Origin: Candidatus Nitronereus thalassa
GTDB taxonomy: Bacteria > Nitrospirota > Nitrospiria > Nitrospirales > UBA8639
NCBI RefSeq assembly: GCF_032191465.1
Contig: NZ_JAQOUE010000001.1
Coordinates: forward strand, 1,736,001-1,800,000
Length of the DNA: 64,000 nucleotides
Reading direction: 5' to 3'
Every line of letters starts with the position of its first letter. Position 1 is the stretch's first letter. Shown piece by piece: positions 1-64,000 of the stretch. The notes under the pieces are model-generated. The model was not told where the DNA came from, did no database searches, and was given only the letters and a program-made list of their open reading frames with translations. Made by a program: the position numbers and the translations under genes.

Positions 1-338
1 AATAATTTGGGAAAGTCCACGGGTTTAATCATATACTCCAAGACATTCAGACGAACCGACTCTACCGCGGTTGGAATCGATGGATAACCCGTCACCACAA
101 TCACAGGAAGCGCGAAGGCACTCCCATGAATCTCATCGACCAGTTCCAGAACACGATTCCCGGGCATATTCAAATCCGTGATCAATAAATCAAAGTCCGT
201 CGACTTTAAAGCACAAGACATTTCTTCAGCGTTTTTCACAGTGCGGCAATCAAAGCCCTCTTCCTTTAGAAGATCTTCCGTTGCCTCCAAAAATGTATCT
301 TCGTCGTCGGCTAATAAGATAGTGCCTAGTCCTAGCAT
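1..338 (-). CDS. Response regulator receiver protein (C-terminal end beyond the window)
   Basis: CheY-like receiver domain; the reading frame is still open at base 1, so the C-terminus and any output domain are not seen. The acidic pocket is visible as Asp-Asp-Glu at residues 11-13, the phospho-acceptor is Asp55 in the ITDLNMPG context, followed by the VTGYPS threonine region and the IKP lysine. The ATG at 338 is chosen because AAGGAG lies about 9 bases upstream. It starts 15 bases after the stop of the PAS histidine kinase, so the two are almost certainly a cotranscribed two-component pair, with the kinase phosphorylating Asp55. The output cannot be inferred because the remainder of the protein is outside the window. 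Confidence 0.9.
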   Translation of the reverse strand, partial: MLGLGTILLADDEDTFLEATEDLLKEEGFDCRTVKNAEEMSCALKSTDFDLLITDLNMPGNRVLELVDEIHGSAFALPVIVVTGYPSIPTAVESVRLNVLEYMIKPVDFPKL

Positions 339-353
339 ACAAACCACTCCTTC

Positions 354-3095
354 TTACGATGCAGCCTTATGTAAAGGAATCGTGATACGAAAAGTTGTTC
401 CGTATTCCAATTCTGTTGAAAAGTCAATGGATCCGCCACACGATTCCATGAGACGATGGGAGACCGCTAGCCCCAATCCCAATCCACCTTCTGTGGACGT
501 CCCTTCTTTTGTGGTAAAAAATGGGTCAAAAATACGGGGAGCCACCTCTGGGGAAATGCCTGGTCCTTGATCAGAAACCAAGACAACCACGGAATCAGCA
601 TGCTCCTCGATGCCGATATGGATCACCCTATTTCGATGTGACACATCCAGGGCGTTTTGAATAATATTACACAGGACTTGAGTCATACTCGTTCGAGAAA
701 TTTTGGCGAAAGGCAAACTATTCGGGATGTTCTCAAGCAGACTGACGCCATGCCTCTTCGCGGAATCTTTCATGATCTCTATCGCCGACTGAAGAATTTC
801 ATGTATCGGGACGGGTTCAAGGGAAGGCGAGTCGGGACGATACAATTGATACAGCTGCCGAACAATATGGGCCATCCGGTCAACGGAATCGTGAATTTTC
901 CCTATATACTTATATCGAGGGTGCGTCACAGGAAGCGCGCGTTTGAGCACTTCCAAGGATTGACCAATGCTGGCAAGGGGATTATTGATCTCATGGGCCA
1001 CACCCGCTGCAATTTCCCCTAAAGCTGCGAGTTTTTCTACCTGCATTCGACGCTGCTCCAATTCTTTGATGCGCTCGGTTCGTCGTTTGACTTCCTCTTC
1101 TAGCTTTTGGTTATGACGCTGATTTGCCTCTTCCAAGATTTTTCGATCGGTAATGTCTTGAGCATATCCTCCAATTCTGTAGGGATTTCCCTGTTGGTCA
1201 CGAATGGGAAACCCCCGATCCCGAATCCATCGAATAGATCCATCGGCACGAATTATGCGATATTCCTGATCAAAATGACCCGTAGCCAAAATATTCATAA
1301 AGCTATCGACAACCTTGGGTCGATCTTCCAGATGGATGAGATTCACCCATTCCATAGGATTCTGGTAGAGGGCTTGCGCCGAACATCCCCACAATTTTTC
1401 GTAGGCGGGATTGACATAGAGGACTTGATGATTCACCCAATCGGTCAGCCAAATCACATCTTCGGCATTGTCGGCAAACTGTCGAAACCGTTCCTCACTA
1501 TCCCGAAGAGCCTTTTCTGCTTGCTTAAGCTCGGACATGTCAATGACATTGGCCACCCGATACAGCACTCGTCCCAAAAGATCCGTGATGGCCGAGACCG
1601 TCACAAGCGCAGGGAATGTTGAGCCATCCTTGCGATGATGATTGCATTCAAAGGAATATGATCCGCGTTTATGTATTTCTTGAATAATTTTCGGAAGCTG
1701 TTCTTTCCATTCCAGCGCGTAGACTTTAGCAATGGGCTGTCCAATTAATTCCTTAATCGCATACCCGTGCATACGAGCGAACGCTTCATTGACTAACTCG
1801 AAATGATAACTGTCCCCTGGACTCACGGCTACGCCCCATTGCGTATGTTGAAAAATCGTCGCCCATTTATTCACCATTTCCTGGGATTGCTTGGTGGCCG
1901 TGATGTCCTCAATAATGGCGATGGCATATTCAAATTCCCCGGCAGCGTACCGAATGGGAGTGACCGTCAAGTTCCCCCAGACCACGTGGCCATCTTTTCT
2001 GAGATACCGTTTTTGCATGGTGTACGAGTCTCGCATACCTGCCTTTAGCTCTTGAAAATAGCCCAAGTTGATCTGAAGATCTTCCTCATGGGTAAATTCC
2101 ATAAACGACATATTCTGCAACTCATGAGAGGAATATCCGAGAAATGTTTGCAAGGAGCCATTGGACTCAATCACATATCCATGGCTATCAACGACAACGA
2201 TCCCTATTCCCGCATTCTCAAAGGTTGCCCGAAAACGCTCCCGGCTTTCTTCTAACGCTTTTTCGGCCTTTTTTTGTTCCGATACATCAACCATCACACC
2301 ACGTATTTTGACGGGCCGATCATCTTCCACTACCACAGTCACAAAATCCCGCAACCAGATCACTTGTCCGTCCTCTCCAATCATTCGATACTCAAGCTCA
2401 TGCGCCCTCTTGGCTACCGTTTCTTGAAGACAGTAGGACAAAGCTGAATCCCGGTCCTCCGGATGGAGATGAGTTGCAAAAAATTCAGGTTCATTTAGCC
2501 ATTGAGTTATGGAGTAGCCCAAAAGCCGTTCCGCCTGTTGACTTACAAATGTAAAGCGGTACGACGGAAACTCGCATTCCCAGACAATCCCATCGATTGA
2601 ATTCACAAGATCCTCATACGCTCGCTGAGATTTCATCAATTCCTGTTCAGCTAATTTTCGGGAGGTGATGTCTTCAGAAATTCCCAACAGATATTGAGGA
2701 CGGCCTTGTTGGTCGTATAAGGGAATCTTTTTGGTATGGAGAATCCGTATACCCTTCCTGCGGGTATGGATTTTCTCTTCAGGAATATCTAGAAGCGTTC
2801 CATCCTGGAGAACAGCACGGTCTTTGGCCGTAAAAAAATCGGCTTCTTCTTCTGGGAAAAAATCATAATCATTCTTTCCAATAAGGTCTTCCCGGTCATA
2901 ACCAAGAAGAGATTCGCCCGCCTGGTTTATTCGAACAAACCGAAGATCCTTGGCATCTTTAAGAAACACCATATTCGGTAAATTCTCAATAATGGAATCC
3001 GTCAAGTTCTGCTCATCGTGCAGAGGGATTTCCTCTCTAGGGTTGGTCACATTCCCTGCTTGATTGACTGATTCTTGCGCACAGTTTCCATCCAT
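354..3095 (-). CDS. Multi-PAS sensor histidine kinase
   Basis: A 913-residue cytoplasmic hybrid of about five PAS/PAC modules (roughly residues 30-150, 155-280, 285-400, 405-525 and 530-655) followed by a short coiled coil, a HisKA dimerisation domain with the phospho-accepting His near residue 700 in GVAHEINNPL, and an HATPase_c domain. The N box (NIIQNALD), G1 (DQGPGIS), F box (FDPFFTTK) and G2 (GGLGLGLAVS) are all intact, so the kinase should be active. No membrane segment or signal peptide is visible, so the stimulus is probably intracellular (redox, light or ligand via PAS). It is followed immediately by a response regulator. The ligand cannot be told from sequence. Confidence 0.93.
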   Translation of the reverse strand: MDGNCAQESVNQAGNVTNPREEIPLHDEQNLTDSIIENLPNMVFLKDAKDLRFVRINQAGESLLGYDREDLIGKNDYDFFPEEEADFFTAKDRAVLQDGTLLDIPEEKIHTRRKGIRILHTKKIPLYDQQGRPQYLLGISEDITSRKLAEQELMKSQRAYEDLVNSIDGIVWECEFPSYRFTFVSQQAERLLGYSITQWLNEPEFFATHLHPEDRDSALSYCLQETVAKRAHELEYRMIGEDGQVIWLRDFVTVVVEDDRPVKIRGVMVDVSEQKKAEKALEESRERFRATFENAGIGIVVVDSHGYVIESNGSLQTFLGYSSHELQNMSFMEFTHEEDLQINLGYFQELKAGMRDSYTMQKRYLRKDGHVVWGNLTVTPIRYAAGEFEYAIAIIEDITATKQSQEMVNKWATIFQHTQWGVAVSPGDSYHFELVNEAFARMHGYAIKELIGQPIAKVYALEWKEQLPKIIQEIHKRGSYSFECNHHRKDGSTFPALVTVSAITDLLGRVLYRVANVIDMSELKQAEKALRDSEERFRQFADNAEDVIWLTDWVNHQVLYVNPAYEKLWGCSAQALYQNPMEWVNLIHLEDRPKVVDSFMNILATGHFDQEYRIIRADGSIRWIRDRGFPIRDQQGNPYRIGGYAQDITDRKILEEANQRHNQKLEEEVKRRTERIKELEQRRMQVEKLAALGEIAAGVAHEINNPLASIGQSLEVLKRALPVTHPRYKYIGKIHDSVDRMAHIVRQLYQLYRPDSPSLEPVPIHEILQSAIEIMKDSAKRHGVSLLENIPNSLPFAKISRTSMTQVLCNIIQNALDVSHRNRVIHIGIEEHADSVVVLVSDQGPGISPEVAPRIFDPFFTTKEGTSTEGGLGLGLAVSHRLMESCGGSIDFSTELEYGTTFRITIPLHKAAS

Positions 3096-3613
3096 TTTTA
3101 TTCCTTGCTCTGTCTCCCGTCGTCTGATTTGCGTTTACAATCTGACTCCCAGCATTTCGCACAGAGACCATTTACGGCGTGAAATTCGTCATTGAAACGA
3201 AAAGCCAACCCTTCCGCTCCATGATGAACAAGTTTTTATTTATGTGGATCAAAAACATTACGGCCAAAAGGCCTAAGCCAACGCCATAATAAAATTGGTT
3301 TGTACAGGCATGGGTTGTCGCGAACAACGTGATGAGGGAATCACGATGCAACTTCCAGGTCTGACCTCGAAAATCATTACATTTAGTCACAGCCAGAAGG
3401 CCCCATGTTAGCGTGAACCGCACAAAGAATTCTAGGCTTTCACGAAAAAAACCTCGCCACGCGCGCCGAAAGCGATGACGGGGATAGAAGACTAGAGTAT
3501 TTTTTTAAAGGTCTAGGAAGTTTTGTTTTTAGGGAAAGTACCTAAAAAAAGCGGTCATGTAGAAAGGAGGCATTAAGTGGGGCAGAAGCCCAGCCTTTAA
3601 TTGAATAGGATAC
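3096..3613. other. Intergenic stretch without a convincing gene
   Basis: 518 bases between the histidine kinase and the triple-repeat exported protein. The one open frame here (minus strand, about 3172-3423, GTG start) has no ribosome binding site and no recognisable domain, so I do not call it. Bases 3526-3548 form an AT-rich hairpin (TTTTTAGG, 7-base loop, CCTAAAAA) downstream of the gene at 3614-4561; it could be a weak transcription end but lacks a GC-rich stem. Confidence 0.5.
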
Positions 3614-4561
3614 TTATTGACCTCGCTCAATTATCAGAGCTTGGTCATTGGGTTTGACCGTGGCTTTAATAAAGTCCCCGAATTTGAATTCTTCGGTCAC
3701 CTTGGTTTTGGGAGTACGTTCGACTCGGATCTCACCATACTCTCCACGCAAGACATAGAAATCGCCATCGATCATCAAAATTTGTCCCTTAACAATTCTA
3801 GTATCGGTGGGAAGTGTGCGTGGACCAGGGGAAGTAGGTTGGGATTCCTTCTTTCCGGGCTGTTGCGTAGACTGAGGCTTCGTTTTTTCCGGTAATGGGT
3901 TCACCAGGGCTTGCTTTGTCGTCACGCCTGACATCTCATTGACTCCGGCGCGCTCGATCTTCAAGGCTTTATTATTGTCTATGAGGACCGCAGCTTTAAT
4001 CCGATCCCCATATTTAAACTTTTCCGTAATTTCCGTTTTAGGAGTTGCTTCGATTTGGATCTCCCCTCGTTCACCGCGCACGATATACAGATCCCGATCA
4101 ATCATCAGAAGGTCGCCAATAATGATTTTCTGATCCGGTTGCTTCGGTTGGGTTGATGGCATTGCAGCCGGAGCAGGGACCTTGGCCTTTTCGGATTCTG
4201 CTTTAGCTGTGGAGGGTGCTTTGGCAACCACTGGTCGATTCTCCACGACTCCCGATATATCATTCGGACCCGCACGCTCGATCTTCAAGGCTTTATTATT
4301 ATCCATGAGAACAATAGCCTTGATCCGATCCCCAAATTTAAACTCTTCCGTAATCACCGTTTTATAGGTCGCTTCGATTTGAATCTCCCCTCGTTCACCA
4401 CGCACGATATAAAGATCACGATCGATCATCAGCAGGTCACCAATAATCGTTTTCGTTTCTGTGGGTTGGGCTCCCTGCCCTAAGGCATTCCCCATGTACA
4501 GAATCAACACGCCACATAGAGCACAGGCAATTTGAGCATTCAATTTCAGGGTTAGTCTCAT
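3614..4561 (-). CDS. Exported protein with three copies of a ~60-residue module
   Basis: A 315-residue protein with an N-terminal signal peptide (MRLTLKL, then a hydrophobic stretch ending near GNALGQG) and three copies of a module that reads approximately 'IIGDLLMIDRDLYIVRGERG...FKFGDRIKA...ALKIERAG', separated by Pro/Lys-rich linkers. Modules 1 and 2 are almost identical, also at DNA level, while module 3 has diverged (ILMIDGDFYVLRGEYG). The ATG at 4561 is preferred to an in-frame ATG 24 bases upstream because the GGAGGG ribosome binding site lies between them. I do not recognise the family; the module looks like a small beta fold and could bind a ligand or a wall component. The near-identity of modules 1 and 2 indicates recent internal duplication or gene conversion. 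Confidence 0.75.
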   Translation of the reverse strand: MRLTLKLNAQIACALCGVLILYMGNALGQGAQPTETKTIIGDLLMIDRDLYIVRGERGEIQIEATYKTVITEEFKFGDRIKAIVLMDNNKALKIERAGPNDISGVVENRPVVAKAPSTAKAESEKAKVPAPAAMPSTQPKQPDQKIIIGDLLMIDRDLYIVRGERGEIQIEATPKTEITEKFKYGDRIKAAVLIDNNKALKIERAGVNEMSGVTTKQALVNPLPEKTKPQSTQQPGKKESQPTSPGPRTLPTDTRIVKGQILMIDGDFYVLRGEYGEIRVERTPKTKVTEEFKFGDFIKATVKPNDQALIIERGQ

Positions 4562-4636
4562 GATGTTACGGCCCTCCGTCCACACTCACGGTCAAGGTTA
4601 AGCATTCAAAAGTGAAATCTACACAGCGTGTATTGG

Positions 4637-5416
4637 TCATATGGTACCATACCCGTTCATCCTCATCCATAGACTTCCCAGCACCACACCAGACATAATT
4701 ACAAGGGCGCAATAATCCTGAATGGTCAGGTGTGACTCAAAAAGAGGACGCCGTGGTTCACCTGGGCCAAAACCCTTAGATTCAAGCGCCATGGCCAAAA
4801 GGTTGGTTTGGCGAAGCGTATGGCCAATTAAGGGCACGACCAACGCGGGGTATTGCCGAATTTTTCCTGTCAAAGATGTTGATTTCAAATCTAACCCACG
4901 GGATCGCTGAGCTTGAATCACGGCACCGATCGAACTCAACAAATTGGGCACCCATCGGAAGGCCAACGCCACGGCAAATCCAAGGGAACGCGGTACACCT
5001 AGCCGATGTGAAGACTCGGCGAATTCCTCGATGGCAGTAGTCGATAATAGAATAATGCCACTGATAAGCATGGCATTCAAACGCAGCCCCATTCCCATCC
5101 CATGGAAAATCCCTTCACGCATCACCGTCATTCCGGCGATGGTCCATAGGGGGGTCGTCCCTTCCACGAAAAATGGCCAGAGCACGACGTTGTACACGAA
5201 CAACAAGGCAAGCAAAATCCAAATTTTTTTAAGATTGGTGATACACCGTGCACAAAGGACCAAGCCAAAGATTCCCAGGGTCAGACCGAACAAGTACACA
5301 GGATCGGAAAAGACCAGCGAGAGGCAAAACAGTCCTAGAAGGCAAAGGATTTTGGTCCGGCCATCCAACCGGTGCACCCATGTCTGTTCATCCTGGAATA
5401 ATGAAAGGTTCGTCAC
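4637..5416 (-). CDS. ecfT: ECF transporter transmembrane component (EcfT/CbiQ family)
   Basis: A 259-residue integral membrane protein with several hydrophobic helices and the Ala-Arg-rich coupling helices typical of CbiQ/EcfT (for example AFRWVPNL and AQRSRGLD), which transmit ATPase movement to the S component. Its start codon overlaps the end of the upstream S-A-A' fusion gene by 4 bases (ATGA type), so the two are translationally coupled and form one energy-coupling-factor importer. Length and motif layout match the family. The operon begins with egtB, so the importer may serve thiohistidine metabolism, but the substrate is not shown by this subunit. Confidence 0.9.
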   Translation of the reverse strand: MTNLSLFQDEQTWVHRLDGRTKILCLLGLFCLSLVFSDPVYLFGLTLGIFGLVLCARCITNLKKIWILLALLFVYNVVLWPFFVEGTTPLWTIAGMTVMREGIFHGMGMGLRLNAMLISGIILLSTTAIEEFAESSHRLGVPRSLGFAVALAFRWVPNLLSSIGAVIQAQRSRGLDLKSTSLTGKIRQYPALVVPLIGHTLRQTNLLAMALESKGFGPGEPRRPLFESHLTIQDYCALVIMSGVVLGSLWMRMNGYGTI

Positions 5417-7809
5417 GTGCGCAAAGCCTTAGTCACTTCATCAACGGTGAGAAGTGTTGAGCCCCACCGTTGGGAAAACCGAGTCAGAGCAGGCCATTCC
5501 AAGGTGGCAGCGCACATGAGCTCTTGATTGGAAAATATGTTTCGGGTCGGCCCATCTCCCAACACAGCTCCATGCCCAAGAAGGACACATCGCTTCGCAT
5601 ATTTAGCGACTAACTCCATGTCATGGGTAATCATGATAATAGTGTGTCCCTGTTGATTCAGGCTACGAATCATGGTCATCATCCGTACCGACTCCTCCGC
5701 GTCAAGACCGGTCGTCGGTTCATCGACGATGATGACTTGAGGTTTTGTGGCCAAAATCGAGGCCACAGCCACCCGCTGCCGTTCCCCCTTCGTCAGAGAA
5801 AAAGGATCCAGTCCCTCAGCCCCGGTTAACCCCACGGCCTGAAGCGTATCTTCCACTCGTTGGTCGCATTCCTCCGAGGGGCACCCGGCATTTCTCGCGC
5901 CAAACGCAATTTCCTTTCTTACAGTTTCTGCAAAAATTTGATGGTCCGGATTTTGAAACACATGTCCTACGATGGATGCTAACCGGCCTACTCCGGCTTC
6001 CGCCGTATCTTGTCCCTGCACCAGAACGCGGCCTTGGGATGGCACAAGCAGGCCATTGAATAATTTGGCCAAGGTACTTTTTCCCGAGCCATTTTGCCCA
6101 ATGATCGCTACGAACTCACCGGCCTGAACGGACAGTGAAACTTGAGAAAGTGCCAGAACTCCAGGTTGGTACTCCACAGACACCTGCTGGACTTCGATGA
6201 TGTTGGAGGAAGAAAGAGGACTTGCCAAACTTGCCCCCGATTCATGTGATTCAAGAGACTTCAGCTGTAACCCTAGATTCTCCGCAATATGCCAAGCTTC
6301 TTCCACGGTTGCCGGTAACGTTGGTACACCAATGTCCTGAAAACATTTCGCCAGCGGAAACAGACTCACTCCATGTTGAATGGCAAGCTCGGGATGACTT
6401 AGCAAATCCCTGGGCGTTCCCTGCCAACGCACTTCCCCTTGATCAAGCACTACCACCCGATCTGCTGCAATCAAGTCCTCTATACAATGCTCCGCCAGGA
6501 TCACTGTCACACCCTTGGCTTTGAGTTGTGCCAAGAGTTGAATAAACACCCGCCGCCCCTCTGGGTCCAGATCAGTCAGTGGCTGATCCATGACCAACAC
6601 TTGGGGTTCACGCACCAACACGGAGGCCACTACCAAGCGTTGTCGTTGTCCTCCTGAGAGGCAAAAAGGATTACGCCGAGCGAGGCCGGATAATCCGACC
6701 AGCTTCAAGGTATCGTGAATTCGTTGATGCAACGCGGCCTTGTTCCACCCATTTCGCGGTCCATTTTGGGACTCCAGAGCATATCGAAGTTCTGTTTCAA
6801 CATTCGTGGATACAAGTTGTGTTTCAAAATCCTGAAACACCATCCCAACTCGATTGGCCTGTTCCCAGACCGGAGTATGTGTGGTCTGATGCCCCATTAC
6901 CGTCACCGTCCCTTGAAAATCACCCTGGACAAACTGAGGAACGAGGCCGTTCAATGCATAACAGAGCGTGGATTTTCCGGAACCGGTTCTGCCCATCACC
7001 ACCACCAATTCTCCACGCTTCACGGCTAAAGAAAGCTTTGAAAGAACAGGACGCGGAGCATGAGTCGGATGAAAAGTCAGATCCTGAATGGAAACCGCCA
7101 ACGCCTCAGGGTGAAGCCCTATGGATGCTGGCTCTCTAATCGTTTCAGTTTTTGACTGGGCTCCCGACCCCGAACCCACCAGAGTGCCTCGATCGAAATC
7201 GCGATAGAATAAATTCCATTGCTTCACACGAGGATAAAGAAACAGAAGTAGCGGAGGCCCGAGGAGCAACCCCATGACCAAGTTATTAAAAAAGATTGCC
7301 GGCGTCAGTAGCCAAAACGGCAGAAGGCCCAACAGTTCCACACCCCACCCGATAGTAACGGCGCAGACCATGGATGCTAGAATGCCAATGATGAGGTACT
7401 CTAGGCCTTGCCTCCATGATCGCACGACGGGTTCCCGCCCAGAGGATAACCAGCCCAAATTCCCCCATAATACATACGGCACAAAGCCATAGAGAAAATT
7501 GCCTAAAAACCCAAACAAGCTGGCAGGCCCCAATGTGCCAAAACAATCCCCAATGATATTACCAATTCCCGATCCCCAGGCAGCCGCCGGACCAAAAAGT
7601 AGTGAGCTGACAATGGGAATGACATTTGCGGGACGGAGCTCTACAAACCCAGGAATAATCGGAATGCCGACTTTAAAGGGAATGAGCACTGCTGCATAAA
7701 TCGCTGCGATTTGCGCGGTTAAGACTAACAGGCGAGTATCCTCCCAGACATGTCGGAGCTCTCGATACCATCGACGCGGACTCCAAGGGGAGAGGGAAGG
7801 AAGATTCAT
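5413..7809 (-). CDS. ECF importer: S component fused to two ABC ATPase domains
   Basis: A 798-residue fusion. Residues 1 to about 220 are a hydrophobic S component with about six membrane helices, of a family I cannot assign to a known vitamin. Residues about 235-470 are ATPase domain 1 (Walker A GRTGSGKST, signature LSGGQRQR, Walker B VLVMDQP, switch His in LAEHC). Residues about 545-770 are ATPase domain 2 (GQNGSGKST, signature LTKGERQR, Walker B VIIVDEP, switch ITHD). Domain 1 carries Gln in place of the catalytic Glu, and domain 2 carries a degenerate signature, so one of the two composite ATP sites should be inactive. The gene follows egtB by 39 bases and overlaps ecfT. Separate S and A proteins are more usual. 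Confidence 0.9.
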   Translation of the reverse strand: MNLPSLSPWSPRRWYRELRHVWEDTRLLVLTAQIAAIYAAVLIPFKVGIPIIPGFVELRPANVIPIVSSLLFGPAAAWGSGIGNIIGDCFGTLGPASLFGFLGNFLYGFVPYVLWGNLGWLSSGREPVVRSWRQGLEYLIIGILASMVCAVTIGWGVELLGLLPFWLLTPAIFFNNLVMGLLLGPPLLLFLYPRVKQWNLFYRDFDRGTLVGSGSGAQSKTETIREPASIGLHPEALAVSIQDLTFHPTHAPRPVLSKLSLAVKRGELVVVMGRTGSGKSTLCYALNGLVPQFVQGDFQGTVTVMGHQTTHTPVWEQANRVGMVFQDFETQLVSTNVETELRYALESQNGPRNGWNKAALHQRIHDTLKLVGLSGLARRNPFCLSGGQRQRLVVASVLVREPQVLVMDQPLTDLDPEGRRVFIQLLAQLKAKGVTVILAEHCIEDLIAADRVVVLDQGEVRWQGTPRDLLSHPELAIQHGVSLFPLAKCFQDIGVPTLPATVEEAWHIAENLGLQLKSLESHESGASLASPLSSSNIIEVQQVSVEYQPGVLALSQVSLSVQAGEFVAIIGQNGSGKSTLAKLFNGLLVPSQGRVLVQGQDTAEAGVGRLASIVGHVFQNPDHQIFAETVRKEIAFGARNAGCPSEECDQRVEDTLQAVGLTGAEGLDPFSLTKGERQRVAVASILATKPQVIIVDEPTTGLDAEESVRMMTMIRSLNQQGHTIIMITHDMELVAKYAKRCVLLGHGAVLGDGPTRNIFSNQELMCAATLEWPALTRFSQRWGSTLLTVDEVTKALRT

Positions 7810-7848
7810 GGTTTTTGGCGAAAGGAGAAAAGAAAATAGAATGAGTTG

Positions 7849-9057
7849 TTAGGTATTGCGAACACACCGAAATCCAACATGGGCATGAGGATAGCCTTGA
7901 CGAAACCAATTTCGAAAGGAACGCCGTAATAAACTGGAGGCAGTAGTTGGCGATCCACCTTTTACAATGAAATGATCGTCATCAAAGAAACGGCTCGAAT
8001 AACCGGGATACGTGGCATAGGGCTGGAACCCTTCAAATGGACGAAAGGGTGTGATGGTCCATTCCCATCCATTGCCCACCAGTTGAGAGATGCCAAAGGC
8101 ACTGTTGCCTTGCGAATATGCGGTCACGGAAACCGGGTCCCAATGTTGGAAATTAAAATTTCCTTGGACCCCATTTGGCGACGCCTGGCCCCATGGATAG
8201 ACTTGTTCACTCCCTGCCAGCTTGCCATACGCCGCACGATGAAATTGCGCTTCTGTCGGAAGGGAAAGCCCGGCCCAGTCGGCATACGCACGGGCATCGA
8301 TGAGCGACACATACACTGGCCAATGATTGGGAAGGGGAATTTCATCAAACATCGTTTTCAACCACCACTGCTCATCCCGTTTCACCCAAAATGGTGGAAT
8401 AGCCCCACCCTCCTCCACAAATTGTCGATACTGCTGATTGGTGACTTTATATTGGCTCATGGCAAAGGCGGGAACGTCCACTTGATGTTCCCCAAATTCA
8501 TTATCCCAACCAAATCCCTCGCGCCGGCCAAGGGTCACTCTGCCTTGGGGAATATCAATGAACCGATGTTGGGGAGAACGACCTTCGGTAGCTTGAGAAC
8601 CCGAGGGCTGTTTTTTTCCGGCACGTGGCGCATGGTGCAGAATATAGGCCGTGGTTTCCGCATGCATCCAGCGATGCTCAATCGCCATTCTAACGATTGG
8701 TTCGGGAGCCTCTTCCAACGCGCGGTCCACTGCTTCCCGTGCCTTGAGATTATAGCGCCGGACCTCCGTCATTGACGGCCAATCTGAGGGGGTATCGGCT
8801 TGCTGTGATCCCACCTCAGGGTCAATGCCCGCCTCAAACAAGGTATCAAAGGTGGAATGAAATGAGGACTGCCCTAACGTCCACCGACAAATCTGATTCC
8901 AATCAAAGGCCTCCACATGTCCGACATAAAAAATCACCCGATGACGTTCAGGAATGGGACGCTCATAAAGAGTTTCCTGCGTAAAAAGAGAAAAGATTTG
9001 ATCCATGCGGGCTCGCGCCTCGGATAATTCCTTTCGAATTTCAGCCAAACTCTGCAT
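7849..9057 (-). CDS. egtB: Ergothioneine synthase EgtB (non-haem iron sulfoxide synthase)
   Basis: A 402-residue protein with an N-terminal DinB-like helical domain and a C-terminal formylglycine-generating-enzyme-like domain, the architecture of EgtB, which joins hercynine to a thiol using oxygen. The iron-binding triad is present: His47 in YVGHVE and His128/His132 in EHRWMHAE, equivalent to His51, His134 and His138 of mycobacterial EgtB. The C-terminus carries the family motif RRSFRNWFR. No egtA or egtC lies nearby, so this may be the type that uses cysteine directly instead of gamma-glutamylcysteine (inference). GAGG five to six bases before the ATG supports the start. First gene of the egtB-ECF importer operon, divergent from the egtD side. 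SenA-like selenoneine synthase is less likely since no senB or selD is adjacent. Confidence 0.88.
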   Translation of the reverse strand: MQSLAEIRKELSEARARMDQIFSLFTQETLYERPIPERHRVIFYVGHVEAFDWNQICRWTLGQSSFHSTFDTLFEAGIDPEVGSQQADTPSDWPSMTEVRRYNLKAREAVDRALEEAPEPIVRMAIEHRWMHAETTAYILHHAPRAGKKQPSGSQATEGRSPQHRFIDIPQGRVTLGRREGFGWDNEFGEHQVDVPAFAMSQYKVTNQQYRQFVEEGGAIPPFWVKRDEQWWLKTMFDEIPLPNHWPVYVSLIDARAYADWAGLSLPTEAQFHRAAYGKLAGSEQVYPWGQASPNGVQGNFNFQHWDPVSVTAYSQGNSAFGISQLVGNGWEWTITPFRPFEGFQPYATYPGYSSRFFDDDHFIVKGGSPTTASSLLRRSFRNWFRQGYPHAHVGFRCVRNT

Positions 9058-9110
9058 AATCCCTCACTCATCGTTGTGTTGAAAAGTGGTATTTCATGAA
9101 TATTCCAGCC

Positions 9111-9116
9111 ATTATA
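9111..9116 (-). promoter_or_regulatory. Probable -10 element of the egtB operon
   Basis: On the minus strand the bases read TATAAT, a perfect -10 box, roughly 55 bases before the egtB start codon. The hexamer 17 bases upstream (CATGAA) is a poor -35, so an activator may be needed. A CATGAAT...ATTCATG inverted repeat (about 9095-9154) spans this region between the two divergent transcription units. The -10 match is seen directly; promoter activity is inferred. Confidence 0.45.
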
Positions 9117-9206
9117 GTCACTTTTTGCTGAAATTCATGTGTGAGCGCATTTTTGATTGAACCTTTGTAATATATCACCCGCCAGGGTTGTCAAGAACTA
9201 AAGACC

Positions 9207-9959
9207 ATGAAATCACCGGTTCTCAGCCTTCACGATGTGTGCAAAACATTTGGACCCCACGTCCAAGCCCTTCAAGATCTCAATCTGAACATATTTCACG
9301 GTGAAACCGTCGTACTTATCGGAGAAAGTGGGTCTGGGAAAACCACCCTTCTCCGAATGTTGAATGGATTGGAACATCCAACCTCCGGCGCCGTACGCAT
9401 TCATGGAGAATCAATTCATGGCCGAGACCCCATTGAGATTCGTCGCCATATTGGTTATGTCCAACAAGATGGAGGATTACTGCCCCATTGGACTGTAGAG
9501 GAAAATATTGGGCTGGTGCCGCTTTTACTCGGATGGGATGTAGACACACGAGCCGCCCGAGTCGAGGCTTTGCTGGAACTCATTCATCTTGACCCCAGCC
9601 AATTTCGCACACGCTATCCAATCCAACTCTCCGGTGGACAACGTCAACGGGTCGCATTTGCCCGAGCACTTGCCGCCGACCCCGACATCATCTTGTTTGA
9701 TGAACCCTTTGGCGCGTTAGACGCCATCACTCGTCACCAGCTCCAAGAAGAATTTTTGGAACTCAAGCAACGCCTCAACAAAACCTTAACGATGGTCACG
9801 CATGATATTGATGAGGCCTTCCTCCTGGGAGACCGCATCGCGGTGTTGAAAGACGGCCATCTCCTGCAATTTGGAAGCCCTGAAGAACTTCTCTACGCAC
9901 CTGCTCATGAGTACATTTCACATTTGCTCCAACATCGGTCTCGTGGGAGGGACTCATGA
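9207..9959 (+). CDS. ABC transporter ATPase, OpuCA/OsmV-like (quaternary amine or thiohistidine import)
   Basis: A 250-residue ABC ATPase of the glycine-betaine/choline importer group. Walker A is GESGSGKTT, the Q loop YVQQDGG, signature LSGGQRQR, Walker B IILFDEP and switch His in MVTHDIDEA. The usual C-terminal CBS domains of OpuCA are absent. It overlaps the next gene, the fused binding protein-permease, by four bases (ATGA), so together they form a complete importer. Its place directly before egtD and opposite egtB suggests import of a quaternary amine of this pathway, such as ergothioneine or hercynine, as for the EgtU importers of Helicobacter and streptococci; that is an inference. No strong ribosome binding site precedes the ATG. 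Confidence 0.9.
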   Translation: MKSPVLSLHDVCKTFGPHVQALQDLNLNIFHGETVVLIGESGSGKTTLLRMLNGLEHPTSGAVRIHGESIHGRDPIEIRRHIGYVQQDGGLLPHWTVEENIGLVPLLLGWDVDTRAARVEALLELIHLDPSQFRTRYPIQLSGGQRQRVAFARALAADPDIILFDEPFGALDAITRHQLQEEFLELKQRLNKTLTMVTHDIDEAFLLGDRIAVLKDGHLLQFGSPEELLYAPAHEYISHLLQHRSRGRDS

Positions 9960-11539
9960 ACCCGCCACTCTCATTTCTGGGACGACGAATGGGCGCCGTG
10001 ATTTTTTTAGTCTTCTCTTTCCTCTTACCGTTCGCCCCACCCGCATTTTCCGAAGACAATCGGATTGTGATTGGATCAAAAAATTTCATGGAGAACAAAC
10101 TTCTCGCAGAAGTGTTCGCCCAACTCATTGAAGCCCGCACCGACTTGCAGGTCGAACGGCGTTTCGGATTGGCTGGCACCCAAGTTTGCTTTGAGGCATT
10201 GCTGAATGGCGCCATCGATCTCTACCCGGAATACACCGGTACCGGGTTGGTGAGTATTCTCCAATTCCCCCCAACAGGAGATTCCCGAACAGCTCTGAAC
10301 ACCGTCCGGGCAGAGTTCTTGAAACGTTGGGACCTGTGGTGGTTGAACCCCTTGGGCTTTGAAAATTCTTATGCGCTGGCCGTCACCCGCTCTGCGATAT
10401 CCGACCCAACGTTACGAACCATTTCTGATCTTGCCAAGATCTCCTCCTCCCTTCGGGCAGGACTGGGATACGAATTCATTAAACGACCTGATGGGTTGCC
10501 GGGACTTGAACGACGATATGGCCTCTCGTTCCAACATGTCCAGGCCATGCAACAGTCGTTAAAATACCAAGCGGCTGCTAATGGGAACATTGATGTTCTC
10601 GATGTGTATACGACCGATGGACGGTTGTCTGTTTATGACTTCGTGGTGCTGGAAGATGATCAACATTTTTTTCCGCCCTATGAGGCGTCCGGAGTTATCA
10701 GAGGTTTAACCCTTGAACACCATCCGCAGTTGGGCGCGGTATTAGGGTTATTAAGCAACGCCTTCGATGCTAAGGCCATGCAGCAGTTGAATTTTCGTCT
10801 ACAGGAAGGTGGGGAACCACTGGAGATCGTCGCACGTGATGCTTTGTCATCAATCGGATTACTCGGGACGGACGCCGCCACACCTGACGCCGGCTCCCGT
10901 CAAGACGCTCTCTTGCCCTATTTGTGGGAGAACTGGAAAACCCTGATGGACCGTACCTTCGAACATCTTACTCTAGCGGGCTTAGCGCTCGGATTGGGAA
11001 TATTTCTCGCTGTCCCCTTAGGATTATTGCTCGAACGCCGCCCATCGATGGCTGAACACATCATTCGCGGTATCGGACTCACTCAAACGATTCCCTCTAT
11101 TGCATTACTGGCCTTCATGATCCCCGTCTTTGGCATTGGCATGGTGCCTGCCGTGATGGCGTTATGGATTTATTCGCTGTTTCCTATTGTCCGAAACACC
11201 TATTCCGGTCTTCGTGATGCCGCTCCCCAGGCAGTCGAATCGTCTCGGGCACTTGGAATGACGGAATGGCAAATTCTCAAATGGGTTCGGCTACCGTTAG
11301 CAGCTCCCGTCATCATGGCCGGCATTCGAACCGCTGGTGTTATCACCGTAGGGACAACGACCTTGGCCGCCTTTATAGGGGCCGGAGGCTTAGGGGTACC
11401 CATTGTCGCGGGATTGCAAATGGCCAATACCACCATCATTCTCTCGGGAGCTTTACCCGCCGCTGTGCTCGCCCTGGTGATCGATGGGTCATTGAGCAAA
11501 GTGGAACACTGGGTCAGACCACGAGGGCTTCACCTATGA
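9956..11539 (+). CDS. Fused substrate-binding protein and permease, OpuC/EgtU type
   Basis: A 527-residue protein. After an N-terminal signal/anchor segment (residues about 12-32) comes an OpuAC-like binding domain (about 35-310, IGSKNFMENKLLAEVFAQLI and the LYPEYTGTG motif), then a permease domain with about five helices (about 335-515) and an EAA-type coupling loop (ESSRALGMTEWQILKWVRLP). EgtU proteins, known ergothioneine importers, fuse the same two parts but with the permease first; here the order is reversed. The neighbouring ATPase overlaps its start, and egtD and egtE-like genes follow. Ergothioneine or another betaine is the likely substrate by context; choline or glycine betaine remains possible. 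Confidence 0.88.
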   Translation: MNPPLSFLGRRMGAVIFLVFSFLLPFAPPAFSEDNRIVIGSKNFMENKLLAEVFAQLIEARTDLQVERRFGLAGTQVCFEALLNGAIDLYPEYTGTGLVSILQFPPTGDSRTALNTVRAEFLKRWDLWWLNPLGFENSYALAVTRSAISDPTLRTISDLAKISSSLRAGLGYEFIKRPDGLPGLERRYGLSFQHVQAMQQSLKYQAAANGNIDVLDVYTTDGRLSVYDFVVLEDDQHFFPPYEASGVIRGLTLEHHPQLGAVLGLLSNAFDAKAMQQLNFRLQEGGEPLEIVARDALSSIGLLGTDAATPDAGSRQDALLPYLWENWKTLMDRTFEHLTLAGLALGLGIFLAVPLGLLLERRPSMAEHIIRGIGLTQTIPSIALLAFMIPVFGIGMVPAVMALWIYSLFPIVRNTYSGLRDAAPQAVESSRALGMTEWQILKWVRLPLAAPVIMAGIRTAGVITVGTTTLAAFIGAGGLGVPIVAGLQMANTTIILSGALPAAVLALVIDGSLSKVEHWVRPRGLHL

Positions 11540-11749
11540 TGGGCTCGATCACAGAAAACGGTTTTGCCCTTCCACTACAAAGCAAATTGATCTCGAATGG
11601 AATGAGTCGGAGTGTTTCTCAATCACCGAAAATTTTTCATTGACCTTGCACATCTCCCGGCAAACCATTAAAGTCCGCATCCTTCAGGATCTCACTGTTT
11701 CCTTGCATCAACTCTCCCCCTTACATATTTGTCTAAAGGGGTTATCAGC

Positions 11750-12724
11750 ATGCTTGATCAATCCAATATTCTCATTGATGTCCATGTCCATACTGACCCC
11801 GACAGGGTGAAACAAGAAATTCGTAATGGACTGCTTTCCTCACCAAAAAAACTGCCGACCAAATATTTTTATGATGATCGAGGATCGGCTCTCTTTGAAC
11901 AAATCTGCGAATTGCCGGAATACTACCCCGCACGAACTGAATTCCAATTACTGAAAAACACAGCCGATGATGTGGTCGCCCAGACGGGGGCTGACACTTT
12001 AGTAGAACTCGGATCAGGCGCGGCCACGAAAACCCGCGTATTGTTCGATGCTATGTCGCGGGCCAAACAGCTCCGGCTCTACGTCCCATTTGATGTCAGC
12101 GAAGGCATCGTGCGACGTGTGGCCCAAGAACTCGTAGAGGAATACCAAGGGTTGCAGGTTCATGGAATAGTCGGGGATTTTCTCGCGCATTTGGAACACA
12201 TTCCGGAAGGTGGTAAACGATTGGTCGCCTTTTTGGGCGGAACCATCGGCAACTTGGGCCCTGAAGAGGCTCTAGCTTTTCTTTCCTCAATTTATGAGGA
12301 AATGGGCCATGGAGATTTCTTTCTCTTGGGCGTGCAACTCACCACCGATGTGAACCGTTTGGAAGCGGCCTATAATGATTCAGCAGGCATCACGGAGACT
12401 TTCAATAAAAATATTTTATCCGTTTTGCAATCCGTGATCGGAGCCGAATTTGACCTTGATGCGTTTGAGCATATCGCTCGCTTCAACCATGAACAACACC
12501 GTATTGAAATATACCTACGATCCCGACGTGATCAAGCTATTCCCATTCCAGAATTGGACTTACATCTTCGATTGCACGAAGGGGAAGAAATTCTTACTGA
12601 AATCAGCACGAAATATACTCGGCCTCAAGTGGAGACGCTACTGACCGGGGCGGGCTTCAGTCCTGTGGAATGGTACACCGATCCCGATCACCTCCATGGT
12701 TTGGCCCTAGCCAAAAAACGGTAA
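11750..12724 (+). CDS. egtD: L-histidine N-alpha-methyltransferase EgtD
   Basis: A 324-residue SAM-dependent methyltransferase of the EgtD family, converting histidine to hercynine (trimethylhistidine), the first step of ergothioneine synthesis. Family hallmarks include KYFYDDRGSALFEQI near the N-terminus, the SAM-binding VELGSGAATKT, FLGGTIGNL in the middle and a conserved C-terminal ALAKKR. Length matches mycobacterial EgtD (about 321). The ATG at 11750 follows AAAGGGG by about eight bases, so I prefer it to an in-frame TTG 21 bases upstream. It lies about 210 bases after the importer and is followed by an egtE-like gene; egtB is in the divergent operon. Confidence 0.93.
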   Translation: MLDQSNILIDVHVHTDPDRVKQEIRNGLLSSPKKLPTKYFYDDRGSALFEQICELPEYYPARTEFQLLKNTADDVVAQTGADTLVELGSGAATKTRVLFDAMSRAKQLRLYVPFDVSEGIVRRVAQELVEEYQGLQVHGIVGDFLAHLEHIPEGGKRLVAFLGGTIGNLGPEEALAFLSSIYEEMGHGDFFLLGVQLTTDVNRLEAAYNDSAGITETFNKNILSVLQSVIGAEFDLDAFEHIARFNHEQHRIEIYLRSRRDQAIPIPELDLHLRLHEGEEILTEISTKYTRPQVETLLTGAGFSPVEWYTDPDHLHGLALAKKR

Positions 12725-12785
12725 CTCCCTTTCTTTCCCGTTTTCTCCGAAAACTCGATTTTCCTTTTTTTCATCACTCTTTGCT

Positions 12786-13928
12786 ATGATCGTGGGCGAA
12801 GAGCGATATCCCATTGCCAAAATATCTGAACACTGGCCAGTCATGATCTATCTTAATTATGCCGCGCTTTCTCCGACTCGTCCTGAGGCCGAACAAGCGG
12901 TTACCAATACACTCGCCGAATTCAAGCACTATTTGTATTCCGACGCGGGGATTCAATGGTATCTCGGCAAAGTCCTGGAATGCCGCCAGCAAGTAAGCAA
13001 GCTATTGAATGTCACTGATCCATCCACCATTGCCTTTGTCTCCAATGCTTCAACCGCTCATTATATTGCCACCCGCTCACTTCAATGGAACCCAGGTGAC
13101 GCCATTCTGACTTCCACCCATGAAAATCCTTCCATTACGCGCCAATTTAAGGCTTTGGCCCATCGAGGAGTTCGCATCCAGGAGGTGAATCCCTCGTCGC
13201 CTGATGAATTGCTATGCTCCATGTCTCAGGCACTCGACCAACACCCGTTTAAAGCTATTATCCTGAGCCATGTCTCTCATGTGGATGGAAGGATTTTTCC
13301 CATTCAGGCAATTTCGAGTCTCGCCAGAAAGCATGGCGTGAGGTTGTTCATCGATGGGGCGCAAGCCGTCGGACATATCCCCATTGATTTGAGTCAATTA
13401 GAGTATGATGTGTATTTTTTTACCGGCCACAAGTGGTGTGCAGGCCCCTTAGGTACGGGCGCAATGATTGTAAATCCTCGCTTCTTGCAAGGTCACTCGA
13501 CTTTGCCTGTTCAGGTCAACGTAGGAGAAACGCCGCAGGTCAATCAATTTGAAATTGGGACACAAAACATTGGGCTCATTGCCGGACTAGCGAAGGCCTG
13601 TGATAGTAAATATCAAGAAGGGGTGGGAACGGAAAGACTTAAAAAATTTCGCCAACAAGCCAAGGATCTCTTGGGGAAACGACCAGGGAACAAAGTTATT
13701 GAATGGAGCGGCCCCCAGGCTCCTGGCATTCTGACCATCCAGGGCCAACCGGGATTGGACCATCAACGGTTGGTGGCACAGTTAGCGGCTAAGGCCGGAA
13801 TTATCGTGAAGCCGTTTGTGGGATATCCGCCAGACATCATGCCTGCCATCAGGCTTTCGTGGGCTGCCATGATGAATGCCCAAGATTTTCACAGAGGAAT
13901 CGAAGGGTTTGCGAAAAGCCTTGGTTGA
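12786..13928 (+). CDS. Class V PLP enzyme, EgtE-like C-S lyase or cysteine desulfurase homologue
   Basis: A 380-residue fold-type I PLP enzyme of the aminotransferase class V/cysteine desulfurase family. Asp190 (DGAQAVGH) should hold the PLP pyridine nitrogen and Lys216 (TGHKWCAGP) should form the Schiff base. Position directly after egtD, and with egtB across the divergent promoter, points to the EgtE role: cleaving the C-S bond of the hercynyl-cysteine sulfoxide to give ergothioneine. The start is uncertain: no clear ribosome binding site precedes the ATG at 12786, and an ATG at 12843 (MIYLNYAALSP) would also give a complete enzyme. Isopenicillin-N epimerase-like or selenocysteine lyase-like annotation of the same family is possible. 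Confidence 0.8.
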   Translation: MIVGEERYPIAKISEHWPVMIYLNYAALSPTRPEAEQAVTNTLAEFKHYLYSDAGIQWYLGKVLECRQQVSKLLNVTDPSTIAFVSNASTAHYIATRSLQWNPGDAILTSTHENPSITRQFKALAHRGVRIQEVNPSSPDELLCSMSQALDQHPFKAIILSHVSHVDGRIFPIQAISSLARKHGVRLFIDGAQAVGHIPIDLSQLEYDVYFFTGHKWCAGPLGTGAMIVNPRFLQGHSTLPVQVNVGETPQVNQFEIGTQNIGLIAGLAKACDSKYQEGVGTERLKKFRQQAKDLLGKRPGNKVIEWSGPQAPGILTIQGQPGLDHQRLVAQLAAKAGIIVKPFVGYPPDIMPAIRLSWAAMMNAQDFHRGIEGFAKSLG

Positions 13929-13936
13929 ATACAACG

Positions 13937-14356
13937 TTAGCTCCCTGACTGAAGATAACCGCGGAGGACATCTCGGCGCGCGATGATGCCAATTAACTTT
14001 CCACTCCCATCGACAACTGGGACACGAATCAAATGGTTGTTTTGCAGAATATCAATGACCGCTGGGACATCCATACCCTGAAAGGCTGAGATGGGATTCG
14101 GCGTCATAACATCGCTGGCCAAGACTTCGGATAATTTACTGCCTTTTCTGAGCGCCTTCAAGAGATCGAATTCAGACACGATGCCGACTAATTTTTCTGA
14201 GCCGTCGATAATCGGCACCGACCCATATCCCTCCATCATATAGTTCGCCAGCATTTCCGCCTTGGAGTCTTTGTTGGCGGACTGAACGTTTGTTTCCATT
14301 AACTGACCGACGGTCATTTTCCCAAACTTAGTCTCTCGAATATTCGATCCTGACAT
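13937..14356 (-). CDS. Tandem CBS-domain protein
   Basis: A 139-residue protein made of two CBS domains (a Bateman module), from about residue 15 to the C-terminus. Typical motifs are VPIIDGSEKLVGIVSEFD in the first and VPVVDGSGKLIGIIARRD in the second. Such stand-alone pairs bind adenosine nucleotides or SAM and regulate partner proteins; no partner is fused here. The ATG at 14356 has AAGGAG seven bases upstream and replaces a longer frame start at 14443 that lacks one. It is convergent with the egtE-like gene with only eight bases between the stops. Confidence 0.88.
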   Translation of the reverse strand: MSGSNIRETKFGKMTVGQLMETNVQSANKDSKAEMLANYMMEGYGSVPIIDGSEKLVGIVSEFDLLKALRKGSKLSEVLASDVMTPNPISAFQGMDVPAVIDILQNNHLIRVPVVDGSGKLIGIIARRDVLRGYLQSGS

Positions 14357-14527
14357 ATGGTTCTCCTTTAGAGGAACATGAATAGATAATCTCTCAATAA
14401 ATGGAATTGTTTCCCTGAAACCCTTAGGTGTATTGCATCGCACAATAGCACGAAATCCAAGCCGATTCCATATGAAGACCCTTTCAGTAAGTAGCCCCTG
14501 GATGCCTCTTTACTGTAACGCCGATTA

Positions 14528-15439
14528 TTAACTCTGACAACGCCTCAGGCGTGTTTCCAGTATGCGATCTGAAGCTAGGGATTCGCATTTCAAATAATTT
14601 GCGACAGCTTGAGTTACCGCCTCTTGCGGGATCAAGCCCACAAGTTCACTGTTTGCAATCGAGACCCCGCGTCGCTCCGCTTCAGTCCTTACAGCTTCAA
14701 ATACGACATGAAGCGGCGTCATATGAAAATTCGTGAGATTCATCGACACCTGAACCAAACCCCTGCTTTTCAGCTCCAAGCCCAATGCCTTGACTGCGGG
14801 CAAACCGCCTCCCGAGGTACGAATGGTTTTGGCAATGGCTTGGGCAAGAGTTAGATCGTTGGTATCCAGAACAATGTTAAAGGCAATCAAGAGATGCCGA
14901 GCACCAACCGCGATGGCACCGGCTGAGGGATGCAGCTTGGCAGGACCGAAGTCAGGTGACCAGGCAGGATCAGACTTCATTCGTGCCGCTAGACTAGATA
15001 AGCCACCACGCCGAATAACTTCTAACGGTTTACGGAAAGGCTGATTACAAGCTTCCTCATAGAGAAACACCGGAATTCTCAACTCATCGCCAATTCGTTT
15101 TCCAACCTTTTTAGCCAACTCCACACACTGATACATCGTTTCCCCATCAAGCGGAATAAATGGGAGGACATCAGTTGCGCCAATTCGCGGATGTTGCCCC
15201 GCATGTTGACGTAAATCAATCAATTCGGTCGAGGTTTTCACCAGGGCAAAGGCAGCCTGAGCTACCGCATCAGGAATGCCCACAAAGGTGAAGACACACC
15301 GATGGTGGTCATTATCATGATGCCGATCCAAAAGGCTCACGCCTTTAACGGAATTGATAGCATCGGCAAGCGCCTGAATCGTCTCAGCCTTGCGGCCCTC
15401 ACTACAGTTCGCCACACATTCAATGATAGATTCAGCCAT
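14528..15439 (-). CDS. ftcD: Glutamate formimidoyltransferase
   Basis: A 303-residue formiminotransferase with N-terminal and C-terminal subdomains (family motifs IIECVANCSEGR, HHDNDHHRCVFTF, GQHPRIGATDVLPFIPL and VSMNLTNF). It transfers the formimino group between formiminoglutamate and tetrahydrofolate; the cyclodeaminase domain of the mammalian bifunctional enzyme is absent, as usual in bacteria. It is normally the last step of one histidine degradation route, but no hut genes are in the window, so a role in folate one-carbon salvage is also possible. The placement near the histidine-consuming egt genes may be coincidence. It is transcribed away from the dsrE2-tusA operon. Confidence 0.92.
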   Translation of the reverse strand: MAESIIECVANCSEGRKAETIQALADAINSVKGVSLLDRHHDNDHHRCVFTFVGIPDAVAQAAFALVKTSTELIDLRQHAGQHPRIGATDVLPFIPLDGETMYQCVELAKKVGKRIGDELRIPVFLYEEACNQPFRKPLEVIRRGGLSSLAARMKSDPAWSPDFGPAKLHPSAGAIAVGARHLLIAFNIVLDTNDLTLAQAIAKTIRTSGGGLPAVKALGLELKSRGLVQVSMNLTNFHMTPLHVVFEAVRTEAERRGVSIANSELVGLIPQEAVTQAVANYLKCESLASDRILETRLRRCQS

Positions 15440-15499
15440 TTTTTAAGGATTCTCTCAATAAACTATCTTCGTATTGGACTCCGGCTTCATACCCCAAAC

Positions 15500-15536
15500 C
15501 CTCTTTCTTGACAACCCGAAAGAGGCCCTATTATAG
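15500..15536 (+). promoter_or_regulatory. Sigma-70 promoter of dsrE2-tusA with a dyad around the -35
   Basis: TTGACA at 15508-15513 and TTATAG at 15531-15536 are separated by exactly 17 bases, about 127 bases before the dsrE2 start. An inverted repeat CCTCTTTC (15500-15507) / GAAAGAGG (15518-15525) brackets the -35 box, so a dimeric repressor bound there would block RNA polymerase. The boxes and the dyad are seen directly; the regulator is unknown. Confidence 0.65.
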
Positions 15537-15662
15537 TAAAAACTACTAACTTTTCTTTCTTCTTTCCCACCCATTCAACGTGTATGTTTCTCTAGACAAT
15601 CACAAGGTGGGACAGGGTAAGAAGACAACTACTTACTCCCAAATAATACGACAGGTGATTCC

Positions 15663-16193
15663 ATGAGCATAACGCAAGTTGAACCCGCCACGACCCTCGC
15701 ACAACTCCAGGAATCTAAATCTGACAAGGTTACAATTGTTCTCCTGAGTGGAGATATGGATAAGGCCATGGCCGCCTTTATTATTGCCACCGGGGCTGCC
15801 GCCATGGGGATGCAGGTCACCATGTTTTTTACCTTCTGGGGATTGAATGTGATTCGCAAGCCCGGAGCCTCCAGCACGGCCAAGGACTTCCTACGTAAAG
15901 CCTTTGGCTTTCTCAACAAAGGCGGTGCGGACAGCCTTCCCCTGTCCAAGTTTAATTTTGGCGGCATGGGAACCACCATGATGAAAAAAGTCATGAAAGA
16001 CAATCGCATGCCTGGCGTACCCGAACTCATCCAGACGGCCTTGGACCTCGAGGTGAAAATGATTGCCTGCACCACAACTTTAGGCCTCCTTGGAATTTCC
16101 AAGGACACACTGATCGACGGCGTGGACCAACTTGCAGGCGTTTCCACCTATTTGGCTGAAGCCAAAAACGGTTCCGTGAATTTGTTTATTTGA
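15663..16193 (+). CDS. DsrE2-like sulfurtransferase/sulfur carrier protein
   Basis: A 176-residue protein of the DsrE/DsrF/DrsH-like family (DsrE2 type), which passes sulfane sulfur between cysteine persulfides in the cytoplasm. It has the family pattern: an N-terminal strand-helix with GDMDKAMAAFIIATGAA, a hydrophobic stretch that may associate with the membrane (MGMQVTMFFTFWGL), and Cys136 in MIACTTTLGLLGI, the likely persulfide site. It is followed 53 bases later by tusA, the usual partner. In sulfur oxidisers these go with rhodanese and Hdr-like genes; none are here, so in this organism the pair may serve sulfur assimilation, tRNA thiolation, or sulfur supply to the nearby ergothioneine locus (inference). 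Confidence 0.88.
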   Translation: MSITQVEPATTLAQLQESKSDKVTIVLLSGDMDKAMAAFIIATGAAAMGMQVTMFFTFWGLNVIRKPGASSTAKDFLRKAFGFLNKGGADSLPLSKFNFGGMGTTMMKKVMKDNRMPGVPELIQTALDLEVKMIACTTTLGLLGISKDTLIDGVDQLAGVSTYLAEAKNGSVNLFI

Positions 16194-16246
16194 GAAAGAG
16201 ACTTTGGAGTGGGTGCCCCCCCTCACCAATATGTAAGGAGCTACCA

Positions 16247-16492
16247 ATGATTGAATCCGATGTTAAACTCGATACCTTGGGCTACTTCTGCCCTATGCCA
16301 ATCATTCTCACTTCCAAAAAAATCAAAGAACTCACCATGGGGCAAGTTCTGGAAGTTCTTTCAGACGACGAGGGGATTAAAAAGGACATGCCAGCTTGGT
16401 GCCAAACAACCGGACATGAAATGGTAGGATTAGAGGAAGAAGATTCTGATCCAAAGCGAGTCTATAAAGCCTACGTCAAAAAAGCTAAATAA
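16247..16492 (+). CDS. tusA: TusA-family sulfur carrier protein
   Basis: An 81-residue SirA/TusA fold protein. The functional Cys15 lies in the family signature GYFCPMPI (CPxP), and the downstream strand-helix GQVLEVLSDDEGIKKDMPAWC matches the family, with a second Cys in the AWCQTTGHE segment. It carries sulfane sulfur as a persulfide between sulfurtransferases. The ATG at 16247 is chosen over an upstream in-frame ATG at 16190 since AAGGAG sits six bases before it. Same operon as the DsrE2-like gene, transcribed from the promoter at 15508-15536. Confidence 0.93.
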   Translation: MIESDVKLDTLGYFCPMPIILTSKKIKELTMGQVLEVLSDDEGIKKDMPAWCQTTGHEMVGLEEEDSDPKRVYKAYVKKAK

Positions 16493-16696
16493 AAGAGCAT
16501 TTGCAAAAAATAGCCAATTTTCTAAATGTCCAACTTTTCCCCTTTAATATCATATACTTAAGTTTTGCTATCTATTCCATCTTCCTTCCTCTTTAAAATA
16601 CGATAAAAATTTACCCCCATCTAGAAAAGCACCAGGATCAACACTAACAAAAACGTTTATCTTCACAACTCAAAATCTTAAAAATTCTATATTCCC

Positions 16697-17116
16697 CTAT
16701 TGCCCTTCTGACAAGGCCGTCGAGTTTTGCAACTCCATTATGAAATCTTGATCGTTTTGAATTTGTCGCGCAGCATGGCCTGTAGCTAATAGCTGATCAA
16801 TTTTTGTTTTTCCAAGAATATGATGTTCCAATCCAAAAAAGGCAAGTACGGAATAGGCATCTTCCTGAGAACTGCCCCCACTAAACTCGGGGGTACTTTC
16901 GGATTTTGATTTTATTGGGACCAATGCAGTCTCAACTCTTCGATAACCAAAACTCACGTTAGGCGCTTGAGCCAGATTAGGATCACCTGGGCTGGCCTCT
17001 ATACCTAACAAGGTCCCCGTCCCGATATAAACTTTACTCCTTCCACAACCGGCAAGAACGAAAAGGCTTAAAAACAGAAAAACAGCGAGTAGTCTGAACT
17101 GTCGATGAGAATGCAT
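16697..17116 (-). CDS. Small lipoprotein, paralogue of the next gene upstream
   Basis: A 139-residue lipoprotein: a basic N-terminus (MHSHRQFR), a hydrophobic signal and a lipobox LAGC with the lipidated Cys. The mature part contains YIGTGTLLGIEAS, FGYRRVE, DAYSVL and ATGHAAR segments that match the neighbouring lipoprotein (17142-17534) in the same order, so the two arose by duplication. The ATG at 17116 has AAGGAGG eight bases upstream. No family recognised; function unknown. The region around it is visibly AT-rich compared with the rest of the window. Confidence 0.8.
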   Translation of the reverse strand: MHSHRQFRLLAVFLFLSLFVLAGCGRSKVYIGTGTLLGIEASPGDPNLAQAPNVSFGYRRVETALVPIKSKSESTPEFSGGSSQEDAYSVLAFFGLEHHILGKTKIDQLLATGHAARQIQNDQDFIMELQNSTALSEGQ

Positions 17117-17141
17117 GGTTTTCCTCCTTATCAAAGTCATA

Positions 17142-17534
17142 TTATTTACAATTCTTAGCAGCTTCTTTAAAAACATTTCGTAAATTTTTGTCTTGGGACG
17201 CATCACGAGCTGCCCAACCCGTGGCAAAGACTGAACGAATTTGGATAGGATCAAATGGTTTATCTATTCCTGGCGCTTGTATACAGACATTCCCAAGAAC
17301 GGAATAGGTATCACTATCCGCGGTAGCATCCATTTTTTCTGCTGGAATACTAGCAACTTCTGCCCGTTTGTACCCTATAAGCAATTTTGGAGGCTGGTCA
17401 CCTTCTTGGGAAATATCCAATCCAAATTTTGTCCCTGTTGAGAAAACCAGATAGTCCTGACAACCTCCAAAAATAAACGCCGCAACGACGACAACAATTA
17501 CTTGGATAGAGTTTTTCCTTGAGATACTATTCAT
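17142..17534 (-). CDS. Small lipoprotein, paralogue of the next gene downstream
   Basis: A 130-residue lipoprotein with a signal peptide ending in a lipobox (FGGC). Its mature part shares STGTKFGLDIS, IGYKRAEVASIP, DTYSVLG and ATGWAAR with the downstream paralogue, in the same order. Two further Cys (in NVCIQ and at the C-terminal NCK) have no partner in the paralogue and may form a disulfide. The start overlaps the preceding gene's stop (ATGA), showing translational coupling. Function unknown. Confidence 0.82.
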   Translation of the reverse strand: MNSISRKNSIQVIVVVVAAFIFGGCQDYLVFSTGTKFGLDISQEGDQPPKLLIGYKRAEVASIPAEKMDATADSDTYSVLGNVCIQAPGIDKPFDPIQIRSVFATGWAARDASQDKNLRNVFKEAAKNCK

Positions 17535-18139
17535 AGTCCCTCCTTTCCTATGTTCGAAATGTTCTCAAAATCATCAACCCATATTTCATATCGTGTTTCG
17601 TTTGGACGATCACTATTATACTCTAAAAAATAGAGTCCCTCGTGAATTGGGTAAATCTCGACTTTTTTAGTTATTCCCAAAGAAATGTTCCGAGCCTCCT
17701 CTCCAATACCAACCGAACCTCCAAATTGCGATCGGGAGAATAGGCTTGAACCTTTCAGCCCATCCCCACGCAAATAGATCAAACTAAAGTTCCACTCATT
17801 ACCCGATGAATCTGAAAAGAAGCTCAACGGTTTGGTCCATTTCCATAGCGACAAATCCGATTCTCTTTTTCCGCTTTTCTTGATCATATTTGGTGAGGCA
17901 ACAAGACGACGGCTCAAACCAATTGCTACCCCCCATTGATCACCACCCTCTAAAAGAAAAGGAAAGTGAATTTGTTCCCCGAGATAGGCTTTTCCACTTT
18001 GCGGATCAGAATGGCGATACATTACGGGCCCAAAATAATGTTCGGCCTCCTGAGACCGCCACGCACAACCTGGCTGTAAGCACAACGCACTCAGTAACAA
18101 ATATCCGACCAAAAGGAATCTCAAATGCTTAAAACTCAT
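17531..18139 (-). CDS. Lipoprotein of unknown function
   Basis: A 202-residue lipoprotein: signal peptide MSFKHLRFLLVGYLLLSAL, lipobox LQPGC with Cys near residue 25, then a beta-rich mature domain with many aromatic residues (FSLIYLRGDGL, FYFLEYNSDRP-like region). It belongs to the same small operon as the two paralogous lipoproteins, which follow it with a 4-base overlap. I do not recognise the family. The cluster looks like a lineage-specific envelope operon. Confidence 0.8.
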   Translation of the reverse strand: MSFKHLRFLLVGYLLLSALCLQPGCAWRSQEAEHYFGPVMYRHSDPQSGKAYLGEQIHFPFLLEGGDQWGVAIGLSRRLVASPNMIKKSGKRESDLSLWKWTKPLSFFSDSSGNEWNFSLIYLRGDGLKGSSLFSRSQFGGSVGIGEEARNISLGITKKVEIYPIHEGLYFLEYNSDRPNETRYEIWVDDFENISNIGKEGL

Positions 18140-18410
18140 GGGTACCCGGATAAGGTATCAAATATTGGCTCCTGGCATATGATTGTTTTTTGGTCACTTG
18201 ACCATCATAACTAACAATCGTTATCCACACTGAGGCATGGCCTAGATGTTTAAAGACAGGCCTTCCTGGAAGTTGAAGTAAACAAACACCTGCATCATGC
18301 TTAAAAAAAGGCCGAAATGAAAATTTTATCCTTCTGATAACAAAGAAAAGGATTTCACCCGAAGTCCCTAAGTGTTGATAAATCATTCCTTCATCTTGCC
18401 TTGCATTCAA
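18129..18410 (-). CDS. Possible small hypothetical protein at the head of the lipoprotein operon
   Basis: An open frame of 93 codons whose stop overlaps the start of the 202-residue lipoprotein gene by 11 bases, which is a common operon arrangement. No signal peptide or family motif is visible, and the start is uncertain (a second Met lies at codon 9). It may encode a small cytoplasmic protein or be chance. Support is only positional. Confidence 0.35.
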   Translation of the reverse strand: MNARQDEGMIYQHLGTSGEILFFVIRRIKFSFRPFFKHDAGVCLLQLPGRPVFKHLGHASVWITIVSYDGQVTKKQSYARSQYLIPYPGTHEF

Positions 18411-18708
18411 TTTGTTATGTACTCTAAATTTATTGTCAAGGAAAAATTTTTAACATTGTTTGTCTCCGTTAATGATCAGTGCAACGACATCCATGGGAAA
18501 GGCTCCATTCGCCTTACCTTAACGGGGAAAAACAATCCTTGAAAATGGTCGACATCAATATCGTTTCCAATTTATTTCCCTACAAGTTCTATGCCAGACC
18601 CTCTCTTCATCTAACATTCCCTCAAGGACAAAATTTTCAATTAATTGAGGGTACTTCAAAGACCTTTCGCAAAATTAGACTCTTGAAAAGATTGCTGAAG
18701 ATCTTGTT

Positions 18709-18752
18709 TGTATCCAATCAGATACACAAATGTATCCAATGGGATAAACAAA
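18709..18752. repeat. Tandem 22-base repeat with internal dyads
   Basis: Two head-to-tail units of 22 bases (18709-18730 and 18731-18752), 19 of 22 identical. The first contains a perfect dyad TGTATC-CAATCA-GATACA; the second an imperfect one, TGTATC-CAATGG-GATAAA. Two turns of DNA separate equivalent positions, so a dimeric protein would bind both units on the same face. Regulator and target are unknown. Confidence 0.5.
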
Positions 18753-18779
18753 ACATAAATCTCCGGGAGAATAAAAGAT

Positions 18780-18800
18780 CCCCGTAGCAAGCTACCGGGG
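18780..18800 (-). terminator. Hairpin terminator of the nuo operon
   Basis: CCCCGTAGC-AA-GCTACCGGGG, a GC-rich stem with one bulged base, lies about 60 bases after the nuoN stop. Read on the minus strand it is followed by GATCTTTTATTCT, a T-rich tract, as in intrinsic terminators. Confidence 0.6.
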
Positions 18801-18862
18801 GAATTACAAGTTAAAAATATTAATTGGTAAGCGGAGATACTTAAAAAAACCAGAAGGAATAC

Positions 18863-20362
18863 TTATCCCCCGATTATTGTGCTAATGGCGGGCGCAGAAG
18901 CGGTAGGATTCACAATGTTTGCAAACATCAAGGTAGCCGAGACTGCCCAGTCGATGAAGGGTTTTGGGTAGATCCCTAGGAGAAGGGTGCCGGCAATGCC
19001 GACGTAGACGGCGGTTTTCAATGGCAAGGAGACGGTAAGTGGAGTGGGGTCGGTAGGTTCGTTGATGTACATCTTTTTGACAACGATAAGGTAGTAGTAC
19101 ATCGAGATGACGATGTTAATGAGGCCCACGATTAAGAGTGTGTAGAGTTCTTGTTCCATGGCTGCGACAAAGATATAGAGCTTGCCGATGAACCCTGCCA
19201 GTGGCGGCACACCGGCTAACGACAATAAAAAGAGCAGCATCGCCGCTGCCAGGAATGGCGACCGACGGTTGAGTCCATTGTAATCTTCAATTTCATCACT
19301 CTTGATCAAATTGCTGACGCCGATCACCACGGCAAACGCCCCAAGGTTCGCAAATAGGTAGGTGAGTAAATAAAAAAGAATGGCATCGCTGCCCCGCTTT
19401 GTTCCTGCAGCCAGCCCAATCATGATATTCCCAATTTGCGCGATTCCTGAATACGCCAAAAGCCGCTTAATATTTGTCTGTGCAATGGCCACAATATTGC
19501 CGTACGTCATCGAGACAATGGAGGCCACCACAAAGAGCAAGACCCATGTCGGTTTAAAACTGGCCAGCGCCACATAGAACATTCGAATCAAGATGGCCAA
19601 GGCTGCGCCCTTGGGGGCAATGGAGAGAAACGCGGTGACGGGCGTCGGTGCCCCTTGATAGGTATCCGGAATCCAGGAATGAAAAGGGACCGCGCCGATT
19701 TTAAATCCAAGGGCGGCAAAGATTAGAAGGAATCCTATGGCCAACCCATAGCTTCCTGGCGTCGAGGTCATTTCCGAAAACACAAGGGTTCCAGTTTCTC
19801 CGTAAACCAGGCTGATTCCGTAGGCCAACAATCCTGCTGCAAACACCCCCAGGATAAAAAACTTGAGTCCGGCTTCACTGGACCGTTCGTCTTCGCGGAG
19901 GTACGCCACCAGCACATAAAATCCGAAGGTCGAAAATTCAAGGGTCACAAAGACAGAGAGAAGATCTTGCGCTGAGGCCATAAACATCATGCCTAACGCA
20001 GACATCATCACCAGAAAGTAATACTCGCCTTTGAAGAATCTAAAATGTTTGACGGAATCGATAGAAATCAACAAGACAAGCGCGGTTGCGAGAAGGATGA
20101 TGATTTTAAAGAAGATCGCCACCCCATCCAACACAAACATATCCTTAAATAACGTGCCATGGACTCCGACATAATCAAACCAAATGAGATTAAGGAGGGT
20201 CGCCAGAATTCCGCCGATGGAGAGATACGCAAGATTCTCATGATCAATATTCTTGATCGAAAAATCAACGATCAACACTACGCATAACCAAATAGTCAGA
20301 AAGATCTCTGGCGCGAGTAGGAGAAGATCGGATCCGGATAGGGTGAGATCAAACGTCATCAT
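18863..20362 (-). CDS. nuoN: NADH-quinone oxidoreductase subunit N (complex I)
   Basis: A 499-residue antiporter-like membrane subunit with about 14 helices. The pumping residues are intact: Glu142 in TM5 (TLEFSTFGF), Lys221 in TM7 (GFKIGAVPFHSW) and a Lys in the TM12 region (PPLAGFIGKLY). It sits next to the quinone-connecting part in the assembled membrane arm. Last gene of the operon, three bases after nuoM2, followed by a terminator-like hairpin. Length is close to E. coli NuoN (485). Confidence 0.96.
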   Translation of the reverse strand: MMTFDLTLSGSDLLLLAPEIFLTIWLCVVLIVDFSIKNIDHENLAYLSIGGILATLLNLIWFDYVGVHGTLFKDMFVLDGVAIFFKIIILLATALVLLISIDSVKHFRFFKGEYYFLVMMSALGMMFMASAQDLLSVFVTLEFSTFGFYVLVAYLREDERSSEAGLKFFILGVFAAGLLAYGISLVYGETGTLVFSEMTSTPGSYGLAIGFLLIFAALGFKIGAVPFHSWIPDTYQGAPTPVTAFLSIAPKGAALAILIRMFYVALASFKPTWVLLFVVASIVSMTYGNIVAIAQTNIKRLLAYSGIAQIGNIMIGLAAGTKRGSDAILFYLLTYLFANLGAFAVVIGVSNLIKSDEIEDYNGLNRRSPFLAAAMLLFLLSLAGVPPLAGFIGKLYIFVAAMEQELYTLLIVGLINIVISMYYYLIVVKKMYINEPTDPTPLTVSLPLKTAVYVGIAGTLLLGIYPKPFIDWAVSATLMFANIVNPTASAPAISTIIGG

Positions 20363-20365
20363 GGT

Positions 20366-21961
20366 TTAAGGCAAAATCCCCTGTGCGTTCTGCGCAATCA
20401 CCGGTGCAACCTGATTGATTCGGTCAAGCATGGGCTCCACCGTTGATCGTACAACGTGATAAAAGTGCATAGGGAATATCCCAAAGAAAATACTGGTCGT
20501 AATCATAATCAACAACGGCAAACGATCGACCCAATTCCTGGTATCACTCACATGCTCATATTCAGGAGATAATTTTCCGTAAAACAATCCACGCATCATC
20601 TTGAACAAGTACGCCAGAGTCAGCACAATTCCCAAGACTGCCACAATTACTTGGAAAGGATATTTATCCCAACTCCCCACAATGATCATCACCTCGGCGA
20701 TAAAGTTCACGGTCCCAGGCATACCAATGGATGCCATACAACCAATCACAAACGCCCCGGCAAGAAAGGGCATCTTTTTTGCCAACCCTCCGAGCGACGG
20801 AATGTCGCGTGTATGCGTTTGTTCATAGACCCATCCCACCATGGCAAAGAGCATCCCTGTGGCCATGGCATGGGCAAACATATAAATAACCGCACCGGTT
20901 AAACTGATATAGTCCAACGCCGCCATTCCTAAAAAGATGTAGCCCATGTGGCTGGAACTGGAATATCCAATGACATATTTGGTGTCTCTCGCAAAATAAG
21001 AGACAAAGCCTCCGTAGACGATACTGAACACACAGAGCACCGCCGCGATGGGCATGAGTTCACGAGTGATCTCCGGCATGATTTCAAACGCCACGCGGAT
21101 AATTGAGAAATGCCCAAGCTTCATCAGTACCCCAGCATGCAACATACTGGTAGCCGCAGGCGCGGCCGCGTGCCCCACCGGTGACCAGGAATGCAAGGGC
21201 CAAATAGGCGCGATCGAAGCAAATCCAAAAAAGATCAGCAGCCAAATAATGTTACCCAACCAACCATCAAATTTAGCCTGTTCTCGGAGAACGAGTATGT
21301 CGAAGGTATGCACCGGTGAAAAATGGTAAATCAGCAGAATTCCCATAAGGGCAACCACCGCACCCGCTGACAAGAACAATGTCAATTTCATGGCTGCATA
21401 TTCTTTGCTGTTTGACCCAAAGTTGAGGAAAAAACGAACCGAATCCCTGAGTTTCAACCCGGCATCGTCAGTCATACTCAAATAGCCCTTGGTATGACTG
21501 CCCCATACTCCCAAAAGCAAATACATGGGTAACACGGACATTTCATAGAAGAAGTAGAGGAAGAACAGATCCAGTGACATGAACACGCCGATCGTTGCTG
21601 CCGCCAGAATCAACAAAAAGATATAAAATTCCTTGGTCCGATCCTTGATATGCCATGAAATAAAAATACCCGCAAAGAGTAAGATGGCCGAGGCAAAGAC
21701 CAACGGCGCACCAATCCCATCCACGCCAATATAAAAGGCGATGCCTAATTCTTCTGACCACGGCCAACGGGTCATCATTTGAAAACCACCTACATCCGGA
21801 TCGTAGGCCATGAACACATACAACGAGGCAAGAAGCGCGATGCCTGCCGAAACTGCCGCCACCATGCGCACCATGAGGGCTTCCCGATTCGGAACGAAAA
21901 TTAAGGCAATCGCGCCAAAAAATGGTGCAAACAAGACTGTGAGTAAGGCGAATGAACCCAT
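20366..21961 (-). CDS. nuoM: Second NADH-quinone oxidoreductase subunit M (extra proton-pump module, NuoM2)
   Basis: A 531-residue antiporter-like subunit, the second of two adjacent nuoM genes. TM5 Glu140 (FFYEMSVLPMY) and TM12 Glu (VNFIAEVMI) are conserved, and so is a TM8 Lys (GVLMKLGHF). The essential TM7 lysine, however, is replaced: where nuoM1 has AFKAPVFPFHTWLPDA this protein has ASIAPIWPLHSWSPVG, so Ile250 takes the Lys position and the WLPDA motif is lost. It also has an insertion of about 25 residues after TM5 (around residues 154-187). Complexes with two NuoM subunits are known from Nitrospira and others as '2M' complex I and are thought to move an extra proton; the missing lysine questions that for this copy. 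Confidence 0.93.
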   Translation of the reverse strand: MGSFALLTVLFAPFFGAIALIFVPNREALMVRMVAAVSAGIALLASLYVFMAYDPDVGGFQMMTRWPWSEELGIAFYIGVDGIGAPLVFASAILLFAGIFISWHIKDRTKEFYIFLLILAAATIGVFMSLDLFFLYFFYEMSVLPMYLLLGVWGSHTKGYLSMTDDAGLKLRDSVRFFLNFGSNSKEYAAMKLTLFLSAGAVVALMGILLIYHFSPVHTFDILVLREQAKFDGWLGNIIWLLIFFGFASIAPIWPLHSWSPVGHAAAPAATSMLHAGVLMKLGHFSIIRVAFEIMPEITRELMPIAAVLCVFSIVYGGFVSYFARDTKYVIGYSSSSHMGYIFLGMAALDYISLTGAVIYMFAHAMATGMLFAMVGWVYEQTHTRDIPSLGGLAKKMPFLAGAFVIGCMASIGMPGTVNFIAEVMIIVGSWDKYPFQVIVAVLGIVLTLAYLFKMMRGLFYGKLSPEYEHVSDTRNWVDRLPLLIMITTSIFFGIFPMHFYHVVRSTVEPMLDRINQVAPVIAQNAQGILP

Positions 21962-21966
21962 AAAGT

Positions 21967-23538
21967 CTATTCTTCCACTACGATGCGTTGACTCGCTGCA
22001 TCCATTGCTAATCGTTTATCAAACTCAATACTCGCTACCGACCCACGCTCTAACCGATCGACGACCGCCTGCACAGACCCATTAATCATGTTCAGGAAGG
22101 GTGACGGGTACAACCCAATCCAAAAAATCATCACGCAGAGCGACACGGCAATGATCGATTCACGTTGGGTTAAATCGTGCAACACCTTCGGAACTTTTTC
22201 TCCCAATGGGCCAAAAATCGCGCGCTCGTAGTACCACAGAAAATACGAGGCCGCGAAAATGACACCGGAGACTGCCACCAGCCCATAGAACCAATGCGCT
22301 TGAAAGGCTCCAAGCAGAATCAAAAATTCTCCGATAAACCCATTCGTGCCAGGCAATCCAATCGACGCCATACCGATGATTAAAAAGAACGTTGCAAACA
22401 GCGGCATTTTTGACGCCAGTCCTCCAGCTTGATCCACGAGTGTATTTCCCGTCCGGTCATACAAAAAACCTGCCAAGAAAAAAAGCCCGGCTGTGGTAAA
22501 TCCCAAATTGATCATCTGCAACAGACTTCCTTGAATGCCTTGAAAATTCAGCGCAAACAGGCCAATCACCACAAAACCTAAATGGCTAATGCTGCTAAAC
22601 ACCAGAAGTCGACGGAAGTCCGCCTGAATAATCGCAATAATCGCTCCATACACAATCGCTATTAGGCCAAGGGCCATCACAATCATGACCACGGTTTCAT
22701 CCTTGGACGCTTCAGGGAGTAAGGGGAAACTAAAACGCAAGAATCCATAAGTGCCCAGCTTGACCCCAGCCAATACCACGGACATACCAATAGGGCCTTG
22801 AACCAGCGCATCAGGCAGCCAGGTGTGAAAGGGAAACACCGGAGCTTTAAAGGCAAGCCCCATAAAGATAAACCAGAAAATAAGAATCTGTTGGCTCACT
22901 GGAACCGGAACAGTCAGCAATTCTAGGAAATCGAAACTATACGCATTGGTGGCATCATGATAATTCAAACACAGCAGCGCGAAACCCACTAACATAAAAA
23001 CGCTGCCGAGAAGCGTATACAGCACATATTTTAATGCAGCATATTCCTTCTCTTCCCCCACCCCCCAAATCTTGATGAGGAAGTAGCTGGGGATCAGCAT
23101 CAATTCCCAGAACACGAAAAAGAGAATAAGATCGATAGACACGAAAATGCCCATGATCGTCATTTCTAACGCCAAGACACTCATGAGATAGAGCTTGAGA
23201 TTTTCTCCCACCGAATCCCATGAATAAAGTACTATCATGACGGTGAGAAACGCGGTCAGGCCAACAAACAAAATACTAATACCGTCAACCGCCAGGTGGT
23301 AGGAGATTCCCAATGGAGGAATCCAACTGAGCCGTTCACTAAATTGCATTGCCGCGGAATCGGGGACGAACCGTAGCAAGAGCAGCGAGGCAAGAATTAG
23401 CTCAAGCACGGCTATCCCAAGGGCGGACTTCTTGAGGAGATCTGGATCTTTTTGCGGCCAAAGTAATATGGCGCCAATCAAAGGCAAAAAGATCAAGACC
23501 GACAAAAGGGGAAAACCAAATTGTAATTCTTCAAGCAT
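21967..23538 (-). CDS. nuoM: NADH-quinone oxidoreductase subunit M (first copy)
   Basis: A 523-residue antiporter-like subunit with the canonical residues: Glu145 (FWELMLIP) in TM5, Lys231 (AFKAPVFP) in TM7 and Glu in TM12 (NGFIGEFL). The TM8 motif reads LAGVKLGTYGFLR, about two residues shorter than the usual LAGVLLKMGTYGF, with its Lys shifted. It lies between nuoL and the second nuoM with gaps of 20 and 5 bases, so all are cotranscribed and presumably assembled side by side in the membrane arm. Confidence 0.96.
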   Translation of the reverse strand: MLEELQFGFPLLSVLIFLPLIGAILLWPQKDPDLLKKSALGIAVLELILASLLLLRFVPDSAAMQFSERLSWIPPLGISYHLAVDGISILFVGLTAFLTVMIVLYSWDSVGENLKLYLMSVLALEMTIMGIFVSIDLILFFVFWELMLIPSYFLIKIWGVGEEKEYAALKYVLYTLLGSVFMLVGFALLCLNYHDATNAYSFDFLELLTVPVPVSQQILIFWFIFMGLAFKAPVFPFHTWLPDALVQGPIGMSVVLAGVKLGTYGFLRFSFPLLPEASKDETVVMIVMALGLIAIVYGAIIAIIQADFRRLLVFSSISHLGFVVIGLFALNFQGIQGSLLQMINLGFTTAGLFFLAGFLYDRTGNTLVDQAGGLASKMPLFATFFLIIGMASIGLPGTNGFIGEFLILLGAFQAHWFYGLVAVSGVIFAASYFLWYYERAIFGPLGEKVPKVLHDLTQRESIIAVSLCVMIFWIGLYPSPFLNMINGSVQAVVDRLERGSVASIEFDKRLAMDAASQRIVVEE

Positions 23539-23558
23539 AATAAATTAATCAGTCCAAA

Positions 23559-25541
23559 CTATAGAACCGATGTTCCGGTCAACCACACAAACAGGAAATG
23601 CACAAGAATAAAAAGACCTATCACAATGACCGCCGCATAATGGTTCACCAAACCGGTTTGCAACTTCCGCCAAGACCAGGCCGCCAAATGATTGGCATAG
23701 CCAATCACATTGAGCCCCGCATAGATCACATGTTTCTCAGTCCATGTGATTCCGGCACCACTGGCGTCGGCACCATGACCAATTCCACGAATGAATCGAT
23801 CGATGATATTTTGATCGAACCAATCCCATATTTGCCCAAGGCGTTTACATGGCTCGACGATAACCGAATCATAGAGCTCATCAACCCAATATTTGTTCAA
23901 GAAGGTGCGATAGGCTCCAGAAAATCGTTCCGCCCATTCATCCGCCATGCCCGGACTCACAGAATACATATAATGCGCCAACCCCCAACCACCCAATCCA
24001 ATGCTGATAGCGACCGCCATCAGTCCGGCCAACGTACCAAAACTGACTTCATGAGGAACGGCCGCGATAGGTGTCGCCACCGACGACAAAAATCCATGGA
24101 GCCAGCCATGCTCGGGCGGCACGCCCATAAAGCCACCAATCACAGATAGTCCAGCCAAAACCATGAGGGGAACAGTCATCACCGGCGGAGATTCATGGAT
24201 GTGATGATCCACTTCAGGATCAACGCGCGAGGGCCCATAAAACGTCAGGTAGGTCAGGCGGAACATGTAAAAGGACGTAAGAAACGCGCCAACGGCCGCA
24301 AAGAGATACAACACATAATGGTGATTCACGAAGGCATGCGCCATGATCTCATCTTTGCTCCAAAAACCAGCCAGAGGGGGAATCCCCGCAATGGCCAATG
24401 TCCCAATAAGAAACACCTTATATGTAATCGGAATTCGCTTCGAAAGCCCGCCCATCTTCCGAATATCTTGTTCACCTTGGAGAGAATGAATCACGGCACC
24501 CGCTGACAGAAAGAGGAGCGCTTTAAAAAACGCATGGGTAACCAGATGAAAGATCGCCGCCACATAGGCCCCCACGCCGCAGGCCAAAAACATATACCCC
24601 AATTGGCTGACCGTGGAGTAGGCCAACACACGCTTAATATCGTTCTGAACCAATCCTATCGTAGCGGCGAATAATGCCGTCGCGCCTCCGATAACTCCAA
24701 CCGTGGCCATCGCCACCGGGGCCATATCGAAGAGCACATGATTTCGAACCACCATATACACACCCGCCGTCACCATGGTAGCCGCATGAATTAATGCACT
24801 GACCGGTGTGGGACCCTCCATAGCATCCGGCAACCAGGTATACAACGGAATTTGCGCAGATTTCCCGATGGCTCCAACTAATAAGCACAAAGCAATGGCC
24901 GTGGCCATTTCTGTGGAGAGTTGCCCTACATTGGCCAGCGCTTTCGTATAATCAAGGGTTTTAAAATTCGAGAAAATTAAAAAGATGGCCAACAAAAATC
25001 CCGCATCGCCAATGCGGTTCACGACAAAGGCTTTGGTCGCGGCTTTGGCGGCCGAGATCTTATGGAAGTAGTATCCAATCAACAGATACGAACATAATCC
25101 GACGCCTTCCCACCCTATAAAGAGCACCAAATAGTTGTTCCCCATCACGAGCAGGAGCATCGAGACCATGAACAAATTCATATACACGAAGAAGCGTGTG
25201 AAACCTTCTTCGCCATGCATATACCCAACCGAGTACACGTGAATCAGGAAACCAACCCCTGTTACCACCATCAACATCACCGCCGACAATGGATCAATCA
25301 AAAAGGCCAGGTCCACATGAAAGTCCCCGCCAAAGATCCATGAATACGCAATGACATCACGAGGAGTTGGATCGGCCATAACCCCCATAAACACCGTAAG
25401 GGCGCAGAGGAAGGAGAGTCCCACCGATCCAAAGGCAATGCGACCAGCGAGATCATGCGAATATCGATGACCAACTAACCCATTGACCAAGACGGCCAGA
25501 AGAGGAAAGACTGGGATAAGAATGACGAGGAGTTCTGCCAC
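23559..25541 (-). CDS. nuoL: NADH-quinone oxidoreductase subunit L, extended form
   Basis: A 660-residue distal antiporter-like subunit. Glu145 (FIGWEGVG), Lys227 (VGAIGKSAQIPLYTWLPDAM) and Lys in TM12 (GFWSKDEI) are all present. It is about 47 residues longer than E. coli NuoL (613), with the extra length in the C-terminal part that forms the long amphipathic lateral helix and anchor. In complexes with an extra NuoM the lateral helix is lengthened to span the additional subunit, and this length fits that pattern. It follows nuoK by one base and precedes nuoM1. Confidence 0.96.
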   Translation of the reverse strand: MAELLVILIPVFPLLAVLVNGLVGHRYSHDLAGRIAFGSVGLSFLCALTVFMGVMADPTPRDVIAYSWIFGGDFHVDLAFLIDPLSAVMLMVVTGVGFLIHVYSVGYMHGEEGFTRFFVYMNLFMVSMLLLVMGNNYLVLFIGWEGVGLCSYLLIGYYFHKISAAKAATKAFVVNRIGDAGFLLAIFLIFSNFKTLDYTKALANVGQLSTEMATAIALCLLVGAIGKSAQIPLYTWLPDAMEGPTPVSALIHAATMVTAGVYMVVRNHVLFDMAPVAMATVGVIGGATALFAATIGLVQNDIKRVLAYSTVSQLGYMFLACGVGAYVAAIFHLVTHAFFKALLFLSAGAVIHSLQGEQDIRKMGGLSKRIPITYKVFLIGTLAIAGIPPLAGFWSKDEIMAHAFVNHHYVLYLFAAVGAFLTSFYMFRLTYLTFYGPSRVDPEVDHHIHESPPVMTVPLMVLAGLSVIGGFMGVPPEHGWLHGFLSSVATPIAAVPHEVSFGTLAGLMAVAISIGLGGWGLAHYMYSVSPGMADEWAERFSGAYRTFLNKYWVDELYDSVIVEPCKRLGQIWDWFDQNIIDRFIRGIGHGADASGAGITWTEKHVIYAGLNVIGYANHLAAWSWRKLQTGLVNHYAAVIVIGLFILVHFLFVWLTGTSVL

Positions 25542-25542
25542 G

Positions 25543-25845
25543 TTACCACTTCAACAAATTGACTTGGTCTACATTGGTCGCAATTTTTCCACGGAACACC
25601 ACAATGATAATCGCCAACCCTACGGCGGCTTCTCCTGCCGCGATGGCAATCACAAATAAGGCCGACAGTTGTCCGGCCATGGAATCCAAATAATGGGAAA
25701 ACGCGACAAGGTTGATATTCGCGGCATTGAGCATGATTTCCACTGACATCAGGACAATGATGAAGTTACGGCGAATCAGCACGCCAATAAGTCCCGTCAT
25801 AAACAAGATGGCACTCAACGCCACGTATGCGGAAAGAGGAATCAT
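25543..25845 (-). CDS. nuoK: NADH-quinone oxidoreductase subunit K
   Basis: A 100-residue, three-helix membrane subunit. Conserved glutamates are visible in MSVEIMLNAANINL (helix 2) and IAAGEAAVGLAI (helix 3), which belong to the central hydrophilic axis of the membrane arm. Size equals that of the family. Between it and nuoJ lies a 146-base gap filled by a palindromic repeat, while most of the other gene junctions in the operon are much tighter. Confidence 0.96.
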   Translation of the reverse strand: MIPLSAYVALSAILFMTGLIGVLIRRNFIIVLMSVEIMLNAANINLVAFSHYLDSMAGQLSALFVIAIAAGEAAVGLAIIIVVFRGKIATNVDQVNLLKW

Positions 25846-25919
25846 GGTTTCCCTAAGCTAGTTTTTCAATAAACGAAAATGTTGATTGCCTGCCATAGAT
25901 TGAGTTGCTTCGCAAAAAG

Positions 25920-25985
25920 TATTTCGTATTTCGTCGTTCGTATTTCGATTTTTACGAGATCCCCTTCACGAGGTACGAAATACGT
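25920..25985. repeat. Palindromic repeat R2, copy 1, between nuoJ and nuoK
   Basis: Left arm rich in GTATTTCGTCGTTCGTATTTCG and right arm CTTCACGAGGTACGAAATACG (25964-25984) fold back on each other. The same unit, in the form ATCTCGTCGTTCGTATCTCG, occurs at 29831-29923 and 61472-61577. It sits in an operon junction, so it will be transcribed as a hairpin between nuoJ and nuoK. Confidence 0.75.
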
Positions 25986-25991
25986 TTTTAT

Positions 25992-26522
25992 TCAGCTCGA
26001 CCCATCTGCCTTTGCCACTGGCGAGGTTGGGGTTTTCGCCAACACAATCGCGCCAATAATCGCCCCCAACAAAAATACACCGACGATTTCAAACAACAAC
26101 AAATAATCGCTAAACATCGTAATCCCAATCGCATGACTAGGACCGGTAGTTAACAGGACCTCGGTCGTAGCCTTCCCTTTGATCCCACCATAAGGTGTTT
26201 GAAAAATCAGAAGAAGCAGTTCACCAAGGATGGCCACACCGGCAAATAAAGCGAAGGGATATTTATTGTGAAGAAATTGTTCTTCCGTCTTGAGGTTCAG
26301 CAGCATGAGAACAAACAGGTACAAAATCAAAATTGCCCCGGCATAGACAATGATCTGCACCGCAAACAAGAATTCCGCATTGAGCAGGACAAACAAACCC
26401 GCCACGTGCAGAAGCAACGCCAAGAGGCTCATGCCGCAATGGACAGGATTTTTCAGGGCAATCGTGAAAACCCCGGCAAGGATACTCACGGTCGCAAAGT
26501 ACCCGAACAATAGATAGATCAT
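25992..26522 (-). CDS. nuoJ: NADH-quinone oxidoreductase subunit J
   Basis: A 176-residue membrane subunit with five hydrophobic helices; motifs NPVHCGMSLLALLLHVAGLFVLLNAEFL and the Gly-rich IIGAIVLA helix match NuoJ, which surrounds the quinone and E channel region. It begins nine bases after nuoI. The C-terminus ends shortly before the R2 palindrome; the usual spacing to nuoK in other genomes is a few bases. Confidence 0.95.
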   Translation of the reverse strand: MIYLLFGYFATVSILAGVFTIALKNPVHCGMSLLALLLHVAGLFVLLNAEFLFAVQIIVYAGAILILYLFVLMLLNLKTEEQFLHNKYPFALFAGVAILGELLLLIFQTPYGGIKGKATTEVLLTTGPSHAIGITMFSDYLLLFEIVGVFLLGAIIGAIVLAKTPTSPVAKADGSS

Positions 26523-26531
26523 TGTAAATGG

Positions 26532-27101
26532 CTAGGAGTCGGTTTCCTTCCCCACCGGCTGCGGAAAATGATAGCGGTAGGCACGGCTCTCCTCATCGTT
26601 CTTTTCTTGGTTATGGGCATATAAATATTTTTTGGCATCTTCTATATGGAGTTCGCCAATCTCATAGAGCCGTTTTTTGTCGAACAGGAGTGTCCGCTTA
26701 TCATGGGTGGAAAACTCATACATTTTGGTCATGGCGAGCGCATTGACCGGGCAGGCTTCAACACAGTATCCACAAAACACGCATTTGGTGATATCGATAT
26801 AAAATTCGGTCGCTTTCCGCTGGAGCGGCATGGATTTATCTTCTTCACTAATTACCTTGATACAGCGAGAAGGACAGGCAGCCTCACACAAATCACAGCC
26901 CACACACCGTTCCACGCCATTGTCATAGCGCAGGAGCCCCAATGCCCCACGATGGGCATCGGGTATCGTTCGTTTTTCCCGGGGATATTGAAAGGTGATA
27001 GGGCGATGAAACATATGCTTGAAGGTCACCTTCATCGCAGTCCAGATTTCACGGAACAAGACGGCGTCAAAGAATCTTTTACTCGATTGCCTTGAATCCA
27101 T
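26532..27101 (-). CDS. nuoI: NADH-quinone oxidoreductase subunit I (two 4Fe-4S ferredoxin subunit)
   Basis: A 189-residue peripheral-arm subunit with two 4Fe-4S motifs, CVGCDLCEAACP and CVFCGYCVEACP, carrying clusters N6a and N6b between NuoG and NuoB. The N-terminal amphipathic part (MKVTFKHMFHRP) anchors it to the membrane arm. nuoH normally lies between nuoG and nuoI; here only 20 bases separate them, so nuoH is missing from its usual place. Confidence 0.96.
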   Translation of the reverse strand: MDSRQSSKRFFDAVLFREIWTAMKVTFKHMFHRPITFQYPREKRTIPDAHRGALGLLRYDNGVERCVGCDLCEAACPSRCIKVISEEDKSMPLQRKATEFYIDITKCVFCGYCVEACPVNALAMTKMYEFSTHDKRTLLFDKKRLYEIGELHIEDAKKYLYAHNQEKNDEESRAYRYHFPQPVGKETDS

Positions 27102-27121
27102 ATTTACATACAGCCCCTTCC

Positions 27122-29815
27122 TTACACCTTCTCAATGGTTACCTGACCCAATTTGTAATACGGCACCCTGGTCACCGGATCAATCTCAACCGCAATCAAA
27201 TCTTTCACTGGCGGATCGGTAAAATGCTCAGGAAACACGCAGGTTCCAGGCAACACCGCGATATCAGATTCAACACCCATGTTGAGGTGGCCGTGGTCGG
27301 AAGTTACTCGAACACGCCCCCCCTCCGTCAACCCCAACCGCTCGATCTCCCCAGGAGCCAAACGCAGACATTGGGTGTTAGGAGAAATCTCCATTAATCC
27401 CGAGGCTTTGGTCGACAGTTTTCCAGAATGATAAATCAATTGGATCAATTTTAACCCGACAGGCCGTGCAGTCGTCTCCAGCTTTTTCACATTCGCATAC
27501 CGGCTCGAAACTTCCTGAGCAAATCCATTGTTCAAATACGCGGAGGGATTCGCTTCGACTTTCTTGGGTTGTCCAAGATTGTAATATCCAGGTAGCAGCT
27601 TACGAATTTCTTCCTGAACATCTTGTGTCGATTCGTAGGGCAGAGTCTGGCCCATGCTATTGGCAATGCCGACAAAGATATGCCAGTCCAAGGCGCTCTC
27701 ACCCAGCGGTTCCATCGCAGGTCGGACAAACTGCACTTTGCCCTCTTGATTGGTCACCGTGCCGTCCTTTTCTGCAAAAGTACAGGCAGGGAACACCATA
27801 TGCGCGCGTTGAGCCGTCTCGGTCAGGAACGGATCTTGGCAAATCAACAACTCCAATTTTTCTAGGGCTTCATCCACCCCAAAAGACTTCGGAAGTGTGG
27901 ATAATGGATTTTCACCGACCAGATATAAGGCTTTAATTTTCCCATCCCGACATCCTTGCAAAATTTCCATGAGCGTTGAGCCATCATGGGCAACAGGCAA
28001 CCCGGAACCCCAGGCTTGTGAAAATTTCTCCTTTGCCGTGGCGTCATCAAACGACACCGGTCCAGGAAGAAATTCCGGGGCCACCCCCATATCCAGCGCG
28101 CCCTGCTCATTGCTCTCTTCCACGACGGTATTGATGCCTGAGCCTTTCGCATTCAGCTTCCCAGTAATCCAGGCCAAATCCACAAGATTTAAGACATTGT
28201 GATAACCGCGAGACTGACGAACAATGCCTTCACCGCAGACAATGATTGAGCGAGATGCTTCGGCAAAGATCTTTGCAATCTCGTTGATGTGATCAATGGA
28301 AACCCCTGTCTGAGTGGCCACGTCATCGAGAGAGACCGCATTCGCAGCCTGCTTGAGGGCTTCGAAGGCTTGCGGGGCCTGTCCTGTCACATCCGAATCC
28401 ACGAGGTCTTGATCCAAGACCGATTTCACCAACCCCTGCACTAGCAGGCCTTCGGTCCCTGGCTTCACCATGGTTGGATGAGAGGCGAGCTTGGCTAAAT
28501 TCGTCTGCATCGAATCCACGACCATAAGCGAGGCCTTATAGGTGCTCATGGCGGCTTTGATTCGCAAACTCGCGACCGGATTGGTTTCGGTAATATTCGA
28601 TCCCACAACCAAGATCGCCTTGGCTTTTGAGATATCGGCCGAAGTGTTCATCATCCGATGAATGCCCAAGGCATGATGCACCGCACGGACAAAATTCACA
28701 TGGCCATACCTGGCGCTGCTATCCACATTGTTTGTCCCGATCACCGTACGCATAAACTTTTGAAAGACATACAGCTCTTCGTTGGTACAGCGCGCAGTGA
28801 TCAACCCAGCAATGGCATCAGGGCCATATTTGGCTTTCACGTCATTCAATCGCTCAGCGGCCGTATCTAATGCCTCGATCCATGGCGCATCTACCAAGGC
28901 ATTGTCTTTTCGTATCAGCGGTTGCTTGAGCCGTTCTTTACTATCGATAAATTGGAATCCGAACCGCCCACGCACGCACAGGCCATTATGCCCATTCACG
29001 GTATCAGCACGATCGCCCCACTTGTTTTTCCATGAGAGCGGCGACGTCACACGCACGACTTCCGTATCTTTGGTTTCCACATACATTTGGCAACCATCGC
29101 CACAATAATTGCAGGTGGTGGTGGTCTTTTTCAGCTGCCAGGGCTTATAGACATATTTGGAAAATTTATTGGTAATCGCGCCGACCGGACAGACGGCCAA
29201 GCAATCCCCGCAAAATTCGCAGTCGAGCGCCTGGTCCCCTTTGGCAACCACCTGGGTAAAGCCACCCTTTTTCATGAATTGCAGGGCATCGATCCGTTGC
29301 ACGTCTTTGCAAATATTGATGCACTCGCCACAAGCAATGCAGCGATTCATATTAAAGTCGAGAACGAGGCTTCGCGTATCTTCTGGAATATTTTTTTGTT
29401 TGGCATTGGCTAGATCCGTCACTTGATGTTGAAAAGCCATGTCTTGTAATTCGCAATGTCCATCGGCATCACAGACTGGACAGTCCAAGGGATGGACCGA
29501 TAAATGCTTTTCGACCCCCTTCTTTCTCGCGGCAAAAAGATCGTCGCCTTCTGTTGTAATCACCATGCCCTCAGCAGCCTTGGCAGTACAGGACCGCACG
29601 GGGGCTTTCTTTCCTTCTTGCCACACCAAACACATGCCACATGACCCAAAGGGATCGAAGGTATAGTGATAGCACATGGCCGGAACGATCTTGCCCATGC
29701 TCGAAATCACGTCATACAACGACACGCCTTCGTTGGCGGTCACCGTTTCCCCATCAATAGTCAGCTGAATTTTAACGGCTTCAGCATCCGGAGTTGTCAC
29801 TGGCTTCAGTCCCAT
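27122..29815 (-). CDS. nuoG: NADH-quinone oxidoreductase subunit G
   Basis: An 897-residue iron-sulfur subunit. In order: 2Fe-2S cysteines (SCGMC and VRSC region, residues about 45-65), the His-Cys 4Fe-4S motif HPLDCPVCDADGHC, two ferredoxin motifs (CIACGECINIC and CEFCGDCLAVC), the N7-type motif CNYCGDGC with a later Cys, and a molybdopterin-oxidoreductase-like domain to the C-terminus. GGAGAG just before the ATG supports the start. With nuoE and nuoF absent from the operon, NuoG could accept electrons from (or pass them to) ferredoxin instead of NADH, which would suit an organism fixing CO2 by the reductive TCA cycle; this is an inference. Confidence 0.95.
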   Translation of the reverse strand: MGLKPVTTPDAEAVKIQLTIDGETVTANEGVSLYDVISSMGKIVPAMCYHYTFDPFGSCGMCLVWQEGKKAPVRSCTAKAAEGMVITTEGDDLFAARKKGVEKHLSVHPLDCPVCDADGHCELQDMAFQHQVTDLANAKQKNIPEDTRSLVLDFNMNRCIACGECINICKDVQRIDALQFMKKGGFTQVVAKGDQALDCEFCGDCLAVCPVGAITNKFSKYVYKPWQLKKTTTTCNYCGDGCQMYVETKDTEVVRVTSPLSWKNKWGDRADTVNGHNGLCVRGRFGFQFIDSKERLKQPLIRKDNALVDAPWIEALDTAAERLNDVKAKYGPDAIAGLITARCTNEELYVFQKFMRTVIGTNNVDSSARYGHVNFVRAVHHALGIHRMMNTSADISKAKAILVVGSNITETNPVASLRIKAAMSTYKASLMVVDSMQTNLAKLASHPTMVKPGTEGLLVQGLVKSVLDQDLVDSDVTGQAPQAFEALKQAANAVSLDDVATQTGVSIDHINEIAKIFAEASRSIIVCGEGIVRQSRGYHNVLNLVDLAWITGKLNAKGSGINTVVEESNEQGALDMGVAPEFLPGPVSFDDATAKEKFSQAWGSGLPVAHDGSTLMEILQGCRDGKIKALYLVGENPLSTLPKSFGVDEALEKLELLICQDPFLTETAQRAHMVFPACTFAEKDGTVTNQEGKVQFVRPAMEPLGESALDWHIFVGIANSMGQTLPYESTQDVQEEIRKLLPGYYNLGQPKKVEANPSAYLNNGFAQEVSSRYANVKKLETTARPVGLKLIQLIYHSGKLSTKASGLMEISPNTQCLRLAPGEIERLGLTEGGRVRVTSDHGHLNMGVESDIAVLPGTCVFPEHFTDPPVKDLIAVEIDPVTRVPYYKLGQVTIEKV

Positions 29816-29830
29816 ATATCTCTCCGTTTT

Positions 29831-29923
29831 CTCTCGTATCTAGTATCTCGTCGTTCGTATCTTGTGAAGAGCATGACACCTGGCGCATCTCTATTTTTCG
29901 AGATACGAAATCCTAGATACGAG
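29831..29923. repeat. Palindromic repeat R2, copy 2, between nuoD and nuoG
   Basis: CTCGTATCTAG at the left pairs with CTAGATACGAG at the right, with inner copies of TATCTCGTCGTTCGTATC and CGAGATACGAAAT. It fills most of the 117-base gap between nuoD and nuoG, a place where nuoE and nuoF stand in many other genomes. Confidence 0.75.
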
Positions 29924-29932
29924 CCACGTTTG

Positions 29933-31183
29933 TTATCTGTCGCATTCTCCCATCACAATGTCATACGATCCAAAAATCGTGACGGCATCGGCAATCATAT
30001 AGCCTCGAGCCATGTGGTCAAAGGCCCCCATGTGTATAAATGACGGAGAGCGAATTTTTAGTCGATAGGGGTTCCCTCCGCCCGTACTCACAATATAAAA
30101 ACCAAGTTCACCTTTATGCGCCTCGGTCCCGCAGTAAATTTCCCCTGCCGGCGCATCAAACCCTTGTGAAAATAATTTGAACTGCTGAATCATGGATTCA
30201 AGATTTGTAAAAACCCGATCTTTCGGCGGCAACGTGACACTCGGCACGTCGGCCATCACAGCACCTTCCTTGGGCATTTGATCCATACATTGCTGAATAA
30301 TTTTCACGCTCTCCCGCATTTCTTCAATGCGAATCCAATATCGATCGTAAGTATCGCCATTTTTACCAACCGGCACGCTAAACTCGCACTTGGGATAAGC
30401 CCCATACGATTCATATTTCCGCAAATCGTAATCCACGCCAGATCCGCGCAACGTTGGACCGCTTAACCCAAAACTCAACGCATCTTCCGCAGATATCACG
30501 GCCACACCAACGGTACGGGCCAACCAAATGCGATTCTTCTCCAAGAACACGACATATTCATCGATCTTTGGAGGAAAGTAATCCAAAAACCCTCGAACTT
30601 TAGCTTCCAGGGAATCGGTGAAATCACGCTCCACCCCACCGATGCGATACCAGCTAGTGGTCAGACGGGCTCCGCATAATTCATCGAACCAATCCAACAG
30701 AATTTCTCGATCGCGAAACGTGTAAAAGAACACGGTCATCGCGCCGATATCGAGCGCCTGAGTACCCAACCAAAATAAATGGCCGATGATACGCTGAATC
30801 TCCGCCACAATGGTGCGAAGATATTCCGCACGTTCCGGCACAGTGATATTCATGAGTTTTTCCACGGCCCGGCAATACGCGAAGTTGTTGTACATCGCGC
30901 AGACATAATCGAGCCGGTCAGTGTGCGGAATAAACTGATGATAGGTACCATGCTCCGCAAGCTTTTCCACGCCCCGATGGAGAAAGCCCATTACTACCGT
31001 GGACTTGGTAATCCGTTCTCCCTCCAGATCAAGGATGACTTTGAGCACCCCATGCGTCGCCGGATGCTGGGGCCCCATGTTGAGCAACAGCTCTTCGCTT
31101 CGCAGGACCGGAAGATCCTTGGTCTCTGGATGTTCCGGATCGACCTTATAAATCGTTTCGCGTTGATCTTCTAAATGCGCCAT
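29933..31183 (-). CDS. nuoD: NADH-quinone oxidoreductase subunit D
   Basis: A 416-residue 49-kDa subunit that forms the quinone-binding cavity with NuoB and NuoH. Typical motifs: LLNMGPQHPATHGVLKV with the quinone-contacting His, VEKLAEHGTYHQ, and GEIYCGTEAHKGELGF. No fusion with NuoC. The C-terminal MGECDR motif is present. It follows nuoC by 32 bases. Confidence 0.97.
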   Translation of the reverse strand: MAHLEDQRETIYKVDPEHPETKDLPVLRSEELLLNMGPQHPATHGVLKVILDLEGERITKSTVVMGFLHRGVEKLAEHGTYHQFIPHTDRLDYVCAMYNNFAYCRAVEKLMNITVPERAEYLRTIVAEIQRIIGHLFWLGTQALDIGAMTVFFYTFRDREILLDWFDELCGARLTTSWYRIGGVERDFTDSLEAKVRGFLDYFPPKIDEYVVFLEKNRIWLARTVGVAVISAEDALSFGLSGPTLRGSGVDYDLRKYESYGAYPKCEFSVPVGKNGDTYDRYWIRIEEMRESVKIIQQCMDQMPKEGAVMADVPSVTLPPKDRVFTNLESMIQQFKLFSQGFDAPAGEIYCGTEAHKGELGFYIVSTGGGNPYRLKIRSPSFIHMGAFDHMARGYMIADAVTIFGSYDIVMGECDR

Positions 31184-31215
31184 CTCAATCTAACGAATGC
31201 CCAAACTCCAAAGAG

Positions 31216-31713
31216 CTAGGAAGTTCCCTCTTTCAAAAAATCAAACGTATCACGCCAGCCTTTACCTTGCAGGGGGAAATCCTTTCGCAAGGGCCAACCT
31301 TCATCATATTCATCCGGCATTAAAATCCGTCGTAAGTCCGGATGATTCTTGAAGCGAATACCCATCATGTCGAACACTTCGCGTTCCATAAATTCCGCCC
31401 CACGCCAAATATCCACCATGGAATCTACATAACAATCTTGTTCCGGCACCCGCGTTTTAATCCGAATTCGATGCCGATGCCGAATCGAGTACACTTCCCA
31501 CACCACTTCAAAGCGCTCCTCGTCATCCGGCCAGTCCACGGAACTCACATGGACCATGTAATCGAAATCCATCTTGGAATCATCGCGCAAATAGCGGCAT
31601 ACCTCATGGACCTGGGCACGCGCGATGGTCAAGGCTACATCTCCCCGCCATTCGTACACGGAAACGACAGCTTGGGGAAATTTCGCTTGAACAGATTCTG
31701 CTAACGGGTGCAT
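31216..31713 (-). CDS. nuoC: NADH-quinone oxidoreductase subunit C
   Basis: A 165-residue 30-kDa subunit; the family signature EREVFDMMGIRFKNHPDLRRILMPD is followed by GWPLRKDFPL. It supports the NuoD-NuoB-NuoI connection in the peripheral arm. Its ATG shares one base with the nuoB stop (TAATG), so the two are translationally coupled. Confidence 0.97.
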   Translation of the reverse strand: MHPLAESVQAKFPQAVVSVYEWRGDVALTIARAQVHEVCRYLRDDSKMDFDYMVHVSSVDWPDDEERFEVVWEVYSIRHRHRIRIKTRVPEQDCYVDSMVDIWRGAEFMEREVFDMMGIRFKNHPDLRRILMPDEYDEGWPLRKDFPLQGKGWRDTFDFLKEGTS

Positions 31714-32252
31714 TAGGCCGTCGTACTCCTTACCACAGGCTTCACTTCATCAGGCTGTTTGGTAAAGACCCGTTTCTGCATAATTTGGTCTTGAAGTTTC
31801 AAAATGGCATCGAACAGAGCTTCTGGCGTTGGGGGGCACCCAGGTACGTAGATGTCCACTGGCACAAACCGATCGACTCCCTGCACCACCGAATAACTAT
31901 CATAGATATTGCCCGAAGTTGCACAAGACCCCATGGAAATCACATATTTTGGTTCAGGCATTTGATCGTAGATTTTGCGAATCACCGGCGCCATCCGACG
32001 GCAGACCGTCCCAGCCACAATCATCACATCCGATTGTCGAGGGGAACCACGAAACACCCCAGCCCCGAACCGGTCAATATCATAACGAGAAGACACCGCT
32101 GCAATCATTTCAATAGCACAGCAGGCCAATCCAAAGGTCATCGGCCATAAGGACCCTTTGCGTGCCCAGTTTACCGCCTTCTCTAGCGAAAGGGTCATGA
32201 TCCCAAGGTCGCCATCCCTCTCGTGCTTTTTCCCTATTTGAATTAACCCCAT
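31713..32252 (-). CDS. nuoB: NADH-quinone oxidoreductase subunit B
   Basis: A 179-residue subunit carrying the terminal cluster N2. The four cluster cysteines are visible: the tandem pair in GLACCAIEM, one in SMGSCATSG and one in VPGCPPTPE. The ATG at 32252 has AAGGA seven bases upstream; a longer frame reaching 32360 would overlap nuoA and lacks support. The usual Arg-rich [15 protein letters not shown] segment is intact. Confidence 0.97.
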
Positions 32253-32298
32253 ATGTTCCTTGTTTTGCGTAAAGCGAAATAATAATCGACTTCGGTCA

Positions 32299-32682
32299 TC
32301 AATCCCACTCGAGGGCGCCTTTGCGCCAAGCGTAGACGTATGCAACCACAAACAAGCCAATAAAAATCATCATTTCAATCAGGCCAATCACACCAAGGTC
32401 ATGGAAAGTAATGGCCCACGGGTAAAGAAAAATGACCTCGATATCAAAAATCACAAACAACATCGCAATCACATAATATCGAACAGGAAACGGCATGCGG
32501 GAATCCGAGAAGGGTTCGGACCCGCATTCATATACACTTAATTTTTCAAATTCGGGGTATTTGGGTTGGACGAGGTAACTGAGGGCTAGTGTGACCAAAC
32601 CAAAGCCCAAGGCCAAGACGATAAAAATCAGAATGGGAGAATATTTATCTAAATAGGCGAGTAGAAGTTCATACCCATCCAT
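32299..32682 (-). CDS. nuoA: NADH-quinone oxidoreductase subunit A (first gene of the operon)
   Basis: A 127-residue, three-helix membrane subunit. The conserved loop [23 protein letters not shown], important for the active/deactive change, and the acidic helix [15 protein letters not shown] are present. The ATG follows AGGGGAAT. It opens the operon nuoABCDGIJKLMMN, about 14 kb. No convincing promoter boxes could be placed in the 550 bases upstream. Confidence 0.96.
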
Positions 32683-33232
32683 AGTGATTCCCCTAAAAAA
32701 TCAAAAAACTTCAAATTTTCCGCAGAATTTGCAATGGTAACACCCCGTTTTTTAACGAATCAAGAGAACAAAAGACCTACCACGGCTTCAACCAAAAGGC
32801 CCAACCCAATAAGGCATATAGGGAAACGGTGCCTTGTCGATCTTTTATCGAATACCGAAGGAACAAGGAAATGATACGCAAAGGCTAGGAAAGGGCTTCT
32901 AAAAAGTCCGAAAGGGGGCCTAGGACTTCGGCATATCCTCAGGAGGCCGCTTGAGACCTTTTGGAGGAGACTCCTGGGAATTTTCCCATTCATCGGTCAA
33001 AGGGTACACCGCTTTGGCCTTATTCCGCCGATGAATCTGGGTTTGAATGCGGCGAGGTGGTGGGTCTTTTGACTTGTCTAGTCGGGATTTTGGGGGAGGG
33101 TTGTGCATATATTGATGGTAGCCTATGGCTAGGCCAAGCAACAACCCAATGTGGTCATTCCCGACATTTTTAATCGGGAATCCAGGTTTATTTTTATGCG
33201 GGGTATCGCCTCCGTACAAAGCCGGCATAAAA
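32683..33232. other. Intergenic stretch before nuoA with a partial R1 repeat
   Basis: 550 bases between mutM and nuoA. The part near mutM holds an R1 fragment (33151-33214). Between about 32920 and 33170 on the minus strand there is a stretch that could encode a basic, proline-rich tail (reading IGLLLGLAIGYHQY, then RRIQTQIHRRNKAK and a C-terminal PEDMPKS); it has no start codon with a ribosome binding site on its own and its frame runs through the repeat into mutM antisense, so it may be the remnant of a gene cut by the repeat. The nuo promoter must lie in the remainder. Confidence 0.45.
33151..33214 (+). repeat. Structured repeat R1, partial copy D
   Basis: Contains the leading R1 hairpin in a covaried form, ATTCCCGA (33157-33164) pairing with TCGGGAAT (33174-33181), then CCAGGTTTATTTTTATGCG and a GGGGTATCGCC remnant, as in the full copies where the stem is ATCCCCGA/TCGGGGAT and the next block reads GCGGGGTTTCGCCCC. 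The rest of the element is missing. Confidence 0.65.
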
Positions 33233-34057
33233 TCATCGCTTTTGACAGGAAGCACAAACAAACGAACTTCGCTCACTGACGAGCCGACAAATGGGAGTAG
33301 CGCATGCAGGGCAAGGTTGCCCGGTTTTTTGATAAACCTGGTGATAGTGTTGAAATTGCCCTCGCGAACCATTAGGAGACAGATAGTCCCGAATAGACGA
33401 CCCGCCCTTGTCAATCGACTCATTCAGCACTTTTTGCATATTTAGAAACAATTGTTGGATTCTCTTTTTTGACAATCGGTGCCCCCGGGCATCTGGATGA
33501 ATACCGGATCGGAAGAGCATTTCATTGGCATAAATATTTCCGATGCCCGCGATACGTTGTTGATTGAGCAATACAGACTTCACCCGCCCGCGACAGCCTT
33601 TGATTAACGAGAAAAATTCATTCTCAGAAACCTGCAACGGATCTAACCCAAATCGCCGTTCGCGATACGCCTCCCACTCCTGCTCATTGAGCAAAGAGAG
33701 TCGCCCAAATCGACGCGCATTCCAGTAATACAGCTCCGGGTTTTTACAACTGGCTAAATGAATGATGACATGCAGGTGCTTCTCGCTCGGCATGGACTGG
33801 CGATCAAAGAGAAGAAGTCCCGTCATCCCCAACTCAGCAACGAGGTAGCGACGGGTTCTTTCTTGCTCGCACACCAACGCGACACTTTTACCAAAGCGTT
33901 GGATCTCGACAATTCGCGACTTGGTATACCACGGCAAATCTGTTAACCCCTGGCGAACAATATCGTTGCGCCCAATCCAGATGTGCTGAATGGTGGCTCC
34001 CACGAGGTGTAATTCGAGCTGTCTTCGAATAACTTCGACTTCTGGCAATTCTGGCAT
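33233..34057 (-). CDS. mutM: Formamidopyrimidine-DNA glycosylase
   Basis: A 274-residue Fpg/MutM that removes 8-oxoguanine and ring-opened purines from DNA and nicks the strand. After Met removal Pro1 and Glu2 (MPELPEVE) are the catalytic residues; Lys in RFGKSVAL and the H2TH region (NQQRIAGIGNIYANEMLFRSGIHP) contact DNA, and a C-terminal zinc finger has CPAC and CASC pairs. Length matches the family (about 270). It is a single gene with a divergent promoter region on its right and an R1 fragment at its 3' side. Confidence 0.96.
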   Translation of the reverse strand: MPELPEVEVIRRQLELHLVGATIQHIWIGRNDIVRQGLTDLPWYTKSRIVEIQRFGKSVALVCEQERTRRYLVAELGMTGLLLFDRQSMPSEKHLHVIIHLASCKNPELYYWNARRFGRLSLLNEQEWEAYRERRFGLDPLQVSENEFFSLIKGCRGRVKSVLLNQQRIAGIGNIYANEMLFRSGIHPDARGHRLSKKRIQQLFLNMQKVLNESIDKGGSSIRDYLSPNGSRGQFQHYHQVYQKTGQPCPACATPICRLVSERSSFVCASCQKR

Positions 34058-34205
34058 GATCGATTATCCGGATGTTGGAATTCCTAGTATAACCTTGGAT
34101 ATCGAGCTCTATCCAAGTTGCGGCACCCTGGCTAAGCTTCTATACTTCTAACTATCTATACTTCTAACTAATTGAATAGGTAGGTATTCTTACAGGAGTT
34201 AATCC
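34058..34205. promoter_or_regulatory. Divergent intergenic region with a dyad and a direct repeat
   Basis: A perfect 8-base inverted repeat, CTTGGATA (34094-34101) / TATCCAAG (34110-34117), lies 37 bases before the mutM start. Further right the 14-base unit TATACTTCTAACTA occurs twice (34141-34154 and 34157-34170). Either may be a regulator site for mutM or for the zinc-ribbon gene; neither resembles a box I know. Confidence 0.4.
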
Positions 34206-34565
34206 ATGACCATGATGGCTGTCAAAGATATAGAAGCGCGGCTCACACAGGCCAAATGTGCCATTTGCAAAAAAAGCCGATTTGGCATTGATAGTCGCAG
34301 TGTGAAAGAAGATGGGGACTGGAAGGCCATCTGCATCGATTGCCACTACACCTTTCCTGTCTATGCTGATATGGAATTTTATTTGCAAACACAACCGGAC
34401 GTGAAGTATCGCCTTCGAGATATCGCCTGTCCTAATTGCATGAAACGGGACCACAGTTTAAATTTTCGTATTGTGATGTCTGTGCGTGAATCGATTTATT
34501 TTCTCACCTGCAATTCATGCCAACATCAATTCACAGAACAATCGTCGCTCGAATCCTTCGAGTAG
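34206..34565 (+). CDS. Zinc-ribbon protein of unknown function
   Basis: A 119-residue cytoplasmic protein with four CxxC pairs (CAICKK, CIDCHY, CPNCMK, CNSCQH), enough for two zinc ribbons of about 50 residues each. Such doubled ribbons occur in nucleic-acid or protein-binding adaptors. AGGAG lies eight bases before the ATG. It is followed 27 bases later by a short acidic protein. I do not recognise a named family. Confidence 0.8.
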   Translation: MTMMAVKDIEARLTQAKCAICKKSRFGIDSRSVKEDGDWKAICIDCHYTFPVYADMEFYLQTQPDVKYRLRDIACPNCMKRDHSLNFRIVMSVRESIYFLTCNSCQHQFTEQSSLESFE

Positions 34566-34592
34566 ACGCACCAACCAGATTGGAACCTGCCC

Positions 34593-34790
34593 ATGGACCA
34601 ACCCTCCACACAACCAGACGCCGAATCTTCAGACGATCCCAATCCTCCGAAAAAGCCCAAGACGAAAAAAGAAATCCACGTGGTGTCGTTACCCCATGAC
34701 GACGACATGATCGCCGATGAAATGGCAGAGCTGTTCGAAGAGGATCAAGTCACTCATAAACACGGGAGCGCGGAACCTGAGGGTGATTAA
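34593..34790 (+). CDS. Small acidic hypothetical protein
   Basis: A 65-residue protein, rich in Asp, Glu and Pro with one basic Lys-rich stretch (PKKPKTKKEIHVV); it is probably disordered. It begins 27 bases after the zinc-ribbon gene and looks cotranscribed. A hairpin TTTGGG-AGACTAA-CCCAAA at 34793-34811 lies after its stop, between two convergent genes, and may end transcription from one or both sides. Confidence 0.5.
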   Translation: MDQPSTQPDAESSDDPNPPKKPKTKKEIHVVSLPHDDDMIADEMAELFEEDQVTHKHGSAEPEGD

Positions 34791-34824
34791 CGTTTGGGAG
34801 ACTAACCCAAAGAGGCTAGAAAAA

Positions 34825-35430
34825 CTATTCTAACAAATGCCGCTGGTCTTTCATCGCTTCAAGGCGAAAAACCAGATCTTTGACAGGACATTCAGAACAA
34901 GGTTGCGTGGGATTGTCAGACCAAGGAATAGCAGAAAACACTTTCACGGCTTTCAACCGACCATCCTTGAGAAGTTCAATAAACGTCATCGCATCATCTA
35001 GCGACTTGGCCTTCCAGGTCACGGACCGAATGGCCTGATGGGGTCGCTTGAGCGGCACCTGAATCAGAAACTGGCTGGGTGCGATTTCATGTGCGGGAGG
35101 TTCGAGTTTTTTGGCCAACCCCTCCATCATTCCGCACAACTTCTTAATGGTCTCTTGGATATCTTCACCCTCGATCTGAAGCTTCCTTACAAACTCCGAA
35201 TCGCATATGCCGAGCAAAGAATCCACCGATGATTGTGGATCATCCAGAACTGACACCGTCGCCACAGCTTCTTGCACATCCAATGATTCCAGAGGGATAG
35301 AGACCAACCCCGCGGTTTCCTTTTGACCTTCTGCAGCCCAGGAGATCATGGGAACTGCCAAGCAAAGCATCAGACTGGCACTCCAAACGTTCAAGCGTCC
35401 AAGTGTGAACACATGTCGTAAACGTTCCAT
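34825..35430 (-). CDS. Exported protein of unknown function
   Basis: A 201-residue periplasmic protein: signal peptide MERLRHVFTLGRL..LCLAVPMISWAAEG with a likely cleavage after SWA. The mature domain carries four Cys: one in GICDSEF, one in KKLCGMM and a CSEC pair (CSECPVKDLVFRLEAM) that could bind metal or a cofactor or form a disulfide. The ATG at 35430 is chosen; AAGGGG lies about ten bases upstream. It is 15 bases after the DUF4197 gene in the same direction, so the two are likely cotranscribed. Confidence 0.7.
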   Translation of the reverse strand: MERLRHVFTLGRLNVWSASLMLCLAVPMISWAAEGQKETAGLVSIPLESLDVQEAVATVSVLDDPQSSVDSLLGICDSEFVRKLQIEGEDIQETIKKLCGMMEGLAKKLEPPAHEIAPSQFLIQVPLKRPHQAIRSVTWKAKSLDDAMTFIELLKDGRLKAVKVFSAIPWSDNPTQPCSECPVKDLVFRLEAMKDQRHLLE

Positions 35431-35445
35431 CAATACGCACCCCTT

Positions 35446-36174
35446 TTACTTCTTTGCACCAAACACCTCTTTCAAGAGTTCTGTGACTCGTGCGCCAGGA
35501 TCGGTGCGAATCTTCCGTTCTTCTTCGGCCAAAACATGAAAGAGGCCTTTCAGGCTTTTGTCGACAACATATTGATCAGGGTCAAAGGCCAATGAATCCA
35601 CAAAAGGTAGGGAATTGTATCGACCTACTAGTTCGCGATATTGCTTGGTCACGCCGACCTGATTCAGTGCCGTTTCCACTTGAGGACGAAACATTGCACT
35701 AAGCTTATCCGTGGTTTTTCCTTGAAAATACTCCGTGGCCGCCGTATCGCTTCCCTTAAGAATACCTTGGGCATCTTCAAACGACATATCCTTAATGGCG
35801 TCCATAAACACCGGCTTAGCCAACGCCGTGGCTTGCTCGGCCCCTCGATTCATACTCACCACGAATTCATCCAATTGCGGACCATATCCGACAAGCCTCA
35901 GCGCCTGATCAAATTTTTGAAGCTGAGTTGGCATTGGAATCTTGATAGCCTCGTTTTGCAAAAACCCATTTTTAGCACCGGTTAGTTGCACGGCATTGGC
36001 ACTACCGACCTCCAGCGCTTCCTTTAAGCCGGCAATAATTTTATCTTCACTGAGCTCAGCCGATGTACCCAAACCAAGAGATTTAAATCCCTCCATCACA
36101 TCATCAAAAAATCCAAAGCTTTGAGCCGGCATCAAAAGGACTATTCCTGCGAGAAGGACCATAGCAATCCGCAT
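35446..36174 (-). CDS. Exported DUF4197 family protein
   Basis: A 242-residue protein with a signal peptide (MRIAMVLLAGIVLLMPAQSFG) and a helical DUF4197 domain: KIIAGLKEALEVGSANAV, IKIPMPTQLQK, ALRLVGYGPQLDEFVVSMNRGAEQA and the C-terminal EEERKIRTDPGARVTELLKEVFG are the family motifs. Proteins of this family are periplasmic and of unknown role. The ATG at 36174 has AAAGGAG about nine bases upstream and removes 14 unlikely residues from the longest frame. Confidence 0.9.
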   Translation of the reverse strand: MRIAMVLLAGIVLLMPAQSFGFFDDVMEGFKSLGLGTSAELSEDKIIAGLKEALEVGSANAVQLTGAKNGFLQNEAIKIPMPTQLQKFDQALRLVGYGPQLDEFVVSMNRGAEQATALAKPVFMDAIKDMSFEDAQGILKGSDTAATEYFQGKTTDKLSAMFRPQVETALNQVGVTKQYRELVGRYNSLPFVDSLAFDPDQYVVDKSLKGLFHVLAEEERKIRTDPGARVTELLKEVFGAKK

Positions 36175-36391
36175 ATGTCGAAAACTCCTTTCACAACACC
36201 CAATAAGAACTTGCACTTACATTGAACCCTACAACACCAGGTTTTGCAAACAACTACCGTGACTCAGATCCCCGCAGATCTGCTCTATCTAAACAATGTT
36301 TGCGCCTTCCCATCCTCCCTTGTTAGGTTCCACAAAATTTACAACATCCCCTCCTCTTTGTCTGTGTGATATTCAAGGAAATTTTTGAGTC

Positions 36392-37450
36392 ATGAGAGCA
36401 AAATTCTTTGCCTGCATTTCCCTCCTAATCGCCATGGTATGCGTGACGGTTCCCGCTGCCGCGACGTCAGGCCTTATTCAATTGAGAGATGGGAGCCAAT
36501 TGCATGGGGAGATCATATCCATGGTCAAGGGAACTCTGAAAGCCAAAGCGTCCTTTAGCCAAGGCGATCCCATACCCATTACTTGGAGCGAAGTGACGGG
36601 ACTCACCACCACAAGCTCCATCACCCTCGTGCTGAAAAATGGCGTCACCTTACAGGGCATCGCTCAACCAGGAGAACCTGGCACTATTCAACTCGCCACA
36701 GACCTCATTCAGGTTACCATTCCCGTCCTGGTGGAAACCGTCGTCGCCATTAATCCACCGGAAAAGAAACCTGTGACCTACAAGGGCAATATTAACTTTG
36801 GGGGTTCAATCACGTCCGGCAATAGCGACCTCAAGCAGGGCAACTTTTTTGGCGAACTGGTCATCCGCGGGGACATTCTTCGATTATCTTTCATTGGACG
36901 GTGGAATTATTCGGAAGACTCAGGGTCCATCATTACTCGGAACACCTTTGGCAACGTCAAACTCGACTTTTTTGTCACAAAGCGTTTTTACCTGTTTACT
37001 AGTGCCTTATTCGAACAAGATACGTTTCAAGACATTCAACTTCGAACCTCCATTAGCGGTGGGCCAGGCTATCAATTCATCATGCCAGGTGACCTTTCCA
37101 GCCCCTATCTCCACGATATGGAGCTAGACGGGGAAATTGGTCTTGGGTTTTTTAACGAAGATTTTAAGGTAGCCGCAGATCAACAAAATTTCACTGGCCG
37201 CTGGGCTGCAAATCTGGATTGGCCCGTGACCTCGGAAGTCACCATTTTTCATCAACACCAAGGCTTTCCCTCTCTTGAAGATTTCACCGATTTTTACATT
37301 ACCTCCCAACAAGGCATCCGAATCAAAATCATGGGCAATTTCACCACAGGTTTCCAATTAAATTGGCGGTACGACAATACTCCCTCGACTGGGAAAAAAG
37401 CTTCAGACTTCCAATACCTTTTGAATCTAGGGTATAGCTTTAAATCCTAA
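36392..37450 (+). CDS. Outer-membrane DUF481 family protein (YdiY-like)
   Basis: A 352-residue exported protein: signal peptide to about residue 25 (TVPAAATSG), an N-terminal pair of short beta modules (IQLRDGSQLHGEI and LVLKNGVTLQGIA) and from about residue 128 the DUF481 beta barrel beginning with YKGNINFGGSITSGNSDLKQG, ending in aromatic residues (LLNLGYSFKS) as in outer membrane proteins. Salt- or acid-induced YdiY is the E. coli homologue; function unknown. AAGGA lies upstream of the ATG. Confidence 0.88.
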   Translation: MRAKFFACISLLIAMVCVTVPAAATSGLIQLRDGSQLHGEIISMVKGTLKAKASFSQGDPIPITWSEVTGLTTTSSITLVLKNGVTLQGIAQPGEPGTIQLATDLIQVTIPVLVETVVAINPPEKKPVTYKGNINFGGSITSGNSDLKQGNFFGELVIRGDILRLSFIGRWNYSEDSGSIITRNTFGNVKLDFFVTKRFYLFTSALFEQDTFQDIQLRTSISGGPGYQFIMPGDLSSPYLHDMELDGEIGLGFFNEDFKVAADQQNFTGRWAANLDWPVTSEVTIFHQHQGFPSLEDFTDFYITSQQGIRIKIMGNFTTGFQLNWRYDNTPSTGKKASDFQYLLNLGYSFKS

Positions 37451-37604
37451 ACGGACTGTAGGCCGTCCAGAAGGCAGTGGGAGACCCACAAATATTGGCT
37501 GACTGTCATTCCCCAAGAAATTTGGTATAGTCATGGCCCTCATTTGGTCGAGAGGACGTAAAGTCATCTGTTATGTTCGTTGAGTTGTTTTCTAGGAGGA
37601 CATC

Positions 37605-39821
37605 ATGAATCGGGGTCACTGGCTGGGCTTTTGTTCCGTACAAAATTGGCTCGTGTGCATTATCTTTATTTTTTTAATTCAGGGATGTACTGGCCTTCAG
37701 TACGGTGACCACGTTAGCAAATTTGGCAGACCCCTCTCGGAGCCAACCTCTCCTCCCGCAAGCATCACGATCGAACCTGAACAACACACTCGCCCTATCA
37801 AAACCCAATCCACCTTCACGGCCATAGTGAAAGACGCGCAAGGAAAACCCCTTAACGGAGCCATTGTGGAATGGACCCTTGCCAGAGCCAAAGGCGCAGT
37901 CGGTGATATTATCGACATAGGACAAGATCCCTTAAAACAAGCCCTCAGGGTCAACAACACGTATGCTATCGGTGGCACTAATCGCCAAGGGGAATCAACG
38001 ATCACTTTGACCTCTGTGCAGGAAGGCAGTACCCATCTCATTGCAATCGTTTCCAACCTGAAGGAACAACGCCACCATCAAGCCTTTGCAGTCATGCATT
38101 GGTTGGATGCGGAATGGGACTTTCCACTTGACGCCGCACAAAAGGTGGGAACGACCCGAAACATGGCCGTCACAGTCATGAAAGCCTCAAACGGCGCTCC
38201 CTTGGAGGGTTATCAGGTGAAATGGAATGTCACTTCAGGGCCAGAAGCGTATTTTGAGGAAAGCCGCCAATCTGAAGCCATTGCGGAAACCGATGCACAA
38301 GGTGTCGCCCGAGTAACCTTGGCCCAACAAACCCCAGGACCAGGCGAAAACACCGTGCAAATCACCGTCGTGAAACCTGAAACCCCCGATCGAGACTGTT
38401 GTCCGGCCGTTAGCGGGATCATAGCCAAAGGACTGTCAAAGACAACCTGGATGGCCCCTTCCATCACGTTAGAACAACAATGCCCCTCGGCTTTGATATT
38501 GGGTGACACGGCTGAATTTCCCATCACGCTGACCAATAGCTCACAAGTGAATGCCAGTAATGTTGTCCTGCGTCATACCATTCCTGCTGGCATGGAATTT
38601 GTTGGGTCAAATCCGCAAGCTCAACAAGTAGGAAATTCCCTCACATGGAATTTAACCGACCTGGCGGCCCAAACTAGTCGACAAGTCATTCTCCACATGA
38701 AAGCGAAAGCCAGTGGCACGTATGTGAATGAAGTAGTCGTGGAAGCCAACGACGGCGTGCACAGTCAATCCATGTGTTCCGCCACCGTCGGCGAACCTAT
38801 CCTGTCTCTCACGCAAACCTGCCCTTCCACTGTGCTAGTCGGAGAAAGGTCTGAATTTCATGTCACCATTACGAACACCGGAACCGGTGTCGCCAAGGAC
38901 CTTCAACTCACAGACCGTGTTCCGAATGGCATGAGTCACGCATCCGGCCAACCCGAGGTGACGCGAAAAATCGATTCCTTGGCAGCGGGATCGACCGTTA
39001 CCGAAGTGTTTACGTTCACAGCGAACCAACCCGGCGCCGCATCCAATGTCGTGCAGGTGACTGGTAGTAGAAATTTACAGGAACAAGTCAGTTGCGATTT
39101 GACCATTGAGCAGCCCAGTATGAGCCTGAAGATGACGGGCCCAGAGAATCGATTCTTAGGAACCACCGCAACCTATTCCTTGGAAGTCACCAACACCGGG
39201 ACGGCACCAACCACCGGAGTAGTGGTACACGATACCTTACCCAGCGGGTTCACATTTGAAAGCGCGAATCCTCCGGGGAACCATCTTCCGAATACCAACA
39301 ACGTTTCGTGGAATCTCGGCACCATGGCCCCAGGGGAAACAAAAACATTTCAGGTGACCGGTCGAGCCAATACCAGCGGACGACAATGCAATATCGCCAC
39401 GGTCCAAACGGAACGAGGCCTGAAAGAACGGGCCGAAGTCTGCACCTCGGTGGAAGGCGTGGCCGCCCTCCTGTTGGAAGTCACAGATAGTCCCGACCCA
39501 GTGGAAATCGGAACACAGACGAGCTATTCGATTCTTGTGACCAACCAGGGAACCGCTAATGCAACTAACATCAAAATTGCCGCGACAATTCCGGACGGTA
39601 TGGAGTATGTCTCTTCTAGTGGATCAACCGCCAGGTTAGTCGTTCTGGGAAAACTCGTAGACTTTGACCCGATTCCTACCTTAAGACCAAAGGAAAACCT
39701 CGTATTTACCGTCACGGTGAAAGGAGTCCAACCGGGCGATCTCCGCTTCCGGGTGGAAATGAATGCAGACCAACTCACCAGCCCAGTCCTGGAAGAGGAA
39801 AGCACCAAACTATACCAATAG
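37605..39821 (+). CDS. Lipoprotein with Ig-like and repeated DUF11 domains
   Basis: A 738-residue surface lipoprotein: hydrophobic signal, lipobox IQGC with Cys28, then Big-type Ig-like domains (residues about 55-290; TFTAIVKDAQGKPLNGAIVEW, GVARVTLAQQTPG) and four DUF11 repeats of about 110 residues each (for example LVGERSEFHVTITNTGTGVAKDL, GTTATYSLEVTNTGTAPTTG and IGTQTSYSILVTNQGTANATN). Several repeats carry Cys at their ends (CPS...C). GGAGGA lies six bases before the ATG. Such domains make long rods that attach to surfaces or polymers. It precedes an LtaS-like sulfatase in the same direction. Confidence 0.88.
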   Translation: MNRGHWLGFCSVQNWLVCIIFIFLIQGCTGLQYGDHVSKFGRPLSEPTSPPASITIEPEQHTRPIKTQSTFTAIVKDAQGKPLNGAIVEWTLARAKGAVGDIIDIGQDPLKQALRVNNTYAIGGTNRQGESTITLTSVQEGSTHLIAIVSNLKEQRHHQAFAVMHWLDAEWDFPLDAAQKVGTTRNMAVTVMKASNGAPLEGYQVKWNVTSGPEAYFEESRQSEAIAETDAQGVARVTLAQQTPGPGENTVQITVVKPETPDRDCCPAVSGIIAKGLSKTTWMAPSITLEQQCPSALILGDTAEFPITLTNSSQVNASNVVLRHTIPAGMEFVGSNPQAQQVGNSLTWNLTDLAAQTSRQVILHMKAKASGTYVNEVVVEANDGVHSQSMCSATVGEPILSLTQTCPSTVLVGERSEFHVTITNTGTGVAKDLQLTDRVPNGMSHASGQPEVTRKIDSLAAGSTVTEVFTFTANQPGAASNVVQVTGSRNLQEQVSCDLTIEQPSMSLKMTGPENRFLGTTATYSLEVTNTGTAPTTGVVVHDTLPSGFTFESANPPGNHLPNTNNVSWNLGTMAPGETKTFQVTGRANTSGRQCNIATVQTERGLKERAEVCTSVEGVAALLLEVTDSPDPVEIGTQTSYSILVTNQGTANATNIKIAATIPDGMEYVSSSGSTARLVVLGKLVDFDPIPTLRPKENLVFTVTVKGVQPGDLRFRVEMNADQLTSPVLEEESTKLYQ

Positions 39822-39992
39822 GAATGGGACGACAGTACTGAAGAGGGGGACAGGTTGACCGACAAGGTCGTGAGGTTCAATCTTTCCCCCTTCGCTCTCT
39901 CTTTTCTCCTTTGAACTTCGGCGTTCACGAATGAAGAGTGGGGATTCGGTGGCGATTTCAAGGACTCTTCTTCTCTTAGGCCCATACCCACC

Positions 39993-42296
39993 ATGAACTT
40001 TTCTGATTCTCATTACCCCTCCCGGTCTTTCTGGCATCTCTTTTTCTTTGTCTTAATTCTGTTCTTACTCCTTCAGCAAGGACAACGATTATTTCTGTTT
40101 TCCGAAGCCTTGAAGATTGAAGTGCCGGAGCAAGAAATCCTCATTAAGACTGCGATTACCGGATTTCGAGCCGACGTGATTGTTTCGACACTGGCTGCGG
40201 GGTTTGCCGCCATGCTCGCCTGGGGATATCTCATGCTACGCTTCGGCTGGGGCAACGCCAAAATTGCCTTGCGCACGCCCAATCGATTTACCGATGTATT
40301 TCGTACTTTCAGTTGGTTAGTGGGGAGCGCCTTAATGCTCATCCTCATGGTGGATATGGGGTACTATCATTATGCACATACCCATTTGGACTTCGTCTTT
40401 TTCGAGTTTATCGAAGACCTGCTGTTCCCACGCGAACAAGCAGGGACCGTCACGGAAAATACCGCGGCGCCTAACCAAGCCCTTCAGCAAACCGGGGCGG
40501 AACTTCAGGAAATCACCAAGTGGTCCTGGATCGTGGGTGGATTTTTTGGCGTGGAAATATTGATCACCCTTGGGTGGTGGGTCACCTTTCGCACGGTCAT
40601 TGCTCCGCTGTTCACCTGGTGGCATACCCATTCTCCCAGCATGGCCAAATACTTTCTGGTCTTTTGCCTCACCGGCGGACTTATGGGATTCAACTGGTAT
40701 GGACCCTGGGGTATTCAACGCGCCAACATTACCAACTCGGTCTATTACATGTTGGCTCAAAATCCTTTGTGGCATGCAGGAGAGGTTGGCATCGGCTCAG
40801 TCTTCTATCGATTGAGCGGGGCCACATCAGGGATTGTGAGTACCATGCCCCTGGAAGAAGCGGTCGAGGTAAGCCAACGCATTCTCGGCACCCCAGACCA
40901 ATTCACTTTCGCTCAATACCCCTTGCTCAAAAACACCAGACCACACGAACAGGGTCTCCAATTTACCAAACCAGTCAATGTGTTGTTGATCTTTGTCGAA
41001 GGTCTGGACCGGCGATACCTGGGACAATCCATTAACGTCAACGAACCCAATGATATGCGGAAGACGTTTTTTAATAAGAAACCTACGCCACCTGAGAACG
41101 AAACCAGTACCCCTTCATCATCCACACATATTCAGTTGACTCCATTCTTGGATCGTCTCGGCAGAGAGAGTATTTATTTCGACCGCTTTTTTTCCAATGG
41201 AGACATGACCGCTCGAGCGTTATTCTCCACCCTCTGTTCTTATTATCCCCGTCGAGGCTGGGCAGTGATGCGGGCTCGCTATACCCACGAATTTTTGTGC
41301 TTCCCGGAAGTGTTGCGCCAAGCTGGATATTGGACGGAAATGGTGGTAGGACAAAATCGTGATCGCAATTACGACCACATTGCTTTGTTCCTGGCGAGAA
41401 ATGGCATTCACCAATTCTTAGACGAAAATAGTTTCCCTGCCGATGCACAAAAACTCGGGTTAGGCCTCACCGATGAATCACTGTTTCATTTCGTCTATGA
41501 GCGCGTAAAAGAGTTACGAAAAGAATCCCGCCCCTACTTTCTTTCAACGCTTACGGTAGGCACGCATCATCCCTATCAATTTCCGATGGCCCATCCTGAT
41601 CTTGAAATCTTACAGAAACATCCAGACCAATATGTCCCCGCCTTGCGATATTTAGATTTCGCGCTGGAGGGTTTCTTTGAAAAAATGCAACAAGAGGATT
41701 TGTTTAAAGACACCATCGTCTTAGTCCTAGGAGATCATGGCCGGCATGAAGGTATCGGTGGAAGTGACCCCGCGGCACGCGGCAGCCACTTTTTAGTCCC
41801 ATTCTATCTTTGGATCGATCCATCGCTCGAATCAGAAATGCCCACTCGGGCTAAAACCATTTCCCACATCGCCAGCCAAGTGGATATAGGCCCCACCATT
41901 TTAGCCATGAACAACCTGACTCCACCCGTAGCACCTTTTTTTGGACAAGATCTGAGCTGTGCGTTCCACACCGAATGCTTAGCAGGAAATATCGCCTATC
42001 TCAGTGGTGCACATGACGATTCAATTGGCATCGTCAATGAAGACTTCATGTGGCTGTATCGGTTTAAAATCAAAACCTTCTTCCGCACACGACTCGATGG
42101 GCAATATCCAGAACAAGACCAAACGTTTTCTGAATTTGGACCAGAATTTTCTAACAAGAATTCCCTCTACTATAAAATTCGACAACAGATCTTTGGGCTC
42201 TATGTCAGTTCGAATGTGGCACTCGAAGAAGGCCAAATTTGGTCCAAGGCAGTGTTTGGCAAAAACCTAACAACGGGACAAGTTTCCTCCAAATAA
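39993..42296 (+). CDS. LtaS-type membrane sulfatase (phosphoglycerol transferase family)
   Basis: A 767-residue protein with about five N-terminal membrane helices (residues 10-250) followed by an extracytoplasmic alkaline-phosphatase-fold domain. The metal-binding Glu lies in VLLIFVEGLDRR, the catalytic Thr in SNGDMTARALFSTLC, and the C-terminal metal ligands in LGDHGRHEG. The family moves phosphoglycerol from phosphatidylglycerol onto polymers (lipoteichoic acid, or periplasmic glucans in Gram-negatives). No ribosome binding site is obvious before the ATG. Its position between a DUF11 lipoprotein and an MscS channel suggests envelope or osmotic functions (inference). Confidence 0.9.
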   Translation: MNFSDSHYPSRSFWHLFFFVLILFLLLQQGQRLFLFSEALKIEVPEQEILIKTAITGFRADVIVSTLAAGFAAMLAWGYLMLRFGWGNAKIALRTPNRFTDVFRTFSWLVGSALMLILMVDMGYYHYAHTHLDFVFFEFIEDLLFPREQAGTVTENTAAPNQALQQTGAELQEITKWSWIVGGFFGVEILITLGWWVTFRTVIAPLFTWWHTHSPSMAKYFLVFCLTGGLMGFNWYGPWGIQRANITNSVYYMLAQNPLWHAGEVGIGSVFYRLSGATSGIVSTMPLEEAVEVSQRILGTPDQFTFAQYPLLKNTRPHEQGLQFTKPVNVLLIFVEGLDRRYLGQSINVNEPNDMRKTFFNKKPTPPENETSTPSSSTHIQLTPFLDRLGRESIYFDRFFSNGDMTARALFSTLCSYYPRRGWAVMRARYTHEFLCFPEVLRQAGYWTEMVVGQNRDRNYDHIALFLARNGIHQFLDENSFPADAQKLGLGLTDESLFHFVYERVKELRKESRPYFLSTLTVGTHHPYQFPMAHPDLEILQKHPDQYVPALRYLDFALEGFFEKMQQEDLFKDTIVLVLGDHGRHEGIGGSDPAARGSHFLVPFYLWIDPSLESEMPTRAKTISHIASQVDIGPTILAMNNLTPPVAPFFGQDLSCAFHTECLAGNIAYLSGAHDDSIGIVNEDFMWLYRFKIKTFFRTRLDGQYPEQDQTFSEFGPEFSNKNSLYYKIRQQIFGLYVSSNVALEEGQIWSKAVFGKNLTTGQVSSK

Positions 42297-42326
42297 TTTT
42301 AACCATAGATCCGCAAAGAGGTGGCC

Positions 42327-43154
42327 ATGGATTCATCATTGGAGCAAATAACAGAACAAGGCGTCGGCCTGTTGATTTATTACGGGATGAGTCTTCTCGG
42401 CGCCATTGTCATTTTTATTCTTGGGCGCATGCTCGCGGGATGGGCCCAGAACACCACGAAAAAATTCTTGGAACGCACGGGAAAGATCGACCAAACAATT
42501 TGTGACTTTCTGTCCAACTGCGCCCGTTATGTGATCCTGATCTTTACCTTTATCATGGTGCTATCGCAATTTGGCGTTGAAACAACCAGCCTGATTGCCA
42601 TTTTTGGCGCGGCAGGCTTGGCCATAGGCTTAGCCCTCCAGGGCACTTTAAGCAATGTGGCGGCGGGAGTCATGCTGTTGATTTTTCGTCCTTTCAAAGT
42701 TGGGGACTATGTCGAAGCGGCGGGAGTAGCCGGAACCGTGAAATCCATTACGCTCTTTGTCACGGAACTTGCCACGCCTGATAATGTTCAGATTTTATCG
42801 CCCAATGCCTCCGTCTGGGGAGCCACCGTTAAAAATTATAGCCATCATTCCACGCGCCGGGTAGACTTTGTGGTGGGTATCGACTACAGCGACAACATTG
42901 ATAAGGCCATGGAAACGCTTCATGCCGCCATCAATGCCGATGCTCGCGTATTGAAAGACCCGGCCCCAATGGTAGTTGTGGGTAACCTTGGAGACAATTC
43001 TGTAGATCTTACTGTCCGAGTGTGGTGCAACGCCGGAGATTATTGGGGATTAAAATTTGATCTCACTAAAGCCTTTAAGGAAAAACTCGATGCGGCAGGC
43101 ATTTCGATTCCGTTTCCGCAACGAACGGTGCATTTGGTTAAGGCTGAAGGGTAG
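42327..43154 (+). CDS. mscS: Small-conductance mechanosensitive channel, MscS family
   Basis: A 275-residue channel with three N-terminal helices; the pore helix TM3 is seen as AIFGAAGLAIGLALQGTLSNVAAGVMLLIFRPFKVGDYV, the family signature, followed by the beta domain (VAGTVKSITLFVT) and a C-terminal alpha-beta domain (IPFPQRTVHL). It opens under membrane tension to release solutes. The ATG at 42327 is used because AAAGAGGTGG precedes it; a GTG six bases upstream is the alternative. A full R1 repeat copy follows the gene, starting 87 bases after the stop. Confidence 0.95.
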   Translation: MDSSLEQITEQGVGLLIYYGMSLLGAIVIFILGRMLAGWAQNTTKKFLERTGKIDQTICDFLSNCARYVILIFTFIMVLSQFGVETTSLIAIFGAAGLAIGLALQGTLSNVAAGVMLLIFRPFKVGDYVEAAGVAGTVKSITLFVTELATPDNVQILSPNASVWGATVKNYSHHSTRRVDFVVGIDYSDNIDKAMETLHAAINADARVLKDPAPMVVVGNLGDNSVDLTVRVWCNAGDYWGLKFDLTKAFKEKLDAAGISIPFPQRTVHLVKAEG

Positions 43155-43694
43155 GACATGATATCGCCTCGGGCTCGAAAGTTTTTAATTCATTGAAGCC
43201 TTTTGGGGAAGCGGTATTCGGTGGAACCTCTAATCCATTCGTCATCCCCGACATGCTTTATCGGGGATTCAGGTTTTCTGTAGTTTAGAATTTTGTGAGT
43301 GAGATTGGAATTTGTAGTTTTGATTAAGATTTATTTATAGCGGGGTTTCGCCCCCGCCGACGAGTCCCTTTTGTTTCGGCAAAAGGGACCAAAACCATGT
43401 CTGCCCGTGCGCGGCCCTTCGGTTCCCTGAGGTGCCGTTCCGAATAAAAATGGCTCAGGAACTCGCTCCGAGGTAAAAAGGCACCTCTACGCTCAAACAG
43501 CCTTCGCCGAAAAGCCGATTCGGAACAGCACCTCAGCCGCGCCCAACGCAGGGGATAGGAACCTTTGATGTTCTTATCTATCCTAAAATTTCAACAAAAA
43601 TTTTGATCCCCTGCTCCCTATTAAATGAGGTATTACGAAATTTTGGCAATTTGCATACGTATTCGCCAGCTTTTGATCATGATAAACTCTAACT
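43155..43694. other. Intergenic stretch occupied by R1 copy A
   Basis: 540 bases between mscS and the frameshifted membrane protein gene. The R1 element fills 43241-43556; the rest holds no gene. Confidence 0.6.
43241..43556 (+). repeat. Structured repeat R1, copy A
   Basis: Order of parts: leader hairpin ATCCCCGA/TCGGGGAT (43244-43268); GCGGGGTTTCGCCCCCGC hairpin (43340-43358); hairpin GTCCCTTTTG-TTTCGG-CAAAAGGGAC (43364-43389); CAAAACCAT; a long-range stem TGAGGTGCCGTTCCGAAT (43428-43445) with ATTCGGAACAGCACCTCA (43518-43535), 17 of 18 paired, enclosing GAGGT...ACCTC (43470-43487); and an end block CGCGCCCAACGCAGGGGAT. Sense to mscS. Confidence 0.85.
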
Positions 43695-44509
43695 ATGACC
43701 AAAATTCAATACCTTAAGACTTGGGCCATGCGAGTGGTTGAGAAGCCATGGGGAATTGCCGGCGCAGTAACTACAGGGCTTTTCTTTATAAACCCAATCC
43801 TGACGATCCTTTTCCCAAAGGTAGGACCACTGCCCCCTGATTTAGCTTGGCAAATACCTTTATCCATTTTGCTTGTTTTTTTAGGACCAAGGTTTTTCTA
43901 GTCCCATATTGGATGCACCAGGAATTGGAAAAACAGGTTGTGGAAACAAGCACGTCCTCTTTGTCTCTAAAAGCCATTGATATAAGACGGACCTACACAG
44001 CAGAAAACGATACCCCTTCAGGATTACATAAGGTTCTTTTGATTATTAAGAATGACTCCAAATTGGCAAAAACCATCCATGGGATAAAAGCCACGGTGCC
44101 TGGAGAAAAATTTGGTATTTCCTCAATTAATGGGGCATATTTAAAGCCTGAAGGATTTTTCACGTTCCAAGAAGTTACTCTTCATCCAATGGAGCACGCG
44201 GCATTTGAGTTATGCTCTCTACATGAAAGAAAAACCGTAGGCACAAGACTATCGTTTGGGTGTCAAACCAACGAGGGAGGAAAAGCTAGTTGGAGGGAAA
44301 TAGAACAACCAGAAAAGCAAACATTTCCTCTTTCTATTACTGCCAAAGATTACCCAGGACAAGAATGGACCATTGAATTAAAAATTTCTGAGACCGAAAT
44401 TTCTTGTGAGACGGTCTTTGTTGGTGAGCGCCGCAAAGACCAAAACCCTCCTCTTCGCAATTCCTCTGAGTTATATTTCCCAAATAACTTCATTAAATCC
44501 CACGGTTGA
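43695..44509 (+). pseudogene. Membrane-anchored protein gene split by a frameshift
   Basis: Two overlapping plus-strand frames look like one gene. The first part (43695-43901) encodes 68 residues with two hydrophobic segments (GIAGAVTTGLFFINPILTILF and WQIPLSILLVFLG). The second part (frame +2, from about 43890 to 44509) continues with a soluble, beta-rich domain of about 200 residues starting near VPYWMHQELEKQVVETS. Re-reading one base at the TTTTT run near 43893-43898 would join them. This may be a true inactivating deletion, a sequencing error at the homopolymer, or (less likely) programmed frameshifting. No family recognised. It lies exactly between two inverted R1 copies, a setting that suggests an unstable island. 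Confidence 0.55.
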
Positions 44510-44855
44510 TCATCCCTTTTTTTCGTTTGGTGAAGTAGGATTAGTGGTCAAATCTTTTGTTGGGAGTTTTGCTGAATATATGACGCCAAAAGTTCAGTTC
44601 TACTCGCGTTGGGTGTGGCGGAGGTGGAGGCCCGAATCGGCCTCTTGGCGAAGGCTGTTTGAGTGGAGAGGTGGCTTTGCACCTCGGAGCGAGTTCCGGA
44701 GCCATCTTATTCGGGCCGGAATCGGAGGGACCCCAGAGATCCTGCAGCCTTTAGCAGGATCTCTGGGGCCGCGCACAGGCGAGAATGGTTTTGGGCACTT
44801 TTGCCGAAACAAAAGTGCCTCGTCGCGCGGGGCGAAACCCCGCATAATGAACTTG
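44510..44855. other. Intergenic stretch occupied by R1 copy B
   Basis: 346 bases between the frameshifted gene and the M48 protease. R1 copy B fills 44605-44848. The frames that run through it on both strands are by-products of the repeat. Confidence 0.6.
44605..44848 (-). repeat. Structured repeat R1, copy B (inverted relative to copy A)
   Basis: Read on the minus strand it has the same parts as copy A without the leader: GCGGGGTTTCGCCCCGC hairpin (44827-44843), GGCACTTTTG-TTTCGG-CAAAAGTGCC hairpin (44794-44819, arms differ from copy A but still pair), CAAAACCAT, the long-range stem GGCCCGAAT (44629-44637 / 44709-44717), GAGGTG...CACCTC (44668-44685) and the CACCCAACGC end. An additional perfect 15-base-pair hairpin with an 8-base loop is inserted at 44731-44768. 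It begins 8 bases after the M48 stop, in sense. Confidence 0.85.
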
Positions 44856-45800
44856 TTACGCTCCCATATAACTCTGAAACCGTTTGGTCAATACCGGGAA
44901 ACTCATTCCATCCCCATACTGCCCTAGCAACCCTTCAATTTTGCTAATCCGAGTTCCGGTCGATGGATGCGTGGTAAAAAATCTCGAATTGGCATGGCCC
45001 TCTTGGCCTTGTAATGTCTTCAAATAATCACGCAGGCCACCGGGGTGATACCCGGCGCGATACGCAAACTCGACTCCATAGACATCGGCTTCATATTCTT
45101 TGTCTTTGTCCATGCCTTTGGTAAAGAGTTTATCCGTGATTTCGTCAATCACATTGGAAAACATTTTTGGGTCCTTGTTCATCGCGGCCATGGTGACCTC
45201 GGAAACATTGGACAACAGTGCTCCCCGACGTATGGTCTCGAGCATATGCTTCTGCGTAATATGCGCGATTTCATGCGCCAACACCCCAGCGAGTTCGGCT
45301 TCATTCTTTAAAGTCTTCAATAAGCCAATCGTGACAAAGATATAGCCACCTGGCGCTGCAAAGGCATTTTGATCTTGGCTGTTTAAAATCGCGAAGTGAA
45401 ATTTGAGATTTGGTCGATCCGACACATCCGCAATGGTCTTGCCCACTAGATTAATATAGCGAGTCAACCGTTCATCTCGGTATTCTCCACCAAATCGGGC
45501 GAATGCTTCCACTGCCACCGCTTCACCCATGGTTATTTCTTCTTCCTCGCCAATGGGCTGTAAGGCTTGTACTACCCCCACGCCCTTTTTCAGCAGATCA
45601 ACATCTTTCTTTTTGACACCAAAGGCTCCCAACGCATCGAGCAGTCCAGGTTGTTCTTGTTGTTCTCCCTGGCTCTTTTCCTGTTGGGTTTCTTGTTTCT
45701 TTGGCTGTGGTTTGAGAATTTGATCAAAAAACCCAAAGCCTTCATAAGTAAAAACGGTGAGGCCAATAATCATGATAATTGCAACGGTAATGTGTTTCAT
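44856..45800 (-). CDS. M48-family periplasmic metalloprotease (BepA/LoiP-like)
   Basis: A 314-residue protein with a signal peptide (MKHITVAIIMIIGLTVFTYEGFG), a Gln-rich linker, and an M48 protease domain: zinc site HEIAHITQKHM (HEXXH) with a third ligand Glu in KEYEADVYGVEFAYRAGY. Homologues cut or assemble outer membrane proteins and remove misfolded envelope proteins. It is last in the operon that also holds the YdbH-like, YdbL-like, CHAT and SH3 genes and overlaps the SH3 gene by four bases (ATGA). Confidence 0.93.
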   Translation of the reverse strand: MKHITVAIIMIIGLTVFTYEGFGFFDQILKPQPKKQETQQEKSQGEQQEQPGLLDALGAFGVKKKDVDLLKKGVGVVQALQPIGEEEEITMGEAVAVEAFARFGGEYRDERLTRYINLVGKTIADVSDRPNLKFHFAILNSQDQNAFAAPGGYIFVTIGLLKTLKNEAELAGVLAHEIAHITQKHMLETIRRGALLSNVSEVTMAAMNKDPKMFSNVIDEITDKLFTKGMDKDKEYEADVYGVEFAYRAGYHPGGLRDYLKTLQGQEGHANSRFFTTHPSTGTRISKIEGLLGQYGDGMSFPVLTKRFQSYMGA

Positions 45801-46312
45801 TGGCCACCTCCTGAATAATCACCCACGCTACCGGCTCGTTGAAATTCTGCTAATTCCGCATCCGACACGCCAAACGCCACCATCGCATCGACCGACCGTC
45901 GATGAGCGGGATCAATATTTTTCCCCTGCGCATATTGTTCGGTCGTCTCCTTAAGCCCACGGATACTCCCTCCCGAACGGGATTCCCGTGCCGCAATTGT
46001 CGTCTTTCCGGTTAATCCCGAGAGTGAGCTCCCGCTCGATTTTCCCGCAGGTTTGTCATCAGACAACTTAAATTTAAACACCCATCCGGACTGCCCATTG
46101 GGCAGTTTGACCTGATACTGCCGGCCATCTTTCTTGACGACTTGCACTTGATCTCCGACACCAAGCGTGCCCACAACTTTTGAAGTCGGGGACTTTTCGG
46201 CGGTGACTTTCACCCCGCTTTTCTTGGCATACATCGTTTCAGCCTGAGATAGGCTCGGTAGGAGCACAAATGCCAACAGGATAAAGGATAATTTCAAAAT
46301 GATTGGTTTCAT
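45797..46312 (-). CDS. Exported SH3-domain protein
   Basis: A 171-residue periplasmic protein: signal peptide (MKPIILKLSFILLAFVLLPSLSQA), a bacterial SH3 domain (KSGVKVTAEKSPTSKVVGTLGVGDQVQVVKKDG...SGWVFKFKL) and a Ser/Gly-rich C-terminal tail with a short conserved helix (VDAMVAFGVSDAELAEFQRAG). SH3 domains of this type bind peptidoglycan or proteins. The ATG at 46312 has GAGG a few bases upstream. Translationally coupled to the M48 gene. Confidence 0.88.
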   Translation of the reverse strand: MKPIILKLSFILLAFVLLPSLSQAETMYAKKSGVKVTAEKSPTSKVVGTLGVGDQVQVVKKDGRQYQVKLPNGQSGWVFKFKLSDDKPAGKSSGSSLSGLTGKTTIAARESRSGGSIRGLKETTEQYAQGKNIDPAHRRSVDAMVAFGVSDAELAEFQRAGSVGDYSGGGQ

Positions 46313-46432
46313 ACATGCCTCATTGGTAATTTCCAGGATTGCCAATTTATCAAACTTGCTCGTCTGAGATGAGAATAAATACAAATAATTCTTCACTCGA
46401 TCCGTCTGACGCATGACGGCTTACATGTTCCT

Positions 46433-49400
46433 TCACTGATAATCTCCGACCAAATTGAATCCCGCCCAATAGGATGGGTGTGGAAAATCACGTTTGACCA
46501 TGAGCTGGGCCTGCCGCAAGCTCTTTGCTTTATTCATTGTGACATAATTGCGGTAAAAATGCTTCATAAGGACAGAGGTCGAAAGATCGTCCACTCGCCA
46601 CAGAGCGGAGACTAAGGCATGCGTACCCGCATAGATAAAGGCACGATTGAGGCCGATCAACTCGCCTGCATTGAGTTTGCCCAATCCTGTTTGGCACGCG
46701 CTCAGGGTCACCAGGTCCGCATTGATTTCCAATCCAAACACTTCATTCACCGTCAGCTTTCGATTCTTTGGATCGGACGACGATAGCCACAATGAGGAGA
46801 ACAATGGATTCACTTCGTCAAACTCGCCATGAGACGCCAAATGAATGATTCCGTATTTGGAAATGTTCTCGACAAACCATTCTTTGGTTGCTTTGGCCCC
46901 GGTGAGAATATCCATATCGGGATAATTCCACTTGATGCTCTGGGCCTCTAACTCCGCAAGAGGGAGATCATAATTGTAATTGCCCAAGTCTGGATTTCCG
47001 ATGGCCAATACCTTCGTACGTTTTTTGTCTTTCCGTTTGGCAAAGGTATATTCCAACACCGACGCCGACGGAGAGTAAAATATCGGATACCGATCAACGA
47101 GATATCCTTGATCACTCTTTAACGCTGAAAATGAGAGGAAATGGAGGGCGCCATCTGGAATAATGCCAAGATGTTCCACGCCTGCAAGATGCTTTTCCCA
47201 AGGTTTGATCAGCCCTGCATAGAGAGCACGCAATTCGGTGTCGACCGGCTCGGAGTTTTGGACAAAAGCCCGATATTGTCTGACCAGGGGCTCTATCGTG
47301 GATTCACCACCAGCCAACTTGAAAAATATCGTTTCGCTTTTTTTGATGAACCACACATAGGTTGTTTCTTCTCCTAATAGATACGACACAAGTGCCGTGT
47401 CTGACTCAAGCATTTCTTTCACTCCTGAAAGCTTGAGAGGATCGACGGACACAAAACTGCTTAAGCCGGGATTACGTTGTTTAAGTTCAAGGAGCGCCTC
47501 TTCATGGGTTGCCTTGGCTTCACGAAGTTTTTCTTGCAACTCGGCAGGCGCTTCATCATAGCTGCCAACCTCTTTGGTCAAGGCTTCAACTCGCAACGCG
47601 AGTTGCCCAATTTGGTCAAGGGCTCTCTGATCTACGGCATTCTTTAAGGTCATTTTCTGATTGCCGAGAAGATCAATAAAACTCCGTGACCGTGAACGCT
47701 CCAGATAATTAAACGCATCATCCGTTCGTCCCATTTCCACCAACAGCGAAATCGTCTCTCGGTAAAGATCTTGCTTGTTGGCCTGGAAGCTATTGCGCAA
47801 TTCATCGATCTTCAAGGCGGCACGCATCCCCTCGACGACATTCACGGCATCGTCATATCGACGAAAGGCCTCTTCGGCTTTGCCGGCTTCTCGAAGAAGG
47901 CCAGCCTGGCCTGCGGCCGCGCGCCAAAGCACTTCTTTGATCCCGTATTTTTTCGAAAGGTCATAGGCCTGTTGATAGTATTCCCCTGATTTTTCAGGTT
48001 GGTTCAATTGACGATGCACGTTCCCTAGTTCGAGCAATGCCTTGACCCAATTGATGGAATTTTTGATTTCCGCGCTGGTGTCAGCCGCCTGGGTAAAATG
48101 AGAAAGCGCCTCTTGTAAACGATCAAGCTTCAGAAGGGCCATGCCAATATTGCGGTAGTCATAACCCAGCCCCCAACGGCTGTTCAGACTTTCGTCAATG
48201 GCTTTTGCTTTCTCAAAGTATTCGAGCGACGTCGTATAGTCGCCTTGTTGCCGATAAATAAGCCCCAGATTATTCAGTGAAGAGGCTAACTCAGTTTTGA
48301 TATCCGATTTCTTGGCTAACTCCACCGCTTGCTTTAGATGAACTAACCCCTTGTCCAAATCATTCAAGGTCCAATAGATCAGCCCACGAGTATTTTTTAC
48401 CATGATCGTGAGTTGTGCATCTTGAGCCGCTTCGGCCTGCTTGCCGGCTTGTGAAAGATGCTGAAACGCCTCTTGATAATTGCCACGAAACCAGGCGGTG
48501 TTGGCCAAATACAAGTGGCCCGTGGCTAACAGATAGGGTGACTCTAGGGTTTTTCCTATTTTCATCCCCGCGAGGTAGTGGGTATCGGCCTCATCAAATA
48601 ACCCCATCTTTTCATAAGTCAGGCCGATTTCAAAAACGGTTTCAGCTTCGCCATTGAGGTCTTCTAAGTTACGGTACAGAGTGAGCGCCGATTGAAACTG
48701 TTCTCGGGCTTTTTCATATCGCCCCAAACGCAAATAATAAATTCGCCCGATGCGACGATGCTGAGTGGCGACATCCCCTATTTCGCCAAGCTCTTCATAC
48801 AGCGCAAATGACCGACCAAAATCCGTTAGCGCGGCAGAATAGGCCCCCATGTTTTCTCGCACAACACCAAGTTGGGCAATCCCTTCCGCCAAGCGATCTA
48901 ACTCCTCGGCTTTCGTCCACCATTGAATCGCCTGCTCCAAATAGCCGATGGACGCATCAAACTGTTCTAATCGTGAGTAAAGAATGCCTAAACGATAAAG
49001 GGCTTCTGAACGCCCCTCCGCTTGAGTGGATTCATCGAGCGAAGCCAGCAACCGCTCCTGATGAAACACCGCATTTTGATAATTCCCGACTTTGTATGAC
49101 GCATCAACGGCCAGTTTGGTGAGATCAGCAAAATCAGAAGATTTATCCGCATAATGAATCACAGACAGCGCATGTTCCATTTTTTGAAGGGCCGATCCAT
49201 ATTGCTCTTCTTGATACAGGTTGACCGCAGCAGATACCTCCCCATCATAAATAGCCGAGGCAAACTCCGCCCGTGCCTCCTCATTCATACCCGCATAGCC
49301 AAACAATTCCACAGGATGAGCACCAGTTTTGTCGCCCCACACTTCTTGGCTGGCAAAGGATACAGCCTCATCGGGAGGCAAATCATTGAGATAGGCCAAA

Positions 49401-52400
49401 TAGAGTGAGACAAACGATTTCGCCTGTGCGTCATCTTTTCGAATAAGCAGCACATGGGGAAAACCAGATCGCACCAAGGCCGAAACCAAAGCGGACTCCG
49501 AAGCATCCGTAGAAGACTGAGGTTGAAACACCACGGCGGTATGATGAGGTCGCCCCGCCAAACGCGTCAATGGCAAGAGTTCTCGAACCTGTAATTCTTC
49601 GGCCAACGTAAAATGATAGGCTTGGGGTGGCTTGGTCGAAATGAGCACTTCTAAACGATCGACGATTGGATGATCGTGTGCAGGCACCCCTGTTAAGGGT
49701 TCGGCGGAAAGCGGCACGTCTCCGGCTGTCAGCCCAGCATCTAATGCCAACTCTCCAATAATCCCAACCTTCGAATAAAAGACGCTGCGCTGATGGTATC
49801 CATTCACGATGTCATACAAGCCGGATACCTGGGTGATCGGTTTGGCAGGAGGAAAGGCCACTTGAACGCTTCTCGCGTATTCCCTGGGAATAGACAGATA
49901 CATCGGAGCTTCACTCGAGAGCCGCGCTCCTAGAATTTCGCCAATAGTCACTCGAGAACCCTGGGCTTCGAGTGGGAGATATTGGACTTCTTGTCCATCA
50001 TGGATAAACGCATGAAGCCGGTTCATACCCTCAACTACTTTGAGATACAGACGTTCGGGATTCAGAACCTCCGACAACAAATCTTCGGGCGAGGGATATT
50101 GCCAGAAATAACTGGTCGCCACCGGATATTCTTCATACAACCCAAACAATAGATCTTCTAATTCAGCGCGCAACACCTCGGTCTCGTCAGGTTCCCCAGT
50201 GCTCGGTATCTTCCGAATTTCTGCAAGCACCTGCCGAAGTTCATCCTCATACTCACCCACGCCAGCATAGAAAAAATCTTCCCCAAGGGATTTTTGCAAT
50301 TGAATTGCCATGGTTCGCATGCCGAGTCGCTCGGCGACTTCGAATGCCAGCGCATAGGCTTTCGCATCCACGAGTTGATCCACATACAAACGGGACAAGG
50401 TATGTAGGCTTGCCAACACCGCTGTGGCACTCTGAGGAGAATATGAAGCCTGTGACGGCAAGCCCAGCACCGCGTCATAGGCCCGTGCAAGCAAAGCCTG
50501 CTGCTCTGCTGCATCCTTGGCATACTCGGCTTGCGCCACCAACCCTATCCATCCCGTTAGGGCAGGTTGACGTTCGAGTAAAACTGATAATTCCTTTTGG
50601 AGGGAGAGAAAGGAATCTTCTTCGCCAATTTCCCGCGCAAGTTCCATTTTATTCAGTTTGAGAATCACCTGCATCGGCAACACCTGTTCCTCAGGAACCA
50701 CCTCCCCACGTCCCAACAAAGCCTCCGCTTTGGCGTAATAAGACCAGACCTTCCCCTTCACATCATAAAACGTATGCATGGCCTGGATAGCTCCATCCGT
50801 GTTCGAAGAACCTAAAAGCGTCGGTTCAGTCAAATGATATATCAGAAAGGCTGTATTGGTGAGCGCATAAAAGGTGGCCGCATCGGCTTGTTCTTCCGCG
50901 AGGTGCGTATCAAGGCCCTCAACTAACGCCGTGATCATCGTCCAATTAACGGGCTGGCCTTTCATGACATCCTCAGCCGCCAATCGAGACAGATTGTACA
51001 GATTGACGCCCGTTCCAAAAGACAATCCCAAGGTCGTGGTGTAACCGAGAGACTGCCGCATGAAGTCCATCGCTTGAGCATTCTCTCCCAACTGATGCGA
51101 CAACAACCCGACACGATTAAGCACGACTGCTTTTTCCGTGAGCTGCCCCACGTTGCCATCGGCAGAATCGGCCTCTGAAAGAAGCGCCAGTTTTTTCAGG
51201 TAATTGTCACGCGCTGGACCAGGTTCATCAAGTCGTTCATACGTGCCGGCGATATAGCTAAACATCAATTTCCGTTCGCCCTTTTGGTCAAATCCTTCGG
51301 CCGCCTGGGACCCACCCGCATCCAAGGTCACATCGACATTGAATAACCCCGTTCCCTCTTTTTTTTGTTTTCCCCCAAATTCACTAAGGGTATCCAGGCT
51401 GGTGAAATAACTTTTCAACGCCTGCTTTAGGGCCTTACGTCTTCCGCCCTCGCCCGAGGCACTTAAATTGTACAAACTCACTCCGATGTTCCGTTGAAGC
51501 AGCGCCAGATTTTTTGTATTGCCGGATTCGAGATTCAATTCCAAGGCCTGCGAAAACGCATCCACTGCCTGAGCATGGTTCCCTAAATCTTGGTGGGACA
51601 ACGCGATGCGTTCCAACAATTCGGCTTTCAGCGTATTCTGGTCCGCAGGTATACGATGATACGCCAATTGGTATTGCACCAAGGCTTCTTGCGTCCGGCC
51701 ACTTTTGAAACAAGCTTCCCCGTAGTTTTTTCGATAGAGAAGTTCGGTAATAGAATCCCCGGCGGGCTTATAGGAGGATTCTCGCTTATGATAGGCCCGG
51801 TATGCCTCATGAAAATTACCCAACGTCCGGTAGGTATTGCCAAGGTTGAGGAGGAGATTCGATTCTACTTCTGGGAATTGAAATTCATCGTTCAACTCAA
51901 GGGCAATGCGATATTCTTGCTCGGCTTTTTCTAGAAAGCCCTGGTTTCCCTCAATCTGTTCCTGTTGCTCATGCGCCCATCCCAATGTCTGATGGTAAAA
52001 CGAGACGCCCGGATCCAAACGAATGGCGGCTTCCAGCGGTTCAACCACCTTGGGTAACTCCAAAGGCTGCGCATACGAATGCGCCAAGGCCTTACTATAT
52101 TGATAGATCGGAGAATCGGGATTCTTGGCCACCAACTCTTGATACCTGGTTTGGACCTCAGCCAATTCCTTCAGCATGACTTTGGTTTCAATATACCCAC
52201 GATGTGCTTCAACCGAATCTGGATAATCCTGAGTGATCTTGTAAAACGCTTTAGCCGCGATGCGGACTTCACCAAGGGTTCGCTCCTTCTTGGCCTTATT
52301 GACCAACTGCAGAACCATCAATCGTTTGGCTCGGGCTAACAGCGCCTGATCTTCCTCGGTTCGAGCGACCAAAATGGCATACACCTCTGCGGCTTCTTCA

Positions 52401-54220
52401 TACCGTTCCGCCGAAGCCAAAATTTCTCCCTTTTGTCGATAGGCCTGTGTGACAAGAGCCTCGGAAGGAGGAGGGTCCTGTAGCAACTGATCAAGGGCTT
52501 GAATGGCTTTCAGTTGCTCCCCAGCTTCTTCATATAAATCCGCGATACGTAAACGGGTCGCCCCAACCAACATCAGCAATGTCTCGTGCTGCGTAATCAG
52601 GTCACGAAGAGAGGCCACCTTTTTATGAACATCTTCCCCTTGCTCGGACACGGTAATCGCCTGCGCTATCGCGCGTTTTCCCCACGAATTATCTTCTCCA
52701 AACATATTGATGACGTCGACGAACACCTTGACCAAGCTTTTTTGGTCGCCCAAAGCCCGATAGACGGTCCCCCTAGTGAACAACGCCTTTGCTCTGATTT
52801 CTTTGCTCGTCAAGTCATCCACACGCACTAAATAATCCAATGCCGAAAGGGAATCATCCACCAACAATTGTAAACGTCCGGCTTCAATCAGCGCCTGGCC
52901 ATAGACTTGTTGCTGTTCCCGGTGCGCCTCTCCAATCTTCAATATGTCCTGCGCCCCGGTCTGTACCGCACGTTTTAATTCTTCCTCGCTCATCGAAGAT
53001 TTGTTTTGGTACAACGGGAGTGCAATATCATGAATGTTGGCCAAGGCACCAAACTCGCCGGGAGTGTCGGCATAGGGGGTCATGACCTGTTGAGCCCGAG
53101 AAAATTCGCCGGCCTCGATTAATTTTTCCGCATACGCAAAATCGAACCCAGCCCGGGTTTTTTCATCAAAGGCTTGGGTTAAATTGTGTGAAATATTGGC
53201 CAGAACAACCAGGCCTTCCTGAAAATCGCCTCCATCCATCAATCGATCAGCCAGTGTTTTCGCCTTTTCAAACGAAGAATAATCGTTGAGAAATTCCTGT
53301 ATTTTAATTCGAAAAATATTCCCCTGCTCCAGATCCGTAAAATACACATCCCCTTGAGCCATCGCCGGATACAGGTGAAAATGACCGATGGGCGTCATTT
53401 GAAACAGACTGCTCTGTGCATCCTCTTGAAAATCCCACTGGCTCAACCAGATAGAAGACTCATCGTTGGCATCGACCACTCCATCCTCATTGGTGTCCTG
53501 GGCATAATGGGTAAATGCCATCACACCGTTGTCGCTAATCGCAGACCACATGTTCAGACCAGGGGTTGTGGGTACGGTACGACCATTATCGAGTGACTGT
53601 TCTTGAACGAATGTCAACGCGCCGCCTTGGGAAACCAAGATCCAGCCGTTCTCATTGAGGGAATAGGCCAATACGTCGGCCACAAGTATGGATTCCTGAT
53701 CATCAACCAACGATCGTTTCTTTAAGGATTGGACACCCGTCGTGACATTCTGTGAGAGATAATACACGGAAGCCCCATCCGATCCCCATGCCGGCAATGA
53801 ATCTGCAGTTCTTAAATCTGTGAGTCGCCGTTCTTCACCCGTGGTCAGATTCATCAAGTATACGTCTCCACGAGGATCGGACTTGTGGGAGACATATAGC
53901 AACCGACTCCCTTCAGCGTTGAGGGCAGGATCTCGATCAATGGAAGGATGAGTGGTAAGCTGGCGCGGCAACGACACCACACCAAGCTTCAAGGACTTCA
54001 ACCATATATCGGCATTCCCGGAGCGCTCGGACACGAATGCCAAAAACCTTCCATCGCGCGACGGGGCTGGAAAATAATCCAGTGCGGGATGGGTGGTCAC
54101 TTGGCGCACCTCGGCCGCATAGCCAGGCAAGCCACTCGCCAAGACTAGACTACTCACAAAAAGACAGGAGGCAAAATATTGAAACAATCGCCAGGAAGTA
54201 TCCAAGCATGTACTACTCAT
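46433..54220 (-). CDS. Giant exported TolB-propeller/TPR/CHAT-protease protein
   Basis: A 2595-residue protein with a signal peptide (hydrophobic segment residues about 12-35, cleavage near GYAAEV). In order: a TolB/PD40-like beta-propeller (about 40-310; HPALDYFPAPSRDGRFLAFVSE, SIDRDPALNAEGSRLLYVS) with an EF-hand-like calcium loop DTNEDGVVDAND near residue 240; TPR arrays (about 340-1100); a middle domain without a recognised fold; more TPRs (about 1600-2080); a coiled coil; and a C-terminal CHAT caspase-like domain. The catalytic dyad is visible: His2464 in HLASHGEF and Cys2509 in SACQTGLG, so it may be an active cysteine protease. CHAT proteins are mostly cytoplasmic, so the signal peptide is unusual. 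It follows the DUF1318 lipoprotein by eight bases. Substrate unknown. Confidence 0.88.
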   Translation of the reverse strand: MSSTCLDTSWRLFQYFASCLFVSSLVLASGLPGYAAEVRQVTTHPALDYFPAPSRDGRFLAFVSERSGNADIWLKSLKLGVVSLPRQLTTHPSIDRDPALNAEGSRLLYVSHKSDPRGDVYLMNLTTGEERRLTDLRTADSLPAWGSDGASVYYLSQNVTTGVQSLKKRSLVDDQESILVADVLAYSLNENGWILVSQGGALTFVQEQSLDNGRTVPTTPGLNMWSAISDNGVMAFTHYAQDTNEDGVVDANDESSIWLSQWDFQEDAQSSLFQMTPIGHFHLYPAMAQGDVYFTDLEQGNIFRIKIQEFLNDYSSFEKAKTLADRLMDGGDFQEGLVVLANISHNLTQAFDEKTRAGFDFAYAEKLIEAGEFSRAQQVMTPYADTPGEFGALANIHDIALPLYQNKSSMSEEELKRAVQTGAQDILKIGEAHREQQQVYGQALIEAGRLQLLVDDSLSALDYLVRVDDLTSKEIRAKALFTRGTVYRALGDQKSLVKVFVDVINMFGEDNSWGKRAIAQAITVSEQGEDVHKKVASLRDLITQHETLLMLVGATRLRIADLYEEAGEQLKAIQALDQLLQDPPPSEALVTQAYRQKGEILASAERYEEAAEVYAILVARTEEDQALLARAKRLMVLQLVNKAKKERTLGEVRIAAKAFYKITQDYPDSVEAHRGYIETKVMLKELAEVQTRYQELVAKNPDSPIYQYSKALAHSYAQPLELPKVVEPLEAAIRLDPGVSFYHQTLGWAHEQQEQIEGNQGFLEKAEQEYRIALELNDEFQFPEVESNLLLNLGNTYRTLGNFHEAYRAYHKRESSYKPAGDSITELLYRKNYGEACFKSGRTQEALVQYQLAYHRIPADQNTLKAELLERIALSHQDLGNHAQAVDAFSQALELNLESGNTKNLALLQRNIGVSLYNLSASGEGGRRKALKQALKSYFTSLDTLSEFGGKQKKEGTGLFNVDVTLDAGGSQAAEGFDQKGERKLMFSYIAGTYERLDEPGPARDNYLKKLALLSEADSADGNVGQLTEKAVVLNRVGLLSHQLGENAQAMDFMRQSLGYTTTLGLSFGTGVNLYNLSRLAAEDVMKGQPVNWTMITALVEGLDTHLAEEQADAATFYALTNTAFLIYHLTEPTLLGSSNTDGAIQAMHTFYDVKGKVWSYYAKAEALLGRGEVVPEEQVLPMQVILKLNKMELAREIGEEDSFLSLQKELSVLLERQPALTGWIGLVAQAEYAKDAAEQQALLARAYDAVLGLPSQASYSPQSATAVLASLHTLSRLYVDQLVDAKAYALAFEVAERLGMRTMAIQLQKSLGEDFFYAGVGEYEDELRQVLAEIRKIPSTGEPDETEVLRAELEDLLFGLYEEYPVATSYFWQYPSPEDLLSEVLNPERLYLKVVEGMNRLHAFIHDGQEVQYLPLEAQGSRVTIGEILGARLSSEAPMYLSIPREYARSVQVAFPPAKPITQVSGLYDIVNGYHQRSVFYSKVGIIGELALDAGLTAGDVPLSAEPLTGVPAHDHPIVDRLEVLISTKPPQAYHFTLAEELQVRELLPLTRLAGRPHHTAVVFQPQSSTDASESALVSALVRSGFPHVLLIRKDDAQAKSFVSLYLAYLNDLPPDEAVSFASQEVWGDKTGAHPVELFGYAGMNEEARAEFASAIYDGEVSAAVNLYQEEQYGSALQKMEHALSVIHYADKSSDFADLTKLAVDASYKVGNYQNAVFHQERLLASLDESTQAEGRSEALYRLGILYSRLEQFDASIGYLEQAIQWWTKAEELDRLAEGIAQLGVVRENMGAYSAALTDFGRSFALYEELGEIGDVATQHRRIGRIYYLRLGRYEKAREQFQSALTLYRNLEDLNGEAETVFEIGLTYEKMGLFDEADTHYLAGMKIGKTLESPYLLATGHLYLANTAWFRGNYQEAFQHLSQAGKQAEAAQDAQLTIMVKNTRGLIYWTLNDLDKGLVHLKQAVELAKKSDIKTELASSLNNLGLIYRQQGDYTTSLEYFEKAKAIDESLNSRWGLGYDYRNIGMALLKLDRLQEALSHFTQAADTSAEIKNSINWVKALLELGNVHRQLNQPEKSGEYYQQAYDLSKKYGIKEVLWRAAAGQAGLLREAGKAEEAFRRYDDAVNVVEGMRAALKIDELRNSFQANKQDLYRETISLLVEMGRTDDAFNYLERSRSRSFIDLLGNQKMTLKNAVDQRALDQIGQLALRVEALTKEVGSYDEAPAELQEKLREAKATHEEALLELKQRNPGLSSFVSVDPLKLSGVKEMLESDTALVSYLLGEETTYVWFIKKSETIFFKLAGGESTIEPLVRQYRAFVQNSEPVDTELRALYAGLIKPWEKHLAGVEHLGIIPDGALHFLSFSALKSDQGYLVDRYPIFYSPSASVLEYTFAKRKDKKRTKVLAIGNPDLGNYNYDLPLAELEAQSIKWNYPDMDILTGAKATKEWFVENISKYGIIHLASHGEFDEVNPLFSSLWLSSSDPKNRKLTVNEVFGLEINADLVTLSACQTGLGKLNAGELIGLNRAFIYAGTHALVSALWRVDDLSTSVLMKHFYRNYVTMNKAKSLRQAQLMVKRDFPHPSYWAGFNLVGDYQ

Positions 54221-54228
54221 AGTCGTCA

Positions 54229-54825
54229 CTACTTTTCCTTTTTGGTCCAATTCCCGTCGTCTAATTGAATCATATGGCCCAAGGAGGCTTTGTCACGGTT
54301 GAGTGACGCGAACATCTTTTTAACCCTAGGAAAATCTTTTTCCGAAAGCTTCTCGTTCGTCTCAATAACTCGACGCATCACAATTTCTCGATCAGCATTT
54401 TCTTCCTGGACCAAATTTTTCACAAAGGGCAGTTTGTCAGGGGCAACATTATCCGGTGCTAAGAGCGTAATCCCACCTTGGCTATTTTCCCCAAGAACTC
54501 CCTGGGACTTGTATTGGTCGATATCATCTTTATTAAACGACGTCCGCTGAAGGGCGCGGATCACGGTTTTTTTGCCTTGGGGAATTTCCGGAGCCTTTTG
54601 CAGCTGACCTTTTGGATCAATGTAACGCACGGAGGCGACTAGGAGTACCTCCTGGTTCAACTCTTCATAGGTTCCCAACACTTGATTTTCCAATGCGGTT
54701 CGTTCATCCACTACCGTGACGCCAACCAATGGACCGCCACACCCAGCCATCAACGGAAGGATTAGTCCAAGAAAGAGTTGGAATGTATAGTGATTGTCAT
54801 CGCGCGTGATTCTCCGAAACCCCAT
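54229..54825 (-). CDS. DUF1318 (YdbL-like) lipoprotein
   Basis: A 198-residue lipoprotein: signal segment, lipobox LMAGC with Cys29, then a domain with the DUF1318 pattern (YKSQGVLGENSQG, VQEENADREIVMRRVIE and the final LDDGNW). In E. coli YdbL is a soluble periplasmic DUF1318 protein working with YdbH (AsmA-like) and the small lipoprotein YnbE; here the YdbL-like domain itself carries the lipid anchor and so may combine both roles. AGGAGATAGG precedes the ATG. It lies between the YdbH-like and CHAT genes in one operon. Confidence 0.82.
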   Translation of the reverse strand: MGFRRITRDDNHYTFQLFLGLILPLMAGCGGPLVGVTVVDERTALENQVLGTYEELNQEVLLVASVRYIDPKGQLQKAPEIPQGKKTVIRALQRTSFNKDDIDQYKSQGVLGENSQGGITLLAPDNVAPDKLPFVKNLVQEENADREIVMRRVIETNEKLSEKDFPRVKKMFASLNRDKASLGHMIQLDDGNWTKKEK

Positions 54826-54872
54826 TGTTCCTATCTCCTCTTGGAATACCGTGACTGAAAATAATTCCGGTC

Positions 54873-57800
54873 TTACTGGAGTATCAGGTTCCCCTGACTA
54901 TCCAAACCATAAAATCTGGCGCCCACCATAATCATAAGGTCTCTCACACTTTCCCAGTCTGGGATACCTTTGGTCACCGCCTTGAATGGTTTCATTTTGC
55001 TGATGGGAATTCGATTGAGTTGAAATGGCGGCAGGAGGCCCTCACTAAACAAAATCTCCAAGCTCATCATTCCCCGAACCAGCTGCAATGACACTTTTGA
55101 GGGATTGGCCAGTTTGATTTGGGAACGTGCAGTCACCAAGGTAGGATTACTCCCTTCCGGGTCTAAAAATACCAACAGTCGATCCACAGCTTCCCGTCCA
55201 ATATGCGTGATAAACAATTGCAATTCGGTCTGGCTCAGATCCAGGGAGCCAGTCTCTTCTTCAAAAAAGACCGATAACCCAATGGTGGCATCTACCAAAC
55301 TATCCCCGGAAATTTTCTGCTTATCCTCGAGCAATTGATTGAGATCGAGGTGCGCAGCTTCGAATCGTCCGGCCACGCCAAACGCTTTGCCTCCGGTCAC
55401 CATGAGATTCCCGCCCAATCCGCCATCCAGAAGGTTCATGGCTAGGTTTTGAATCTGAAAGGTATCCTGTTCAAAAAGAATGTTCGCGGAAAAATCCGAG
55501 AGCGTCAAAAAGCCCAGGTCCAGACGCTCAATGGAGAAACTCTTTTCTTTGCCGTTGATTGCTCGCAGTTGAGACAGCACATCGCTGGGACGAAACACTC
55601 CTGAGCGAGGCTTTTTCCTCTCCTGGTCAATCCAATCCAAACGCTTTCGAATATGGATCCGCCCATCCATATTCTTTATGTGGGTTCCATCAAGGTTTAA
55701 TGCCACATCACGGCTTCCTAATTTCAGAGACACCGCAAGAGGCCCGCGTTCTTTTTTCAAGAGGTCCAGCCCCACCTTGGCTTCACCTGTGCCACTGAGG
55801 CCACTCGTTTCCAACACCTTGTGAAACAAATCAAGACTTATTTGAATGTTGGTCGAGACCTGGGAAAACAGATCAGGCAACGCCGTTATGACATCGCTCC
55901 TGCCTTCCACGACTTTCCGAAGACCACCGATCGTTCCTGCCATGGAAACGTCTGCTCCGTCCATGCCAACATGAAATGTCTTGACGGCCACTTCATCAAA
56001 ATTTTTCACCACTAGATTAACCTTTGCAAAAGTCCCGGACAGCCGCTCAAGGGGTAATCCCGGTGCCAGTAAGACCTCGGATAACGAAAAATCGGTTTCA
56101 ACCCGCGCCACAGGACTTTTCCCAGGTGTGAAAGAAATTGACACCGTACCTTCGGCGCCATTCACCTGATAGTCAGCCAATCCGCCATGCACATCGTTCA
56201 AGGAGATCGTGGTCGTAAGCGCGACGGGAATTTCCAAAGTTTGGATATCTTTTTCCTGAGGCACTCGACCAGAAGCCTTAAGGGTAAGGGCAATATCCCC
56301 ACGCGGATGTAATGCTTGCAGACTTTGAACCGCTTCACCTGAAAGTCTCCGCTGTAACTCTCCAATATTCACATAGGGAACCTCGACCGACACATCAAAG
56401 TCCTGCGACACTTGCTGAAAATCGGCCGCGAGGTTTACATCCATCAAGGCTTCGCTAGTGACCCGAAGCGCATCAACCGTAAAATGTTGGTCATCGATCA
56501 ATTCATGGAGCTTAGCGGACAGCGTCACTTCATCCAATCCCATTCTCAGCGCCGGAGAGCGATATTGAATGTTCTTCATGAACAGGTTGACCGTTTGCTC
56601 GGACTTCAACTGGCTGAGTTCGTAGGAAGAAGAAAGCCGTCCACTGAAGGAGGTATCCATGGCCAAATCCATTTGGCCCACCGTTGCCATACCCTCGTAT
56701 TGAAGACTTTCAAGATTCACGGTTCCTGTGACGGTTCCTCGAATCCCTTCCCTCTTGGCATTATACTCTGTTGCCATAGATATATTCATTTTGCTCAACA
56801 TTCCTTCCGCGGATAGCCCTTTCTCCTGAACATTCATGTTGGCAATACTCACCTTCGTAAAAATATCTACATCAAGCGGGCGATACTCGGCATCTAGTTT
56901 TCCTTCCACGTCTACGGTAAAAAAGTCCGGAGCAGGAAGTTTTTCAATAACAAGATCCTTCAGCAAATGTTGAGGGATGAGAGGCAAGAGATTTTCAAGT
57001 TGCGGCTCGATCCGCGTTTTGAGGGCAATACTCACAACCTGGGACGGGCCTGGATCTGGAATCGCTGCCCCTTCGATATGCACCTTCATCAGGTCCCCCA
57101 ACTCTACGACTAACTGTTTAATGGTTCCCTCTTTTGTACGATGATTCCCCAACCCGTCAAACCGTACGGCGAAGGGAAGGGTCAATGCCTCAAGCGGCTC
57201 TTGCGGTGGCACATGGGCGGTTCCTGACATGTTCAAATTCCCGGACACAGGCCCCAAGGCAAAGTAATCTCCAGAAAGCCGAACATCCAAATCTTCCACC
57301 CCATAATTTTGGAACGAGGCGTGTTTTGATTGAACGTGAACCTCCAGGCTTCCAGCCTCAGGCTCATTGTCCTTGATCCCGACATCCTTGAGATGTATCT
57401 CTGCATTCGTTGGAGTAAGAATCGTTTCAAATTTCGCAAGATCTGCTTTCAATCCTCTAATGATCAGACGGGTATTCACCATTCCGGTCAATCCCTGTTC
57501 CCCAAGGTCCCCCTTTACGAACAACGCGGGCAGGAGCAAGCCTGAGATTTTTTGATTGCGGAATTCCGAGGGCACAAAATCATTCACCAAGGCCAATATT
57601 CGTTCAAGGTCAAATTGTGCCTCGTCCAATGAAAGATCGACTGATGGGGCACCAAGAAAATGATCGATGGTTCCAGCCAGGGTAACAGCCAGTGCAGGCT
57701 CGGAGGAAAGGGTCACATGATCAAGCCCTAAGTGTTGGGAACCCAAGTCGGCCGTCACATCGAAGGATACACTCAGCGGAACACGAAGTTGTTGGTCTTC

Positions 57801-58460
57801 AAGGTCGACACCAATTTGCGCGACCGACACTTCACCCTTCAGCCGAGCAAGGTCTTTTTCCAAGCCGCCAGAAACCTCTACATTGAGGTCCCGGAGCCGA
57901 ACGGCAAGATCAGGCGAGACTTCCACTGCAATATTGGTCCGACTTATCACCAAGGTTTCGAGTTCCAAGGCCAAAGGGATGGGAGGTAATTTTTTAGGGT
58001 CGGAGGTGGCCGGAGCAGGCCCTGCTTCGGATTCAGGTGTATTCGCTTTCAGCTCAGCAAGATTCAGGGCAAGATCCGCGCCGTCAATTCGCACTTCGTT
58101 GATGTTCAATTTCTGTTGCAGCAATCCGAATAAGCTGTAATCTAACACTAAGCGATCGAGCTTAAGTATCGGTGGCTCACCTTCCACTTGCTGAAACACC
58201 ACCTCCTCAAGACTCAGCCCACTTAACAGGTTGAACGAGAGCTCCCGAATCCGCACCGTCCCATCTAACATGTCGGATAGCCGAACTTCTAATTCTTCAC
58301 GCACCAGTTCCGAAGGAAACCAAAAGGTTAATAACAGGGCAACGCCAACTAATAAAACCAACACAAAACCGACGAAGATCGTCAGCCATGTGAAGACTCG
58401 TTGAAATCCCGATCGTTTCGGTGCTTTGGTCAAGCTGGGTTCAAGATCTGGAAAAGTCAT
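54873..58460 (-). CDS. AsmA/YdbH-like inter-membrane lipid transport protein
   Basis: A 1195-residue protein with a short cytoplasmic N-terminus, one membrane helix (residues about 22-48) and a long periplasmic beta-rich body: repeated strands typical of AsmA-like proteins (VRIRELSFNLLSGLSLEEVVF, LKLDRLVLDYSLFGLL, NEVRIDGADLALNL). Family members form hydrophobic grooves that span the periplasm and carry phospholipids to the outer membrane. The hydrophobic C-terminal strand (YGLDSQGNLILQ) could pair with an outer-membrane partner as YdbH does with YnbE. First gene of the five-gene operon; the stop is 48 bases before the DUF1318 lipoprotein. Longer than E. coli YdbH (879). Confidence 0.85.
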   Translation of the reverse strand: MTFPDLEPSLTKAPKRSGFQRVFTWLTIFVGFVLVLLVGVALLLTFWFPSELVREELEVRLSDMLDGTVRIRELSFNLLSGLSLEEVVFQQVEGEPPILKLDRLVLDYSLFGLLQQKLNINEVRIDGADLALNLAELKANTPESEAGPAPATSDPKKLPPIPLALELETLVISRTNIAVEVSPDLAVRLRDLNVEVSGGLEKDLARLKGEVSVAQIGVDLEDQQLRVPLSVSFDVTADLGSQHLGLDHVTLSSEPALAVTLAGTIDHFLGAPSVDLSLDEAQFDLERILALVNDFVPSEFRNQKISGLLLPALFVKGDLGEQGLTGMVNTRLIIRGLKADLAKFETILTPTNAEIHLKDVGIKDNEPEAGSLEVHVQSKHASFQNYGVEDLDVRLSGDYFALGPVSGNLNMSGTAHVPPQEPLEALTLPFAVRFDGLGNHRTKEGTIKQLVVELGDLMKVHIEGAAIPDPGPSQVVSIALKTRIEPQLENLLPLIPQHLLKDLVIEKLPAPDFFTVDVEGKLDAEYRPLDVDIFTKVSIANMNVQEKGLSAEGMLSKMNISMATEYNAKREGIRGTVTGTVNLESLQYEGMATVGQMDLAMDTSFSGRLSSSYELSQLKSEQTVNLFMKNIQYRSPALRMGLDEVTLSAKLHELIDDQHFTVDALRVTSEALMDVNLAADFQQVSQDFDVSVEVPYVNIGELQRRLSGEAVQSLQALHPRGDIALTLKASGRVPQEKDIQTLEIPVALTTTISLNDVHGGLADYQVNGAEGTVSISFTPGKSPVARVETDFSLSEVLLAPGLPLERLSGTFAKVNLVVKNFDEVAVKTFHVGMDGADVSMAGTIGGLRKVVEGRSDVITALPDLFSQVSTNIQISLDLFHKVLETSGLSGTGEAKVGLDLLKKERGPLAVSLKLGSRDVALNLDGTHIKNMDGRIHIRKRLDWIDQERKKPRSGVFRPSDVLSQLRAINGKEKSFSIERLDLGFLTLSDFSANILFEQDTFQIQNLAMNLLDGGLGGNLMVTGGKAFGVAGRFEAAHLDLNQLLEDKQKISGDSLVDATIGLSVFFEEETGSLDLSQTELQLFITHIGREAVDRLLVFLDPEGSNPTLVTARSQIKLANPSKVSLQLVRGMMSLEILFSEGLLPPFQLNRIPISKMKPFKAVTKGIPDWESVRDLMIMVGARFYGLDSQGNLILQ

Positions 58461-58980
58461 ACCACCGGAAGAACACAGTCATTTGGTAATGATGAAGCTT
58501 ACACGTGAGTGTTGAAATACAAAGGGGGACTAGATCTTAGTCTAGCTTTAGCAATTTACCACGTAGAGAAAAAAAGAGAAAATATGGACGGTTTTCATTC
58601 ACCGGGATGCGGGTGAAGAGCTTATCTTGATTTTCTGTTACCATTCCCCTGCGTTGGGCGCGGCGGAATCGGAGTATCGAATTCGACTTTTCTGGCAAGC
58701 ATTCTCTGAGCGTAGCGAGTAGCCCAGCCATATAACTCGATACGGAGGTGGAGGCACCCGAACGGACGCGCACGGTCGGAAATGGTTTTGAGCCCTTTTA
58801 CCGAAACAAAAGGGACTCGTCGCGGGGGGGAGGGAGACTCCGAATAATAATCCTTATATTAAAAATTTCTGAATCCCCGATTACAGATGTTGGGGATGAC
58901 GGAAATGGGAAAAGGAGATGCTCTCCTTCGCTTTATCTCCAAAGAGGCCAGACTCCCCACCTTACCACTGCACTCCTAGA
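58461..58980. other. Intergenic stretch occupied by R1 copy C
   Basis: 520 bases between the AsmA-like gene and the AhpD-like gene. R1 copy C fills 58643-58902; the rest contains the operon's promoter region, in which I could not place boxes with confidence. Confidence 0.6.
58643..58902 (-). repeat. Structured repeat R1, copy C
   Basis: Minus-strand order: leader hairpin ATCCCCAA.../...TCGGGGAT (58873-58897), a degenerate CCCCCGCGACGAG block, hairpin GAGTCCCTTTT-GTTTCGGT-AAAAGGGCTC (58790-58818), CAAAACCAT, the long-range stem AACTCGATAC/GTATCGAATT (58734-58743 and 58674-58683, 9 of 10 paired, with bases unlike copies A and B) and the end GCGCCCAACGCAGGGGAAT. It starts 78 bases after the stop of the AhpD-like gene, in sense. 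Confidence 0.82.
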
Positions 58981-59370
58981 TTAGGGTTTTAAATCAGACT
59001 CTACCCGCAACCCGTCTAAGAACTTATTAAACCCGTTAAACATATCCACCACCGCCATCAACTCGGTCAGTGCGGCATCATCATAGCCCATCTGCTTTAA
59101 CGCGGCAGAATGCGCGTTCACGCAGTATTCGCAATTATTGGTGGCGGATACGGCAAGCGCAATCACTTGCTTGGTTTTTGGATCTAACTTCCCAGGTCCC
59201 ATAATCACTTTGAATCGCGACCAGGTAACTTCTAAATATCCAGGATGATTCGCCATGGCCTTAAAAATATTTGGGACAAATGGGACCCCAAAGGTCTTCT
59301 TCACTTCCTCATACACGTGTTGAATTTCCGGAGCTGCCTCCGCCTCTTCCACTAATTTAACGGTTGCCAT
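58981..59370 (-). CDS. AhpD/carboxymuconolactone decarboxylase-like protein
   Basis: A 129-residue cytoplasmic helical protein of the carboxymuconolactone decarboxylase family, in the AhpD-like peroxidase group: the redox motif NCEYCVNAHSAALK (CxxC plus His) is present, and KQVIALAVSATNNCEYC is the family signature. Such proteins reduce peroxides or work with peroxiredoxins. AAGGAGG lies nine bases before the ATG. The 3' side is followed by an R1 copy, the 5' side by an R3 element. Confidence 0.9.
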   Translation of the reverse strand: MATVKLVEEAEAAPEIQHVYEEVKKTFGVPFVPNIFKAMANHPGYLEVTWSRFKVIMGPGKLDPKTKQVIALAVSATNNCEYCVNAHSAALKQMGYDDAALTELMAVVDMFNGFNKFLDGLRVESDLKP

Positions 59371-59444
59371 GCTCGAACCTCCTTTATCACCAAGTCGCTA
59401 TTGAAAATTTCCCTTATTCTATACCTCAGTTGCCAAGCCCTCGG

Positions 59445-59593
59445 TTAAGGGTACCTCTAAAAACCAGGAATTTTTTGGGAGGGCAAGGAAGCTGCGCGCG
59501 GAAAACCGGAGTGTATGGGCGAATACATGAGGATTTGAGCACGCGGCTGACGCCGCCCTCGCGGAAAAGGACGGTTTTCAGAGGTGCCCTTAA
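59445..59593. mobile_element. MITE-like element R3
   Basis: A 149-base element with 21-base terminal inverted repeats (59445-59465 and 59573-59593; 19 of 21 match). The ends read TTAAGGG...CCCTTAA, and the inner arm contains CCTCTAAAAACC. No transposase is encoded. Ends of this form resemble IS5-type elements, so it may be a non-autonomous derivative. Its right end contains the stop codon of the gene at 59590-60234. Confidence 0.7.
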
Positions 59594-60234
59594 GGAATTT
59601 CGCCCCACACCGCAAGGCCCGAACGAAACACCAATTTTCTCGCAGAGGTAAACAGGACAATAATGTTATCATTGCCATCCACCTGCTCTATGGCTTCATC
59701 GCTGGATAAGGTTTCGGCAAAGAATCCACCCGTAAAGGCCGAGAAGCCTAAAACCCGCCGGTCCGTCACCACTACCGCCAGATGATCTTGTACCAGTGTT
59801 CGTCTATGTTCTTCTTGAACGCCTAGCTCCTGAATCTTCCACCGACCAGCAGCGCCCTGGAAACCCAACAGACGTTTATCGGTCCTGACAAATATAAGCC
59901 GCGGAGTCACCTGAATCGTCTGAACATTCTCAGAAATATCTAAACGCTGCACGCTCCATCTCTGGGAGGGTCCGGAAAACGCCAACAACCGACCTGGAGT
60001 TTGAGCCACGGCATTAAGTCCTTTGGATGCTGAAAACACCACAGGCTCTCCCGCGTGCAATCGTACCCCAATAAATCCACTCCCACTGCCCAGACCTATC
60101 ACCTGACCGTGGGTAACCACTACGGACACTTCGTCGGCAATTTTGTTTTGTCCTTGGGCCCAAGCCGATCCAAAAGTGAGTGGGATGCTGATGAACGTCG
60201 CACCTACCAGCCTCCAACCAACACGACCCTTCAA
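59590..60234 (-). CDS. Exported protein of unknown function, 3' end inside R3
   Basis: A 214-residue periplasmic protein with a signal peptide (SIPLTFGSAWA) and a repeated beta motif of about 45 residues (VSVVVTHGQVIGLGSGSGF, NAVAQTPGRLLAFSG, IFVRTDKRLLGFQG, AVVVTDRRVLGFSAF, IVLFTSARKLVFRSG) that suggests a beta-propeller with four or five blades. The TAA stop belongs to the R3 inverted repeat, so the insertion may have cut off or replaced the original C-terminus. The start overlaps the preceding DUF1295 gene by four bases (ATGA). Confidence 0.75.
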   Translation of the reverse strand: MKGRVGWRLVGATFISIPLTFGSAWAQGQNKIADEVSVVVTHGQVIGLGSGSGFIGVRLHAGEPVVFSASKGLNAVAQTPGRLLAFSGPSQRWSVQRLDISENVQTIQVTPRLIFVRTDKRLLGFQGAAGRWKIQELGVQEEHRRTLVQDHLAVVVTDRRVLGFSAFTGGFFAETLSSDEAIEQVDGNDNIIVLFTSARKLVFRSGLAVWGEIP

Positions 60235-61025
60235 CGTTTCACCTCTTTAGGAAACCACGGGATAAATGCATTCGTAGTCCGTTGATACTCTCGATAATCG
60301 TCGCCCCGGCTTACCAGCGCTTGGGCTTCGGCAAATGGAATTCCACTTACTTTCAGCAACGCCCCAATCATCAGAATGGGGCCCACCAGGGTCAGCCATG
60401 CATTCGGCAGGCCCACGCTCATGATAACGTAAGAACACCAATGGACCCCTTCAAAAAAGTAATTGGGGTGTCGGGAATATCGCCATAATCCCTCACGACA
60501 AGTCTTCCCTTGGTTGTAGGCATGCCTGCGAAAACGCATTAATTGATAATCTGAAATAGTCTCTCCACCAACCCCAATGAACCACACACAGACACCTGCC
60601 AGTTCCCACCAATTCCAGGTTGACTCGGGATTGGCCATGAGCACCAGCAGTGGCACAGAAAATACCGCAATGGCCAGGGCCTGCCCCATGAAATACATAA
60701 ACATCCACCACTCAGCTTTGGGGCCTATTTTGTCACGAATCAATTGATAACGGGGATCTTCCGTGGCATTCAGAATGCGTGCATAAAAAATGTAGAGCCC
60801 CAGTCTAAACCCATACCCAGCCCCCAAGCACGCAATGACGATCCGGTGGGTCACCTCACCACCAGCCAACAAACCTAAGCCAAGGGAGACCAATCCGAAT
60901 CCGATACAAAATCCCACATCTGCCAACCCTGCATTTCGATGATACCAATGATAGGCACACCAGAGCCCTCCCATCATGGGCGTCGTCACCAACCCTCCCC
61001 AGAGAAATAATCCCCAATCCATCAT
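60231..61025 (-). CDS. DUF1295 / steroid 5-alpha-reductase-like membrane protein
   Basis: A 264-residue integral membrane protein of about seven helices. The C-terminal DUF1295 signature GLWRYSRHPNYFFEGVHW, shared with isoprenylcysteine methyltransferases and sterol reductases, is present, ending with a charged tail (EYQRTTNAFIPWFP). Substrate unknown; the family likely modifies lipid-like molecules. It is cotranscribed with the exported propeller protein. Confidence 0.88.
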   Translation of the reverse strand: MMDWGLFLWGGLVTTPMMGGLWCAYHWYHRNAGLADVGFCIGFGLVSLGLGLLAGGEVTHRIVIACLGAGYGFRLGLYIFYARILNATEDPRYQLIRDKIGPKAEWWMFMYFMGQALAIAVFSVPLLVLMANPESTWNWWELAGVCVWFIGVGGETISDYQLMRFRRHAYNQGKTCREGLWRYSRHPNYFFEGVHWCSYVIMSVGLPNAWLTLVGPILMIGALLKVSGIPFAEAQALVSRGDDYREYQRTTNAFIPWFPKEVKR

Positions 61026-61145
61026 GATCTCTTCCTAGACCTCTTCTAATCCCAAAAACATTTTTTCCACTTTATCACTCTACACCAGTCATGAGTATTT
61101 TTCTGTATGGCAGCACACAATCCCCGAGGGGCTCCCCCATTTCGG

Positions 61146-61174
61146 TTGACCGTCCCAAGGGGCTTGTGTATGGT
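61146..61174 (+). promoter_or_regulatory. Sigma-70 promoter of the 84-residue protein gene
   Basis: TTGACC at 61146-61151 and TATGGT at 61169-61174 with a 17-base spacer, 32 bases before the ATG at 61207; AAAAGGAG lies between them and the start. The boxes are seen directly; activity is inferred. Confidence 0.5.
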
Positions 61175-61206
61175 GATTTTCTGATTGCGAAAAGGAGTGA
61201 AATACT

Positions 61207-61461
61207 ATGAAAGATCAGATAATGCAGGCCTATTTGGATGTCGAAAAGTCGATGCAACGTTATAACGACATCTTGAATGAATACCTTGTCAGTCTTCAGT
61301 CAGGAGAGGAGAGCGATGCCACCAAATTCCAGCGCATGAAGGCTGGAACGAAAGCCATGCGGGACAGCAGCACCATTTACCTCTCCTATGCCAAGTTTGT
61401 GGCCTATGGCATGCCCGAAAGCGAAGACCTCATCGAAGACGAGGATGATCTTCAAGCATAA
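61207..61461 (+). CDS. Small hypothetical protein
   Basis: An 84-residue acidic, helical cytoplasmic protein (KDQIMQAYLDVEKSMQRYNDIL and the tail EDLIEDEDDLQA). AAAAGGAG about nine bases before the ATG and promoter boxes upstream support a real gene. No family recognised. A palindromic R2 copy follows within 20 bases of the stop and may serve as its transcription end. Confidence 0.65.
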   Translation: MKDQIMQAYLDVEKSMQRYNDILNEYLVSLQSGEESDATKFQRMKAGTKAMRDSSTIYLSYAKFVAYGMPESEDLIEDEDDLQA

Positions 61462-61471
61462 TCCGGATCTC

Positions 61472-61577
61472 GGATCTCGCATCTCGTCGTTCGTATCTCG
61501 TGAAAGAGGAAAAACCAAGCGACGCGACGCCCATTGCCCTCTGTTTTACGAACTACAAGATACGAACGGCGAGATAC
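61472..61577. repeat. Palindromic repeat R2, copy 3
   Basis: Left arm ATCTCGTCGTTCGTATCTCG (about 61480-61500) pairs with ACAAGATACGAACGGCGAGAT near 61556-61576. The region in between has no gene. It lies between a plus-strand gene and a minus-strand tRNA, so on the plus strand it is also placed like a terminator. Confidence 0.75.
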
Positions 61578-61666
61578 AACTCAACAACCAGGTGAAGGCA
61601 ACATTCGCCACCCCCTGTTCAGATGCCATATTAGTGGATGACTTATTGGGGAAGGGGGGAAAGACG

Positions 61667-61743
61667 TGGTCGGGGCGAGCCGATTTGAACGGCCGACCTC
61701 TCGCACCCCAAGCGAGTGCGCTACCGGGCTGCGCTACGCCCCG
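61667..61743 (-). tRNA. tRNA-Pro (anticodon GGG), CCA encoded
   Basis: On the minus strand the cloverleaf reads: acceptor CGGGGCG/CGCCCCG, D arm GCGCAGCCCGGTAGCGC, anticodon arm CTCGC-TTGGGGT-GCGAG with anticodon GGG (loop T-T-G-G-G-G-T), T arm GTCGGCC-GTTCAAATC-GGCTCG, discriminator A and encoded CCA. It lies 48 bases after merR, the same order (ihfA, merR, tRNA-Pro) seen in many Proteobacteria. Confidence 0.95.
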
Positions 61744-61791
61744 ACACCATGGTACTGGCGGTGTCTCTATCAGGATTTCAGGTCGGCGCAA

Positions 61792-62163
61792 TTACTGAAC
61801 GCTCATTTGGCCTGATTTCGTGCTGTAGGAATTGAGAATTCCTAGGATATCCTGAAGTTCGTTTCGAACTTGCTCTACACGATCTGGGGAAACTTCGGTG
61901 GATGGCTGTCTTCGGCGACGGCGCCAATAGCGTTTCAGCCCCATAATGGTATACCCTTCTTCGTAGAGCATTCTCTTTATCTCCAACACCGTTTCAATTG
62001 TTTGACGATCATAGACACGGTGTCGCCCTTGGCTTTTTCGGGGTCTCAAGAAACTAAACTCAGACTCCCAAAATCGCAAAACCGAGGCAGGCAACTTGGT
62101 AATGGCACTGACCTCGCCTATCTTAAAAAATGATTTTTCTCCGAAATCCAGCCCCATATTCAT
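61792..62163 (-). CDS. MerR-family transcriptional regulator
   Basis: A 123-residue regulator with an N-terminal winged helix-turn-helix (FFKIGEVSAITKLPASVLRFWESEFSFL and RKSQGRHRVYDRQTIETVLEIKRMLYEEGYTIMGLKRYW), the MerR pattern. The C-terminal part is short and has no cysteines for metal sensing. GGGAG about eight bases before the ATG at 62163 favours this start over a TTG at 62169. It follows ihfA by about 45 bases; this ihfA-merR pairing is widely conserved. Confidence 0.93.
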   Translation of the reverse strand: MNMGLDFGEKSFFKIGEVSAITKLPASVLRFWESEFSFLRPRKSQGRHRVYDRQTIETVLEIKRMLYEEGYTIMGLKRYWRRRRRQPSTEVSPDRVEQVRNELQDILGILNSYSTKSGQMSVQ

Positions 62164-62209
62164 TCCCAAAGACTCCCACGTCAGTCCCTGACATTGGCCG
62201 GGAGTGCCG

Positions 62210-62485
62210 TTAGGAGTTTACGTATTTTTTGAAAATCTGGCTGGCGCGAAAGGTCACTACACGCCTAGGGGTTATGGCAATTTCCTCCCCAGTCCGCGGA
62301 TTTCTCCCCTTTCGCTCACCCTTACTTCGAACCATGAAGTTTCCAAACCCAGCCACTTTCACAGGTTCACCGTTTTTCAACACCCCTTTAATCGAATCCA
62401 GGACATATTCAACAAGATCCATGGCTTCGGTCTTTGACACTCCCACCTTTTCACAAATCTCGTTGGCGATATCCGCTTTTCGCAT
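62210..62485 (-). CDS. ihfA: Integration host factor subunit alpha (HU/IHF family)
   Basis: A 91-residue DNA-bending protein. Typical motifs: MRKADIANEICEKVGVSKTEA, GEPVKVAGFGNFMVRSKGERKGRNPRTGEEI (the arm with Pro that intercalates DNA) and ITPRRVVTFRASQIFKKYVN. It shapes promoters and recombination sites together with a beta subunit. Transcribed from a strong promoter (62559-62587). Confidence 0.95.
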   Translation of the reverse strand: MRKADIANEICEKVGVSKTEAMDLVEYVLDSIKGVLKNGEPVKVAGFGNFMVRSKGERKGRNPRTGEEIAITPRRVVTFRASQIFKKYVNS

Positions 62486-62529
62486 CAGGGTTCCTCACAC
62501 AATGCTGGTTTCCAGTCAAACACACGCCT

Positions 62530-62587
62530 GGTAGAAAATTATCAAAAATTTCTACCGCAAATTATCGATAGAAGCGCGGATTGTCAA
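62530..62587 (-). promoter_or_regulatory. Sigma-70 promoter of ihfA with a downstream dyad
   Basis: On the minus strand TTGACA (62587-62582) and TAATTT (62564-62559) are 17 bases apart. Immediately downstream lies a perfect inverted repeat GGTAGAAA (62530-62537) / TTTCTACC (62549-62556), near the transcription start, which could be an operator or an mRNA hairpin. Confidence 0.65.
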
Positions 62588-62604
62588 GGAAAATACGTTT
62601 AAAA

Positions 62605-64000
62605 TCAACCATCATTGGGTTCTTTGGCCTCTTGATCACGGTTGAGGAGTTTGTATTCAATGCTGTCGGCCAAGGCCTGCCAGCTTGCTTCAATGATATT
62701 TTCCGAGACTCCGACCGTACCCCATTTGGCCTTATGGTCCCCTGATTCAATCAGTACCCGCACTTTGGACTCGGTCCCGTGATTACCTGCAAGGACCCGC
62801 ACTTTATAATCCAACAAGTCAACTTCTCGTAATTCCGGATAAAATTTTTCCAGGGCCTTTCTGAGCGCGTTATCGATGGCATTGACAGGACCATCCCCTA
62901 CCGCGGCGGTATGCTCAATAACATCGCCAACTTGCACCTTAATGGTTGCTTCAGTTCGGGGAACCTCCTCGGCATCACGTTTTTCGACTATCACTCGCAA
63001 CCCAAGGAGAGAGAAGGCAGGCCGATGAGTTCCCAAGGCTTCTCGCACCATGATTTCGAATGAACCTTCCGCGCCCTCAAATTGGAATCCATCCCGCTCA
63101 CGATCCTTCAATTGAGCCAACAATTGCTGAACTCGCGGATGATCTCTGGGAAGTGTCACTCCATATTCTTCCAGCTTATGAGCCACGCCACTCCGGCCCG
63201 TATTGTCCGATACCAACACTCGTTGACGATTCCCTACGGATTCTGGGGGAACATGTTCATACGTCAACGGATTTTTCTGAACCGCGTGAATATGAACCCC
63301 ACCTTTATGCGCAAAGGCCGCATCTCCAATATAGGCCTGCCGCTTATTCGGCAACAGATTCGCAATCTCCGACACAAAGAGCGAGGCATTCCGAAGGTGC
63401 TGCAACCGCCCTTCACCCAAAACCGGGTGATTCATTTTCAATTCAAGATTGGCCAAAACCGAACACAGGTTGACATTCCCACATCGCTCTCCAATCCCAT
63501 TCATAGTCCCCTGAACCTGACGGGCTCCCAGTTGCACCGCAACAAGGGTGTTCGCCACAGCCAATTCTGCATCATTATGCGCATGAATACCCAACGGCAC
63601 CTGACAGATCGCTTGGACTTTTGGCCAAATAGCTTCAATCTCCCAGGGCATGGTTCCGCCATTCGTATCGCACAGAATGATGCGTTCGGCTCCGCCTTCA
63701 ACCGCCCGTCGCACGGTTTCCAAGGCATATTCAGAATCCGCTTTATATCCATCAAAGAAATGTTCTGCATCATAGAACACTGACTTTCCGCAGGAACGAA
63801 GATAGGCAATGGAGTCCTGGATTAATTCGAGATTATTTTCCAATGTCGTCCCCAAAGCTTCGGTCACATGCAACGGCCAACTTTTGCCAAAAATTGTAAT
63901 GATGCGGGTATCCGCTGCCAAAAGAGCTTGAAGCGTTGGATCGTTCTCTGCCACATTCCCGGCTTTTCGAGTCGAACCAAAGGCAACGATCTTGGCCTGT
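62605..64000 (-). CDS. cimA: Citramalate synthase (N-terminal part beyond the window)
   Basis: Minus-strand gene, cut at base 64000; 464 residues visible. It belongs to the HMGL-like/isopropylmalate synthase family in the (R)-citramalate synthase subgroup, condensing acetyl-CoA and pyruvate to citramalate for isoleucine synthesis. Visible features: the metal-binding His pair in LGIHAHNDAELAVAN, the NGIGERCGNVNLCS motif, and a C-terminal regulatory LeuA dimer domain (about residues 300-440 of the visible part; GDGPVNAIDNALRKAL). The frame continues past the GTG at 63954 into AKIVAFGSTRKAGNV, so the true start is outside. Confidence 0.92.
   Translation of the reverse strand, partial: QAKIVAFGSTRKAGNVAENDPTLQALLAADTRIITIFGKSWPLHVTEALGTTLENNLELIQDSIAYLRSCGKSVFYDAEHFFDGYKADSEYALETVRRAVEGGAERIILCDTNGGTMPWEIEAIWPKVQAICQVPLGIHAHNDAELAVANTLVAVQLGARQVQGTMNGIGERCGNVNLCSVLANLELKMNHPVLGEGRLQHLRNASLFVSEIANLLPNKRQAYIGDAAFAHKGGVHIHAVQKNPLTYEHVPPESVGNRQRVLVSDNTGRSGVAHKLEEYGVTLPRDHPRVQQLLAQLKDRERDGFQFEGAEGSFEIMVREALGTHRPAFSLLGLRVIVEKRDAEEVPRTEATIKVQVGDVIEHTAAVGDGPVNAIDNALRKALEKFYPELREVDLLDYKVRVLAGNHGTESKVRVLIESGDHKAKWGTVGVSENIIEASWQALADSIEYKLLNRDQEAKEPNDG

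Follow-up and report, generated by a model that had tools for sequence, protein, structure and literature searches.

Ergothioneine is made from histidine at the cost of three methyl groups, which EgtD transfers from S-adenosylmethionine (SAM) to each histidine, and of one sulfur atom, which EgtB introduces from a cysteine-type donor. MtaT, the ECF importer assigned to methylthioadenosine (MTA), is itself a predicted family. In passages of PMC3654945, this importer is number 33 among the families of ABC uptake porters (TCDB 3.A.1.33). Another described S component, QueT (PF06177), belongs to ECF importers for preQ1. Among the importers for ergothioneine itself, the EgtU/EgtV system pairs an SBP-permease fusion with an ATPase, and the sections of Zhang et al. 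(2022, PMC9732360) on SpEgtU stress G244 and F293 as determinants of ergothioneine affinity and describe the cage of this protein as common to other quaternary-amine binders. Our literature search found no paper connecting ECF importers with ergothioneine, in agreement with the first-pass annotation of the DNA studied here, to which such a link was new; the passages found on methylthioadenosine together with ECF transporters contained no further link.

The window, i. e. the whole stretch of 64,000 nucleotides that was analysed (G000:C1:1736001-1800000), is part of a genome of 4.0 Mb in two contigs. The minus strand carries egtB, the S-A-A' fusion and ecfT in this order: 39 bp separate egtB from the fusion gene, and the stop codon of the latter overlaps the ecfT start by 4 nt (GTGA), so that the operon-like unit read in the first-pass annotation holds. 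The same is true for its identification as a real ECF importer: a CbiQ/EcfT protein, two ECF-type ABC ATPase domains and a predicted S-component fold come together in one unit. The ATPase gene of the betaine-type ABC importer diverges from egtB at a distance of 149 bp, and this importer, egtD and the egtE-like gene were all found again on the plus strand (Table 1). We call the egtB product EgtB-like because it stays under the cut-off of TIGR03440 (183 of 360 bits) and has EgtB-IV as its nearest relative in the PDB. Solved structures of EgtB-IV and OvoA (8vih, 8khq) are the closest to this protein; it differs from both enzymes in that it scores under both NCBIfam cut-offs (for OvoA, 238 of 400 bits).

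Table 1. Genes and regions of the locus; positions are those of the window.
Feature	Position	Strand	Evidence
ecfT, ECF transmembrane T component	4637..5416	-	Pfam CbiQ 111.8 bits, E 4.6e-32
A-A', two fused ECF ATPase domains	5413..7203	-	NCBIfam ECF_ATPase_1 431.9 bits, two stretches
S component (fusion residues 1-202), MtaT-like; 5'-thioadenosyl nucleoside specificity proposed	7204..7809	-	Pfam QueT 62.3 bits; AF2 fold; neighbours of relatives
Whole S-A-A' fusion gene	7809..5413	-	Pfam/NCBIfam scans
egtB-like sulfoxide synthase	9057..7849	-	FGE-sulfatase and DinB domains; nearest solved relatives EgtB-IV, OvoA
Divergent intergenic region, without known riboswitch	9058..9206	.	riboswitch scans
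Betaine-type ABC importer, ATPase, EgtV-like	9207..9959	+	NCBIfam proV 265 bits, under cut-off 326.6
Betaine-type ABC importer, SBP-permease fusion, EgtU-like	9956..11539	+	Pfam OpuAC and BPD_transp_1; EgtUC among PDB matches, E about 1e-51
egtD, histidine N-alpha-methyltransferase	11729..12724	+	TIGR03438 343 bits, over cut-off 290.9
egtE-like PLP enzyme	12786..13928	+	Aminotran_5; TIGR04343 82.5 bits, under cut-off 400

According to its AlphaFold2 model (pLDDT 86), the S domain has the fold of an S component. The best match in structural alignment was 4hzu_S (Z 17.3, rmsd 2.6, 161 residues), followed by the S components for folate, thiamin and riboflavin. The assignment of the fold rests on this alignment, as Foldseek gave no E value below 0.001; a sequence-profile search of the PDB with the S domain gave no match up to E 10.

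The genes beside its relatives point to what this S component may bind. Outside the Nitrospirota, we analysed 43 loci with S components that are 45-57% identical to the one of the window, and salvage genes adjoin S in 13 of them: MtnP in six and SahH, directly after S, in seven. In the six MtnP loci (L104-L106, L114, L132 and L135) the identity is 49-53%, and several of these loci also contain MtnA, a TRZ/ATZ-type deaminase and a Met/Cys PLP lyase. The locus L106 is from Caldanaerobacter subterraneus, presumably the species group from which MtaT was described; here, MtnA, A-A', T, MtnP, S and the lyase follow one another on one strand, 7-66 bp apart. The seven loci with S directly before adenosylhomocysteinase (L123, L126, L130, L131, L138, L140 and L141) belong to Actinomycetota, a Clostridia bin and a Treponema bin, and this arrangement suggests that S-adenosylhomocysteine (SAH), and not only MTA, is a likely substrate of ECF importers. 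Curated models confirmed the neighbouring MtnA (444.7 bits, cut-off 279) and SahH (551 bits, cut-off 497.6). The two MtnP-type genes that were scanned reached 252 and 255 bits, under the MTAP cut-off of 274.85, and one of them passes the cut-off for methylthioinosine phosphorylase (231 vs 223); the deaminase and lyase neighbours score under the equivalog cut-offs. The remaining 30 of the 43 loci, the whole Binatota/Myxococcota clade included, have neither MtnP nor SahH as a neighbour. In a tree of 56 rows (the window, 12 of 37 Nitrospirota loci and all 43 loci from outside this phylum, with long branches for L139, L144, L120, L124, L102 and L119), the rows with MTA context form one clade, those with SAH context require two changes, and those with ergothioneine (EGT) context require one.

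The importer of the window shares with MtaT the architecture of S, A-A' and T, and near relatives of its S component are located in MTA-salvage operons, among them L106, this kinship being judged through the S components of such operons rather than through the TCDB 3.A.1.33 reference sequence. It differs from MtaT in the fusion of S to A-A' and in its operon, which contains egtB and no MTA-salvage gene. The first-pass annotation had been unable to assign the S component; judged by its near relatives, it is a putative member of a group that adjoins MTA/SAH salvage genes. Most likely, we are dealing with a known, predicted kind of S component for thioadenosyl nucleosides in a new neighbourhood.

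From the neighbours of its relatives we infer the substrate: we consider it somewhat probable (roughly 0.6) that the locus encodes a complete ECF importer with an MtaT-type S component for 5'-thioadenosyl nucleosides, which feeds the methionine/SAM and sulfur pools of ergothioneine synthesis. The S component would bind methylthioadenosine, S-adenosylhomocysteine or a close analogue, uptake would be powered by ATP hydrolysis at A-A', and the imported nucleosides would enter the SahH and MtnP/MtnA routes to provide sulfur, adenine and methyl-cycle intermediates. As MtnP, MtnA and SahH are encoded in the genome of the window, away from the ECF genes, imported MTA or SAH could flow back into methionine, SAM and adenine. 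Moreover, transcription together with egtB would couple salvage to the demand for ergothioneine, since its synthesis uses three SAM and a cysteine-type sulfur. With this proposal, an ECF importer of a Nitrospirota family gains a testable substrate class.

The S domain is present in 35 of the 59 genomes searched, including that of the window: in 31 of the 36 genomes of the window's own family (f1) and in four of f2, with none in f3 and f4. Conservation of the egtB-ECF linkage had been named in the first-pass annotation as a point to check, and the linkage is indeed not unique to the window genome: 23 of the 34 S-bearing relative loci have both genes, always on the same strand (23 of 23) and 11 to 4303 bp apart. 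If the window is counted, egtB is found within 4.3 kb of S and on the same strand in 24 of 35 S-bearing genomes. Of the 11 S loci without egtB, six belong to a single genus and four to f2, and the last one lies at a contig end; for two of the six, egtB is located on the same strand about 16 and 20 kb away. A set of named contigs, which shares genomes with the 59-genome set, gave egtB in 23 of 37 Nitrospirota loci, and almost all named contigs with the nearest relatives bear a Nitrospirota label ('Nitrospira sp.', 'Nitrospirales bacterium'). The locus counts by family establish that the egtB-ECF link is real across genera and confined to one Nitrospirota family, f1. The S frame of one relative, at G021:C174:1912-2190, contains two TAG stops, reflecting either decay or an assembly fault.

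A gene for an UshA-like 5'-nucleotidase (Metallophos and 5_nucleotid_C domains) directly precedes S in 11 of the 37 Nitrospirota loci, among them L041, L045, L048 and L051 (e. g. L048:8456-10102 on the minus strand), and is placed between egtB and S in 10 of these 11; such a neighbour would be fitting for a nucleoside substrate. In none of the 37 Nitrospirota loci do salvage genes adjoin the ECF genes. MtnP is present in 57 of the 59 relatives with or without S, and its presence therefore does not predict S. It is tempting to extend the proposal to a thioadenosyl importer that is aided by the 5'-nucleotidase in some species and wired into ergothioneine synthesis, that scavenges the MTA and SAH of neighbours to supply SAM and cysteine for EgtD and EgtB, and whose S family also imports SAH in Actinomycetota, as in the S-SahH operons; in this full form, however, we regard the idea as unlikely.

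The alternative that survives best, and that we rate at nearly even odds, is that the ECF system imports a thioadenosyl or other nucleoside without any tie to ergothioneine, and that it adjoins egtB by descent in one family. The substrate claim is common to this explanation and to salvage in the service of ergothioneine synthesis, and the confidences given to the two thus overlap. In favour of mere descent, the link is limited to f1, the ECF genes of f2 lie away from the EGT genes (four loci), clusters of egtB, egtD, egtV and egtU without ECF exist in f2/f3 (L184, L185, L187 and L188), and three f1 genomes without S (L180-L182) retain the ordered egtB-egtV-egtU-egtD-egtE locus. Against it, egtB and ECF are co-directional in all 23 cases, even in genomes in which egtD is 40-90 kb distant and egtB is still close to S, and this holds for S identities down to about 70%. 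Since EGT loci persist without ECF in f1 as well as in f2/f3, the ECF importer is a dispensable add-on to the EGT cluster; the betaine-type ABC system, which is close to constant, accompanies the EGT genes more steadily as an import partner. The ABC pair also joins egtB and egtD in families other than f1. We infer the functional tie from the shared operon, for which salvage feeding the demand of ergothioneine synthesis would be a reasonable cause and hitch-hiking is about as likely.

It is far less probable that the S component of the Nitrospirota has changed its substrate to ergothioneine, hercynine or another histidine derivative. The first-pass annotation had considered import of a thiohistidine or histidine derivative by the ECF system, an idea for which no positive support beyond position has emerged. 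A switch of this kind would agree with the family-wide linkage to egtB, with the clade of their own that the Nitrospirota S components form in the tree (support 100/98), and with the distribution of EgtD, which is found in 46 of the 59 genomes and in 34 of the 35 with S; yet EgtD is also present in 12 of the 24 genomes without S. (Second EgtD matches below the cut-off occur elsewhere in G001, G003, G010, G013, G015, G016, G018, G021, G022, G024, G026, G030, G038 and G044; in G021 and G022, some of them are fragments.) Moreover, the polar residues of S are shared with the relatives from MTA/SAH operons: in a set of 79 S rows that covers EGT, MTA, SAH and unlinked contexts and from which L124 and L139 were dropped, K46, E57, R59, N84, D88, N104, N175 and N176 are conserved to 100% and R194 to 99%, and there are six fixed differences between Nitrospirota and MTA/SAH rows, none of them charged. 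Finally, the cluster itself makes ergothioneine and already has a betaine-type ABC importer. Judged by these residues and neighbours, the ECF importer most likely takes up thio-nucleosides rather than ergothioneine itself.

The betaine-type system resembles EgtU/EgtV, as far as the sections of PMC9732360 on SpEgtU describe it, in the SBP-permease fusion with a separate ATPase, in the cage and in the carboxylate ligands: with the SpEgtU numbering transferred by an offset corrected by eye rather than by a printed alignment, N137, Y139, Y218, Y242, K42, T96 and R177 of the window SBP correspond to N339, Y341, Y419, Y443, K242, T296 and R379. It differs in that its fusion starts with the SBP and that F44 and Y93 replace G244 and F293, so that the Gly/Phe pair of EgtU is missing. 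Phe and Tyr occupy these positions in 26 of 26 SBPs, the window counted (KNF and PEYTGT motifs), in a motif search that required the GSK/GAK and YPE-TGT frame and left the two positions open. The choice of possible substrates for this importer is wide because the same sections tie ergothioneine affinity to the two replaced residues; ergothioneine, hercynine or another betaine are all possible.

Import of the queuosine precursor preQ1, which the Pfam name QueT would suggest (PF06177, 62.3 bits over a cut-off of 33.7), is highly improbable, as six Clostridial genomes encode a distinct QueT (132-147 bits) in addition to a relative of the window S (60-79 bits), QueC is present in the window genome, the best BLASTP hit of S to the compared QueTs has an E value of 0.72, and there is no preQ1 riboswitch, the last being a weak point as QueT loci equally lack one. 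The two S components thus share a Pfam family by profile match without significant BLASTP similarity; towards the approximately 50% identical relatives, the E values are about 1e-58 or better. The QueT set in BLASTP was drawn from eight QueT-family loci, two of which (L152 and L168) were lost because they gave no ORF; the ORF of L154 ran into upstream sequence. QueT proper was rejected as the identity of S on the grounds of coexistence and of the BLASTP values. The first-pass annotation had named membership of S in a known vitamin family as a result that would refute it: for QueT proper this did not come true, and the assignable, MTA/SAH-salvage-linked group is nevertheless a result of the refuting kind.

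The upstream riboswitch that had been suggested as a further check was not found, neither at gathering score in the window nor at E values up to 5 in 8950-9350; relevant riboswitches were also absent from 12 loci outside the Nitrospirota and from 13 QueT-family loci. Promoter and terminator scans stayed at or little above the level of shuffled sequence, PF09819 had no match in the window genome, and the matches in a plasmid collection were limited to short ATPase stretches of two records.

Two groups of genes flank the locus. After ecfT, window positions 3614-4585 encode a protein in which a weakly OB/BOF-like unit occurs three times; this gene recurs at that place in many relatives, and at L181, where ECF is missing, it is located about 0.7 kb past egtB. 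Beyond the EGT genes, positions 13937-16492 encode a CBS protein, a glutamate formimidoyltransferase (365.6 bits, cut-off 221) and DsrE-like and TusA-like proteins, and several of these genes again adjoin the EGT genes at L180, L190 and L193.

Follow-up and report, generated by a model that had tools for sequence, protein, structure and literature searches.

Structured repeats in the window

The window, i.e. the whole stretch of 64,000 nucleotides from Candidatus Nitronereus thalassa that we analysed, contains three copies (A, B and C) of R1, a DNA repeat of ~220 bases with a conserved fold. In all copies aligned, the parts follow in one common order, namely a GC hairpin, a hairpin with the loop TTTCGG and the box CAAAACCAT, and then the inner parts, which are a junction stem (GTGCGCGGC/GCCGCGCCC), a long-range stem (CCCGAAT/ATTCGGG), optional inner hairpins and the end block CCCAACGC. 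The features, with the basis for the assignment in brackets, are:

33151..33214, plus strand: leader hairpin, then a degenerate GC hairpin; no recognisable R1 (sequence, profile, strict pattern)
43241..43275, plus strand: leader hairpin TCATCCCCGACATGCTTTATCGGGGATTCAG outside copy A; an accessory, separate repeat (sequence, strict pattern)
43340..43549, plus strand: R1 copy A, short type, left cassette border (sequence, profile match 43330-43552, covarying pairs)
43340-43357, plus strand: copy A, GC hairpin
43364-43389, plus strand: copy A, TTTCGG hairpin
43390-43398, plus strand: copy A, box CAAAACCAT
43407-43415/43536-43544, plus strand: copy A, junction stem
43437-43445/43518-43526, plus strand: copy A, long-range stem
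43542-43549, plus strand: copy A, end block CCCAACGC at the inner edge
43550..44604, plus strand: interior of the A/B cassette, with overlapping ORFs at 43695-43901 and 43847-44509 in different frames; no Pfam or PADLOC match
44605..44843, minus strand: R1 copy B, long type, right border of A's cassette (sequence, profile)
44606-44613, minus strand: copy B, end block GCGTTGGG on the inner side
44731..44768, minus strand: copy B, extra hairpin CCCCAGAGATCCTGC...GCAGGATCTCTGGGG, the source of the long type (sequence; length split in 84 copies)
44827-44843, minus strand: copy B, GC hairpin on the outer side
58648..58850, minus strand: R1 copy C, short type, solitary in the genome (sequence, profile)
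58869..58900, minus strand: leader hairpin outside copy C; accessory, separate from R1 (sequence, strict pattern)

An earlier, sequence-only reading of this DNA had described three full copies of R1. Their positions and the order of their parts are borne out by the sequence, the profile matches and the alignment, but the genome as a whole holds ~50 copies, and the extents had to be redrawn, R1 proper spanning ~43340-43549, 44605-44843 and 58648-58850. Copies A and B are not independent of each other, since they face inward from either end of a single cassette, A being short and B long. The leader hairpin had been counted among the parts of R1, but is a short repeat of its own. A strict pattern placed it no more than 130 bp outside R1 in only 6 of the 53 copies from this genome's fetched loci and in 0 of 48 from the congener, although 6 of the 7 leader hairpins seen in this genome lie just outside an R1 and in the same orientation. 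The supposed R1 fragment at 33151-33214 turned out to be a leader hairpin with a broken GC hairpin, where the R1 profile gave no match.

The cargo between A and B (43695-44509) runs over two frames, with a membrane-like N-terminal part and a second part of 220 aa, and is possibly one frameshifted gene or the product of a sequencing error. Copy C has no partner in this genome; in the congener, four R1 copies (+ + + -) lie beside the orthologous gene. The window also contains, at 59445-59595, a separate MITE-like repeat of ~148 bp that is not R1, with dozens of places of ~91-96% identity in the congener G002 and fewer in the congener G001.

Copy number, pairing and distribution

A Blast search of the organism's own genome (4.0 Mb, two contigs) with copies A and C returned dozens of relatives, and a profile built from 20 of them identified ~50 near-complete R1 copies in 23 neighbourhoods plus the window. 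Most of these form convergent pairs, with the end block facing inward; the two copies lie 0.6-2.7 kb apart and enclose one or two unrelated genes of low GC content. Among 63 intervals between neighbouring copies (<3.5 kb), 31 were convergent, 15 and 14 tandem and 3 divergent, and within clusters the order is nearly always +..+ -..-. R1 occurs in two lengths, the longer one having an additional variable hairpin. Of the 18 classified convergent pairs, 16 combine a long with a short copy, against an overall count of 55 short vs 29 long in 84 copies. The two members of a pair resemble each other no more closely than copies do in general (0.769 vs 0.774), which rules out local inverted duplication of one R1 as the origin of the pairs. 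At two loci (L049:6064-6155 and L126:6963-7054) two R1 heads, each with its GC and TTTCGG hairpins, overlap in head-to-head orientation and form a compact palindrome where a full R1 would be expected, possibly the remnant of a collapsed cassette.

Pairs are not the only arrangement. In genus g9, R1 variants lie between cassettes in same-orientation arrays, with one R1 per cassette, neighbouring cassettes using one R1 in common. In one such array, 8 R1 copies occupy 9 kb, with one or two genes between neighbours, of HicB-, VapBC- and DUF-type as named by eye from their translations.

Among 118 relatives, R1 is restricted to one family (f1). The core of hairpins plus box was also found in gammaproteobacteria, among them Acinetobacter and Xanthomonas, as scattered single copies; those of Acinetobacter and Xanthomonas have no cassettes, and those of Acinetobacter are not paired. 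At one site in A. baumannii another strain lacks the element and has a different intergenic segment instead, which is not a clean insertion. At the A. baumannii site of one of these elements (L281), another strain carries a variant, CTTACTTTTCACGGATGAAAAGTAAGCAAAA (L285:3230-3310), also of hairpin-plus-CAAAA design, which suggests a family wider than R1. Several of the A. baumannii records from the plasmid collection (within L281-L287) are 3.6-4.1 Mb long and look like chromosomes deposited as plasmids. Such chromosome-sized records are among the A. baumannii matches in that collection; no R1 match was found in IMG/VR, phages or true plasmids, and a phage or plasmid origin was rejected on this ground. 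Two side observations concern other repeats and RNAs: in a gammaproteobacterial MAG, a TwoAYGGAY RNA (Rfam; L149:4717-4856) and an R1-like core lie ~1 kb from each other, and another high-copy dispersed repeat is found in genus g4 (L099:15125-15290), with many copies in the genome G040.

Cargo and its turnover

Pfam searches of 88 cargo proteins matched 84 families, including helix-turn-helix, PIN, ParE, AbiEii, TIR, HNH, Uma2 and ORF6N, with many others found once each. The cargo consists mostly of toxin-antitoxin and defence-like genes, an enrichment that is qualitative, being read from the scan of the cargo itself. Cargo DNA looks foreign, with a GC content of 0.414 vs 0.495 in the flanks. 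The 25 commonest families included no transposase or integrase, a survey that a rarer single one could escape. The orientation of the cargo genes relative to R1 is inconsistent.

R1 borders exchangeable cassettes in the nitrite-oxidiser family Nitrospiraceae. The congener G001 has many chromosomal R1 sites in common with the genome of the window. At eight common sites there was no meaningful homology between the cargoes, the only matches being one of 16 residues by tblastn and one of 56 bp by blastn at a junction. The R1 copies themselves ranked first or within the top three among 40 at L041/L117, L044/L129 (both ends), L040/L128, L045/L120 and L047/L125, so the cargo turns over between R1 ends that are kept. 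In four of six inspected junctions the identity ends at the inner end block or within ~10 bases of it, and in the other two the similarity extends past it. At some common sites (L046/L133 and L052/L131) R1 looks chimeric, with an orthologous outer half and an inner half that is not; such mixed copies imply that recombination inside R1 also happens, or that R1 is replaced, and they are the outcome expected from plain homologous recombination within the repeat.

Cassettes also recur at unrelated places. A cassette of the window's genome with a RelE-like and a helix-turn-helix gene (L049) has R1-bounded counterparts in G001 and G031 whose places are not homologous, and G045 also has its helix-turn-helix gene. 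In genus g4, two species have one cassette in common within a hypervariable locus, at two positions that lie 5 kb from each other. One site is empty in the window's genome and filled in G001. In L098 and L103, a common block starts at the outer GC hairpin of R1 and continues through the cargo, and at L099 near-identical direct R1 copies lie on both sides of one cargo.

Conservation of the fold

We analysed covariation in 132 non-redundant R1 copies from several genera, aligned by sequence only, and compared the pairwise covariation with that in alignments simulated along the tree with equal substitutions per branch. After Bonferroni correction, 11 of the 49 proposed base pairs were significant against this tree-aware null. 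When the 3' partners were slid by one position, only 2 and 1 pairs were significant, and none when they were slid by two or three. The top-scoring column pairs of the whole alignment are mostly structure pairs or their immediate neighbours, and in a stricter test of all pairs, to which the structure was not given, 2-4 pairs pass. RNAalifold applied to 21 short copies showed double changes in 18 of 38 pairs. The outermost stem is among those that covary, and R1 has no fixed terminal sequence. The stems quoted in the sequence-only reading pair as written, and the compensatory changes that it pointed out hold throughout the family; its proposal of selection on structure is upheld, as the covariation exceeds the phylogenetic background. 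The stems persist although many of their letters differ between copies, so what is recognised is probably R1 folded as a single strand.

The same reading had proposed a function as RNA or as folded DNA. By raw minimum free energy of the RNA, the complement of R1 (read from the cargo outward) is more stable in 88 of 90 copies, and A.C cells outnumber G.U cells ~2:1 in the R1 orientation when one invariant U.G pair is set aside. Folding z-scores corrected by dinucleotide shuffling are, however, equally strong on both strands, so the strand bias of the free energies is compositional and was not used to assign a folding strand. Structural selection thus stands, and the strands give no decision between RNA and DNA; what the proposal had missed is the paired, convergent arrangement around exchangeable genes, which favours DNA mobility over a free small RNA and comes close to an alternative named in that reading itself, that R1 is the end of an element.

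Search for an enzyme and for known families

Rfam at the gathering threshold gave nothing at R1 in the window and in 14 gammaproteobacterial loci, and by E-value only chance-level matches in the A/B region, so a known RNA family was rejected for every copy tested. A search of the open-access literature by sequence string and by concept likewise found no report of R1, and no described repeat family matched it.

The integron integrase (TIGR02249) scored above the cut-off in 3 of 49 genomes and was not found in G000 (the genome of the window), G005, G012, G017 or G020; none of the integron-integrase loci fetched has an R1. With the integrase missing from most R1-rich genomes and R1 missing from these loci, an identity with integrons was rejected. 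The congener G001 has three integron-integrase matches above the cut-off (C39, C78 and C99), one with an internal stop, and no R1 near the one that was fetched. The Y1 transposase of RAYT type (Y1_Tnp, PF01797) had no match in G000, G005, G010, G012, G017, G021 or G026, and an explanation by RAYT/HUH enzymes was discarded because these R1-rich genomes lack it. No recombinase was seen inside the R1-bounded cassettes scanned, and none of the R1-bounded intervals scanned was found to carry a transposase. Lastly, we looked for target-site duplications around 35 outermost pairs, where the mean longest direct repeat was 5.09 vs 5.17 for shuffled mates and thus not in excess.

Interpretation

The explanation that we favour, with a probability of about 50%, is that R1 serves as the border element in a system of gene cassettes, in which exchange takes place at the inner edge and a putative trans-acting enzyme recognises the folded form. 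A long and a short R1, both facing inward, would enclose one or two small genes to make up a cassette. The inner edge of R1, marked by the CCCAACGC end block, would be the junction at which cassettes are acquired and lost, replace one another and stack up; at least one block of homology containing R1 starts at the outer GC hairpin. The enzyme, a putative recombinase or nuclease, may act on R1 as folded single-stranded DNA, as the integron integrase does on attC, and the exchange would be site-specific. The data themselves show the structure, the long/short pairing, the turnover of cargo between R1 ends that are kept and the return of a cassette at unrelated places; site specificity, single-stranded DNA as the folded form and action in trans we infer. 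More tentatively, at somewhat less than an even chance, we put forward a further-reaching proposal, in which R1 would be the site of a second, independent cassette system of the Nitrospirota, a folded site unrelated to attC and dif and with relatives in Gammaproteobacteria, through which a putative recombinase captures and shuffles toxin-antitoxin and defence-like genes. Several results weaken the border-element reading, namely that no recombinase was seen in the scanned cassettes, that most R1-rich genomes lack the integron integrase and the Y1 transposase, that target duplication is lacking, that some R1 copies look chimeric, that similarity extends past the end block at two of six junctions, and that in Acinetobacter the relatives are unpaired and one site has a whole intergenic segment replaced.

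The strongest competing explanation is that copies of a structured repeat undergo homologous recombination with each other. R1 would then be a self-spreading repeat of the REP or MITE kind, its fold serving its own spread or stability, and cassettes would move only by RecA-type recombination, with R1 as a portable 220-bp stretch of homology. This would account for the chimeric copies at common sites, the near-identical direct copies around one cargo at L099, the single cores without cassettes in Acinetobacter and Xanthomonas, and the failure to find a resident recombinase. We nevertheless regard it as doubtful, because it leaves unexplained the combination of long and short copies in pairs (16/18), the near-absence of divergent neighbours (3/63) and the stop of identity at the inner end block (4/6 junctions). 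In short, the border element is favoured by the pairing of long with short copies and by the sharp end of identity at the inner edge, homologous recombination by the chimeric copies and the missing enzyme.

The RNA-like covariation, the stability of the R1 complement as RNA and the ratio of A.C to G.U would agree with R1 being a transcribed structured RNA, or a 3' or 5' regulatory region of the cassette genes that, for example, insulates or processes transcripts. Such an element is improbable, given that R1 stands on both sides of cargo genes of inconsistent orientation, that the shuffle-corrected scores do not distinguish the strands and that Rfam has no match. We think it very unlikely that R1 represents the decayed ends of a conventional transposon family with its transposase lost or acting in trans. 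An inverted terminal arrangement with two distinguishable ends would fit this, as would the turnover of cargo, but the pairs show no target duplication, no R1-bounded interval with a transposase was found, the outermost stem covaries where a fixed terminal sequence would be expected, and neighbouring cassettes in arrays have one R1 in common.

If R1 is indeed a cassette border, this would account for the acquisition of toxin-antitoxin and defence-like genes by Nitrospiraceae, and would point to an undiscovered enzyme; were recognition of the folded site proven, R1 would be a new kind of gene-cassette system. Even if cassettes move by homologous recombination, R1 remains a family of structured repeats that Rfam lacks; it marks the sites of variable genes and can serve in practice to locate them. 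Either way, it forms pairs and arrays in one bacterial family and has scattered relatives across phyla.

Comparison with known systems

Like the structured RNAs HEARO and omega RNA in Rfam, R1 is a covarying multi-stem element tied to mobile DNA, although it reaches no Rfam threshold. With REP/REPIN elements and their RAYT transposases it shares the dispersed hairpin repeats in inverted pairs, but R1 is far larger and has gene cargo between the pair, and Y1_Tnp is missing here and in other R1-rich genomes. The pdif modules of Acinetobacter plasmids rely on XerC/XerD sites of ~28 bp. Similar to R1, they carry toxin-antitoxin and other genes between inverted recombination sites; R1 differs in being a chromosomal multi-stem element of 220 nt, and inspection of the alignment by eye revealed no dif-like block among the invariant columns.

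The closest comparison is with integrons, the textbook system in which single-gene cassettes are shuffled via folded sites. Their attC sites are recognised in folded, single-stranded form by the integron integrase, and have R'' (RYYYAAC) at the 5' end and R' (GTTRRRY) at the 3' end, which pair with each other. In the inspected alignments R1 has only GCCCAAC at its 3' edge and no partner GTTRRRY at its 5' edge, and it differs further in its length of ~220 nt, its invariant CTTTTGTTTCGGCAAAAG-like and CAAAACCAT blocks and its convergent long/short pairs. Most R1-rich genomes are also without IntI. The likeness lies in the small accessory genes, rich in toxin-antitoxin systems, in the presence of one folded site per cassette in arrays with no integrase nearby (as in CALIN), and in the compensatory changes in the stems. 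Having one site per cassette in arrays, together with exchangeable cassettes, is a likeness of action and not of integron membership. The best reading is that R1 is integron-like in action and unrelated in its parts; if so, it would be a second, unrelated folded cassette border, and this mode of gene movement would have arisen more than once.
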